From Flammeovirgaceae bacterium (GTDB lineage: Bacteria; Bacteroidota; Bacteroidia; Cytophagales; Cyclobacteriaceae), in contig JAHEKQ010000022.1 in NCBI GenBank assembly GCA_024638265.1, forward strand, positions 1 through 42,687: DNA of 42,687 bases. Reading direction: 5' to 3'. The notes under the pieces are model-generated. The model saw only the letters and a program-made list of their open reading frames with translations. It was not told the origin of the DNA and ran no database searches. The position numbers and the translations under genes are program-made. Shown here in pieces: positions 1-42,687 of this stretch. Numbering within the stretch: position 1 is the first letter of the stretch; the number at the start of each line of letters is the position of its first letter.

Positions 1-21
1 TCCTCAAAACCCTCTCCCCCG

Positions 22-67
22 AAGCTTCCGAAGGAAGCGACATACCGATCAAGCTTCCGAAGGAAGC
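22..67. repeat. Two direct copies of a 17-bp palindromic element
   Basis: AAGCTTCCGAAGGAAGC occurs at 22-38 and again at 51-67. Each copy contains the inverted repeat GCTTCC-gaa-GGAAGC, so each can form a small hairpin. The second copy overlaps the last codons and stop of the polymerase gene read on the minus strand; the first lies just beyond it. There is no T-run, so this is a weak terminator candidate, or a small local duplication. Confidence 0.6.
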
Positions 68-3033
68 CCCTCCCCAACTCGACTTATCATCGGCAGCTTA
101 TCCATATAAGAGACTTCGATAATCGGCACCCCGAAATCTTCGACTACCTTACCGTGAATGCGGTAAAAGCCGCGACCGCGGAAAGGATACTTCCGGGACG
201 GCTCGGGGAAATGCACCGTGTCAAATACAATGCCCTTATGGTCGTAGAACGTACCGAAGTGCATGGGTTTCCCGTCCTTCGTACCCGTAGGTTTGATCGT
301 TACGAGGTACCCTATAATCTCTACTTGCTGCTTGAGACGGCCCATCAATTGCTCGGAAGTACAGTTCCCGGGATCGTCAGTGGCCAGAAGCTTGAATGGA
401 TCGCAAAGCGGGAACCCGATCAGTTCCAGTTCATCAAATGCATCCTCGAATTCCTCCCTCTCCAGTTCGGGTAAAGGATAGAAATCCGGCTCCTCATTGA
501 AGAGGTCCGAAGTGTAGGTATTGCTCTTCTTCTCCCCGAAATAGAGCATTGCCTCCCAGAGAAGACGGGGTTTCGACTTTTTGGTGAAACGGAATGCACC
601 GGCCCGGATGAGTATCCTTAACTGTTCCAGAGAGATATTATGCCGCCTGATAAAATCATCCAGGTTGCGGTAAGTGCCATGCAAATCCCGCTCTTCCGGT
701 ATATTCTGGCCGATCTTAGTCTCCAGGCTCTTGAGATGGATAAACCCGATATAGATATCCTTCTCCCTGATGTTTGTGAGATAATCACTCGCATTTACAC
801 AGGGAGCATTGACGTTGGCTCCACTCATACGGGCCTCGTGAAAATAGAACTCCGTCCGGTAAAAACCCCCGAAATTATTGATCACCCCGACCATGAATTC
901 AAGTGGATAATGGGCCTTGAGGAAAAGACTTTCATAACTCTCAACGGCATAACTCGCAGAATGCCCCTTGGAGAAGGAGTACCCCGAAAAACTCTCAATC
1001 TCGTACCAGACACGGTCAATCACATGCTTTGGGTATCCCTTCTTCTCACAGTTTTTCAAAAACTGGTCTTCCACCCGCTGAAATTCCTTTCTCGAGCGGA
1101 ACTTCCCGGACATCCCCCGGCGAAGGATATCCGCCTCCGACAAAGTGAGTCCAGCAAAATGGTGGGCTACCTTGATTACATCTTCCTGGTAGACCATCAC
1201 TCCATAGGTCTCTTTCATCAGCTCGTCCATTTTCGGATGGATCGCCTCATACCCCTTGCCATTCTTTACAGCATGATGTCTCTCGATATAGGCCCGCATC
1301 ATCCCCGACCGGGCCACTCCCGGACGGATAATTGAGCTGGCAGCCACCAGGGTGATATAATCATTGCATTCCAGTTTTCCCAGCAGTGCACGCATAGCGG
1401 GTGACTCCACATAGAAGCATCCCATTGTCCGTCCCTTTTCCAACAGTTTCTTTATTCCGGGGTCTTTTTTGAAGTCCTTGAACCGATGGGGATCCTCTTC
1501 GATACCCCGGTTCTTTTTGACAATCTGGATAGTATCCTTGATGTGACCAAGCCCGCGCTGGCTGAGCACATCGAATTTGAAAATGCCGATATCTTCCGCA
1601 TTGTGCATTTCAAAATGAGCCACGGGGAATCCCTTGGGGGGAAGGTCGGTGGAAGTATAGGCATAGACAGGCTTCTCAGTGATCAGCACACCACCGGCAT
1701 GGATAGAGAGGTTGGCCGGCATGTTATACATCTTCTCGGCAAACCGGAAGATGAGCCGTGTAATGTGATCCCTGTCCCTGACCTTCGAGGGGTAGTCCAC
1801 GAGTTCATCGATCTCCCCCTTGGGCAGACCGAAAACTTTTCCCAGTTCCCTGATGATGGAACGCCCTTTATAGGTGGTGTGGGTCCCCAGCAGGGACACA
1901 TGCTGGTGGCCAAAGCGGTCGAATATGAATTTGGTGATATCATCGCGGTCCTTCCAGGAGAAATCCATATCAAAATCGGGAGGGGAGGTGCGCTCCGGGT
2001 TCAGGAACCGCTCAAAATAAAGGTCAAGTTCAATGGGATCCACATTGGTAATCCCCAGGCAATAGGCCACCATACTATTAGCTCCACTTCCCCGGCCGAC
2101 GTAGGCATAACCCTTACTAACCGCGTATTGGATAATCTCGTTGGCAATGAGATAATAGGAGACGAATTTTCGTGAGAAAATGATGTTCAATTCCCGTTCA
2201 AACCGCTCCAGGAGCATGTCATTATCGGGATCATAGCGGTTACAAAACCCCTCCCAGGCCTTGGTCCTGAGCAGGGCGAGGTCTGCCCCGAGACTTCCGG
2301 TGACCGTGCGTTTGTTCTTATCTGTTCCCAGCTCAAAGTGTATCTCACAGTCCTCCACGAGCTTCCGGGCGTTCCTGACCAGTTTGGGATACATATTAAA
2401 ACGCTTCTCCGCTTCCCCTTCAGGCAGCATGATCTCATCGGGGGCTGCCTGCTCATGGACGGGCAGCTTGCTCAACAGGGTATTGTTGTCAATAGCCCGC
2501 AGCAGGCGATGTACATTGAAACTTCCATTGTCAGCAAAAGTGACCGGTTGCCAGGCCACCAGCTTGTCCATGTTATCGAGATATAGGGTGCCCCTAAGTT
2601 CATGGAGCTGAAGGTGACGGATTGCCACCCATTCATTTTCACGGAGTTCCCGTGGATCGCGCTCCTTCCACGAAGGCCAGGGATAAACTACATGTACATG
2701 GGAGAATTCAGGTGCACGCGGTTTCAGCGGGATATCCTGGTTGTTATGATGAGACAAAAAGCGGTTGAGTTCCTCAAAACCATCATTGTTCCTCGCCAGC
2801 CCGATATAAAGCAGTTGGTTATCCCTCCGGAATTCAATGCCCAGGGCCACCTCAAGTGGATACAATTCATTGTTCTCCCGGATGATCCGGAGCAACTCAA
2901 TATAGCCTGAAGTATTATTGATATCCGTGAGGATGAGCTTCCTCACCCGGCATTTCATCGCGGTCTCATAAAGGTCTTTTACGGAAAGTGTACCGTACTT
3001 AAAACTAAAATGTGTGTGACAATTAAAATACAT
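49..3033 (-). CDS. dnaE2: DNA polymerase III alpha subunit, short DnaE (DnaE2/ImuC-like)
   Basis: C-family DNA polymerase of 994 residues, shorter than the replicative DnaE of about 1160. The N-terminal PHP domain keeps HxH (H6, H8), but TDxx is followed by I-N-N rather than the usual H, so its metal site looks degenerate. The polymerase core is intact: GRGSGANS at 313-320, the catalytic pair in PDFDMDF (D353, D355) and the third aspartate in FKFDVL (D488). An OB-fold-like stretch lies near residues 920-980. The start codon is 2 bp after the dinB stop, so the two genes form one transcript. Pairing a second DnaE with a Y-family polymerase is the hallmark of damage-inducible mutagenic cassettes. 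I infer error-prone lesion bypass, but cannot exclude that this is simply an accessory DnaE. No ImuA/RecA-like partner is in the window. Confidence 0.9.
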   Translation of the reverse strand: MYFNCHTHFSFKYGTLSVKDLYETAMKCRVRKLILTDINNTSGYIELLRIIRENNELYPLEVALGIEFRRDNQLLYIGLARNNDGFEELNRFLSHHNNQDIPLKPRAPEFSHVHVVYPWPSWKERDPRELRENEWVAIRHLQLHELRGTLYLDNMDKLVAWQPVTFADNGSFNVHRLLRAIDNNTLLSKLPVHEQAAPDEIMLPEGEAEKRFNMYPKLVRNARKLVEDCEIHFELGTDKNKRTVTGSLGADLALLRTKAWEGFCNRYDPDNDMLLERFERELNIIFSRKFVSYYLIANEIIQYAVSKGYAYVGRGSGANSMVAYCLGITNVDPIELDLYFERFLNPERTSPPDFDMDFSWKDRDDITKFIFDRFGHQHVSLLGTHTTYKGRSIIRELGKVFGLPKGEIDELVDYPSKVRDRDHITRLIFRFAEKMYNMPANLSIHAGGVLITEKPVYAYTSTDLPPKGFPVAHFEMHNAEDIGIFKFDVLSQRGLGHIKDTIQIVKKNRGIEEDPHRFKDFKKDPGIKKLLEKGRTMGCFYVESPAMRALLGKLECNDYITLVAASSIIRPGVARSGMMRAYIERHHAVKNGKGYEAIHPKMDELMKETYGVMVYQEDVIKVAHHFAGLTLSEADILRRGMSGKFRSRKEFQRVEDQFLKNCEKKGYPKHVIDRVWYEIESFSGYSFSKGHSASYAVESYESLFLKAHYPLEFMVGVINNFGGFYRTEFYFHEARMSGANVNAPCVNASDYLTNIREKDIYIGFIHLKSLETKIGQNIPEERDLHGTYRNLDDFIRRHNISLEQLRILIRAGAFRFTKKSKPRLLWEAMLYFGEKKSNTYTSDLFNEEPDFYPLPELEREEFEDAFDELELIGFPLCDPFKLLATDDPGNCTSEQLMGRLKQQVEIIGYLVTIKPTGTKDGKPMHFGTFYDHKGIVFDTVHFPEPSRKYPFRGRGFYRIHGKVVEDFGVPIIEVSYMDKLPMISRVGEGLPSEA

Positions 3034-3035
3034 CC

Positions 3036-4223
3036 CTACCCTGTAAAAACATTCATATCCATCCTCACCCTTCGGTTTACCCCGAGTGTGACCGCCCGTA
3101 CCAGTTTATCCGTTCCGTGCCTGAACTTTATCCTGTCCATAGCCTGGTACAACCGGATACTCTCTTCAGTGTCTTCAAAAAGACTGATTTGGTAATTGCC
3201 ATGGACGAGCCCGCTGAAACGCACTCCCACGAGCCGCAGCAGCATTCTGCGGGAATAAAGCTTATCAAAGAGGTCGAGGGCCGCCTTGATCAAAAGTCCA
3301 TCCGAAGCGGTGTATGCCAGGTGTACCTGTTTTGTCTCCGTGTCGAAGTTGGTGTAGCGGATCTTGACCGTGACACAGGAGGTCAGCTTCTTTTCCTCCC
3401 TCAGTTTATAGGTAAGCTTCTCCACCATAGCTATGATCACCGACTTGAGTTTCCTGACATCAATCGTGTCGGTGCTGAAGGTACTTTCCGTGGAAATTGA
3501 TTTTCTCTCGCTATATGCCACTACCGGGCTTTCATCAATCCCGTTGGCCCGACGCCAGAGTTCAAGCCCGTTTTTCCCAAAAGCACTCTGCAGGTATTTC
3601 ACCGGCATTTCCCGTAAGGCTTCGACCTTTCTCACCCCCATGTCGTACAGGAAACGCGCGGTCTTCTTCCCGATCATCGGGATCTTGTCGATGGTGAGAG
3701 GCCCCAGGAAGTCGCGCTCCTCCCCTTTTAATATGTGCTTCTCCGCATTGGGCTTAAACTCGTTGGTGGCCACCTTTGAAACGAGCTTATTTACGGAAAG
3801 GCCCATGGAGATCGGGAGGCCACTCTCATGGATGATCTTTCCGCGCAGCTCGCGGGCCCAATCAAACGTATTGAAAAACCGATCCATACCGCTTACATCC
3901 ATGTAGAACTCGTCGATCGACGATTTTTCAAAAACCGGGGCTGATTCAGCAATGATCTCCGTGATCATCCTGGAATGCTGGCTGTAAGATTCCATATCTC
4001 CCGAGATCACAGTCATCTCAGGGCAAAGCTGGCGGGCGAGATACATGGGCATGGCAGAATGGACCCCGAACCTGCGAGCCTCATAGCTGCAGGCCGCCAC
4101 AACCCCGCGGTTATTCTTCCCCCCTATTGCCAGCGGAAGCCCCTCCAACTTTGAGTTGAGCTTCCTCTCCACCGATACGAAAAACGTATCGAGATCCATA
4201 TGAATCACCGCACGATCTGTCAT
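3036..4223 (-). CDS. dinB: Y-family DNA polymerase IV (DinB/UmuC-like)
   Basis: Translesion polymerase of 395 residues. The palm carries HMDLDTFF (D10) and the catalytic SIDEFYMD (D104, E105); CSYEARRFGV (45-54) is the usual finger motif, and helix-hairpin-helix segments lie near 180-220. Residues 345-349, QISLF, match the sliding-clamp binding consensus QxxLF and sit in a C-terminal tail that is UmuC-like, so this is an active, clamp-recruited polymerase rather than a dead ImuB. It is the first gene of a two-gene operon with the DnaE-type polymerase. Two palindromic operator copies lie 9-72 bp upstream of the start. In related Bacteroidota a LexA/S24-type repressor gene often sits beside such a pair; none is seen here, so the regulator would act in trans. 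Confidence 0.95.
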   Translation of the reverse strand: MTDRAVIHMDLDTFFVSVERKLNSKLEGLPLAIGGKNNRGVVAACSYEARRFGVHSAMPMYLARQLCPEMTVISGDMESYSQHSRMITEIIAESAPVFEKSSIDEFYMDVSGMDRFFNTFDWARELRGKIIHESGLPISMGLSVNKLVSKVATNEFKPNAEKHILKGEERDFLGPLTIDKIPMIGKKTARFLYDMGVRKVEALREMPVKYLQSAFGKNGLELWRRANGIDESPVVAYSERKSISTESTFSTDTIDVRKLKSVIIAMVEKLTYKLREEKKLTSCVTVKIRYTNFDTETKQVHLAYTASDGLLIKAALDLFDKLYSRRMLLRLVGVRFSGLVHGNYQISLFEDTEESIRLYQAMDRIKFRHGTDKLVRAVTLGVNRRVRMDMNVFTG

Positions 4224-4231
4224 TGATTATA

Positions 4232-4295
4232 ATTACTAATTTTATTAGTAAATATAAGTATAGATAAAGGAATAATTGCTATTATTTTTAGTAAT
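4232..4295 (-). promoter_or_regulatory. Two copies of a 21-bp palindromic operator upstream of dinB
   Basis: Site 1 (4232-4252) is ATTACTAAT, TTT, ATTAGTAAA. Its arms TTACTAAT and ATTAGTAA are perfect reverse complements separated by 3 bp. Site 2 (4275-4295) is ATTGCTATT, ATT, TTTAGTAAT, with the same length and spacing but a less perfect left arm. The centres are 43 bp apart, about four helical turns, placing both sites on the same DNA face. They fill the dinB promoter region, as expected for a repressor of an SOS-like cassette. The cognate regulator is not in the window, and its identity is inference. Confidence 0.65.
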
Positions 4296-4314
4296 GTTTT
4301 CCGTGTAGCCTCCC

Positions 4315-4409
4315 TCATCACCTCATCCCTCGCTCCTCCTCATTCCTCGCCCCCCCATATACGTTCCTGTATCCGACCTCTTGGGGGAGGAATAGGGATG
4401 AGGGATGAG
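4315..4409. repeat. Imperfect long inverted repeat in the dinB / small-ORF intergenic region
   Basis: The gene-free stretch 4224-4539 holds the operators and this element. The left side CTCATCCCT (4322-4330) and ATTCCTC (4342-4348) is complementary to GAGGAAT (4387-4393) and AGGGATGAG (4394-4402, repeated at 4401-4409). The middle contains CCTGTATCC, which resembles the heptamer repeats found later in the window. No coding potential is seen. It could be a cruciform or a bidirectional terminator, but there is no T-run. Confidence 0.45.
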
Positions 4410-4539
4410 TCTCTCCCAAGGTGAGATTAATTCCCAAAATGGGAAACAATCGAACCGCTCAAACGTTAAATACAGACCGGAAACGCACTTTTCGCTGGTT
4501 GGTACACATTTGGCATATAACTATGTAAACAATGCAGCT

Positions 4540-4641
4540 ATGAAAACGATAAAAAAACTTTTGAGCAACGATGCAATTTTCGCAGTGCTCGTGATAATAC
4601 TGGGAATCGCACTCATCATGACAGCCCTGATCTTAGGATGA
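4540..4641 (+). CDS. Small single-pass membrane peptide, 33 aa
   Basis: An ORF beginning MKTIKKLLSNDAIF, followed by an unbroken hydrophobic segment (about residues 13-32, rich in I, L, V, A) and ending in Gly. The positively charged N-terminus followed by one transmembrane helix suggests an inner-membrane miniprotein with its N-terminus in the cytoplasm. The frame is open further upstream to 4405, but those 45 residues are polar, low in structure and overlap a repeat, so I place the start at 4540. A stem-loop with a T-run follows at 4676-4728. No function is recognised. There is no Shine-Dalgarno, which is common in Bacteroidota. Confidence 0.45.
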   Translation: MKTIKKLLSNDAIFAVLVIILGIALIMTALILG

Positions 4642-4675
4642 TGAAACGGAAAGTCAAACCGGAAAAAATTCCACC

Positions 4676-4728
4676 ACTCGCTCCAGACTCTTTATAAAAA
4701 GTAGTAGTTCGGCAGCGAGTTTTTTTAT
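4676..4728 (+). terminator. Probable rho-independent terminator after the 33-aa ORF
   Basis: ACTCGCT (4676-4682) pairs with AGCGAGT (4714-4720) and is followed by a run of T. The 31-nt loop is long and contains an AT-rich inner fold, so strength is uncertain. It separates the miniprotein ORF from the sdh promoter. Confidence 0.5.
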
Positions 4729-4853
4729 GCTTAAATCATAGCTGGTAAATACCAAAGCATATCGGAAAAAGGCGCTGAAAGTAAGACAGATAATTGATTT
4801 TTAAGGGAACAAATTGGCTAATTGGAGGTTATGTAAATAATAAATTACCAGTT

Positions 4854-4885
4854 TTTGGTAGCTTAAGGTTTGAGGTTTAAATTTG
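4854..4885 (+). promoter_or_regulatory. Bacteroidota-type promoter of sdhCAB
   Basis: A -33 TTTG at 4854-4857 and a -7 TAAATTTG at 4878-4885 (consensus TAnnTTTG) are separated by 20 bp. Transcription should start about 20 nt before the sdhC ATG at 4912. Confidence 0.7.
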
Positions 4886-4911
4886 GAAGGGTTTGATTAA
4901 AAATATACCGT

Positions 4912-5601
4912 ATGAGCTGGTTTACTAAAGCGTTCTCAACAACAATAGGAAGAAAGCTTGTTATGTCTCTAACCGGGATCTTTCTGATCCTGTTTCTAAT
5001 AGAACATTTGATAGGTAACTTATTGCTCCTCAATGGAGATGGAGGTCTTGCCTTCAACGAGTTTGCCCATTTTATGAAATACAACAGGTTGATCCAGATT
5101 GGAGAGGTAGTCCTTTTCGGAGGTTTTCTGTTCCATATAATTGATGGTATTATCCTGATAAGGAAAAACAGGAAATCACGTCCTGTTCAATATGCAGTAT
5201 CCAATAAGTCTGAAGTAACATCCTGGGCTTCTAAACTGATGGGGCCTTTCGGGATTATCATTTTAGTGTTTCTCATCGTCCACATGTATGACTTCTTCCG
5301 TTTCAAGTATTTCAGCCCTGTAGCTGATATGCCCGGAACAGATATTTCTGATTTAGCCAGCCTGGTTTATATCAAGTTTCAAAGTGTGGGATACGTAGCC
5401 TTCTATGTAATTGCCATGGCGGTGGTTGGGTTTCACCTTTACCACGGATTTCAAAGTGCTTTTCAGACGCTTGGTGTTAACCATGTAAAGTATTCTCCTA
5501 TTATTAAAGGGCTGGGAGTTTTATACTCAATCGTTGTGCCTCTCGGTATGGCCCTCATACCGATTATTATTTATATAAATCACATTACCCAACAGATATG
5601 A
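4912..5601 (+). CDS. sdhC: Succinate dehydrogenase cytochrome b subunit (type B)
   Basis: Membrane anchor of complex II, 229 residues with five hydrophobic helices. It binds the diheme and the menaquinone site and links succinate oxidation to the quinone pool. Conserved histidines that can ligate the two hemes are H32 (IEHLIGN), H75 (LFHIIDG), H124 (IVHMYDF) and H175/H178 (GFHLYHGF). A single large anchor with no separate sdhD is typical of type-B enzymes in Bacteroidota. It is the first gene of sdhCAB, and its stop overlaps the sdhA start by 4 bp (ATGA), so translation is coupled. Confidence 0.95.
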
Positions 5602-7523
5602 GCAGTGTTTTGAATTCGAAAGTCCCCGAGGGACCTTTAGCTGAGAAGTGGGAAAAGCATAAATTCTCAGTAAAGCTGGTAAACCCGGCCAATAAGAGGA
5701 AGTATGACATTATAGTAGTAGGTACGGGACTGGCCGGCGCATCAGCTGCCGCATCATTTGGTGAACTGGGTTACAATGTTAAAGCTTTCGCATACCAGGA
5801 CAGTCCAAGGCGAGCACACAGTATAGCAGCTCAGGGTGGTATCAATGCTTCTAAAAATTACCAGAACGACGGGGATAGCACCTTCCGCTTATTTTATGAC
5901 ACGATTAAAGGGGGTGACTACCGCTCAAGAGAAGCCAATGTATACAGGCTTGCCGAAGTAAGTACCAATATTATTGACCAGTGTGTCGCTCAGGGTGTTC
6001 CCTTTGCCCGTGATTATGGTGGATTATTGGACAACAGGTCATTCGGTGGTGCTCAGGTATCCCGAACATTTTATGCTAGGGGCCAAACAGGCCAGCAACT
6101 CCTATTGGGTGCTTATGGTGCTTTGAATCGTCAGATCAGCAATGGTAAGGTAAAGATGTATAACCGAACCGAAATGCTGGATGTGGTCATGGTAAATGGT
6201 GAAGCCAAAGGAATTATTACGAGAAACCTGATCACCGGTGAGATTGAAAGACACAGTGCTCATGCCGTTGTACTCGCAACGGGGGGATATGGTAATGTAT
6301 TCTTCCTTTCAACCAATGCAATGGGTTGTAATGCCACTGCAGCATGGAGAGCCCACAGAAGGGGAGCTTTTTTTGCCAACCCCTGCTTTACCCAAATCCA
6401 TCCAACCTGTATTCCTGTTTCAGGTGAACATCAATCCAAACTTACCCTGATGTCGGAATCACTCAGGAATGACGGACGTGTTTGGGTCCCAAAAGAAGCA
6501 AGAAAAGGCCTTACCGCGAAAGAGGCGTTGAATATTCCCGAAGAAGAGCGGGATTATTACCTGGAAAGAAAATATCCTTCATTTGGCAACCTTGTGCCAC
6601 GTGATGTTGCCTCAAGGAATGCAAAAGATGTTTGCGATGAAGGTAGAGGAGTTGGTCCATCAGGACTTGCCGTGTTCCTTGATTTTGCTGATGCTATTAA
6701 CCGTGACGGGGAGGATTTGATCAGGAGTAAATACGGAAACCTGTTTGATATGTATATGCAGATTACAGGGGACAATCCCTATGAAGTACCCATGATGATT
6801 TATCCCGCTGTGCATTACACCATGGGTGGTCTTTGGGTTGATTACAATCTTCAAACTACTATTCCCGGTCTCTATGCAATCGGCGAATGTAATTTCTCAG
6901 ACCATGGGGCAAACCGCCTTGGAGCCAGTGCTTTAATGCAAGGATTGGCTGATGGTTATTTTGTCATCCCCTACACTATAGGGGATTACCTCGCGTCTCA
7001 ACCTTATGAAAAAGTAGGTACTGATCACGAGGCATTTGATGAAGCTGAAAAGACTGTTAACGATCACCTTGATAAGCTCCTCAACATTAATGGAAACAAG
7101 ACAGTAGATGAATTCCACAAAGAACTCGGGAAGATCATGTGGGATTATTGTGGAATGTCAAGAACCGGTGAAGGTTTGAAAAAGGCTTCCGGCATGGTCA
7201 AGGAATTAAAAGAAGAATTCTGGAAAAATGTCAAAGTCGTTGGTACTGCGGACGAACTGAACCAGTCACTTGAGAAGGCCAACCGGGTAAGTGACTTTAT
7301 CGAACTCGCAGAAGTAATGATTCAGGATGCTCTTGACAGGGCCGAATCCTGTGGTGGACATTTCAGGGAGGAATCACAGACTCCTGAAGGAGAAGCTCTT
7401 AGGATCGACGATGAGTACTCCTATGTTTCCGCATGGGAATTTACGGGAAATGGAGCTGCTAAGCTGAACAAAGAAGACCTGGTCTTTGAGAATGTTAAAC
7501 TTACTCAACGAAGCTATAAATAG
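5598..7523 (+). CDS. sdhA: Succinate dehydrogenase / fumarate reductase flavoprotein subunit
   Basis: Catalytic subunit of complex II, 641 residues, oxidising succinate to fumarate in the cytoplasm with covalent FAD. The dinucleotide-binding motif is [10 protein letters not shown] at about 42-51, and the FAD-linking histidine is H74 in [11 protein letters not shown]. The conserved [14 protein letters not shown] segment (substrate/FAD site) lies near 437-450. Length and sequence order match the type-B SdhA/FrdA of Bacteroidota. The start overlaps the sdhC stop; sdhB follows after 40 bp. The enzyme could in principle also run as fumarate reductase, but with an aerobic oxidase cluster close by, the oxidative direction is more likely. 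Confidence 0.96.
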
Positions 7524-7563
7524 AACCGGGATCAAAGCTGATAAAACAATAAAGAATTTAAAT

Positions 7564-8319
7564 ATGAATTTGACTTTGAAAATATGGAGGCAAAAAAATC
7601 AGAACGATAAAGGGGGATTTGAGTCCTACCAGGTTTCTGATGTTTCTCCTGATATGTCTTTTCTTGAAATGATCGACGTTTTAAACGAAGATCTGGTGAA
7701 AGAGGATAAAGATCCGGTTCACTTCGACCACGATTGTCGCGAAGGTATTTGCGGTACTTGTTCGATGGTGATCAATGGTCGTCCTCATGGCCCCAAAGAG
7801 GGAATCACCACTTGTCAGCTTCACATGAGATCATTTTCAGATGGGGATCACATCACTATTGAACCATGGCGGGCAAAGGCTTTTCCCGTGATCAAAGACC
7901 TGGTGGTAGACCGGACTTCATTCGACAGGATCCAACAGGCGGGTGGTTACGTATCGGTAAATACCGGGGGAGCACCTGACGCGAACGAAATTCCGATACC
8001 CAAGCGTATTGCAGATGAAGCCTTTGATGCCGCTACCTGTATAGGGTGCGGAGCTTGTGTAGCAGCTTGCAAAAATGCGTCGGCTATGTTGTTTGTTTCC
8101 GCTAAGGTCTCACAACTGGCCATGCTTCCTCAAGGGCAGGTTGAGCGAAAAACAAGGGTTGAGAAGATGGTAGCCCAGATGGACGAAGAAGGCTTTGGAG
8201 CTTGTACTAATACAGGAGCTTGCGCTGCAGAATGTCCCAAAGGAATCGACCTCAGCAATATTGCCAGGTTAAACCGGGAATATATCGGGGCGAAACTGAA
8301 GTCAGAGAACGTATCCTGA
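7564..8319 (+). CDS. sdhB: Succinate dehydrogenase iron-sulfur subunit
   Basis: Electron-transfer subunit of complex II, 251 residues. The N-terminal ferredoxin domain has the [2Fe-2S] motif CREGICGTC (C58, C63, C66) with a further cysteine at C84. The C-terminal domain carries [11 protein letters not shown] and [14 protein letters not shown] for the 4Fe-4S and 3Fe-4S clusters. The reading frame is open upstream to 7486, overlapping sdhA, but [10 protein letters not shown] at 7564 matches the family N-terminus, so I use that start. Last gene of the operon; a strong stem-loop terminator follows 22 bp after the stop. Confidence 0.95.
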
Positions 8320-8341
8320 GTTTTTAAAAAGAATAACTTGA

Positions 8342-8373
8342 ACGGCAATCTCCACTGGGGTTGTCGTTTTTTT
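8342..8373 (+). terminator. Rho-independent terminator of sdhCAB
   Basis: ACGGCAATC (8342-8350) pairs over 9 positions (two G-U) with GGTTGTCGT (8359-8367) around an 8-nt loop, followed by seven T. It abuts the stop of the oppositely oriented metallophosphoesterase gene. Confidence 0.85.
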
Positions 8374-10207
8374 ATCTCCTGAATATCATACCTGAACCAA
8401 GGATATTGGAATTTGAGTTCCATGCAGGATACCAGTACAGATCATTGCGCTCCTCCCCTTTCTTATCGAAGTCCATATATCCCAGCCCTAACCTGAAAGT
8501 CTTCCAATTTCCATCCTGTGCTGAATCAAAATAGGATCGGGGAATCGCAAACTCTACAGCGGTGCCCTTGTCAGTTTTATTGAATGCCGAAACCATATTT
8601 TGCGGAACATTGGCTGATTTTGAAACATTATCCTTTTTCCCAAAAGCGTGTATGATTCGTATCCAATCTGTCCCCCTGTTCTGTCCTTTGCTGTATTGTG
8701 ACTTTGTCATATTCCTCGGATCGATTGCCAGCGCAATTGCATCCTGTCGGTAGGGTGATTCCCCCTCTCTTATCACTAAATCGTCATCAAAGACTTCTGC
8801 TGCGATATATACAAATTCATCATCATATTGCATTTGGAATCTCATAGATAGGTCCTCATCTCCATTATAATGAAATCTGTTGCCTGCAATATTTGCGGGC
8901 CCAGCTATCTCGATCCATTCCTCATTCCATTCCTTTAACTTCCCATCAACTTTTATTTTCTGATTAGTTTTCTCTGCATAATTCTTTGACAATAATGAGA
9001 AATTTATTTGCTCTCGAATCGCCAGCTCCGGACGGTTGGGATAATCATAAACCACCTGGCTGTTGATTGATAGAGGTTTTATGCTCTCCGAACTTTTGCC
9101 GGAGATATTTTTCACCACCAAATCAATGATCTCAACTGAATTGGGTTCCATTGTCTTTTCGCTTAGTGACAGTTCATAAAACAAATCATGGTGTATTTGT
9201 CCCTCGAGCGAAGCGGTCATTCTGAAATCGCTGTCATTGGTAATCCGAATTTTCGTACTTACTACTTCCTGGCTGGTTTTTTCGAGATATACCGGTTCTA
9301 TCCGAATCGGAAATGGCCTGTTGCGCACAAAATCCACCAATTCATCGGTTACTACATTTTCATCCCAAATTCCTTCCAGCAAAAGGTTTGCGAGTATGGG
9401 GCCTTCATCAGTCATGGTTACCCAAACCACATGGTCAAACTCTCCGAAGGATGGTCCTCTGAGGGGGCTTGAACCCCCTGTAGTGGCGAGGGCAATATAG
9501 TTTCCGTTATTTCGGAGAGATTTCCAATACCGGTGATAGTGACCCGCAAATACATTATGTGGACGTGATGACAATAATTCCTCTACGTCTTTCCATCGCT
9601 TGGTATCTTTTTGTACCCAAAGGGGTTGATGTATAAAAACCAGGGTCCATCGGACATCCAGGTTTTCTTCCAATGCTTTTTTTACATACTCATACTGCTC
9701 AGTATCTAAAGTACCTCTCCCGGAACCCCGACGATTGTCCTCCGAGTTGAGGCAGAGAAAGAGAACATCCTGGTAGACAAAATGATAATAGGTTACACCA
9801 AATAATTCCTTCCACTTATCCTCCATGACTTGATTGGTGATATCGTGGTTTCCGGGTACATAGAAAAAGGGAACTTGAAGGCTGTCGATGAACCCGTTAA
9901 ACTCCTTCCACTCGGTGTTCAGAACAGTGGTATCCTCCGTGTATCCCTCAATAAGGTCACCAACACTCATTACGAATTCAGGTTGCAGGAGATTGAGTTT
10001 CTGGATTCCCTTCAGGAAAACGCCGGGTCGGACACCACCCGTACGGTCCGTTACTATGGCGAACTGGAAATTACCCGGATCATTATTTAAATCAATATTG
10101 TTCCAGGGTTTCTGGTCAGTGGGTATATCGATCGTAATACGGCCCCGCTCTTGAGCCAAAGAAACGATGCTGATTAAGAAGAGTATAAGCAATATTCCTG
10201 CTCTCAT
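8372..10207 (-). CDS. Secreted calcineurin-like metallophosphoesterase with C-terminal sugar-binding-like domain
   Basis: Exported protein of 611 residues; the signal peptide covers about residues 1-18, ending SLAQ. The catalytic domain (about 45-290) has the dimetal motifs in order: D54, GD at 83-84, GNHD (119-122), H193 in FIHQPL and GHYH (222-225). The first motif reads DRTGG instead of the usual DxH, so one metal ligand differs. Residues about 435-605 begin VDGKLKEWNEEW and resemble the CBM9-like fold seen at the end of many Bacteroidota exported enzymes. The substrate is unknown; phosphodiester or phosphomonoester hydrolysis in the periplasm is the family role. It starts 26 bp after the propeller gene, so the two are probably co-transcribed. 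Confidence 0.85.
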   Translation of the reverse strand: MRAGILLILFLISIVSLAQERGRITIDIPTDQKPWNNIDLNNDPGNFQFAIVTDRTGGVRPGVFLKGIQKLNLLQPEFVMSVGDLIEGYTEDTTVLNTEWKEFNGFIDSLQVPFFYVPGNHDITNQVMEDKWKELFGVTYYHFVYQDVLFLCLNSEDNRRGSGRGTLDTEQYEYVKKALEENLDVRWTLVFIHQPLWVQKDTKRWKDVEELLSSRPHNVFAGHYHRYWKSLRNNGNYIALATTGGSSPLRGPSFGEFDHVVWVTMTDEGPILANLLLEGIWDENVVTDELVDFVRNRPFPIRIEPVYLEKTSQEVVSTKIRITNDSDFRMTASLEGQIHHDLFYELSLSEKTMEPNSVEIIDLVVKNISGKSSESIKPLSINSQVVYDYPNRPELAIREQINFSLLSKNYAEKTNQKIKVDGKLKEWNEEWIEIAGPANIAGNRFHYNGDEDLSMRFQMQYDDEFVYIAAEVFDDDLVIREGESPYRQDAIALAIDPRNMTKSQYSKGQNRGTDWIRIIHAFGKKDNVSKSANVPQNMVSAFNKTDKGTAVEFAIPRSYFDSAQDGNWKTFRLGLGYMDFDKKGEERNDLYWYPAWNSNSNILGSGMIFRR

Positions 10208-10233
10208 AGTGATTAAGTTTTCTTAGAAGACCA

Positions 10234-13200
10234 TTAATTCCCCTTGAAGTCCATTTTGATGGCCGGGAGTGCCAGTGATCGGTACAATTCATTGTAGTCA
10301 TTGAGACGTTCAACTATGGTATCCATTTTATCACTTAATCCAGACCATTCCTTTTGAAGGTCTGCGAGCCTTTCACGTGCCCCCGAAGTAATCACCGGAT
10401 AATCGGTATCCACCCTGTCTTTCAGGTTCAAAAGTTCTGAATTGAGCTGATTGGGAAAGTTTATCACATCCTGGAAAGTCTTCTGTTTTGGTTGAACCAA
10501 TTCATTCTCCCAGTCACTGATATCAGACAATATCTCCTCACCCAGGCTGATGAGAGTATCGGCCTTTTCCACATCTCCATAAAGACCGGCATACTTGTTT
10601 ACCTGGTCCCTTACCTCCCGCATCTGGTGTACCGATGAGTGAATATCCGCAACTGTTGAGACTATTTCTTTCAACATGGCTTCTTGTTCATTGTAATCAT
10701 TATCGGAAAAATCCTCCCTGGGATCCTTTAATACTTTGAATTCAGTAGAAAATGATTCTCCATCCACGGTAAGTTTCGCAGTATAGTTCCCAGGTGCTAC
10801 CCTGTAACCCCTGTAATCACCCAGTACAAACACCTGGGGTACATTAGGAATATAGTCCCTTCTGAAATCCCATGCGAACCGGTTGACCCCCTTATTGGAA
10901 GTAAGGACGGCCGGTGGTGGTGGACCTCCCGGATATGGTTTATACGATTTATCCTTCTGGTTGCTGACCTTCCTGATAAGTTCATCTCCTCGAATAATTT
11001 CCAGGGTGATCTCACTGCTGTCCATTTTCTCCGGCAAATAATAGGTAATAATACTACCCCCGAGCGGGCTTTGACCGGCACCTCTCGGGGCACTATTCGA
11101 TGAATAGCCATTGACCCTTACTACGGGCTCAGGATTGAAGAGCGAAAGCGATTCAAGCTTACCTTTACCTTCCTGAACAGGAGAAAGGTCATCGAGTATC
11201 CAGAAAGAACGACCGGCTGTGGCGGCAACAAGATCATTCTCCCTTATAATAAGGTCATTGACAGGAACAACGGGAAGATTGAGTTGCCACTTGGTCCAGT
11301 TAGAACCGTCATCGGTTGATAAGTAAATTCCTGTCTCAGTTCCAGCATACAATATGCCCTGGACTCTCGGGTCCTCCCTTACAACTCGTGCGAAATCATA
11401 TTTTCCTATACCATTATTTATTCTTTTCCATGATGAGCCCATATCATCAGACTTGAATATCATAGGGCTGAAATCATTGAACTTATACCTTGTCGCAACA
11501 ACAAATACTGTATTTGGACGATGAGGTGATACTTCTATGGCATTGATCATCGCATTGTTCAGACCGGGAGGTGTAACATTCTGCCAGTTCTTGCCTTCAT
11601 CTGTAGTAACATGGAGAAGACCATCATCAGACCCTACCCATAATGTGCCTTGAGCATGGGGAGATTCTGCCACGTACATTATCGTATTATAGTTTTCACC
11701 TCCGGCCCCTTCATTGGTAATGGGCCCACCACCCTGAATTTGCTGCTTCTTATCGTTCTGTGTAAGATCACCGCTTATGGCCTCCCAATTCGTACCCATA
11801 TCCGTAGTTTTAAATAGGACATTTCCGGCGTGGTAGATCGTCTTCGAATCATGAATGGAGGCTATGATAGGAGCATTCCAATTGAACCGGTACTTAAGAT
11901 CTACGGGTGTACTGCCTAACCCCAGGTAGGGGTATTGCATAATATCACGACTTACATTGGTTTTCGTATCAAGAAGAGAAATATTTCCTTGGTAGCAACC
12001 TCCGTATACATAACGGGGGTTCTCGGGATCAAAAGCCAGGTAAGCACTTTCACAACCCGGTCCCGGCCTCCAGTTCTTCCAACCAATGGATCCCCGGATG
12101 GCCGCACTGCTTATAATTACAGAACTATTGTCCTGCTGACCCCCATATACATTATATGGGAACAATTTATCCGCGTTCACGCGGTAAAACTGTGCTGTGG
12201 GTTGATTTTCGAGGCTCGACCAGGTCTTTCCTGAATTGAAGGTAATTTCAGCTCCCCCGTCATCACCCAGGATGAAATTTGAGTTATTGTCCGGGTTAAT
12301 CCAGAGGTCATGGGTATCACCATGACCGACTGGCATTGGTCTGAAACTTGCCCCCCCATCGATAGACCTCAATGCCTGAGCGTTCAGGACATAGACAATC
12401 TCTTCATTTACCGGATCGGCAAACACTTCGGTATAGTACCAGGCACGTGTAATAGTAGCCCGATCACCTGAGGTTCTCCTCCATGATTTTCCGGCATTGT
12501 CCGAGCGGAAAACCCCACCCTCTTTCGCTTCTATTACAGCAAATACACGCTCAGGGTCAACCGGTGAAACAGAAATTGCTGTCTTTCCCATTTCCTTGGG
12601 AAGTCCGTCTTCCAGCTTCTCCCAGGTTTCCCCGGCATCTACCGACTTGTATAGTCCTGAACCGGGGCCTCCACTACGCACGTACCATGGTAGTCGCTGG
12701 TGGTCCCACATGGCCGCATATAATATTCGCGGGTTCGTTTTATCCATACTGAGACCTGAGGCCCCGGTATTCTGGTTGACAAACAATGTCTTGCGCCAGG
12801 TTTTACCACCATCCGTGCTCTTATAAATCCCCCTTTCATTGGTAGGCCCATGAACAGCCCCCTGGGCTGCAACGTATACGATCTCGGGATTGTCCGGATG
12901 GATAATGATATCCGAAATGTGTCGGGTGAGTTCAAGCCCGAGGTGCTCCCAGGTCTTGCCGGAATCATTAGAGCGATATACGCCATCCCCATAGCTTGTC
13001 ATGACACCCCTGACGGCATGTTCTCCCATACCCACATAGATCACATTAGGATCTGAGGTACTCACTGCAATTTCTCCTACTGAACCGGTTTTGAGATAAC
13101 CATCTGAAATATTCTGCCAATTGAGCCCGGCATCAGTGGTTTTCCATATTCCTCCACCAGTGCCACCCATGAGATAGGTCATTGGATCACCCGGAATTCC

Positions 13201-13392
13201 CGAAACCGCAACACTCCTTCCGCCCCGGAAAGGACCAATATTGCGCCATTTCATCCCGGTGAACTGGGTGGTATCTAATTTTTGTACCTGAGGAGTGTTT
13301 GTGCCCGATGATCTTCTCCTTCGCTGGGCTTCAATTTCAGTGACAGCCGTTGTGCAGATCAACAGCATCAATAGGTAGGTTACTCTTCGCAT
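10234..13392 (-). CDS. Secreted Asp-box beta-propeller protein (VPS10/sortilin-like, 'glycosyl hydrolase'-type)
   Basis: Large exported protein of 1052 residues with a signal peptide (about 1-22). At least ten Asp-box motifs of the form S/T-x-D-x-G-x-x-W are spread over residues about 85-700, for example [36 protein letters not shown] and VTTDEGKNW. They indicate one or two seven- to ten-bladed propellers of the sortilin/BNR type. A beta-rich segment follows (about 790-890), then a helical, coiled-coil-like tail (about 895-1045). Such proteins are often auto-annotated as glycosyl hydrolase or exo-sialidase, but no catalytic residues can be assigned, and a binding or scaffolding role is equally possible. 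First gene of a likely two-gene unit with the metallophosphoesterase. Confidence 0.85.
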
Positions 13393-13471
13393 TACGTTAA
13401 GATTTTTACCAATTTGGGTAAAAGGCTGTGTTATTGCAAGAGCACAGGTATGCTATGTTATGAACGGAAAA

Positions 13472-15091
13472 TCAGCGTGATTTTTTACTGTTAAGATCAG
13501 CCTCTACTACGGCCTTATACGCATTGACGATACCCCCAGTAATACTGAGTTCACTGAAATTCTTCTTAACCCCTTCTTTCCCCGGGACATTTACACTAAC
13601 ATCTACCGGTACCACTGACGATCTGAGGATGTCCCGCACCTGTTTGTAATTGAGTTCGGGGAAGTAGCCCATTAATATCGCTGCTACAGCGGATACTGCA
13701 GGCGCTGCCATGCTGGTTCCCTGGGCTTCATCATACTTGTCTTCGGGTTTCGTACTTTGAATATCAACTCCCGGTGCAAAAAAGTCTACATAGTTTTTTC
13801 CGTAGTTGCTGAAACTGCCGACAAAATACTCATCCACTCTGGCTGCATTCGCCCCTACTTCTATCCAGTTATCTGCGACAATTCCATTGTTGAGCTCTTT
13901 TACGGGGTAACGTTTATAGACATCCCGGTCTTTGCTTTCATTGCCCGAAGCATGCACCAATAGTACACCATTTTCCATTGCATACATGATGGCACTATCC
14001 ACCGCCAACTTCCCGTAAGTAAAGCTTTTTCCAAAACTCATATTAATAATGTGAGCCCCGTTGTCTACCGCATATCGAATCGCATTGGCAACATCCTTGT
14101 CCCGTTCATCTCCGTGTGGCACAGCCCGTACCGACATGAGTCTCACATTTTTAGCAATTCCCCGAATTCCCAGCTCATTATCCCTGTCGGCAGCTACTAT
14201 GCCCGCTACATGAGTCCCATGGGACGCATCGGGACCCTCAACATTATTATTTCCGTAGTATCGTTGAAAAATGTCTGAATAATCATCTCCCACAACATCT
14301 CGTGGATCAAAATTGACATTATAAGTAAATTCCAACTGATCACGATAATGCTTTTCCGTTTGCTCAAGATCTCTTTGTATTTCTTCAAGTGTGAGTTCAC
14401 CTCCTGTGGCCGTAAATACAAAATTCAGGATGCCCTTCCCTATCGCCGTAACTGAGTCATCTTCGTCCTTGTCCATGAGGTCGTCAGGTGTGATCATCTC
14501 AATATCCATCTCTGCTCTCAGCAGGCTATCGAAATAATCGACAGTCAGCATGAGATTGGCATAGAAATTATATTCCTCTACGGTTTTATTATAAATGCTT
14601 TCAAAGTCGCTCTTGAGTTTTTTCCAGTATTTGTACTCGACGGAGTCGGTGGGATCAACCGAATCTGTAGTTGTCTCGTAATACTTTGAAAACAACCTTA
14701 CGTATTCACGTGTCATTTCATGCGTATCCTCTAAAACATCTCCATTTTCTCCTCCAATGAAATTCCAGCCATGAACATCATCGATATAACCATTGGAATC
14801 ATCGTCAATCCCATTCCCGACTATCTCATCTTCATTAACCCAGATATGATCTTTGAGATCTTCATGTTCAACGTCAATACCCGAGTCGATGATCGCCACA
14901 ATGATTGTCCTCGGTGTACGACCTTTCAGGTAATCATAAGCACGATCTGATCCAACCCCCATAACCCCATCGAGTTCCGGATCGAGGTTAATCCAATCCT
15001 TGGGTACGGAAACTGAGTCAGCCTGGCCGACGGCCTGAGTGGCCTGGGTGGCCATGAAGAGAATGAGTGTAAGTTTAATCAGATTTGGCAT
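13472..15091 (-). CDS. Secreted S8 family subtilisin-like serine protease
   Basis: Exported protease of 539 residues with a signal peptide (about 1-23). The catalytic triad is visible: D69 in AIIDSGID, H291 in ASHGTHVAGI and S460 in GTSMAAPA; the oxyanion-hole Asn is N384 in ASGNE. An insertion of about 200 acidic, helical residues separates the Asp and His motifs; usual subtilases have 30-40 residues there. There is no obvious C-terminal secretion domain. The gene stands alone on the minus strand. A TATTTTTG element (minus strand, 15096-15103) lies 5 bp before the ATG, but without a matching -33 box, so I do not call a promoter. Confidence 0.9.
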   Translation of the reverse strand: MPNLIKLTLILFMATQATQAVGQADSVSVPKDWINLDPELDGVMGVGSDRAYDYLKGRTPRTIIVAIIDSGIDVEHEDLKDHIWVNEDEIVGNGIDDDSNGYIDDVHGWNFIGGENGDVLEDTHEMTREYVRLFSKYYETTTDSVDPTDSVEYKYWKKLKSDFESIYNKTVEEYNFYANLMLTVDYFDSLLRAEMDIEMITPDDLMDKDEDDSVTAIGKGILNFVFTATGGELTLEEIQRDLEQTEKHYRDQLEFTYNVNFDPRDVVGDDYSDIFQRYYGNNNVEGPDASHGTHVAGIVAADRDNELGIRGIAKNVRLMSVRAVPHGDERDKDVANAIRYAVDNGAHIINMSFGKSFTYGKLAVDSAIMYAMENGVLLVHASGNESKDRDVYKRYPVKELNNGIVADNWIEVGANAARVDEYFVGSFSNYGKNYVDFFAPGVDIQSTKPEDKYDEAQGTSMAAPAVSAVAAILMGYFPELNYKQVRDILRSSVVPVDVSVNVPGKEGVKKNFSELSITGGIVNAYKAVVEADLNSKKSR

Positions 15092-15121
15092 CGTGCAAAA
15101 ATAAGTAAAAGGGAGGGAACC

Positions 15122-15156
15122 GGATAGCGGATAGCGGATACCGGATACCGGATGCT
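15122..15156 (-). repeat. Short heptamer array, five units (minus-sense NNTATCC family)
   Basis: On the plus strand: GGATAGC twice, GGATACC twice, then GGATGCT. The reverse complement is the same NNTATCC family as the arrays at 15873 and 19380, but in inverted orientation relative to both. It lies in the 227-bp spacer upstream of the subtilase start; nothing else is seen in that spacer. Confidence 0.8.
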
Positions 15157-15318
15157 GGGAGAAAGATACATGAATGGATGAAGAAAACGAGGAGATAAAT
15201 GCATTATGAAATAGTTAAATTGTACTAATTTCTAATCTGAATTCATCGTTCAGGAGCTTTTGAAAGCATTTTAACAATATTCACATAATCAGAAATTTTT
15301 TCATTACTAAGTTTAAGC

Positions 15319-15678
15319 ATGTTTAGTTTTCAAAACCTGGATGTGTATGTGAGATCAAAAGCCGTAAATCATCTGGTCCATAAATTGTGCCAAGGTATAC
15401 CAGATATATATATGACTTCACAACTTCGAAGAGCGACATTAAGTATTACATTAAATATTGCTGAAGGTGCAGGAAGATTAACTTCGAGAGATAAGAGGCA
15501 TTACTATGTGATCAGTCGTGGATCCGCTTTTGAGAGTGTCTCGATTATTGAACTTCTGTTCGAGCAAAATCAAATTGAAGAACAGGATTTTTTAGAGCTG
15601 TATGAGGAATACGAAGATATTTCAAAGATGTTATATAGGTTGATCGAGTCTTATTCATTTTCAAAAAAGAAGTATTGA
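15319..15678 (+). CDS. Four-helix bundle protein (S23 / 23S rRNA intervening-sequence protein family)
   Basis: Protein of 119 residues, largely alpha-helical. It begins MFSFQNLDVYVRSKAVNHLV, with the characteristic LRRATLSITLNIAEGAGR (about 37-54), then SRDKRHYYVISRGSAFES and a glutamate-rich last helix. This matches the S23/IVP family, first found inside intervening sequences of 23S rRNA genes but common as stand-alone genes in Bacteroidota. The biochemical role is not settled; a structure-based RNA-binding or scaffolding role has been suggested. It stands alone, between two heptamer arrays in opposite orientation and next to tRNA-Leu(CAG), and its AT content is above that of its neighbours. 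Both points are compatible with acquisition. Confidence 0.85.
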   Translation: MFSFQNLDVYVRSKAVNHLVHKLCQGIPDIYMTSQLRRATLSITLNIAEGAGRLTSRDKRHYYVISRGSAFESVSIIELLFEQNQIEEQDFLELYEEYEDISKMLYRLIESYSFSKKKY

Positions 15679-15720
15679 AACTATCCTTTGTATCAACCCC
15701 GTAAACGGTCAGAATAAATG

Positions 15721-15802
15721 TGCGCAAGAAGGGACTCGAACCCCCACGCCCGAAGGCACAGCCGCCTGAAGACTGCGTGTCTACCAATTTCACCACTTGC
15801 GC
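15721..15802 (-). tRNA. tRNA-Leu (anticodon CAG)
   Basis: Read on the minus strand, the 7-bp acceptor stem is GCGCAAG / CTTGCGC with discriminator A. The D-loop contains AATTGGTAGAC. The anticodon arm is CAGTC-TTCAGGC-GGCTG with anticodon CAG. There is a long class-II variable arm (TGCCTTCGGGCG region) and a T-arm with GGTTCGAGTCC. CCA is not encoded. Length 82 nt, as expected for tRNA-Leu. Confidence 0.95.
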
Positions 15803-15872
15803 AAAGGCCGTAAAATTAAACCAAGTATTTAGCATTTCAAAAAAATCCCGTACCTCTATACTTACCACCTCC

Positions 15873-16044
15873 GCTATCCGGTATCCTGTATCCGCTATCC
15901 TGTATCCGCTATCCGCTATCCGCTATCCTGTATCCGGTATCCGCTATCCGCTATCCGGTATCCTGTATCCCCTTCCCGTATCCGCTATCCGCTATCCGGT
16001 ATCCTGTATCCTGTATCCCCTTCCCGTATCCCCTTCCCGTATCC
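15873..16044 (+). repeat. Heptamer minisatellite (NNTATCC)n, 25 units
   Basis: Nineteen perfect heptamers of the form GCTATCC, GGTATCC or TGTATCC, with three CCTTCCC units each followed by a 6-bp GTATCC. A higher-order block (GGTATCC, TGTATCC, CCTTCCC, GTATCC) recurs. The array lies 31 bp downstream of the stop of the minus-strand CotH-like gene and 70 bp upstream of the 5' end of tRNA-Leu(CAG). The rest of the spacer 15803-16075 shows nothing else. The phase gives pseudo-ORFs rich in Y-P-V-S-x-I-R, which I do not treat as genes. Confidence 0.95.
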
Positions 16045-16075
16045 GACACCCACTTCCCCCATACCTCATCCCCCG

Positions 16076-17143
16076 TCACCACTCCAAGTGAACGTGGGCC
16101 ACCCTACACGACCGGTTGAACTGCTGCCGGGCTTTTTTGGAATTGTTGATGATCTTGTAAAAGCCATCGAAGTATTTGATAGCCGCCTTTCTTTCCTTTT
16201 CGGAAAGTGGTTCAAAATTATTATAGAGATCGTATATGTCCTCCTTCTTGTCATTGAAGAGGTCAAATATCGGCTCATAAGTATCTTTAGACCGGCAGAA
16301 ACCACGGAATACCCGGGTCCGAACCGTTGAGATGTTGAGACTGGCATCAGGTTGAGCATATGTTGTGGCTATAGCCCCTGAATAGTCAAAGTCATAAGGT
16401 ATCGGAAAGGGAAGTCTACCTTCCGGTTCTTCGGCTATAAGTTTAATATTATGCAATGCGGGTACGGACCAGTCCGTATTGCCGATCATATACTGAAACA
16501 CGGTCATGATATTAAGAACCTCTCGGTTACAGTAATCCTGGTGGGGAATTGTACCTTCCCTGGGTACCAGCCCATTCCTGTGGGCCATCGCTTCCTCGTC
16601 CTCAATAAGAAATCCATAGCGGGTAACAGGGCTTTCCATACCGGCAGAATCCTCATAGGTCACTTTTAGTAGCCGAACTTTAAAGCTATAATCAGTTAAG
16701 AGGTTGTAGTGTTTATATGTGAGGTATTCCTGGAGGACATATTCATCGTAAAACGTCCTTCCCTGGCAATGTGTAACTAGTTTGAGCTTGTCCTGGCCGG
16801 AAAAGAGGTTATCGTAATTGCCCTTTTTCTTAAAGTTCAGCCGTAGGGGTGGAAAGCTGCAAACTTTGGGGTTGGCCCGGGTCTTACCCCGCGTTTTAAT
16901 CTCAAGGGGAATCACTTCACTATCATCCCCGTCTATATTATAGGTTAATTCCGCCCAATGAGAATATCGGTCCTCGAGGTCAGAAGTAACACTGCCAATA
17001 TTCATTTTAAGTTTCACTTCGATGATCTCCTCCGAATCGAACAGATCTGACTCCACCGCCCGGTCGAGGCGGGATTGTGAGCCGGCTGAATAAACAACTG
17101 CTGCTTGCAGGAAAATGGTAAGTATGATTATGTTTTGCCTCAT
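16076..17143 (-). CDS. Exported protein with CotH-like (atypical kinase-like) motifs
   Basis: Protein of 355 residues with an N-terminal signal peptide (about 1-20). I do not recognise it as a named family member. Motif order resembles the CotH secretory kinases: a TRGKTRANPKVCSFPPLRL strand region (84-102, comparable to the CotH R-G-x-S/T segment), GNTDWSVPALHNIKL (221-235) with D224 and N232 placed as in a catalytic loop, and YDFDYSG (250-256) with D251/D253 placed like a metal-binding DFD/DFG. Five cysteines are present. The start overlaps the stop of the bestrophin-like gene by 4 bp (ATGA), so the two are coupled. Phosphotransfer activity is inference; a dead relative is possible. Confidence 0.6.
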   Translation of the reverse strand: MRQNIIILTIFLQAAVVYSAGSQSRLDRAVESDLFDSEEIIEVKLKMNIGSVTSDLEDRYSHWAELTYNIDGDDSEVIPLEIKTRGKTRANPKVCSFPPLRLNFKKKGNYDNLFSGQDKLKLVTHCQGRTFYDEYVLQEYLTYKHYNLLTDYSFKVRLLKVTYEDSAGMESPVTRYGFLIEDEEAMAHRNGLVPREGTIPHQDYCNREVLNIMTVFQYMIGNTDWSVPALHNIKLIAEEPEGRLPFPIPYDFDYSGAIATTYAQPDASLNISTVRTRVFRGFCRSKDTYEPIFDLFNDKKEDIYDLYNNFEPLSEKERKAAIKYFDGFYKIINNSKKARQQFNRSCRVAHVHLEW

Positions 17144-17934
17144 TCCTGTAGCATATCATCTATTTCCTGGATATCGAGAATAATATCATCCTCACCGATC
17201 TGGTCATAGGGTTGTTCAAGATGATCCTGGATGTTGGCCAAGCTGACGAGAATAAAGCTGTACAGGATGGGCATTACATAATAGAATACCAATGGTAATT
17301 CTTCAGCATACTTCTGACTTAGGAAGGCAAAGTATGGGGCGTAAAGGATTGGGAAGGCATAGATAAATATTTTACTGTATGCCCTAATCCCTTTTGGGGT
17401 CCGGTAATAGAAGATAGTCTTCATATCCTCAAAGGCGGCTACAGACCGTGTTAGATACTGACTCAATCTGGAGGCGAATCTCCCGGCAAGTCCGTTATTG
17501 CGTAGCTGCTGTACTTCTTTACTCAGTCCCTTAATGTCTTTATAAATTTTGATCTCGCGTTCCCTTGCCTCCGAGACTTCACTTTCAAAGAAGCTTTTCA
17601 TATCAGAAAATAAGTCAATGATCTTTTGCCTGTATCTCGATTTAACCTCATTAACCTCCTCAGTTCCTTCGTCCATATTGTCCATCGCTGTCCGGTAGAA
17701 TCCCAGTATGAAACCCTTACATTCCGCGTAGCTCCTAAGTCCTCGTTCGCGACGAGTATATGCGCTATTTATTGAAAATACTACCGGGAATACCACGGCA
17801 ATACCCACCAATGTGAGGGGGAAGTCTGCGAAATAATGATACTCAAGACAGAACCACGTCGCCAGGATCGCAATTATAGTCACAATCAGCGTCTTAGCAT
17901 TAATGATCAGGCTTGCACTCTTCAGAAATTCCAT
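17140..17934 (-). CDS. Bestrophin-like membrane protein, unassigned
   Basis: Integral membrane protein of 264 residues. Two hydrophobic segments lie near residues 14-55 and two more near 190-235, flanking a long charged, helical middle domain (about 60-185). The segment after the last helix, IQDHLEQPYDQIGEDDI (about 235-251), recalls the bestrophin signature in which an ExPF/Y is followed by an acidic D-D-x motif. That makes an anion-channel-like protein the best guess, but overall similarity is too low to be sure, and a DUF4239-type protein is an alternative. First gene of a two-gene unit with the CotH-like protein. Confidence 0.55.
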   Translation of the reverse strand: MEFLKSASLIINAKTLIVTIIAILATWFCLEYHYFADFPLTLVGIAVVFPVVFSINSAYTRRERGLRSYAECKGFILGFYRTAMDNMDEGTEEVNEVKSRYRQKIIDLFSDMKSFFESEVSEAREREIKIYKDIKGLSKEVQQLRNNGLAGRFASRLSQYLTRSVAAFEDMKTIFYYRTPKGIRAYSKIFIYAFPILYAPYFAFLSQKYAEELPLVFYYVMPILYSFILVSLANIQDHLEQPYDQIGEDDIILDIQEIDDMLQE

Positions 17935-18319
17935 TCGGTTTGGTTTAGGTACTTCTAAAAATCGGGGTTTGATGGGAGATTTACAAGTCGATGGGTTGAT
18001 GGGGTGATGAGTAGAAGGGTTGATGGGGAGATGGGGGATGGGGGGATATTGGAAAGTAAAAGGGGTATGAGAATTAATATTTTAATTTTTTCCGTTTTGT
18101 AAACTTTAAACAGAGTACAACAGCGATGTTTTTATGACATACACCTAAGTTCCAATAATAATTTACTAGGTGAATTTCCCAATTGCTAAAGGATACAATT
18201 GAAATTGAAGAAACAATAATCAGACTAAGGAAGAGAATACTGGCTTTTTTAAAATATTTAAAAAAATAAACCCTTCTACCCTTTTACTCTTCTACCCTTT
18301 AACCAATTTACCTTCAACC
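17935..18319. other. Gene-free, repeat-rich and AT-rich stretch
   Basis: Positions 17977-18055 are degenerate octamer-type repeat (GGGTTGAT / GGGGAGAT / GGGGTGAT). From 18060 to 18270 the DNA is strongly AT-rich with no convincing ORF; a 32-codon open stretch around 18175-18270 lacks a start codon. From 18270 to 18300 there are pyrimidine-rich CCCTTCTA-like repeats. No gene is called here. Confidence 0.6.
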
Positions 18320-18665
18320 TAAAATAGAAACGGGAACCCCCCATTTAAGAAAAGCTCCCGTTTCCGCGTTGATCATTCCGTAGAATTCACACCGCGACCA
18401 AGACTTGTTAATCCGCTTCATTCCGCCATACCAAGGCATAGGACGAAAATCTGGCGCTCTGCTAGCTCCGGTCTCTCATACCTCTGGCCTTTCACCCGGA
18501 GGAATCTGACGCACGTGTCTGTAACTTCGTTATTTCAGATCAACACCCGAGGGCGCTGTTCCATTTACCTTTGTCGCGAGACTTCTTACTGTCAAAGAAC
18601 TAGGCATTGCTGCCTGCGATTTAATAGTCGCTTGATGAATCTAATGTCGATAGATTAACACTATC
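18320..18665 (-). ncRNA. Probable structured non-coding RNA, about 345 nt, family not recognised
   Basis: No ORF covers this stretch, yet it is GC-richer than its surroundings and full of hairpins. Read on the minus strand: a 5' hairpin GATAG/CTATC (18649-18665), GCGAC/ATCGC (18616-18631), GGCA-GCAA-TGCC with a GNRA loop (18603-18614), an interrupted stem GTTC,TTTG/CAAA,GAAC (18558-18600), ATCTGA/TCAGAT (18504-18540), CTCCGG/CCGGAG (18466-18501), ATTC-TACG-GAAT with a UNCG loop (18375-18386) inside a CGCG/CGCG stem, and a final terminator-like stem AAACGGGA/TCCCGTTT (18327-18362) followed by CTATTTT. A promoter-like pair lies just upstream. The core motifs of RNase P RNA, tmRNA and SRP RNA were looked for and not found. 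Confidence 0.6.
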
Positions 18666-18667
18666 TG

Positions 18668-18698
18668 CAAATTTTTTTACCCCTTTTTTATCCACAAC
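18668..18698 (-). promoter_or_regulatory. Candidate promoter of the structured RNA
   Basis: On the minus strand, GTTG (18698-18695) stands 19 bp before AAAATTTG (18675-18668). The latter matches TAnnTTTG except at the first base. Spacing equals that of the tRNA-Val promoter in this window. The predicted start would fall a few bases before the first hairpin of the RNA. A perfect DnaA box (18688-18696) overlaps the upstream element. Confidence 0.45.
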
Positions 18699-18759
18699 TT
18701 TCCCACAGTCATATTTTCTAAAATCACATTTTTTTGTGGATAACTGGTTGTGTGGAATA
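18688..18759. promoter_or_regulatory. Cluster of DnaA-box-like sites
   Basis: A perfect TTATCCACA at 18688-18696, TTTCCCACA at 18699-18707 (7/9), a perfect inverted TGTGGATAA at 18735-18743, and TGTGGAATA at 18751-18759 (7/9 on the minus strand). They sit in an AT-rich stretch with T-tracts. Four sites in 72 bp suggest DnaA binding: control of the adjacent RNA, titration, or a replication origin. No dnaA or other origin-linked gene is nearby, and the long downstream operon is on the minus strand, which argues against an origin. The remainder up to 18898 shows nothing. Confidence 0.5.
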
Positions 18760-18898
18760 GAACCTTGGCTTGCGATGGAGTTTCAGTGTGAGTATTGTAT
18801 GGACGGATCAGTTTATCTCGCCCTTAAGGTGGAACTCTCTATTTGTGGTTTTGTCAGCCTCGGTGATCACACTCCACTCTCACACTCAAACTGCTCCG

Positions 18899-18982
18899 TG
18901 CTCAGAGCGGGAGTCGAACCCGCACGTCCTAACGGACACATGGCCCTCAACCATGCTTGTCTACCAATTCCAACACCTGAGC
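18899..18982 (-). tRNA. tRNA-Leu (anticodon GAG)
   Basis: Minus strand: acceptor stem GCTCAGG / TCTGAGC (one G-U) with discriminator A. The D-loop has AATTGGTAGAC. The anticodon arm is CATGG-TTGAGGG-CCATG with anticodon GAG. It has a long variable arm (TGTCCGTTAGGACG) and a T-arm with GGTTCGACTCC. Length 84 nt, no encoded CCA. It is a second leucine isoacceptor, about 3.1 kb from the CAG gene. Confidence 0.95.
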
Positions 18983-19056
18983 GGTGAATTGGGTGGCAAA
19001 AATAAGTTAGAAGTTGATAAGTTCAAAAGGTTAGGAGGTTTTAGGTTGGAGGTTTT

Positions 19057-19144
19057 GGGTTGATGGGTGAATGGGTTGGTGGGTTGGTGGGTTGGTGGGT
19101 TGGTGGGTTGGTGGGTAGATGCGTAGATGGGTTGGTGGGTGGAA
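19057..19144 (+). repeat. Octamer minisatellite (GGGTTGGT)n, 11 units
   Basis: Units in order: GGGTTGAT, GGGTGAAT, five GGGTTGGT, GGGTAGAT, GCGTAGAT, GGGTTGGT, GGGTGGAA. The array starts 74 bp from the 5' end of tRNA-Leu(GAG). Together with 41563-41682 it forms an octamer family distinct from the heptamer family. Confidence 0.9.
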
Positions 19145-19201
19145 AGAGAATAGATGATAATAGCTAACGTGTAACTACAAAGCAATATTCAACTTACCCA
19201 G

Positions 19202-19366
19202 TGGACCGCAGGTCCAATCCCCGTGAACAGGTGAACAGGTGAACAGGTGATCGAATAAAGATTATTATCTATTATCATACTCTCTAATCTACCTTACGCT
19301 TGCCATGGAATCATACCTTCAGAGTACTAAACCCACTGTTAGTTGTTAGTGTTAGTGTTAGTTACC
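19202..19366. repeat. Small palindrome and short simple repeats in a gene-free stretch
   Basis: The interval 18983-19473 has no gene. Besides the two large arrays it contains the perfect palindrome TGGACC-gca-GGTCCA (19202-19216), three and a half copies of GTGAACAG (19223-19254), and GTTAGT-type repeats near 19338-19366. No promoter or terminator is recognisable. Confidence 0.6.
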
Positions 19367-19379
19367 TAATTGCCCTTCC

Positions 19380-19463
19380 TGCATCCTGCATCCTGCATCC
19401 TGCATCCGGTATCCGGTATCCGGTATCCTGTATCTGGTATCCGGTATCCGGTATCCGGTATCC
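19380..19463 (+). repeat. Heptamer minisatellite, 12 units, at the end of the cta operon
   Basis: Four TGCATCC, three GGTATCC, one TGTATCT, then four GGTATCC, all in phase (84 bp). It ends 10 bp from the stop of the subunit IV gene, so it forms the start of the 3' untranslated region of the respiratory operon. No standard terminator is seen there. Confidence 0.95.
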
Positions 19464-19473
19464 GCTTTTTCCC

Positions 19474-19803
19474 CTAAGGAGTAATCATCGTATCACCCTC
19501 ATAAACAAGCGCTACGATAAGCCACATGACGAAGACCATGGGTAAAACGATTGCCCAAATGAGGGATTTGACCTCGTATTTCAGGTGCATGAACTCTCCG
19601 ACGATATAGGCCGCCTTAATAATGGTCATACCAACGAATATGGCCACTTTGAGCGTCTGCATCGTATAGGGAAGCGTGAATGCTACCCCGAATTCCAATA
19701 CGGTAACTATAAAAAGTATAACAGCTACCCGGATAAGCTGACGTATTTTCTTCTTATCAGCGGGTTTGACTTCTACGGTAGTTGATGATTGATGAGATTC
19801 CAT
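19474..19803 (-). CDS. ctaF: Cytochrome c oxidase subunit IV
   Basis: Small membrane subunit of 109 residues with three hydrophobic helices (about 23-45, 51-70 and 80-102) after a polar N-terminus. FMHLKYE in the second loop is typical of the CtaF/CoxD family. It stabilises the heme-copper oxidase in the inner membrane. It is the last gene of the 12-gene respiratory operon, 9 bp after subunit III. In many Bacteroidota a SCO/SenC copper chaperone and a DUF420 protein follow at this place; here only a heptamer array and then a tRNA are found. Confidence 0.9.
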   Translation of the reverse strand: MESHQSSTTVEVKPADKKKIRQLIRVAVILFIVTVLEFGVAFTLPYTMQTLKVAIFVGMTIIKAAYIVGEFMHLKYEVKSLIWAIVLPMVFVMWLIVALVYEGDTMITP

Positions 19804-19812
19804 GTTGCTATT

Positions 19813-20538
19813 TTAAACCAGATAGAAGAATGTGAAAACAAAGACCCAGACCAGGTCGACAAAGTGCCAATAAAGACCTACTTTCTCCACCATTTCATAG
19901 TGACCCCTTCGTTGATACACCCCCGTAACGGTATTGTAGTATATCAGGAAATTCAGGGCTACCCCACTGAATACGTGGAAACCATGAAAACCCGTTATAA
20001 AGAAGAAGAAGTCGGCAAAGGCTGGTGGACCGTATTGATTTTCTGTTAGATTAGCTCCCAGGATCCCATTGACAGCAGCACCATCACCGACGATAAAGTG
20101 ACCCCATTCCCAAGCCTGGCAGCCGAGGAAGGTGATTCCACCTACTATGGTCCACAGCATCCATTTTTCAACCGCAGCCCTGTCATTACGATGTCCTGCT
20201 TCTACGGCCAGTACCATGGTTACAGAACTTAAAATGAGTATGAAGGTCATCAGACCAACAAATACCAGCGGAGCATGTAATCCGTGGAAAAATGGTATCG
20301 CTTCGAATACCTGTTCAGGGATCGGCCAGTATTCCTGGGAAAAGACAAAATCAGCCGGGTCACCGGAATATGCAGGGTGTGAGACTCGTACCAACCCGTA
20401 AGAAACAAGTAATGCTGAAAAAGTGAAAGCATCCGAAACCAGGAAAAACCACATCATGAGTTTTCCATAGCTGGCCTTCATAGGTTCAACTCCCCCGCTC
20501 CAGAGGTTTTTGATTGTTTGTGCAGCTGAATTTGCCAT
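19813..20538 (-). CDS. ctaE: Cytochrome c oxidase subunit III (long copy)
   Basis: Inner-membrane subunit of 241 residues with about seven predicted transmembrane helices. It flanks subunit I and stabilises turnover, but carries no metal. The family motif near the end, FFFITGFHGFHVFSGVALN, and the closing WHFVDLVWVFVFTFFYL are clearly readable. It follows the shorter subunit III paralogue by 9 bp. Two adjacent subunit III genes are a normal feature of Bacteroidota Act-linked oxidase clusters. Confidence 0.93.
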   Translation of the reverse strand: MANSAAQTIKNLWSGGVEPMKASYGKLMMWFFLVSDAFTFSALLVSYGLVRVSHPAYSGDPADFVFSQEYWPIPEQVFEAIPFFHGLHAPLVFVGLMTFILILSSVTMVLAVEAGHRNDRAAVEKWMLWTIVGGITFLGCQAWEWGHFIVGDGAAVNGILGANLTENQYGPPAFADFFFFITGFHGFHVFSGVALNFLIYYNTVTGVYQRRGHYEMVEKVGLYWHFVDLVWVFVFTFFYLV

Positions 20539-20547
20539 TAATTCTTG

Positions 20548-21135
20548 CTATTGATGGTTGAATATTAAGAATACGAATAAATAAATCCAAAGCGCTCCAA
20601 GAAAATGCCAGTAAGTATTGGCCATTTCCAGTCTCACCATGGCTTTAGAATGAATTCTGAACTTATGTGTATTATAAAGTATTATCCCAATAAAGATTAT
20701 TCCACTGATCAAGTGCACCCAGTGTAATCCACTTAAAACATAAATAAATGATTCAGAAGGGTTTCCACCTGTGAAATAGACATTATTACTGATCATATCA
20801 CCCCAAGCCATAAACTGGCCTCCAAGGAACAATAGCCCCATAATAAGTGTAAACCAGAGCAATGAGATAACAGTCTTCAACTGGTCTCTCCTTGCCGCTC
20901 TAACCGCCATCTGCATCGTAATACTGCTGACCAGAATCACTGCCGAAGTGTAGTAGAACATCTGAGGGAGATCAAATACCCTCCAGTTTCCGTCCCCTCT
21001 TTTCACGAGATATGCACTCGTCAGGGAAGCGAATATCATCACGATACTGATCATGAATAACCAGAGCGCGAATTTCTTGGGATGCATGGCCAAAGGCCTG
21101 TCTGGACTCTCTACTAATTTCATATCAACTCTCAT
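20548..21135 (-). CDS. Cytochrome c oxidase subunit III family protein (short copy)
   Basis: Membrane protein of 195 residues with five predicted helices, belonging to the heme-copper oxidase subunit III fold. YVLSGLHWVHLISGIIFIG and the closing TYWHFLGALWIYLFVFLIF align with the end of the long copy. The start overlaps the stop of ctaB by 4 bp (ATGA). It is probably a second structural subunit of the same oxidase; whether both copies are present together in one complex cannot be read from sequence. Confidence 0.9.
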   Translation of the reverse strand: MRVDMKLVESPDRPLAMHPKKFALWLFMISIVMIFASLTSAYLVKRGDGNWRVFDLPQMFYYTSAVILVSSITMQMAVRAARRDQLKTVISLLWFTLIMGLLFLGGQFMAWGDMISNNVYFTGGNPSESFIYVLSGLHWVHLISGIIFIGIILYNTHKFRIHSKAMVRLEMANTYWHFLGALWIYLFVFLIFNHQ

Positions 21136-22025
21136 ACCTTATCCATTAAATATGCAATCTGGACTACTGGTAAATACAGGAAAGATCCGAACATGATTCT
21201 TTTAGCAGCCGAAGCTTTTCCAGTTGCCATCAAAATAAATGTCTGACTCAGGAATAATACTCCACAAATCGTTGCGATTATTGCTGAATCGAGTCCGGTG
21301 AGTCCGATCTTCGCCGGCAGCATACCTAAGGGCAGCAGAAACAGGGTGTAGATCATGATTTGTGTGGCAGATTTAATATTTCTTTCACCACCCACCGGTA
21401 ATAACTTAATTCCGGCCTTCTTATAATCCTCAAAGGCTAACCAGGCAATGGCCCAGAAGTGCGGAAATTGCCAGATAAACTGTATTCCGAAAATAATCCA
21501 TGCCTCCGTCGTAATTGTTCCCGTAGCGGCCACCCATCCAAGAAGAGGAGGCAAAGCTCCCGGAATAGCTCCGACAAATACCGCAATTGGACCCACCTTT
21601 TTTAAAGGAGTATATACAAACGCGTAAAGCACCAGGGAAATGGCAGAAAGCAATACCGTCAGTGGATTACTTACAATGTACAATATAGTTAACCCGCCTA
21701 ATGCTAATACACTAGCGAGAACAATTGTTTCCTTTACGGATACCCGGTCTGTTGGCAACGGTCTTCCTTTGGTCCGCTTCATCAATTTATCAGAATCCCT
21801 TTCCAGGATCTGGTTGATAATTATCGAACCACCTGATACCAAGAACCCTGCAAATGATATGGTAAGCAGAAGTGGCCAGTTAATTGCAGCCGGAGAAGCC
21901 AATGCAAATCCAAAAGCACAGGAGAATGCCACCAGGAGACTTAGCCTGAACTTAACAAGCTCAAAATATGCCTTTAGTTTACCTGTAAAGGTGACTTGTT
22001 CAATATGTGGACTGGCGGTGATCAA
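21132..22025 (-). CDS. ctaB: Protoheme IX farnesyltransferase (heme O synthase)
   Basis: Polytopic membrane enzyme of 297 residues that attaches a farnesyl chain to heme b, giving heme O, the precursor of heme A. The UbiA-family motif NQILERDSDKLMKRTKGRPLP (near 70-90) holds the Asp-rich prenyl-diphosphate site, and a second Asp-containing loop is at AFEDYKKAGIKLLPV. The gene overlaps ctaD upstream and the short subunit III gene downstream by 4 bp each, so its translation is tied to the oxidase subunits. No ctaA (heme A synthase) is in the window. Confidence 0.95.
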   Translation of the reverse strand: MITASPHIEQVTFTGKLKAYFELVKFRLSLLVAFSCAFGFALASPAAINWPLLLTISFAGFLVSGGSIIINQILERDSDKLMKRTKGRPLPTDRVSVKETIVLASVLALGGLTILYIVSNPLTVLLSAISLVLYAFVYTPLKKVGPIAVFVGAIPGALPPLLGWVAATGTITTEAWIIFGIQFIWQFPHFWAIAWLAFEDYKKAGIKLLPVGGERNIKSATQIMIYTLFLLPLGMLPAKIGLTGLDSAIIATICGVLFLSQTFILMATGKASAAKRIMFGSFLYLPVVQIAYLMDKV

Positions 22026-23899
22026 TGGCTGTCGCCGTTTTGTTTAACAACAATTTCATCACCATTGGTTTCCAACTTGATCTTCTCGTTTTCAGCCGGT
22101 GTGTTTGATTCGGGTGTTTCCGAATAGGGAACAGTCTGAGGAATAAAATCCTCATCCGCACCAGGCTTACTGTAGTCGTAAGGCCACCTGTATACTGCGG
22201 GAATCTCACCTGGCCAGTTTCCATGTTTGGGGAAGCGTGGAGTCGTCCATTCCAATGTAGTACTTCCCCAGGGATTGGCAGGTGCCAATTTCCCTCTGAA
22301 AATACTGTAGAAGAAGTTAAACAGGAAGATGAACTGCGCTGCCAATGTCACAATGGCTGCAATACTGACCAGTACGTTAAGGTCTGTAAAGTCATTGAAC
22401 GTATCGAAATTCGTGAATGAATAATACCTCCTGGGGAATCCTGCCACACCGATATAGTGCATAGGGAAGAAAACGAGGTAAACTCCGGCAAACGTCAGCC
22501 AGAAGTGGATACTGCCCAGCTTGTTGCTCATCATCCTTCCAAACATTTTCGGGAACCAGTGATAAACTCCGGCCATCAGTCCGAAGAAAGAGGCGCTACC
22601 CATTACCAGGTGGAAGTGAGCTACCACAAAATAAGTATCGTGAAGTTGAATGTCCACCGCGGAATTTCCCAATGCAATCCCGGTCAGTCCACCCGAAATA
22701 AAGAAGGACACAAGTCCAATACTAAACATCATACCAGGTGTAAACCGGATATTACCTCCCCACAAGGTGGTTATGTAATTAAATACCTTAATGGCTGAGG
22801 GAACTGCAATGATCAATGTCAAAATCGTAAATACTGATCCGAGGAAAGGATTCATTCCGGTAACAAACATATGATGTGCCCATACGATAAAGGAAAGGAA
22901 TCCAATAGCCAGCATAGACCCAATCATGGCATAGTATCCAAATATGGGTTTTCGTGCATTGGTACTGATCACCTCTGAGGTAATCCCCAAAGCAGGTAAC
23001 AGTACTATATAAACTTCTGGGTGTCCCAGGAACCAGAAAAGATGCTGGAATAAGATGGGGCTACCACCCTGGTTAGGTAAAGCCTCCCCATTGATATAGA
23101 TATCCGATAGGAAAAAGCTTGTACCGAAGTGACGGTCGAAAATCAAAAGAAGTGCGGCCGAGAATAATACAGGGAATGAGAGCAATCCGATAACTGCAGT
23201 GAGGAAGAATGCCCAAATGGTCAGGGGCAATTTCGAGAAAGACATTCCCTTAGTCCTCATATTTATCACCGTGGTGATATAATTAATTCCACCCAGCAAT
23301 GTTGACACAATAAATAAGGCCATAGATACCAGCCAGAGCGTCATTCCTAATCCTGAACCATTTACAGCCTGGGGAAGTGCACTGAGAGGCGGATAAATCA
23401 CCCATCCTCCGGAAGCCGGGCCTGTTTCAATAAACAGGGACGTGAACATTACAACACTGGATGCAAAGAAGAACCAGTAACTGAGCATGTTCATGAATCC
23501 ACTGGCCATGTCCCTGGCACCGATTTGTAGGGGAATCAGGAAATTGGAGAATGTTCCCGATAATCCTGCTGTCAGTACAAAGAATACCATGATGGTACCA
23601 TGCATCGTAACTAATGCCAGGTAGAATTCGGGATCCAACTTTCCATCGCCTGTAATCCAATCACCTAGAAAAGGCCTTAGCCATTCTATACTTGATTCGG
23701 GGAATCCGAGCTGTAACCTGAAGATCACTGAGAGTATTCCCCCCAACAAAGCCCAGAAAATTCCTGTGATCAGGAATTGTTTTGCAATAGTTTTATGATC
23801 TGTTGAAAACACATAGGTGGTCCAGAAATTCCCGTGGTGATCGTGATCGTGCTCCTCGTGACCAACCTCTTCAACAACATTTATCTCTTCCGTCGCCAT
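22022..23899 (-). CDS. ctaD: Cytochrome c oxidase subunit I (aa3-type)
   Basis: Catalytic subunit of 625 residues with about 12 helices, holding low-spin heme and the heme-CuB centre where O2 is reduced. Readable ligands: H in TMHGTIMVFF (low-spin heme), HPEVYIVLLP with the His-Tyr pair, WAHHMFVTGM (two CuB histidines), and HDTYFVVAHFHLVMGS with the high-spin and low-spin heme histidines. The N-terminus is His-rich (about residues 14-22, EEHDHDHH), which could bind metal before assembly. The polar C-terminal tail of about 50 residues is cytoplasmic. It starts 1 bp after ctaC and overlaps ctaB by 4 bp. Confidence 0.96.
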   Translation of the reverse strand: MATEEINVVEEVGHEEHDHDHHGNFWTTYVFSTDHKTIAKQFLITGIFWALLGGILSVIFRLQLGFPESSIEWLRPFLGDWITGDGKLDPEFYLALVTMHGTIMVFFVLTAGLSGTFSNFLIPLQIGARDMASGFMNMLSYWFFFASSVVMFTSLFIETGPASGGWVIYPPLSALPQAVNGSGLGMTLWLVSMALFIVSTLLGGINYITTVINMRTKGMSFSKLPLTIWAFFLTAVIGLLSFPVLFSAALLLIFDRHFGTSFFLSDIYINGEALPNQGGSPILFQHLFWFLGHPEVYIVLLPALGITSEVISTNARKPIFGYYAMIGSMLAIGFLSFIVWAHHMFVTGMNPFLGSVFTILTLIIAVPSAIKVFNYITTLWGGNIRFTPGMMFSIGLVSFFISGGLTGIALGNSAVDIQLHDTYFVVAHFHLVMGSASFFGLMAGVYHWFPKMFGRMMSNKLGSIHFWLTFAGVYLVFFPMHYIGVAGFPRRYYSFTNFDTFNDFTDLNVLVSIAAIVTLAAQFIFLFNFFYSIFRGKLAPANPWGSTTLEWTTPRFPKHGNWPGEIPAVYRWPYDYSKPGADEDFIPQTVPYSETPESNTPAENEKIKLETNGDEIVVKQNGDSH

Positions 23900-23900
23900 A

Positions 23901-24974
23901 TTAGTAAAGTGAAGCTTCTAGTGAATTAATATCTTCTTTTGTCAGACCAGCTTTTACAATCGCCGTTTCCCTGAGGTTCTCGGGAACCTTTGACAGGTAG
24001 TCAGGATTGAGTTTCAACCAGGCCTTTTGTTGTTCTTTCCATTTGGCATAATCCTCCGGCTCGTCAACGACAAGGATCTTTCTCATGGAGAAGTGGCCCC
24101 TTCCGCAAACCTCGGTACATGCTAGTTCATAATTGAACTCTGGATCATTGAGTTCATCCCTCATTTCTTGTGTAGACTTATTGGCCACAAACTTAAATTG
24201 AGTAATCATTCCGGGAACTGCATCCATCTTCACCCTGAAATGGGGAAGAAAAACACTATGAAGGACATCCCTTGCCCTGATTTTCAGTAGAACTGTTTGA
24301 CCCTTCGGAATATGGATCTCCAGTGCTGAAAAATCATCGTAAGATCCTTCGTCCTCCAGGTCAAGGCCAAAGAGATTGGCTCCGTCAATATTCCTGTAGT
24401 CATATTCTCCAAATTCATTATCCTTACCGGAATAACGGACGTCCCATGCAAACTGGTAACCCATAATTTCTATGACTTCAGAATTATCAGGTGCATCTTC
24501 CATAATATCGCCCCAAACTATGAGACCTTTTCCAATCAGTACCGCCATCACGATTGCAGGAACCACTGTCCAGATAACCTCGAGTTTGTTATTGTGGGGA
24601 TAATACACAGCCTTCTGACCTTTGCGATACCTGTACCTGTAACTGAAATAGAATAATACAATGTTTGTAATCACGAACACTACCCCCGTAATCCACATGG
24701 TAATATTAAACAGTTGATCTGTTTCGAATCCATGGTCTGATGCCAGTGGAAGAGTATACCTGTCGGCCTCTCCAAATGAATACCACAGGAATAAAGCTGT
24801 TCCAACCAGCGCGAATAGGATAAATAACCAGGCGTTCACATTATTACTGGAACCTGACCCGGGATCTGTATCATCTTTCTTGCGCGCAACCCCTACTAAA
24901 ATTTCAACCCGGAACATCAAGATGAGAATCCCGATGATCAAGAGTACCCCTAAAGCAATTAAAAATTCAAACAT
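23901..24974 (-). CDS. ctaC: Cytochrome c oxidase subunit II
   Basis: Electron-entry subunit of 357 residues. An N-terminal helix is followed by two further helices (about 50-70 and 90-115) and a periplasmic cupredoxin domain. The CuA site is intact: LHSVFLP supplies the first His, and CTEVCGRGHFSM (286-297) supplies C286, C290, H294 and M297. The protein ends about 60 residues after this motif, with no CxxCH, so it is an aa3-type subunit II rather than the caa3 form with a fused cytochrome c. Electrons therefore have to come from a separate cytochrome, probably one of the Act cytochrome domains encoded upstream. Confidence 0.96.
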   Translation of the reverse strand: MFEFLIALGVLLIIGILILMFRVEILVGVARKKDDTDPGSGSSNNVNAWLFILFALVGTALFLWYSFGEADRYTLPLASDHGFETDQLFNITMWITGVVFVITNIVLFYFSYRYRYRKGQKAVYYPHNNKLEVIWTVVPAIVMAVLIGKGLIVWGDIMEDAPDNSEVIEIMGYQFAWDVRYSGKDNEFGEYDYRNIDGANLFGLDLEDEGSYDDFSALEIHIPKGQTVLLKIRARDVLHSVFLPHFRVKMDAVPGMITQFKFVANKSTQEMRDELNDPEFNYELACTEVCGRGHFSMRKILVVDEPEDYAKWKEQQKAWLKLNPDYLSKVPENLRETAIVKAGLTKEDINSLEASLY

Positions 24975-24996
24975 CTCTTCAAATATTCAGTTTCAA

Positions 24997-26343
24997 TTAA
25001 ATATGATGGTGGAGGCTTTCCTGAAGCATCGGGTGGTTTTTGGCCACCAGGGGCATTTTAGAAAGACTGTTCAACATGATATAAACAAAGGCGGAACCAT
25101 AAACCAGGGTCATACCTATTTCCATGAATCCTATTCCACCGTTCTCCTGCATTATACCGGGATTCACCATCATGTAAAAATCAAACCAGTGTCCTATTAA
25201 TACCAGGGGACAAACCAGCTTGAGCATAGATATATGTCTCTTCGAATCCCTTGTCATAAAGAGCAGGAATGGAAGGGCAAAATTCATGAGAAGATTTACG
25301 TAGAACACCCAACTATAAGGTGCCGTTGTCATTCTCTCAACAAAATATACCGTTTCTTCCGGTATGTTGGCGTAATAAATCAACAGGAACTGACTGAACC
25401 ATATATAGGTCCAGAAAATTGAGAAGGCAAAAACGAACTTGCCCAAATCGTGTAGGTGGTTCGCGTTAATAACTGATAAATATCCTCTCTCCTTCAATCT
25501 TGCAACACTATATGTAATCAATGCCAACCCTGAAACCCACCAGCTGGCGAATACATACCAACCGAACATGGTACTAAACCAGTGTGGGTCTATGGACATC
25601 ACCCAGTCCCACGCGGAGACAGATGATGATACTGCAAAAATAACAAGGAAGATGGCAGAAAGTTTCCGCAATTTGAACCAATGTGAAGTTTTTCCATCAA
25701 GGTCCTCAGCAAGCATCTCTCGCTTAATCCAGGTAAAGAATAAGTACCACAGTCCAAAGAATACCACCATTCTGATTACAAAGAATACAGGCATTCCACT
25801 AGTACCTTCCAATGGCCAGTAAAAAAATGCCTGTTTCCCCTTTAATATCTCATCACCACCTTCTGCGGCATAAAGGTCTGTATGTGTCCAATGAAAAATG
25901 TCGTGATTTCCAACTAGCCAGACAACAATCATCAGTACGAATGCTATAGGCAACCAACTTGCCATCGATAATGGTATTCTCTTGAGTCCCGCTGACCATC
26001 CGGCTGAGGCTGCGTATTGGATAGCTACAAAGCATAATCCGATAATTGCCAAACCGGTAAAATAAACATTGTTCATCCAAAGGTTGGCAAAAAGCCTTTT
26101 TAGCCAGGTTTCCGAACCGTGACCCTCGCCTTCGGTAGATTCTGCAACAAGTGCAACATCCTTCTCCACACTGGCGAGAAGGCTCTCTGACATTGCGTTG
26201 ACAAGTGAGTGCTCTTCTTCAGCATGACCGCCTCCTGAGCTGGTAGTAAGAATGCCAATGACCACCAAAACCACTCCTATGATAGCGGTGATTGCAAGGA
26301 ATCTCTTTCTTTCGGGTCGAAATACGTATTTTTCGTCACTCAT
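24997..26343 (-). CDS. actF: Alternative complex III integral membrane subunit ActF
   Basis: Polytopic membrane protein of 448 residues with about ten helices, an NrfD-like relative and the partner of ActC in the quinol:cytochrome c oxidoreductase. The N-terminal region (about 36-85) after the first helix is periplasmic and acidic. The segment SASVSAWDWVMSIDPHWFSTMFGWYVFASWW and the following helices are typical of ActF. It lies 12 bp after actE and 22 bp before ctaC, so the quinol-oxidising and oxygen-reducing complexes are in one transcript, in line with the known Act-oxidase supercomplex. Confidence 0.93.
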   Translation of the reverse strand: MSDEKYVFRPERKRFLAITAIIGVVLVVIGILTTSSGGGHAEEEHSLVNAMSESLLASVEKDVALVAESTEGEGHGSETWLKRLFANLWMNNVYFTGLAIIGLCFVAIQYAASAGWSAGLKRIPLSMASWLPIAFVLMIVVWLVGNHDIFHWTHTDLYAAEGGDEILKGKQAFFYWPLEGTSGMPVFFVIRMVVFFGLWYLFFTWIKREMLAEDLDGKTSHWFKLRKLSAIFLVIFAVSSSVSAWDWVMSIDPHWFSTMFGWYVFASWWVSGLALITYSVARLKERGYLSVINANHLHDLGKFVFAFSIFWTYIWFSQFLLIYYANIPEETVYFVERMTTAPYSWVFYVNLLMNFALPFLLFMTRDSKRHISMLKLVCPLVLIGHWFDFYMMVNPGIMQENGGIGFMEIGMTLVYGSAFVYIMLNSLSKMPLVAKNHPMLQESLHHHI

Positions 26344-26355
26344 ATTCTTACTGTT

Positions 26356-26982
26356 CTACTGTTTTTGTAATACTTGAACATACCGGACTATTTTCCATCG
26401 CTCTTCAGGGCTTAGCTGGGAGGCATGTGGCCACATTCTTCCCTTACCGTGGGTAATTACGTGGAAAATATGACCTCCGGGCTTGTCAACTACAGCCGCT
26501 GATTTATAGGAGGTAACTCCTCCATATACCTCTCCTACCTTTCCTGGTTCTACACCCTGGTCACCATGACAATGAGAGCAAAATCTTGTATAGAGTACTT
26601 TTCCCTCGGCCACTACCTCAGCCGTAGAGTCAAGCGGGTTTACCAGAAGCCTGGCTGCCATTTCAAGGCTGTCCTTTGGAATACGGTAGGGAAGATAACC
26701 GCCACGTGACCTCGGAACTGAATTTTCCGGGGGAACACGCATCGTCATCCCATTGGGATTGTTCGGGTTGGAATTATAGTATTCACCAACACCATTTTCC
26801 AGGGAACTTACCCAGGCACCTGAGCTCTCATCTGTTATTTGTGTAAGTGGCTCGTAGGGTACCGAGTGGTACATGTTGGGTGCGTACTCTCTTCCTGGAT
26901 CATCCTTACCGGCTCCGCAGGAAGCTAAAATAAGTCCACCGGCTAGAAAAAGGGTTATATGTGATAATTTCATATACTTCAT
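26356..26982 (-). CDS. actE: Alternative complex III monoheme cytochrome c subunit ActE
   Basis: Lipid-anchored periplasmic cytochrome. With the start at 26982 the protein has 208 residues and begins MKYMKLSH; the lipobox LILASC at about 18-23 gives a signal peptidase II site. An earlier ATG-frame start at 27024 would overlap actD by 35 bp and place 14 extra residues before the signal, so I reject it; 26973 is also possible. The single heme motif is CSHCH, and PGKVGEVYGG follows as in the family. It accepts electrons inside Act and may hand them on to the oxidase. Confidence 0.92.
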   Translation of the reverse strand: MKYMKLSHITLFLAGGLILASCGAGKDDPGREYAPNMYHSVPYEPLTQITDESSGAWVSSLENGVGEYYNSNPNNPNGMTMRVPPENSVPRSRGGYLPYRIPKDSLEMAARLLVNPLDSTAEVVAEGKVLYTRFCSHCHGDQGVEPGKVGEVYGGVTSYKSAAVVDKPGGHIFHVITHGKGRMWPHASQLSPEERWKIVRYVQVLQKQ

Positions 26983-26989
26983 CAGAAGA

Positions 26990-27517
26990 TTAGTCAAAAT
27001 TTTTGTCATTAACTTCAGAGGCACCGGTCTCTTCCAACACTTTTGCGATCTCTTCCCGGCTCATTTTATTTTTGGCGAGGTCAACAGCCATCACCAACTT
27101 ATCATCTGTGATCCTGATGTCAAAAATCCTGGGTTTCTTATAGGGTTTAAGATCACTGACGATCATAAAGGTCCCCACCATGCCCAATGCTGCCAGCAAA
27201 ACAGTCAATTCAAATGTCACAGGAATAAATGGGGGAATTGAAAAGAAGTCCTTTCCGCCGATAATCATAGGCCAGTCAAGTCCCATCATACCAATCTGCA
27301 TGGTGAGAGCAAGGAGTGTTCCCGTCATACCAAAAAAGAAAGCGGCAATGGGAAGGCGTGTTCGCCGGTACCCTAGCACTTCCTCCAGTGTATGAACCGG
27401 GTAGGGGGTGAATACTTCATAAATTTTGACCCCGGAATCCCTTACGGTCTTCACCGCCTTAAGAAGAACATCCTCCTCTTCGTAAACTCCCAGTATAAAA
27501 TTCTTATCTGCTTCCAT
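26990..27517 (-). CDS. actD: Alternative complex III subunit ActD (DUF3341)
   Basis: Small membrane subunit of 175 residues. The N-terminal cytoplasmic domain has the typical GVYEEEDVLLKAVKTVRDSG opening and FTPYPVHTLEEVLGY (about 38-52). Two transmembrane helices follow (about 57-80 and 98-120). It carries no cofactor and sits next to ActC and ActF in the known complex. The gene is 11 bp after actC. Confidence 0.93.
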   Translation of the reverse strand: MEADKNFILGVYEEEDVLLKAVKTVRDSGVKIYEVFTPYPVHTLEEVLGYRRTRLPIAAFFFGMTGTLLALTMQIGMMGLDWPMIIGGKDFFSIPPFIPVTFELTVLLAALGMVGTFMIVSDLKPYKKPRIFDIRITDDKLVMAVDLAKNKMSREEIAKVLEETGASEVNDKNFD

Positions 27518-27528
27518 ATTCTTGCGGA

Positions 27529-28893
27529 TTACAGTTTTTCTGAATCGGTTTTAATAATACTCTTTACTTCAGCAATGTTGATCACCGGGAAAAATTTGGA
27601 GAACAACAGGAATGCAGTGAAGAAAAAGCCAAATGAGAACAGGTAAACTCCCACATCATACTTAGTGGGGAAGAACATCGCCCAACTCGAAGGAAGGTAA
27701 TCCCTGTGCAGGGAAGTTACGATGATCACAAATCTTTCAAACCACATTCCAATGTTCACGATTATCGAAAGGATAAAAGTGGCAACAATGCTGGTTCTTA
27801 TTTTCTTGACCCAGAACAGCTGAGGTGAGATCACATTACAGGTCATCATCGTCCAGTATGCCCACCAGTAAGGACCACTCACTCGATTCAGGAAGGCATA
27901 TTGTTCTGCCTGCACGCCTGAATACCAAGCGATGAATAATTCAGTGATGTAAGCAATACCCACAATTGATCCGGTAATGATGATGACAATATTCATCAGT
28001 TCGATGTGGCCAATCGTTATGTAGTCTTCAAGTTTGAACATGGCCCTGGTAACGATCATCAATGTCAATACCATGGCAAATCCGGAGAAAATCGCTCCTG
28101 CCACAAAGTAAGGAGGGAAGATAGTCGTGTGCCATCCCGGAATAACCGATGTTGCAAAGTCAAAGGATACAATAGTATGCACTGAAAGTACAAGGGGTGT
28201 TGCGAGACCCGCAAGGATGAGTGCTACTGACTCATATCGCATCCATGCTTTGGCACCTCCCGTCCAGCCAAAGCTTAAAGCTCCGTAAACGGCTTGTGAA
28301 ATCTTATTTTTTGCCCGGTCACGGATGGTAGCAAAATCGGGGATCAGTCCGATATACCAGAAGACCAGTGAAACCGTGAAATAGGTTGATATCGCAAATA
28401 CGTCCCATAGAAGTGGTGAATTAAAATTCACCCACAGCGATCCAAATGTGTTGGGGAGTGGTAAAGCCCAATAAAATCCCAACCAAAGCCTTCCCATATG
28501 GAAGAGCGGGAACATCGCAGCACAGATAACGGCGAAAATTGTCATCGCTTCAGCGGCGCGGTTAATGGACATACGCCATTTCTGACGGAACAGCAGGAGA
28601 ATCGCTGAGATTAGCGTTCCAGCGTGTCCGATACCGACCCACCACACGAAATTGGTGATATCCCAGGCCCATCCAACGGTTTTGTTAAGACCCCAGACAC
28701 CGATTCCCTCCCACAGAAGGACGAAAGTGGCATAAGCACCCAATGCAAGAGCTGTAAGGCTGATGGCCATTCCCATCATCCAACTCCTGGTTGGTTTCCC
28801 TTCGACTTGTCTGCAGATATCCTCGGTTACATCGTGAATAGACTTCCCGCTGGTGACTAGAGGTGTTCTTACTGGTGAAGTGACTGATGACAT
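27529..28893 (-). CDS. actC: Alternative complex III NrfD-like membrane subunit ActC
   Basis: Integral membrane protein of 454 residues with about ten helices, of the NrfD/PsrC family. It holds the quinol-oxidising site and docks onto the iron-sulfur subunit ActB. The motifs [20 protein letters not shown] (about 85-104) and [27 protein letters not shown] (about 245-270) are characteristic. It is 11 bp after actB and 11 bp before actD. Confidence 0.95.
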
Positions 28894-28904
28894 ACTATCT
28901 TATA

Positions 28905-31900
28905 TTAAGCTTTATCTTTATTTCTGATCTTAGTGAGGTAAAGTACGTTGGGTTTCACACCAATTTCCTCGAGAACCGCATAAGCCCTCTCCTCACCTAC
29001 TTCTTTATCTATCTTGTCTGTCGATGTCTGAATCTTCAGCATCTTACTAATCTTACTTTCAGGATTGGCAATATCCCCGAAAACAATCGCGTCAGCGGGA
29101 CAAGCACTGGCACATGCCGTGTTGATGTCTGAATCATTAAGTTTCCTTCTCTCCTTCTTCGCCTCGAGTTTACCATACTGAATCCTCTGAACACAGAGAG
29201 AACATTTTTCCATCACTCCCCTGGATCGTACGGTTACATCAGGATTGAGGACCATCTTACCAAGATCGGAGTTCATAGATGTATTGGCATCTGAGAATTG
29301 CTTGTTGTCGTGATACTTGAACCAGTTGAACCTGCGCACTTTATAGGGACAGTTATTAGCACAATACCTTGTACCAATACACCTGTTGTAAGCCATCATA
29401 TTAAGACCTTCTGTACTGTGCGTTGTGGCCGCAACCGGGCAAACCGTTTCGCAAGGCGCATTATTGCAATGCTGACACATCATGGGCTGGAAGGTAACTT
29501 CGGGGTTGGCCGCCGCCTTTTCAAGTCCGTTGAGATCTTCGGCATCAGCATCAGAGCTGTAGTACCTGTCGATCCTTATCCAGTGCATCTCCCGCCTGTT
29601 TATAACCTCTTCCCTTCCAACTACGGGAATATTGTTCTCTACCTGGCATGCAATTGTACATGCCCCACAACCGGTACAGGAATTAAGATCAATAGCGAGG
29701 CCCCAATGATGATCAGGATATTCATGACCTTTCCAGAGTGAAATTTTTCCGGGTTCAGATTCTCCCGATTCCTCCTGCCAGGTGGCAATATGGGGTCGGT
29801 GCCTTCCGGCAAAAGCATCGGTCTTGTAGTCTTCGAGGGTGGCTTCCTGAATCACAGTATCACGACCCATATAGGTTTCATGAGTCTGTGTCCTGGCCAC
29901 CTGGTATTTGTTCTCCGAGGCTGTGAGAGTTACCCCACTTAATACATAATAAGAACGGTGTCCGTTGATTACCGAAGTTAGCGGGTAGGCATTCTTACCT
30001 ATGTTATCCGCCACCTTACCGGCTTGTGTCCTTCCATAGCCCAGGGCAAGACCAATCGTACCGGGCGCCTGGCCGGGTTGGATGATCACCGGCAGCTCCA
30101 TAGTGGTATTTCCTACGGTGAGATTAACCATGTTCCAGGGAATACCTTCCTGCTGAACAATTCCATTGGCGCTGGCAAATGATTGTGACACCGTTACGTA
30201 GTTATCCCAGGTAGCCTTGGTGATTGGGTCAGGCATTTCTTGCAACCAGGGATTATTCGCCTGGGTACCGTCACCTACACCCGCTTTAAAATATAAAGCA
30301 AGTTCCAGCTCAGATCCTTTGTAATTGGAAGCGATACTGGACGCTGCTGCCACAATATCCCCTGCAAAGGCACCGGTCTCCGTGGTTTCCTCTTCCATTT
30401 TAGAGGAGTCTGTATAAACCCCGTCGTGAAGACAGCTATCCCAGAACATCTGGAAGTCCATAAACTTATCCTGGTTGGGATAATATGCTTCTTTCCAGCG
30501 CGCCTTTACAAATTCAAAGTAGTTGCTATCCTGACCGGCCCATGACAACAAACTCGATTCGCTCTGACGAGTATCGAATAATCTCGTGATGGTGGGTTGA
30601 ACCAAATTGAGAACACCCGGACGCGGTTCAACGTCGCCCCATGACTCCAGAAAATGGTCGGTGGGTGCAACATGTGAACAAGCCTCGGCCGTTTCATCCT
30701 TTAAACCTGCGGTAGATAATGTAAGTGCTGACTTTGATAATGCTTCGGCAATTTCTGCTCCCCTTGGATGATTGAATATGGGGTTACAGTCCATAAAAAT
30801 GACTGATGCAACAGAGCCAGATTTAAGGTCAGCGACAAATTTAGTCATCGAAGCATCATCTCCCTTCCTGTAATTGGAATGATTCCTTAAATCAATAGTG
30901 CTTCCGTAATTGTTGAGCAGGTCGTTGATTGCATTCACAAGTACCTGAACGGCTGGATCGTTTGAGCCGGATACTACAAGGGATTTACCCCTGTTTGCCC
31001 AGAGCTCGTCGGCGGCTTTCTTGATATGATCAGCATCCTTCGCTCCACCTGCACTGGCAGCACCGGCTTTTGAGGCAATTGCATTATAAAGAGCTGCTAC
31101 AACAGGTCCCTGCCTAGAAGGCTTAATGGGCACCCTGAAATCTGCATTGGCACCTGTCACCGAGAGATTACTCTCATAGTGGTAATGCCTTGACATGCTC
31201 CTGTTGTTGGAGTTGATTTTCCTGGTTTGGCTATACTGCTTTGCGTATTCTATGGGGGAAAGCCAGGTAGCGAGGAAATCAGCATCAAAACTGACGATCA
31301 CATTCGCCTTGCTGAAATCGTAAGAAGGCAAAGCTGCTTTTCCAAACGATTCTTCATTGGCTTTCAATATTCCCGCTGCTGACTGCGTGTCATAAGTAAC
31401 AACTTCAGTGGACGGGTATTTTTGGACAAAGGCGTCGATTGCTGCCCTGGTTGAAGGACTCATCACCGTATTTGTCACAACCCTAACAGGACCTGCGGCA
31501 AGTTTGGCCTTCACGTCTGCATCAAAACTATCCCAATCAGTGGACTCACCATTAATCGTTGGATTCTTGTACCTGGCATCGTCATAAAGTGAGAGGACAC
31601 TGGCCTCTACCTGGGCACTGGTACCGCCACGTGTGATATCCGAAAGAGTATTTCCCTCGATCTTTATGGGTCGCCCTTCCCTGGTTTTAACCAGGATACT
31701 GCAATAGTTACCACCACTAGCGTAAGTGGAGGCATAATAATTAGGAATACCCGGATCAACATCTACGGGTTTATTTAGGTAGGGGATGGCTTTCCTTACG
31801 GGAGCCTCACAGGCAGCAACTGAGGCAGCTGCAATACTGAACCCCATCATCTTGAGAAAATCTCTCCTGCTGCTTCCATTAGTCTCCTCACCCGGTAGTG

Positions 31901-32000
31901 GCAATTTTTCTGCAAACTCCCTGTCGGCATATTTCACGTAGCCCGGGTCGTTTGTGAGTTGCTCTAATCCTTTCCAGTATTTCTTTTTGGTTTCTTTCAT
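28905..32000 (-). CDS. actB: Alternative complex III molybdopterin-oxidoreductase-like iron-sulfur subunit ActB
   Basis: Large periplasmic subunit of 1031 residues. The N-terminus contains the twin-arginine motif SRRDFLKMM (about 43-51) preceded by about 40 residues, the TAT-variant arrangement known for ActB. The first three quarters resemble a molybdopterin oxidoreductase that has lost its cofactor. The last quarter (about 770-970) carries four cysteine groups, CTGCGACTIAC, CQHCNNAPCETVC, CIGTRYCANNC and CSLCVQRI...CASAC, for one 3Fe-4S and three 4Fe-4S clusters. It passes electrons from ActC to the cytochromes. It starts 43 bp after actA. Confidence 0.95.
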   Translation of the reverse strand: MKETKKKYWKGLEQLTNDPGYVKYADREFAEKLPLPGEETNGSSRRDFLKMMGFSIAAASVAACEAPVRKAIPYLNKPVDVDPGIPNYYASTYASGGNYCSILVKTREGRPIKIEGNTLSDITRGGTSAQVEASVLSLYDDARYKNPTINGESTDWDSFDADVKAKLAAGPVRVVTNTVMSPSTRAAIDAFVQKYPSTEVVTYDTQSAAGILKANEESFGKAALPSYDFSKANVIVSFDADFLATWLSPIEYAKQYSQTRKINSNNRSMSRHYHYESNLSVTGANADFRVPIKPSRQGPVVAALYNAIASKAGAASAGGAKDADHIKKAADELWANRGKSLVVSGSNDPAVQVLVNAINDLLNNYGSTIDLRNHSNYRKGDDASMTKFVADLKSGSVASVIFMDCNPIFNHPRGAEIAEALSKSALTLSTAGLKDETAEACSHVAPTDHFLESWGDVEPRPGVLNLVQPTITRLFDTRQSESSLLSWAGQDSNYFEFVKARWKEAYYPNQDKFMDFQMFWDSCLHDGVYTDSSKMEEETTETGAFAGDIVAAASSIASNYKGSELELALYFKAGVGDGTQANNPWLQEMPDPITKATWDNYVTVSQSFASANGIVQQEGIPWNMVNLTVGNTTMELPVIIQPGQAPGTIGLALGYGRTQAGKVADNIGKNAYPLTSVINGHRSYYVLSGVTLTASENKYQVARTQTHETYMGRDTVIQEATLEDYKTDAFAGRHRPHIATWQEESGESEPGKISLWKGHEYPDHHWGLAIDLNSCTGCGACTIACQVENNIPVVGREEVINRREMHWIRIDRYYSSDADAEDLNGLEKAAANPEVTFQPMMCQHCNNAPCETVCPVAATTHSTEGLNMMAYNRCIGTRYCANNCPYKVRRFNWFKYHDNKQFSDANTSMNSDLGKMVLNPDVTVRSRGVMEKCSLCVQRIQYGKLEAKKERRKLNDSDINTACASACPADAIVFGDIANPESKISKMLKIQTSTDKIDKEVGEERAYAVLEEIGVKPNVLYLTKIRNKDKA

Positions 32001-32043
32001 CTTAAAAGATCGTCGAATAAAACTTATGCTGATCTACTTCTGA

Positions 32044-33276
32044 TTAATAATGACACTTGGCACATTCAAGTCCACCAATGTCTTCCACTGTCATTTTTTC
32101 TCCCTTGTGATATTCAAGCAGCTTTTCGTAGTAAGCATTATCCTTGGTATTCACTTCCGTAGTTCTATGACATTCAATACACCATCCCATGGTGAGGAGG
32201 CTGTGCTGCTCAACCACTTCCATTTCTTCGATGGCACCGTGGCACGTCTGGCATTCAAGGTCAGCAACCTGGACATGTTGAGCATGGTTGAAGTATGCCA
32301 GATCAGGCAGGTTGTGTATTCTCACCCATTCGATGGGTTGTTCGTTTTCGAGTGCAGCGTATATCTTCTGAATTTCAGGACTTTCCGGCTTGATAGCAGA
32401 GTGGCAATTCATACAAATATTGGCAGATGGGATATTGGCACTCTTTGATTTCCTTACCCCGGTATGACAATAATTACAGTCAATTTCATATTGACCTGCG
32501 TGTAATTCGTGTGAGTAAGCTATGGGTTGTGTTGGAGCGTAACCCCTTTGGATACCAACATTGTAAAGACCATTAATAACACCTTTTGCTACAAGTGCAG
32601 TCAAAATAAAGGTGGCAAGGAAGATGAATGCCTTGCTTCGCATCATCGAACCAAGTGAGAATCTTTGATCGACCAGTTCCCGATCCTCCTCATCCATCTC
32701 TCCCTGCTGGTTAAGGTACCTCTTCATGATATTCAGAATGAGTACCAGTACTCCCAGTATCAAGAGGAGAACTACAATCAGTCCAATAACAATTACGTTA
32801 AGGTACTCTGTAGGCACTGTACCGCCGGCAGCAGCTGCGCCCCCTCCTTCTGCTGTGGGATCCGCTGCAACTACTTCAGGCCCCTTGATCGTTTCATCCT
32901 GTACATAAGCAAGGATATCCATGATCTGTTCATCCTCCAGAGCAAAGGCGGTCATGTATACACCATATTCCTCGAACAGGTCTACGGCATATTGATCACC
33001 ACTCTGGATGACTCGGGTAGGATTTTTAATAAATGCTTTTATCCAATCAATCGACGGCGCCCTGTCGTACACATTGGCAAGCGCAGGACCAACCATTTTC
33101 TCATGAATGTTATGACATGATTTACAGTTAGCGCTGAATAGTGACTTACCTGCTGCGATTGCAGCCGGGTCCGTGCTGATACTATCCTCCTGTGCGAAGG
33201 CCTGATTGGAAAAAGAGAAGAAGAGCACTCCGAACATAATGGTAAGGAGTGAATTGTTAAGAATTCTTTTTCGCAT
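32044..33276 (-). CDS. actA: Alternative complex III multiheme cytochrome c ActA with N-terminal cytochrome c domain
   Basis: Cytochrome of 410 residues with six CxxCH motifs. After a signal peptide (1-28) comes a monoheme cytochrome c domain with CKSCH (51-55), then a proline/alanine-rich linker, a transmembrane helix (about 160-185), a second hydrophobic stretch (about 222-240) and the pentaheme domain with CNYCH, CMNCH, CQTCH, CIECH and CAKCH. Classic ActA has five hemes; the extra N-terminal domain is common in Bacteroidota and may serve as the built-in electron shuttle to the oxidase, whose subunit II here lacks a fused cytochrome. First gene of the operon; a promoter candidate lies 35-65 bp upstream. 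Confidence 0.95.
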   Translation of the reverse strand: MRKRILNNSLLTIMFGVLFFSFSNQAFAQEDSISTDPAAIAAGKSLFSANCKSCHNIHEKMVGPALANVYDRAPSIDWIKAFIKNPTRVIQSGDQYAVDLFEEYGVYMTAFALEDEQIMDILAYVQDETIKGPEVVAADPTAEGGGAAAAGGTVPTEYLNVIVIGLIVVLLLILGVLVLILNIMKRYLNQQGEMDEEDRELVDQRFSLGSMMRSKAFIFLATFILTALVAKGVINGLYNVGIQRGYAPTQPIAYSHELHAGQYEIDCNYCHTGVRKSKSANIPSANICMNCHSAIKPESPEIQKIYAALENEQPIEWVRIHNLPDLAYFNHAQHVQVADLECQTCHGAIEEMEVVEQHSLLTMGWCIECHRTTEVNTKDNAYYEKLLEYHKGEKMTVEDIGGLECAKCHY

Positions 33277-33310
33277 TCTTCGTTTTGTTAGGTAATGGTC
33301 TTTTCCGAGG

Positions 33311-33341
33311 CAAATCTAACTCCCGGACAAATATTTACCAA
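33311..33341 (-). promoter_or_regulatory. Candidate promoter of the act-cta operon
   Basis: Minus strand: TAGATTTG (33318-33311) matches TAnnTTTG exactly, with TTGG (33341-33338) 19 bp upstream as a near-match to the -33 TTTG. The predicted start lies about 28 nt before the actA ATG. The divergent spacer 33277-33578 otherwise holds the sigma-factor promoter and about 100 bp of AT-rich DNA. Confidence 0.6.
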
Positions 33342-33480
33342 CCCTCCATGTGTCTTTTTGGAAGGGGGGTAATATATCATGCAATTTTAACAGAAAAGTA
33401 AAAGTAAAATTAGAATCGGAACAAAAATACATCAAGGGTTAGTCTATTTAGAACCATTATAAACAGTGAATAGGGGCATG

Positions 33481-33512
33481 TTTCACGATCTGAACTTCAA
33501 ACCCTATATTTG
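33481..33512 (+). promoter_or_regulatory. Candidate promoter of the sigma factor gene
   Basis: TATATTTG at 33505-33512 is an exact -7 match; TTTC at 33481-33484, 20 bp upstream, is a 3/4 match to the -33 TTTG. Transcription would begin near 33518, about 60 nt before the sigma gene start. Confidence 0.6.
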
Positions 33513-33528
33513 CTGCATCGGAAAACTA

Positions 33529-33582
33529 ATGGGTGGTGGTTACCTCCATTTTAAATCAAGTATAAACGAACGACCGAGATGA
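33529..33582 (+). CDS. Possible 17-aa leader peptide overlapping the sigma factor start
   Basis: The first ATG after the predicted transcription start opens a short frame (MGGGYLHFKSSINERPR) whose stop codon overlaps the ATG of the sigma gene as ATGA. This is the layout of translational coupling. There is no conservation evidence, and such an ORF can arise by chance. Confidence 0.25.
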   Translation: MGGGYLHFKSSINERPR

Positions 33583-34118
33583 GTGAAAAGGAGATATTCG
33601 AAAGAGTATGCCAGGGAGATGAGAAGGCACTGGAATATCTCTATACAAAGTACTACAGGATGATGACCAAGATGGTAATCACCAATAGTGGTACCGAGCA
33701 GGAGGCCAAGGATATCTATCAGGAAGCTCTGTTGGTATTCTGGCAGAAGGCTACGAGTAAGAAACTTGTTCTTACTTCCAAGATCAGTACCTATGTGTAC
33801 AGCATTTGTCAGAATCTTTGGAGAAAAGAACTGGAGAGGAAGAAAAGGTTGAGCAGTGAGTCGAAAGATGGCTCCGAGTTCCAGGATCACGATAAGCAGG
33901 AAAAAGCTAGGATCATGCTGGAATGCATTAACCAACTCGGTGAAACCTGCAAGAAGGTTTTGATGTATTATTATTATGAAGGTATGTCGATGCAGGACAT
34001 TGCGGATAAATTAGGTTTTGCCAATACAAATACTGCAAAGACAAAAAAATACAAGTGTAAGAAAAAACTTGACGGTCTGGTGAAGTCACAGTATACAGAA
34101 CATGACTTCCTCGATTAA
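33579..34118 (+). CDS. ECF-type RNA polymerase sigma factor
   Basis: Sigma-70 family protein of 179 residues. Region 2 spans about 10-75 (ALEYLYTKYYRMMTKM, then DIYQEALLVFWQKA). Region 4 (about 115-170) has a helix-turn-helix in GMSMQDIADKLGFANTNTAKTKK. No region 3 or 1.1, so it is an ECF/group 4 member. The gene for a membrane protein with an anti-sigma-like N-terminus starts 10 bp after the stop. Its targets are unknown. It is divergent from the act operon, sharing a 302-bp spacer. Confidence 0.9.
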   Translation: MSEKEIFERVCQGDEKALEYLYTKYYRMMTKMVITNSGTEQEAKDIYQEALLVFWQKATSKKLVLTSKISTYVYSICQNLWRKELERKKRLSSESKDGSEFQDHDKQEKARIMLECINQLGETCKKVLMYYYYEGMSMQDIADKLGFANTNTAKTKKYKCKKKLDGLVKSQYTEHDFLD

Positions 34119-34128
34119 TTGATTTGAA

Positions 34129-35022
34129 ATGAGTATAGAAGACAGAATAGCGGCATATTTTGACGGAGAACTGACTCCCGATCAAAGGACAGCTCTGGAA
34201 ACAGAACTCTCCTCGAATCCTGAATTGAAAAAGGAGTTCGATTTCCAGTCAGATATAATAGACGGTATTCGCGAAGCGAGGAAAGTTGAGCTGAAAACCA
34301 TGCTTAACAATGTGCCTGTAGGTGCTGCAGGCACAGGGGGATCAGATAAACTTATCCAGTACGGATCGATCGTTGCCATTTCTGTTATTATCGGATTTGG
34401 CATTTATTTCTTCTGGCCCAAGGATCAGATTGAATCAATGAAAGACGAAACCCCAATGACTGAGGAGTTGGTTGAGGAGGCTATAGCAGAAGATAAAGGT
34501 ACAGCGATAAGAGAAGATCTAACAGAAGAAAGTCCAACTGAAGAATCCACTGATGTTGAACCTGTTGAAATTGAATCAGCCGAACAGTCTCCTGTTATGG
34601 AAGAATCCACGGAAGAACCTGGTTCAGAGGATACCAAAGATATTAATACCGAGAGTGCCAGGCCTACTATTCCTGAAAACCTCAATGTGGAAGATACCTC
34701 GGATCCCGATGCCCCTGAAAATAACCTGACGGGGAAAACAGATTACGGAGCAGAACCTATTATCGCAGAAATCAATGCGGATTCCAGGAAATACAATTTC
34801 CACTATAAATTTGCCTCAGGTAAACTCGTACTCTACGGTGAATTCAACGAGACCTATGAAATACTTGATTTCATGCAAAACGACGAAAGGGAGGTATACC
34901 TCTATTATTCAGGCGAATTTTATCCCTTGAATCTCAATCAGGTGGAGATTGCACCTCTAAAAAATATTACGGATCAGTCGGTTGTTACCGATTTGGAAAC
35001 CAGACGAAAATCAGGTCAGTAA
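34129..35022 (+). CDS. Probable membrane-bound anti-sigma factor
   Basis: Protein of 297 residues. The N-terminal 65 residues (IAAYFDGELTPDQRTALETE...) follow the helical anti-sigma pattern D-G-E-L-s-x-x-x-R...E, but without zinc-binding Cys/His residues. One transmembrane helix lies at about 84-100, then an acidic Glu/Ser/Thr-rich linker (about 105-205) and a small beta-rich periplasmic domain (about 210-290). Position, spacing and topology support control of the upstream ECF sigma factor by sequestration at the membrane. The sensed signal is unknown. The acidic linker could be a site for regulated proteolysis. Confidence 0.75.
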   Translation: MSIEDRIAAYFDGELTPDQRTALETELSSNPELKKEFDFQSDIIDGIREARKVELKTMLNNVPVGAAGTGGSDKLIQYGSIVAISVIIGFGIYFFWPKDQIESMKDETPMTEELVEEAIAEDKGTAIREDLTEESPTEESTDVEPVEIESAEQSPVMEESTEEPGSEDTKDINTESARPTIPENLNVEDTSDPDAPENNLTGKTDYGAEPIIAEINADSRKYNFHYKFASGKLVLYGEFNETYEILDFMQNDEREVYLYYSGEFYPLNLNQVEIAPLKNITDQSVVTDLETRRKSGQ

Positions 35023-35030
35023 ATGATCTT

Positions 35031-35059
35031 AAAGCCCGGCCTAAACCGGGCTTTTGTTT
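35031..35059 (+). terminator. Rho-independent terminator after the sigma/anti-sigma pair
   Basis: AAAGCCCGG (35031-35039) pairs perfectly with CCGGGCTTT (35046-35054) around a 6-nt loop and runs into TGTTTT. It closes the sigma/anti-sigma unit before fabH. Confidence 0.85.
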
Positions 35060-35105
35060 TGAATATCGGCGATATTTTTGGATATTTTGTCCGAGATCAT
35101 AGCAC

Positions 35106-36104
35106 ATGAAATACTCCAGAATTTCAGGTATGGGCCATCACCTCCCCGAGCAGGTGGTCACAAACAAAGACCTGGAAAAAATTATTGACACCAATGATGA
35201 ATGGATCGTGGAACGTACGGGCATCCATACCCGGAGATTCATAGACCCCGAGAAAGATACTCTTGCTAACATGGCCGCCAAAGCCAGCCGTAAGGCCTTA
35301 GATCGAGCTGGGCTCAAAACTCAGGATATCGATTTTATCGTTTTTGCCACTATTACCCCTGACTACTTCTTTCCCGGATCCGGCGTATTGCTGCAGCGGG
35401 AACTGGGACTGGAAAGTATTGGCGCCCTGGATATCAGGAATGCATGCTCTGGATTTATCTACGCGCTTTCAGTTGCTGATCAGTATATAAAATCCGGTAT
35501 GTACAATAACATCCTGGTGATTGGAGGGGAAATTCAAAGTACGGCACTCGACCTGTCCACCCGTGGACGAAATACTGCAGTCATTTTCGGAGATGGAGTC
35601 GGGGCAGCAGTCCTGACTTCCTCTGATAGTGCGGGTATTCACAGCACACATCTTCATTCTGATGGTAACTATGCTGAGGAACTATATGTCCGCGATCCCG
35701 GTAGCAGCCGGCCGCGAGAAGAGCGACAACCTGAGCAAATACTGGACACATCCGGTTATAAGGTATATATGAACGGAAATATGGTATTCAAACATGCCGT
35801 GGTGCGATTTACCGAGGTGATCGGTGAAGCATTGGAGACGAATGGGAAGGCAGCAGACGACATTGATCTGCTGATTCCACACCAGGCAAACTTGAGGATC
35901 AGCCAGTTTATTCAGAAAAGGATGAAGCTCAGCGACGATCAAGTGTTTAATAATATACAGAGAGTAGGAAATACAACTGCTGCCTCCATACCCATTGCCA
36001 TGAGCGAAGCCCTCGAAGAGGGTAGAATCTCTGAAGGTGATTTAATTTGCCTCGCGGCATTTGGCAGTGGTTTCACTTGGGCATCCGCCCTTATAACGTG
36101 GTAA
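35106..36104 (+). CDS. fabH: 3-oxoacyl-ACP synthase III (KASIII)
   Basis: Condensing enzyme of 332 residues that starts fatty-acid synthesis by joining acyl-CoA and malonyl-ACP. The catalytic triad is readable: C114 in DIRNACSGF, His in LIPHQANLRI (about 258), and Asn in RVGNTTAASIP (about 288). GSGFTWAS near the C-terminus is the family glycine loop. It is not next to plsX or rpmF, the usual fabH partners, so it is probably a second copy serving branched, unusual or secondary acyl chains; that is inference. A 74-residue gene follows after 2 bp, then the S41 protease. Confidence 0.93.
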   Translation: MKYSRISGMGHHLPEQVVTNKDLEKIIDTNDEWIVERTGIHTRRFIDPEKDTLANMAAKASRKALDRAGLKTQDIDFIVFATITPDYFFPGSGVLLQRELGLESIGALDIRNACSGFIYALSVADQYIKSGMYNNILVIGGEIQSTALDLSTRGRNTAVIFGDGVGAAVLTSSDSAGIHSTHLHSDGNYAEELYVRDPGSSRPREERQPEQILDTSGYKVYMNGNMVFKHAVVRFTEVIGEALETNGKAADDIDLLIPHQANLRISQFIQKRMKLSDDQVFNNIQRVGNTTAASIPIAMSEALEEGRISEGDLICLAAFGSGFTWASALITW

Positions 36105-36106
36105 TA

Positions 36107-36331
36107 ATGAAAACGATAAACTACAATCCAAGTCCCCTTGAAGTAAATATTGCAGAAGCATTAAAAGGACTGGAAAAAACCATTGACAAAGAACTCAGTG
36201 GCTTTGAGATCATTAAGGTGGAGAATAAAATCAATGAAGATAATCCCATGGTCAAGTTCTACTTCCTCGACAACGACGGAGATCCCCACGAGGTGGTATT
36301 GAAGATCATACAATTGCCTGACAAATTCTGA
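36107..36331 (+). CDS. Conserved-looking small protein, 74 aa, unknown function
   Basis: A soluble, charged protein beginning MKTINYNPSPLEVNIAEALKGLEK, with a predicted N-terminal helix and then two or three beta strands (KVENKINEDNPMVKFYFLDND, EVVLKIIQL). The frame is open back to 36047, but the ATG at 36107, 2 bp after the fabH stop, gives the natural start. It is not recognised as a named domain. It lies inside the fabH-S41 protease unit, with 40 bp to the next start. Confidence 0.7.
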   Translation: MKTINYNPSPLEVNIAEALKGLEKTIDKELSGFEIIKVENKINEDNPMVKFYFLDNDGDPHEVVLKIIQLPDKF

Positions 36332-36371
36332 TCGAACATATTTGTCTTTCCTTTCGTTGAGAATAAAGACG

Positions 36372-38030
36372 ATGAAATCCGGACTTAAAATATTAAGGAC
36401 CCTTTTGTTACCGGTGGCAATTCTGCTGATCCTCTGGGCTTTCAGCTATACTTCTAATAACCGGTATTTCGAGATTGCTAAAAGTCTTGAGTTGTATAGC
36501 GATGTCTACAAACAAGTGAATGACTTCTATGTAGATGAGCCCAATCCGGATATTCTGATGGAAACGGGATTGAAGGGTATGTTAAATTCACTGGATCCCT
36601 ACACTACCTATATTCCTATTGAAAGAGTGGTGGAGGCTTCACAGGCTCAGGGAGAACAATATGCGGGTATCGGCGCAACGGTTATCTATAAAGGGGGCAA
36701 GACCATCGTGGACATGATACCCAAAGACTCCCCTGCTGCCCGAAGAGGCCTTCAAACGGGGGACATTATCGAAGAGGTTGAATCAATAAATATTTCTGGT
36801 ATGGATCCGGAGGATATTGAGCGGATTCTCAAAGGCCAGGCAAATACTAATGTAACCCTCACTCTAAGAAAGTATGGAGGGGAAGAACCCATTAAAATCA
36901 CAGTCCCAAGGACCAGATTAGAAAGGAAAAATGTATCTACATTCCTCATGCTCCCCGGTGATATCGGCTATATCAAATTATCCATATTCAGTTTTAAGGC
37001 AGCGCGTGAAGTCCGTAATGCGGTGATCGATTTAAAGGAAAAAGGCGCAAAGGGTATTATCCTCGACCTTAGGGGAAATGGTGGTGGACTACTCAATGAA
37101 GCGATCAGCATAGTCAACATTTTTGTTCCAAGGGGAAATGAGGTAGTTACGACACGGGGAAAGATTGTGGAAAATAACCGGACTTATTCCACACTCCAGT
37201 CTGCTACTGATACAGAAATCCCCCTGGTAGTCTTGGTGAATTCAAGAAGTGCCTCAGCCTCTGAAATTGTAGCGGGTACCTTGCAGGACTATGACCGTGC
37301 GGTGATCCTTGGAACAAAATCCTTCGGTAAAGGACTGGTTCAAGGTTTTTTTCCTCTATCCTACAATGCACAATTGAAAGTAACTACCGCCAAATACTAT
37401 ACACCCAGCGGGCGGTGCATCCAGGCACTTGACTATTCCAATCGGCAGGCAGATGGCAGCGTGGGAAAAGTGCCCGATAGCCTGAAACAGAAATTTTATA
37501 CAAGGAACAGCCGGGTGGTATTTGATGGCGGGGGTGTTGACCCGGATGTACTCAAACGGGGAGAGATTATGCCTCCATTGCTCAAGTCACTTACCAGCGA
37601 CCTCGTTATTTTTGATTTTGCCACCAGGTTCCGAAATGAAAACGATTCAATCCCCGGGCCCAGGGAATTTGAAGTGGACGATCGATTGCTTTCTGAGTTC
37701 AGGAATTACATGGACCGACGTGAGTTCAAATATTCCACACAACTTGAAAGTGAAATTGAGTCACTTAAGGAAACAGCTGCCCAAGAGAAATACCTTGACT
37801 ATGTTAACCAAAGCATGACCTCGCTTGGCGATCAATTGCTTGAACTCAAGGGAAAGGATTATGAACGGCACCGAGAGCTCATTCGAAAAGAACTTCAGAA
37901 AGAGATTATTCAGAGGTATTACTTCGAGACCGGCGTGGTAGAATCAACGCTGGATAACGATGAGTGGATCGACGAATCGATCGGGATTCTGAATAATGCA
38001 GAGAAGTACAAAAGCATCCTGGGTTTCTAG
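36372..38030 (+). CDS. C-terminal processing peptidase, S41 family
   Basis: Tail-specific protease of 552 residues, anchored or exported by a hydrophobic N-terminus (about 8-25). A PDZ domain covers about 95-180 (YAGIGATV, then LQTGDIIEEVESINISGM). The catalytic core holds LDLRGNGGGLLNEA (232-244), S295 in NSRSASASEIVAG and K320 in GTKSFGKGLVQG. The Ser-Lys spacing of 25 residues equals that of characterised CtpA/Prc enzymes. A long C-terminal helical extension follows. A TTG at 36342 would add 10 residues, but the ATG at 36372 fits the signal region better. The stop overlaps the stop of the convergent AsmA gene by 4 bp. Confidence 0.93.
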   Translation: MKSGLKILRTLLLPVAILLILWAFSYTSNNRYFEIAKSLELYSDVYKQVNDFYVDEPNPDILMETGLKGMLNSLDPYTTYIPIERVVEASQAQGEQYAGIGATVIYKGGKTIVDMIPKDSPAARRGLQTGDIIEEVESINISGMDPEDIERILKGQANTNVTLTLRKYGGEEPIKITVPRTRLERKNVSTFLMLPGDIGYIKLSIFSFKAAREVRNAVIDLKEKGAKGIILDLRGNGGGLLNEAISIVNIFVPRGNEVVTTRGKIVENNRTYSTLQSATDTEIPLVVLVNSRSASASEIVAGTLQDYDRAVILGTKSFGKGLVQGFFPLSYNAQLKVTTAKYYTPSGRCIQALDYSNRQADGSVGKVPDSLKQKFYTRNSRVVFDGGGVDPDVLKRGEIMPPLLKSLTSDLVIFDFATRFRNENDSIPGPREFEVDDRLLSEFRNYMDRREFKYSTQLESEIESLKETAAQEKYLDYVNQSMTSLGDQLLELKGKDYERHRELIRKELQKEIIQRYYFETGVVESTLDNDEWIDESIGILNNAEKYKSILGF

Positions 38031-40522
38031 CGCTGGTTATTATCTTCCCAATCAAAAAATTCATCCTCATCCAATACCAGCTTCTTCTTCTTGTCCTGAC
38101 TTTTTTTCTTAAATGCCTCCTTCAATTCCTTCACCTCGTTTTTCAGGCTTGTGACCATCTGGTTTTTCATTCCCTGCTTATCAAGGGCGACGATATAATC
38201 ATCTGCCGTTCCTGTCAATAACAAGTGAATTTTCGGCACGCCTGTGCCATCATCCTCAATTGCCCCAAATACCTCATCCTTGTCAATCTTACGTGTATGC
38301 ACTAAAGGGGCGACAATCTTAAAATTTATCCGGTGATCAAACGTATAAGTACCACCGATTGTAATACTGGTGACATTTGATTTTACTTCCATTCTCGGAA
38401 GGTAAATCACCTGGTTTTCAACATGTATTTCATTTTCGAGGTTGCTGAATCTCAGATACTGAAGGCTGTCATCAGGGATGAACCGCGACAATTCCTGGAT
38501 GGGCTCAAAGCGGTTGAGTTCTCCCCCTTCAATGCTCACATTCATATCCGCCACGAGGCTTTGGGGTATAAACAGGAGGTCCCTGGTAAAACGCATATCT
38601 GCTCTCACATTACTGGTGACGCGACCTCTCAAATTACTGCTTAACAGGAAGTCCTGCCCGAAATCATCGAACACATAGAAAAGGCTGTCGACATGAATGC
38701 CCGAGGTATTGAATTTTGTCAACACATCTACTGTCTCCCCTTTTGTGTCTACAAGACCTTCCAGGAAAACGTCTCCGCCGATCTCGTTGAACTTTATTTT
38801 CTGCAGCATGGCGAGTTGATCTTTTATTTTCAGAACCCCTGAGAGGTTAGTACCGCTGAATCTCCTGAATTTTACAGATCCCACCTGGCAGTCGAATTCC
38901 AGGTTCAGGTAAGGTGAGAAGTAGAGTGAGTAGCTTCCCTCCTGCTTTCCAGTACGTGCCGCCAGTAGTTGATCCATATCCACTTGTGTGGATTTCAATG
39001 AAGCTTTAAGTCTCAATGGCTGGTTGTCCATCAACAGGTAGGAAAGCATATTACTGATCTCACCATCCAGCCGAAAATCACTATCACCAAATCTGCCTGA
39101 CAGGCCTTGCATGGCAATGGTATTCTTGTTGAAAAGAAGTATGCCATTCAATTCATTGAATGACTGATTAATATTTTCAATAGTAAAGCCCACATCCCTG
39201 AGTGTGATCTGGCCATCAGAACTCACCCGATTGATGGTCGCTAATTTTTCCAGGTCTTTCAACCTGCCACTGAAATTGATATCAAGCTGTACCTCCCCTT
39301 CAGAGCCTGTGATTATCTTCTGCGGGATAAACTCCATCAGGGAAGGCACCATAAATTCCCCTGCAAGTGTTAGATCCACTTTTCGGTCCGTAAAATCCCT
39401 AACCCTCAAATTGCCCTTCAAAGGCCGATCGTCAAGGGTACCCGTAAAATTACTGATCGACACCTCTGCCGTTTTAAGATCATTGATAGACTTACTTTTA
39501 TACACCCCATCGAAGCTCGCGTTCGTGATACTCTTTCCGGTAGGCGGGTAGGTAATCCGGGCACCTGATACCCCAAAAGTGCTATTTAAAGAAGGGTACT
39601 CATCGGAATTCAGGTTTCCTTCAAGTTTCAGATCAAAATAAACCTCCCCATCGCTTTTATAATCGGAAAGTGTCTTTGCTACCCCCTCCGGCAAGAGTGA
39701 AACAAGGTTTTGAATCGTCGTATTTTTTCCTGAGAGATTAAAATCGACCCTGCCATTTTTAGAGGGATCATAAGTGCCCGATCCCTCAAAGTCTGCCTCA
39801 TTCAGCGAAAGGGTGGAATTGTTCACCCGGATACGACCCGTGTCGTTGAAATAGTCCAGTGCCGCACTGGTCCTGAACTTCCTACCCTCAATAAATCCAT
39901 TCTTATTGAATCGAAACTTGTTGATCTCCACAATACCTTCAAGTGCTATGACCAGGCTTGAATCCCCCTGCTCAATAGTTGCCTCCAGGTCTTCGCTGAA
40001 AAACCCGAAATCCTGCGCCTTTGGTTGGTGATTCCAATTAACCTTCATGTTTTTAAGTATAAACCGGTTTATTTCAAAGGCCGTTCTCTCACCCCTTTCC
40101 CCTGAGGATTTGGTAATCTGGTAATTGATTTCTCCGCTGCGGTTTACCCTGAAATCAACCATTCCATCATTGATGATCAGGCTGTGAATGGTGTAGTCGC
40201 CACGTATCAGGTTCAACGGGTTCAATCGGCATTCTATTGATTCTGCCGTCAACAGCGAATTCTCGCTGAACTTGTAGCTTTCCTTGATATCCACATCGGC
40301 AAACAGGATCGTGACAAATGGGAAATTGCTGGTGGCATCAATATCCACTGACGATACCCCGATAGGCGTGTTGATGTTCTCATTGAAATTCCTGACTATG
40401 TGAGACTTTATCTTATCGCCGTAAAAATAGAGAGAGAGCATCCCCGCTGAAACGAGAACGATCAGTATGAAGAGTACGTAAAAAAATACCCTTCGCAGAA
40501 TCTTGTATAGTTTTTTCAACAC
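38027..40522 (-). CDS. AsmA-like envelope protein
   Basis: Large protein of 831 residues with an N-terminal transmembrane helix (about 12-34) followed by the AsmA signature: a GDKIKSHIVRNFNENINTPIGVSSVDIDA segment and repeated beta-rich stretches in which the tag 'L x x G x G x Y/F' recurs. The rest of the protein is predicted to be a long beta-groove. AsmA/TamB-family proteins bridge the inner membrane and periplasm and are implicated in moving phospholipid to the outer membrane. The C-terminal 60 residues are lysine- and aspartate-rich. The gene is single, convergent with the S41 protease and with no space for a terminator between. Confidence 0.85.
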   Translation of the reverse strand: MLKKLYKILRRVFFYVLFILIVLVSAGMLSLYFYGDKIKSHIVRNFNENINTPIGVSSVDIDATSNFPFVTILFADVDIKESYKFSENSLLTAESIECRLNPLNLIRGDYTIHSLIINDGMVDFRVNRSGEINYQITKSSGERGERTAFEINRFILKNMKVNWNHQPKAQDFGFFSEDLEATIEQGDSSLVIALEGIVEINKFRFNKNGFIEGRKFRTSAALDYFNDTGRIRVNNSTLSLNEADFEGSGTYDPSKNGRVDFNLSGKNTTIQNLVSLLPEGVAKTLSDYKSDGEVYFDLKLEGNLNSDEYPSLNSTFGVSGARITYPPTGKSITNASFDGVYKSKSINDLKTAEVSISNFTGTLDDRPLKGNLRVRDFTDRKVDLTLAGEFMVPSLMEFIPQKIITGSEGEVQLDINFSGRLKDLEKLATINRVSSDGQITLRDVGFTIENINQSFNELNGILLFNKNTIAMQGLSGRFGDSDFRLDGEISNMLSYLLMDNQPLRLKASLKSTQVDMDQLLAARTGKQEGSYSLYFSPYLNLEFDCQVGSVKFRRFSGTNLSGVLKIKDQLAMLQKIKFNEIGGDVFLEGLVDTKGETVDVLTKFNTSGIHVDSLFYVFDDFGQDFLLSSNLRGRVTSNVRADMRFTRDLLFIPQSLVADMNVSIEGGELNRFEPIQELSRFIPDDSLQYLRFSNLENEIHVENQVIYLPRMEVKSNVTSITIGGTYTFDHRINFKIVAPLVHTRKIDKDEVFGAIEDDGTGVPKIHLLLTGTADDYIVALDKQGMKNQMVTSLKNEVKELKEAFKKKSQDKKKKLVLDEDEFFDWEDNNQR

Positions 40523-40590
40523 AGGGTTACGTCGATGTAAAGTTAAAAAAATAGATCGAACCTAAGGGATATAACGTAAATGCCTTGTAG

Positions 40591-40619
40591 TTTGATATAG
40601 TTCTTGTATTATATATTTG
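40591..40619 (+). promoter_or_regulatory. Promoter of the MscS gene
   Basis: TTTG at 40591-40594 and TATATTTG at 40612-40619, spaced 17 bp, match the Bacteroidota consensus. The start codon is 28 bp further on. Confidence 0.65.
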
Positions 40620-40647
40620 CAGCCCGGTAAACATATAAAACACATTT

Positions 40648-41562
40648 ATGGATAAGTATTTAACGGAAGAATTCTGGAAAGACACCCTTAACAGGGGTAT
40701 CGAATGGTTTATCAATACCCTTCCTTCTGCCCTGCTGATCATCGTCCTGATGTTCATTTCCATCTGGCTTTTCAATAAGCTGATGCGGAGAATACAGAAG
40801 GGAATGATCAAGGCAACCCAGAAGTTGAATGAGGAAGAGGACGCCCTTGAGAAAGAAAAGCGTATCACTACCCTGTCGAATATCATCAGGCAGGTGGGAA
40901 AAATTATCATCTATTCCGTATTTATACTGATTTTCCTGACCAAGTTGGGCTTGAACATTGGCCCGCTCCTTGCAAGTGCCGGTATTGCCGGTCTGGCCGT
41001 TGGTTTCGGTGCCCAGGAACTGGTGCGTGACTTTATATCAGGGTTTTTCATGTTGTTTGAAAACCAGGTTAGGGAAGGTGACGTAGCTGTTATCAACGGA
41101 ACCGGCGGTCTTGTCGAAGAAATTACCTTGAGGACCATAACACTCCGCGATTTCTCGGGGGTAGTTCATATTTTCCAGAACGGAAAGGTCAATACGCTGG
41201 CCAATATGACCAAGGAGTGGTCCGCCATGGTTTTTGATATAGGGGTGGCGTATAAGGAAGACCTCGATAGGGTGAAAAAAGTAATCGCTCAAGTGGGAGA
41301 AGACCTTCAAAAGGACGAAATTTTTGAAGAAAAGATCCTGGAACCCCTCGAAATATTCGGATTAGACAAGTTTGGCGACAGTGCCCTGGTGATACGTGCC
41401 CGTATTAAGACCAAACCAATCGAGCAATGGAATGTCGGCCGTGAATTTAATGGCCGATTGAAAAAAGCCTTCGACAAGGAGAACATTGAGATCCCATTCC
41501 CTCACAGAACCATTTACTGGGGTGATGCGATCAGTCCGTTGAAGTTGAGCAAAGATGAGTAG
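40648..41562 (+). CDS. mscS: Mechanosensitive ion channel, MscS family
   Basis: Small-conductance mechanosensitive channel of 304 residues, opened by membrane tension in hypo-osmotic shock. Two N-terminal helices (about 24-45 and 85-105) precede the pore helix with the glycine/alanine-rich LLASAGIAGLAVGFGAQELV (about 108-127). The beta domain begins REGDVAVINGTGGLVEEITLRTITLRDFSG, and the alpha-beta C-terminal domain ends IPFPHRTIYW, a family hallmark. It is a single gene with its own promoter. An octamer repeat array begins at the base after the stop codon. Confidence 0.95.
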   Translation: MDKYLTEEFWKDTLNRGIEWFINTLPSALLIIVLMFISIWLFNKLMRRIQKGMIKATQKLNEEEDALEKEKRITTLSNIIRQVGKIIIYSVFILIFLTKLGLNIGPLLASAGIAGLAVGFGAQELVRDFISGFFMLFENQVREGDVAVINGTGGLVEEITLRTITLRDFSGVVHIFQNGKVNTLANMTKEWSAMVFDIGVAYKEDLDRVKKVIAQVGEDLQKDEIFEEKILEPLEIFGLDKFGDSALVIRARIKTKPIEQWNVGREFNGRLKKAFDKENIEIPFPHRTIYWGDAISPLKLSKDE

Positions 41563-41682
41563 GTGGATGAGTGAATGGGTGGATGAGTGAATGGGTGGAT
41601 GAGTGAATGGGTGGATGAGTAGATGGGTAAATGGGTGGATGAGTGAATGGGTGGATGAGTAGATGGGTAAATGGGTGGATGG
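41563..41682 (+). repeat. Octamer minisatellite at the 3' end of mscS, 15 units
   Basis: Units are GTGGATGA, GTGAATGG, GTAGATGG and GTAAATGG, all 8 bp, in phase for 120 bp. A 40-bp block of five units is repeated. The array starts directly after the mscS stop and ends 126 bp before tRNA-Val. A degenerate extension continues to about 41715. The pseudo-ORFs on the minus strand (H-P-P-I-H-S-S-T-H) are not genes. Confidence 0.95.
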
Positions 41683-41766
41683 TGGATGAAGAATGGTGGA
41701 AGATGGAGGGAAGATGGTAAGGAGATTTGTTCACATAGTACAATCAAAAAGTCTTCAAGTTAAGTG

Positions 41767-41797
41767 TTTGCAGAAATTGAATTCTATACTACATTTG
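41767..41797 (+). promoter_or_regulatory. Promoter of tRNA-Val
   Basis: TTTG (41767-41770), 19-bp spacer, TACATTTG (41790-41797): an exact match to the Bacteroidota promoter form, 11 bp before the tRNA 5' end. It serves as an internal reference for the other promoter calls. Confidence 0.8.
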
Positions 41798-41808
41798 CAC
41801 TCCCAAAC

Positions 41809-41883
41809 GGGCTCTTAGCTCAGCTGGTTCAGAGCACCTGCCTTACAAGCAGGGGGTCACTGGTTCGAATCCAGTAGGGCCCA
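41809..41883 (+). tRNA. tRNA-Val (anticodon TAC)
   Basis: Acceptor stem GGGCTCT / AGGGCCC (one G-U) with discriminator A. D-arm GCTCAGCTGGTTCAGAGC. Anticodon arm CCTGC-CTTACAA-GCAGG with anticodon TAC. T-arm CTGGTTCGAATCCAG. Length 75 nt, no encoded CCA. A perfect promoter precedes it and a terminator hairpin follows 13 bp after. Confidence 0.97.
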
Positions 41884-42047
41884 CTAGAAAATGAAAGCTC
41901 AACACATAGTGTTGGGCTTTTTTATTGGCATGAATCGAGCTTGCTCAGATGAGTGACAAGAAAAGCCCATAATTCTCGTAAGAGAATGAGCTTTCATTCT
42001 GACCTCGGTGCACAATAGATCAATGAAATTAATCCAGTAGGGCCCAC
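41868..42047 (+). repeat. 17-bp direct repeat of the tRNA-Val 3' end (att-like)
   Basis: AATCCAGTAGGGCCCAC, the last 16 bases of the tRNA plus one, occurs at 41868-41884 and exactly again at 42031-42047, 163 bp away. The DNA between holds no gene, but has two overlapping hairpins, ATTCTC/GAGAAT (41972-41987) and GAATGA/TCATTC (41984-41999), which exclude each other. Duplication of a tRNA 3' end is what integrases of islands leave behind; the short interval would be a relic or a tiny insertion. A partial tandem duplication of the tRNA gene is the alternative. Confidence 0.75.
41896..41922 (+). terminator. Terminator of tRNA-Val
   Basis: AGCTCAACAC (41896-41905) pairs with GTGTTGGGCT (41909-41918; one G-U) and is followed by a T-run. 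Confidence 0.85.
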
Positions 42048-42054
42048 AGTAGAT

Positions 42055-42079
42055 AACTCCATATCTACATGGAGTTTTT
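42055..42079 (+). terminator. Second plus-strand terminator, after the tRNA 3'-end copy
   Basis: AACTCCAT (42055-42062) pairs perfectly with ATGGAGTT (42069-42076), 6-nt loop, then TTT. It lies 8 bp after the second copy of the tRNA 3' end, as a terminator would after a real tRNA, though no complete tRNA precedes it. Confidence 0.8.
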
Positions 42080-42090
42080 CTATTATAAAT

Positions 42091-42118
42091 AAAAAAATCC
42101 CGGGCTTTCACCCGGGAT
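42091..42118 (-). terminator. Terminator of the outer-membrane protein gene
   Basis: ATCCCGGG (42097-42104) pairs perfectly with CCCGGGAT (42111-42118) around a 6-nt loop. On the minus strand it is followed by seven T. It lies 28 bp beyond the stop of the barrel protein gene. Confidence 0.88.
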
Positions 42119-42146
42119 TATTATTGACAAATTGTTCAGGTACCTT

Positions 42147-42687
42147 CTAGAATCCAAGTACGGCTTCGAGGACAAATCCGTTGAATTTTCCATCCTCAAA
42201 CCGGCCACCGATCCAAGCATCACCGCTGTAAGTATTATTTACTACATCGAGTTTGAGAAGCATGTTTTCTGTGATGTACCAGCCACCACCGAAATTAGTT
42301 CTGGTGATTTGTCTTTCGGGGTCACCATCATTGAGTTCCCCTTTGACATCATTGTAGCGGAATCCAAGGTAATACTGTTCATTTCCACCCAATCTGTAGA
42401 GTAATTCCGCACCAAGTTGAGTGAATCCACCACCATCGGTATCGTCACCATTGGCAACAGTTTCAAAAATTCCGAAGAACTCAAGTCCGCCTGCTTTTAC
42501 GAACGGGTTGATCTGGAATGCAGTCTGGTAGTCATAACGTGGATTGTATCGGGGATCAAAGTCTCCACCGCTGGCATCGGTCTGCATGACCCTGTAATAA
42601 CGTGCACCTGCACGGTCACCACCATAGAGGTAATCACGTGTACCTTTGTCTGAACTGGTATAATAGGAGGCTGTCAATCTTGTCCTT
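42147..42687 (-). CDS. Outer-membrane beta-barrel (porin-like) protein, partial
   Basis: The frame is open to the window edge, so only the C-terminal 179 or so residues are present; the apparent TTG start at 42677 is not real. The sequence alternates polar and hydrophobic residues with many Gly, Tyr and Phe, e.g. EQYYLGFRYNDVKGE, TNFGGGWYITENMLLKLDVVNN and the closing FNGFVLEAVLGF. The terminal phenylalanine is the usual barrel-assembly signal. Acidic loops (NGDDTDGGG, LNDGDPERQ) fit outer loops. It is probably a Bacteroidota phosphate- or general-porin-like protein, but substrate cannot be read from this part. Confidence 0.75.
   Translation of the reverse strand, partial: RTRLTASYYTSSDKGTRDYLYGGDRAGARYYRVMQTDASGGDFDPRYNPRYDYQTAFQINPFVKAGGLEFFGIFETVANGDDTDGGGFTQLGAELLYRLGGNEQYYLGFRYNDVKGELNDGDPERQITRTNFGGGWYITENMLLKLDVVNNTYSGDAWIGGRFEDGKFNGFVLEAVLGF

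Follow-up and report, generated by a model that had tools for sequence, protein, structure and literature searches.

The window analysed in this work is a 42,687-nt stretch of a Flammeovirgaceae genome (G000). Positions 18320-18665 had been described in a sequence-only reading as a gene-free, hairpin-dense region encoding an unrecognised structured RNA on the minus strand. The absence of genes was borne out, since no ORF of at least 60 aa overlaps the region. Codon scores for 18366-18662 were negative in all six frames (−0.21 to −0.63), which makes the stretch non-coding by codon usage; five real genes, themselves part of the training set, scored +0.19 to +0.27. The GC content is 0.471 in the RNA stretch; the gaps on either side of it have 0.345 and 0.409. 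The RNA gene (Table 1) would start near 18664-18661 and end with the terminator stem at 18326, upstream of a 264-aa gene. Its product, at 18664-18326 (-), is referred to below as the window RNA, and its counterparts in the genomes G067, G128 and G238 as relatives.

Table 1. Features of the RNA gene and its upstream region, in window coordinates
Feature	Position	Strand	Basis or remark
RNA gene, inferred, about 335 nt	18326..18664	(-)	sequence, terminator, homologs
Intrinsic terminator, 17-pair stem	18326..18365	(-)	terminator scan
Conserved 5' motif GACAUUAGAUUC	18637..18648	(-)	in window, G128 and G238; weaker in G067
P2, 5' strand AUCAAGC	18630..18636	(-)	covariation, four members
P4 hairpin AGGCA-GCAA-UGCCU (GNRA hairpin of the sequence-only reading)	18602..18615	(-)	covariation; fold, p 0.95
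P5 hairpin GAACAGCGCC-CUCG-GGUGUUGAUC	18538..18561	(-)	fold, covariation, signature control
CUGAAA-type motif AUCUGAAAU, directly 3' of P5; AUUUGGAAA in G067	18532..18540	(-)	
P6 hairpin UAAC-GAA-GUUA	18522..18532	(-)	pairs in three members; not seen in G067
Variable middle domain; long arm 18505-18420 in window fold	18414..18521	(-)	fold
AUUAACAA before P2' (AUAAC in the other three members)	18405..18412	(-)	
P2, 3' strand UCUUGGU	18397..18403	(-)	covariation
3' hairpin AUUC-UACG-GAAU (UNCG hairpin of the sequence-only reading)	18375..18386	(-)	CUACGG also present in G067 and G238; absent from G128
TTTG, candidate promoter element, Bacteroidetes −7-like	18668..18671	(-)	read from sequence
Putative DnaA box TTATCCACA, in one arm of a perfect 10-nt inverted repeat	18688..18697	(+)	overlaps the −35 of the sequence-only reading
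Second putative DnaA box TTATCCACA, inverted arm	18734..18743	(-)	

A 111-codon stop-free frame with no start giving 60 aa runs antisense to the RNA at 18323-18658 (+). Such a run was present in 44 of 2000 shuffles and the codon usage of the frame is non-coding; with Pfam also negative for five translated frames, the reading of the region as a pseudogene was rejected.

In the neighbourhood, the tRNA-Leu(gag) gene at 18898-18982 (-) lacks the long terminator hairpin that comes directly after its G007 and G015 orthologs. The next strong terminator listed after it is that of the window RNA, which makes read-through transcription from the tRNA possible. COX4, at 19000-19803 (-), has repeats and tRNA-Leu downstream, a place occupied by other reading frames in the related genomes examined. 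Short tandem repeats, e.g. GGGTTGGT and ATCCGGT, occur in the intergenic gaps at 19040-19110, 19390-19465 and 17990-18060. Within the RNA, GTTCTTTGACA (18600-18590) presumably resembles boxA. An rRNA-leader reading was nevertheless dropped: GTTCTTTGAC was found in only four other loci among those examined (L012, L018, L020, L023), with no rRNA found in any of them, and the GTTCTTTGACA string is not kept in the RNAs of the relatives.

Folding and comparison with known RNA families

The two minus-strand tetraloop hairpins pointed out in the sequence-only reading, AGGCA-GCAA-TGCCT (18615-18602) and ATTC-TACG-GAAT (18386-18375), are both present and both belong to the RNA: the first, P4, pairs in each of the four members, and the UACG loop occurs in three of them. 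The terminator stem, put at 10 bp in the same reading, turned out to be stronger, with 17 pairs, and the U tail poor (ATTTTA). As a statistic, the density of hairpins did not hold up. The fold z was −2.85 with the terminator and only −0.73 when this was left out, a value equalled or bettered by 70 of 300 shuffles (−0.40 in a 60-shuffle run), the plus strand giving −0.63, whereas nine tmRNAs and one RNase P RNA scored from −1.47 to −5.18. Since the fold statistic rests on the terminator, folding alone is insufficient for the RNA claim.

The 5' and 3' ends had been said not to pair as those of RNase P RNA and tmRNA do. The predicted fold does pair GUGUU.AUC with GAU.AACGC (helix P1, p about 0.8), and this end-to-end helix was not seen in the relatives. 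P4 (p 0.95) and the inner seven pairs of P5 (p 1.00) form in the predicted fold of the window RNA, of which the minimum-energy version prefers another helix over P2.

Comparison with Rfam covariance models gave no match in the RNA at the gathering cut-off, nor at E up to 10 in a 1-kb search. Among the relatives' RNA stretches, Rfam 15 gave none in L207 at E up to 1 and none in L217 and L335 at E up to 5. In line with the sequence-only reading, which had found no RNase P core motifs, the RNA is not RNase P RNA: the RF00010 match (231.6 bits) lies elsewhere in the genome, at C1:115769-116140, and nothing was found in the window. The tmRNA core was likewise missing, with ARAGORN negative, the tmRNA covariance model negative at E up to 10, and neither a T-loop nor a tag frame seen by eye.

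The source genome encodes SmpB (C1:108793-109209), and a tmRNA was not found in it over the cut-off (best 21.1 bits); the gap is probably one of assembly and possibly reflects a diverged tmRNA. A tmRNA over the cut-off was obtained for 55 of the 59 genomes searched, three others besides the source genome being without one.

Relatives of the window RNA

Blastn of the window RNA gave nothing convincing in 59 genomes, none of them of the same genus, nor in 390 family and 390 order genomes, for which two candidates per genome were scored. Over the 390 family genomes only short marginal rows were obtained. The BLASTN comparison put forward in the sequence-only reading was therefore productive only through one such row (G128), which proved real, and was unconvincing by itself.

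A covariance model made from the single window sequence (R1) was then run on the 390 family genomes, up to four candidates per genome being scored. Besides the window itself two matches with E of 0.01-0.02 per genome were found, in G067 and G166. The G166 match falls within a gene of 495 aa and was discarded as a chance hit. The match in G067 (L207/L234; 18.4 bits, E 0.021 per genome) is intergenic, with the motif of the window (AUAACAA...CUUGG...GGUGU.A.UUCUACGGA) at the end of its 3' part, followed by a hairpin and a U run. About eight matches of such E are expected in 390 genomes, so the G067 match alone proves little.

The G128 locus was chosen by visual inspection of the marginal matches, for its likeness to the window. 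The blastn row (E 0.003-0.007 per genome over 390) covered the region of the DnaA boxes described below and the 5' end, and the locus has the same 5' motif, hairpins at the P4 and P5 positions and UUAAUCUGAAAUA. R1 misses this locus and is thus not sensitive. An 88-aa frame lies antisense to the 3' part of the G128 RNA.

As a test of G128, about 2 of the 4.1 Mb of G238, a genome of the same genus, were examined. This part contains the ispH ortholog (74% identical to that of G128), immediately preceded by the RNA (nhmmer E 4.3e-15), which combines the 5' motif as in G128 with the 3' motif (ACUUGG...CUACGG) as in G067 and the window. When a profile was built from G128 and G238 only, leaving out the window, its top match in about 4.2 Mb was the window RNA (E 0.0027, next 0.16), a result that is not wholly independent because G128 had been chosen for its likeness to the window. 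G238 alone retrieved the window RNA at E 0.25 in 55 kb. The G128 and G238 RNAs (L217 and L335) share a further conserved segment of the middle domain, UAAGGGAGUGGUAU, not seen in the window member.

G067 is the weakest member of the four. It was not listed by the G128 and G238 profile, and nhmmer of either of these RNAs against the G067 contig gave no match at the RNA. The model of window, G128 and G238 found it at the expected place, which came only fifth among 16 places (16.5 bits) in a search of 1.73 Mb and sixth among 13 in one of 0.73 Mb. Blastn of the G238 RNA against the G067 contig gave four matches, of which two fall within the RNA, in order (E 0.074 and 3.1). The minimum-energy fold of G067 contains P2, P4 and P5 (z −3.19 with the 3' hairpin included).

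The four members, 335 (window), 277, 446 and 477 nt long, have in common helix P2, hairpins P4 and P5, the CUGAAA-type motif and AUAAC before P2'. The spacing from the 5' motif to ATCTGAAAT is 104-108 nt in the window, G128 and G238; other co-occurrences of the two within 700 nt were limited to two loci (L411, L435), at 599. The 3' stems of the window and G128 were listed by the terminator scan; those of G067 and G238 were not and were read from folds and alignment.

Conservation of the RNA beside its neighbours in the window was considered and rejected. No such RNA was seen downstream of COX4 in six related genomes (G007 being read from about 0.4 kb further on) or downstream of tRNA-Leu(gag) in two, G007 and G015. 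The rather insensitive model R1 likewise detected none when applied to 54 loci that surround tRNA-Leu, COX4, the 264-aa gene or the G007 tmRNA. A phage origin was rejected as well: 9 and 103 viral stretches gave no profile match below E 0.16, and the phage and plasmid collections were negative. The E. coli genomes gave no match to the RNA.

Covariation of the helices

Compensatory base changes, named in the sequence-only reading as a check on the RNA, were found in P2, P4 and P5, which covary across the four members. In these helices, placed by hand on the same four sequences that were used for testing, 12 of the 21 pairs change on both sides, compared with 5.6 in shuffles, and 91.7% of 84 cells are paired; on no measure did any of 500 shuffles score as high. 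For the pairing counts the members were cut to the core, the loops of P4 and one loop base of P6 in G238 were trimmed, and the middle domain and P3 were excluded.

Taken singly, P2 has changes on both sides in three of its seven pairs (89.3% of cells paired over the four members) and P4 in three of four (100%). P5 lies in a gapless layout between its tetraloop and the CUGAAA-type motif in all four members, with ten pairs and 90% of 40 cells paired; six pairs change on both sides, a number reached by 7 of 500 shuffles. Its covariation was 0.900, compared with 0.368 in shuffles (0 of 500 as high) and at most 0.233 when the helix was slid, and the tetraloops differ among the members (CUCG, CACG, GUAA, UCCG). 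P6, counted in the window, G128 and G238 with G067 excluded, is paired in 12 of 12 cells with changes on both sides in three of four pairs; this is reached by 27 of 500 shuffles and is only suggestive. RNAalifold applied to G128 and G238 alone proposed P4, P5 and the hairpin after CUGAAAU (P6), but not P2.

The P5 signature was also controlled against background. A 10-4-10 hairpin occurred in 618 of 400,000 random 24-mers, and somewhere in 1560 of 60,000 random 40-nt stretches (2.6%). At 11 of the 119 ATCTGAAAT sites in the searched DNA, the sequence immediately upstream forms such a hairpin (9 pairs or more), and all eleven are copies of the window (8), G238 (2) or G128 (1) RNA.

With no Rfam match, homologs in three genomes of the same family and covariation of P2, P4 and P5, the description of the region as an unrecognised, lineage-specific structured RNA on the minus strand was sustained. 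These comparisons indicate that 18664-18326 (-) is very probably a member of a new family of stand-alone structured RNAs. The family adds an RNA that evades sequence search, its base-paired structure being kept while the letters change, and shows that a single-sequence covariance model combined with synteny can recover homologs for which a BLAST search is not convincing by itself.

DnaA boxes and the possible role of the RNA

The promoter-like pair proposed at 18668-18698 was absent from the listing of a sigma-70 scan. TTTG at 18671-18668 resembles the Bacteroidetes −7 promoter consensus. The inverted pair of putative DnaA boxes upstream of the RNA had escaped the sequence-only reading, and like sites occur upstream of the relatives. 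Boxes (TTATNCACA) were counted in 165 nt starting 160 nt upstream of each anchor. Exact boxes numbered two in the window, one in G067 and one in G238, G128 having one-mismatch sites only. The total of 4 exact boxes compares with 0.056 in shuffles and that of 10 boxes with at most one mismatch with 1.24 (0 of 500 shuffles in both cases), counts that include the window, which prompted the question of boxes, and G128, found partly through its box region. Without the window, 2 exact boxes compare with 0.045 (2 of 1000 shuffles) and 8 boxes with at most one mismatch with 0.995 (0 of 1000). In 4000 random G238 stretches the mean was 0.009 exact boxes.

On this basis we regard it as evenly poised whether the new RNA family is under the influence of DnaA. 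The gene lying downstream is a 264-aa gene in the window, ispH in G128 and G238 and a 152-aa gene in G067. Three different downstream genes in four members argue against a leader RNA or riboswitch and for action in trans, and the RNA probably acts in this way. We lean towards the view that the locus is a stand-alone ncRNA gene, the first described of a Cyclobacteriaceae-type family, with a promoter region containing DnaA boxes, whose transcription would be tied to DnaA and whose product would act in trans. This leaning applies to the statement as a whole, which joins what was computed (homology, P2/P4/P5 covariation, box enrichment) to what we infer (transcription, DnaA binding, trans action).

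The gene would have its own promoter region with putative DnaA boxes and its own terminator. The RNA would consist of a conserved 5' domain, which comprises the 5' motif, P4, P5 and the CUGAAA-type motif and is enclosed by the long-range helix P2, and of a variable middle. Binding of DnaA to the boxes, situated at the promoter and farther upstream, would tie transcription of the RNA to the replication cycle, and the RNA would then act in trans, its hairpins providing a scaffold or a place for protein to bind and the conserved stretches that separate them (GACAUUAGAUUC, CUGAAA, AUAAC) making the contacts. As to function, a DnaA-responsive regulatory small RNA is our best guess, a tentative one. 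Similarly speculative is the wider proposal of a fast-evolving class of structured RNA in Cyclobacteriaceae-type bacteria, with DnaA-governed transcription and the window RNA as its founding member, in which the RNA and not a protein would inform targets, or DnaA itself, of the state of replication initiation. Should the DnaA boxes prove functional, a structured RNA would be tied to replication initiation, which is testable in cultivable relatives.

The boxes may instead be incidental or serve another factor, the RNA being real and acting as a housekeeping or scaffold RNA with no link to replication. We consider this possible, though on the unlikely side. DnaA binding is only predicted, TTATCCACA is about 2-fold enriched over the reversed pattern genome-wide (50 vs 23) and G128 has no exact box; exact boxes are, however, found upstream of three of the four members, at unrelated loci, and far above shuffles both with and without the window.

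The box clusters, and the inverted pair in the window, would also suit a DnaA-binding DNA site, such as an origin or a datA-like titration site, with the conserved stretch working as DNA. Against this improbable reading, covariation of the hairpins and of the long-range P2 points to RNA. Moreover, no lasting GC-skew switch was seen at the locus in the window (skew below zero to either side, +0.029 over the 1.5 kb that contains the locus) or in the examined part of G238 contig C46 (−0.020 to the left, −0.094 and −0.034 to the right), the skew being weak and noisy in both; by that test the locus is not an origin, though DnaA boxes are present. Elsewhere in the source genome, contig C127 has three exact TTATCCACA boxes within 107 bp (20541-20647), a candidate replication origin and a likelier one than the RNA locus.

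Chance, that is, a decayed sequence next to a terminator with look-alikes from database noise, would fit the z of −0.73 without the terminator, the marginal first matches and the weak support for G067. We regard it as very unlikely given the recovery of the window RNA by the G128 and G238 profile, the finding of G238 via synteny, the P2/P4/P5 covariation and the signature control at ATCTGAAAT sites. A strongly diverged tmRNA is hardly credible: the SmpB without a detected tmRNA in the source genome when 55 of 59 genomes have one, the closing stem of the window fold and a 3-kb G007 contig bearing both a tmRNA and a homolog of the 264-aa gene, in a differing arrangement, are outweighed by the negative tmRNA searches and inspection by eye, by the three other genomes lacking a tmRNA over the cut-off, by an assembly of G000 in 173 contigs and by G238, which carries the RNA (L335) together with a normal tmRNA (L281 7665-8057, tag GESNYAMAA).

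A search of the open-access literature for DnaA together with RNA found no paper, and one for Cyclobacteriaceae small RNA had a sole match, on soil-crust cyanobacteria. Among known systems, tmRNA (RF00023) resembles the window RNA in length and in the closing stem of the window fold, and differs in that the window RNA has no detected tRNA-like domain or tag and that G238 has a separate tmRNA. OLE, GOLLD and ROOL are longer than the new RNA and, to our knowledge, their functions are largely unknown. They are orphan large structured bacterial RNAs (PMC12286853), and the new RNA is like them in being a stand-alone, long, structured non-coding RNA gene. It differs in having no Rfam match and no member in the phage, plasmid and viral collections as searched. 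The genes dnaA and mioC are controlled by DnaA, and datA and DARS are DnaA-titration loci; the known DnaA targets are protein genes or DNA sites. The new locus shares with them DnaA boxes, here predicted, in the promoter region, and differs in that the boxes are followed by a structured RNA.
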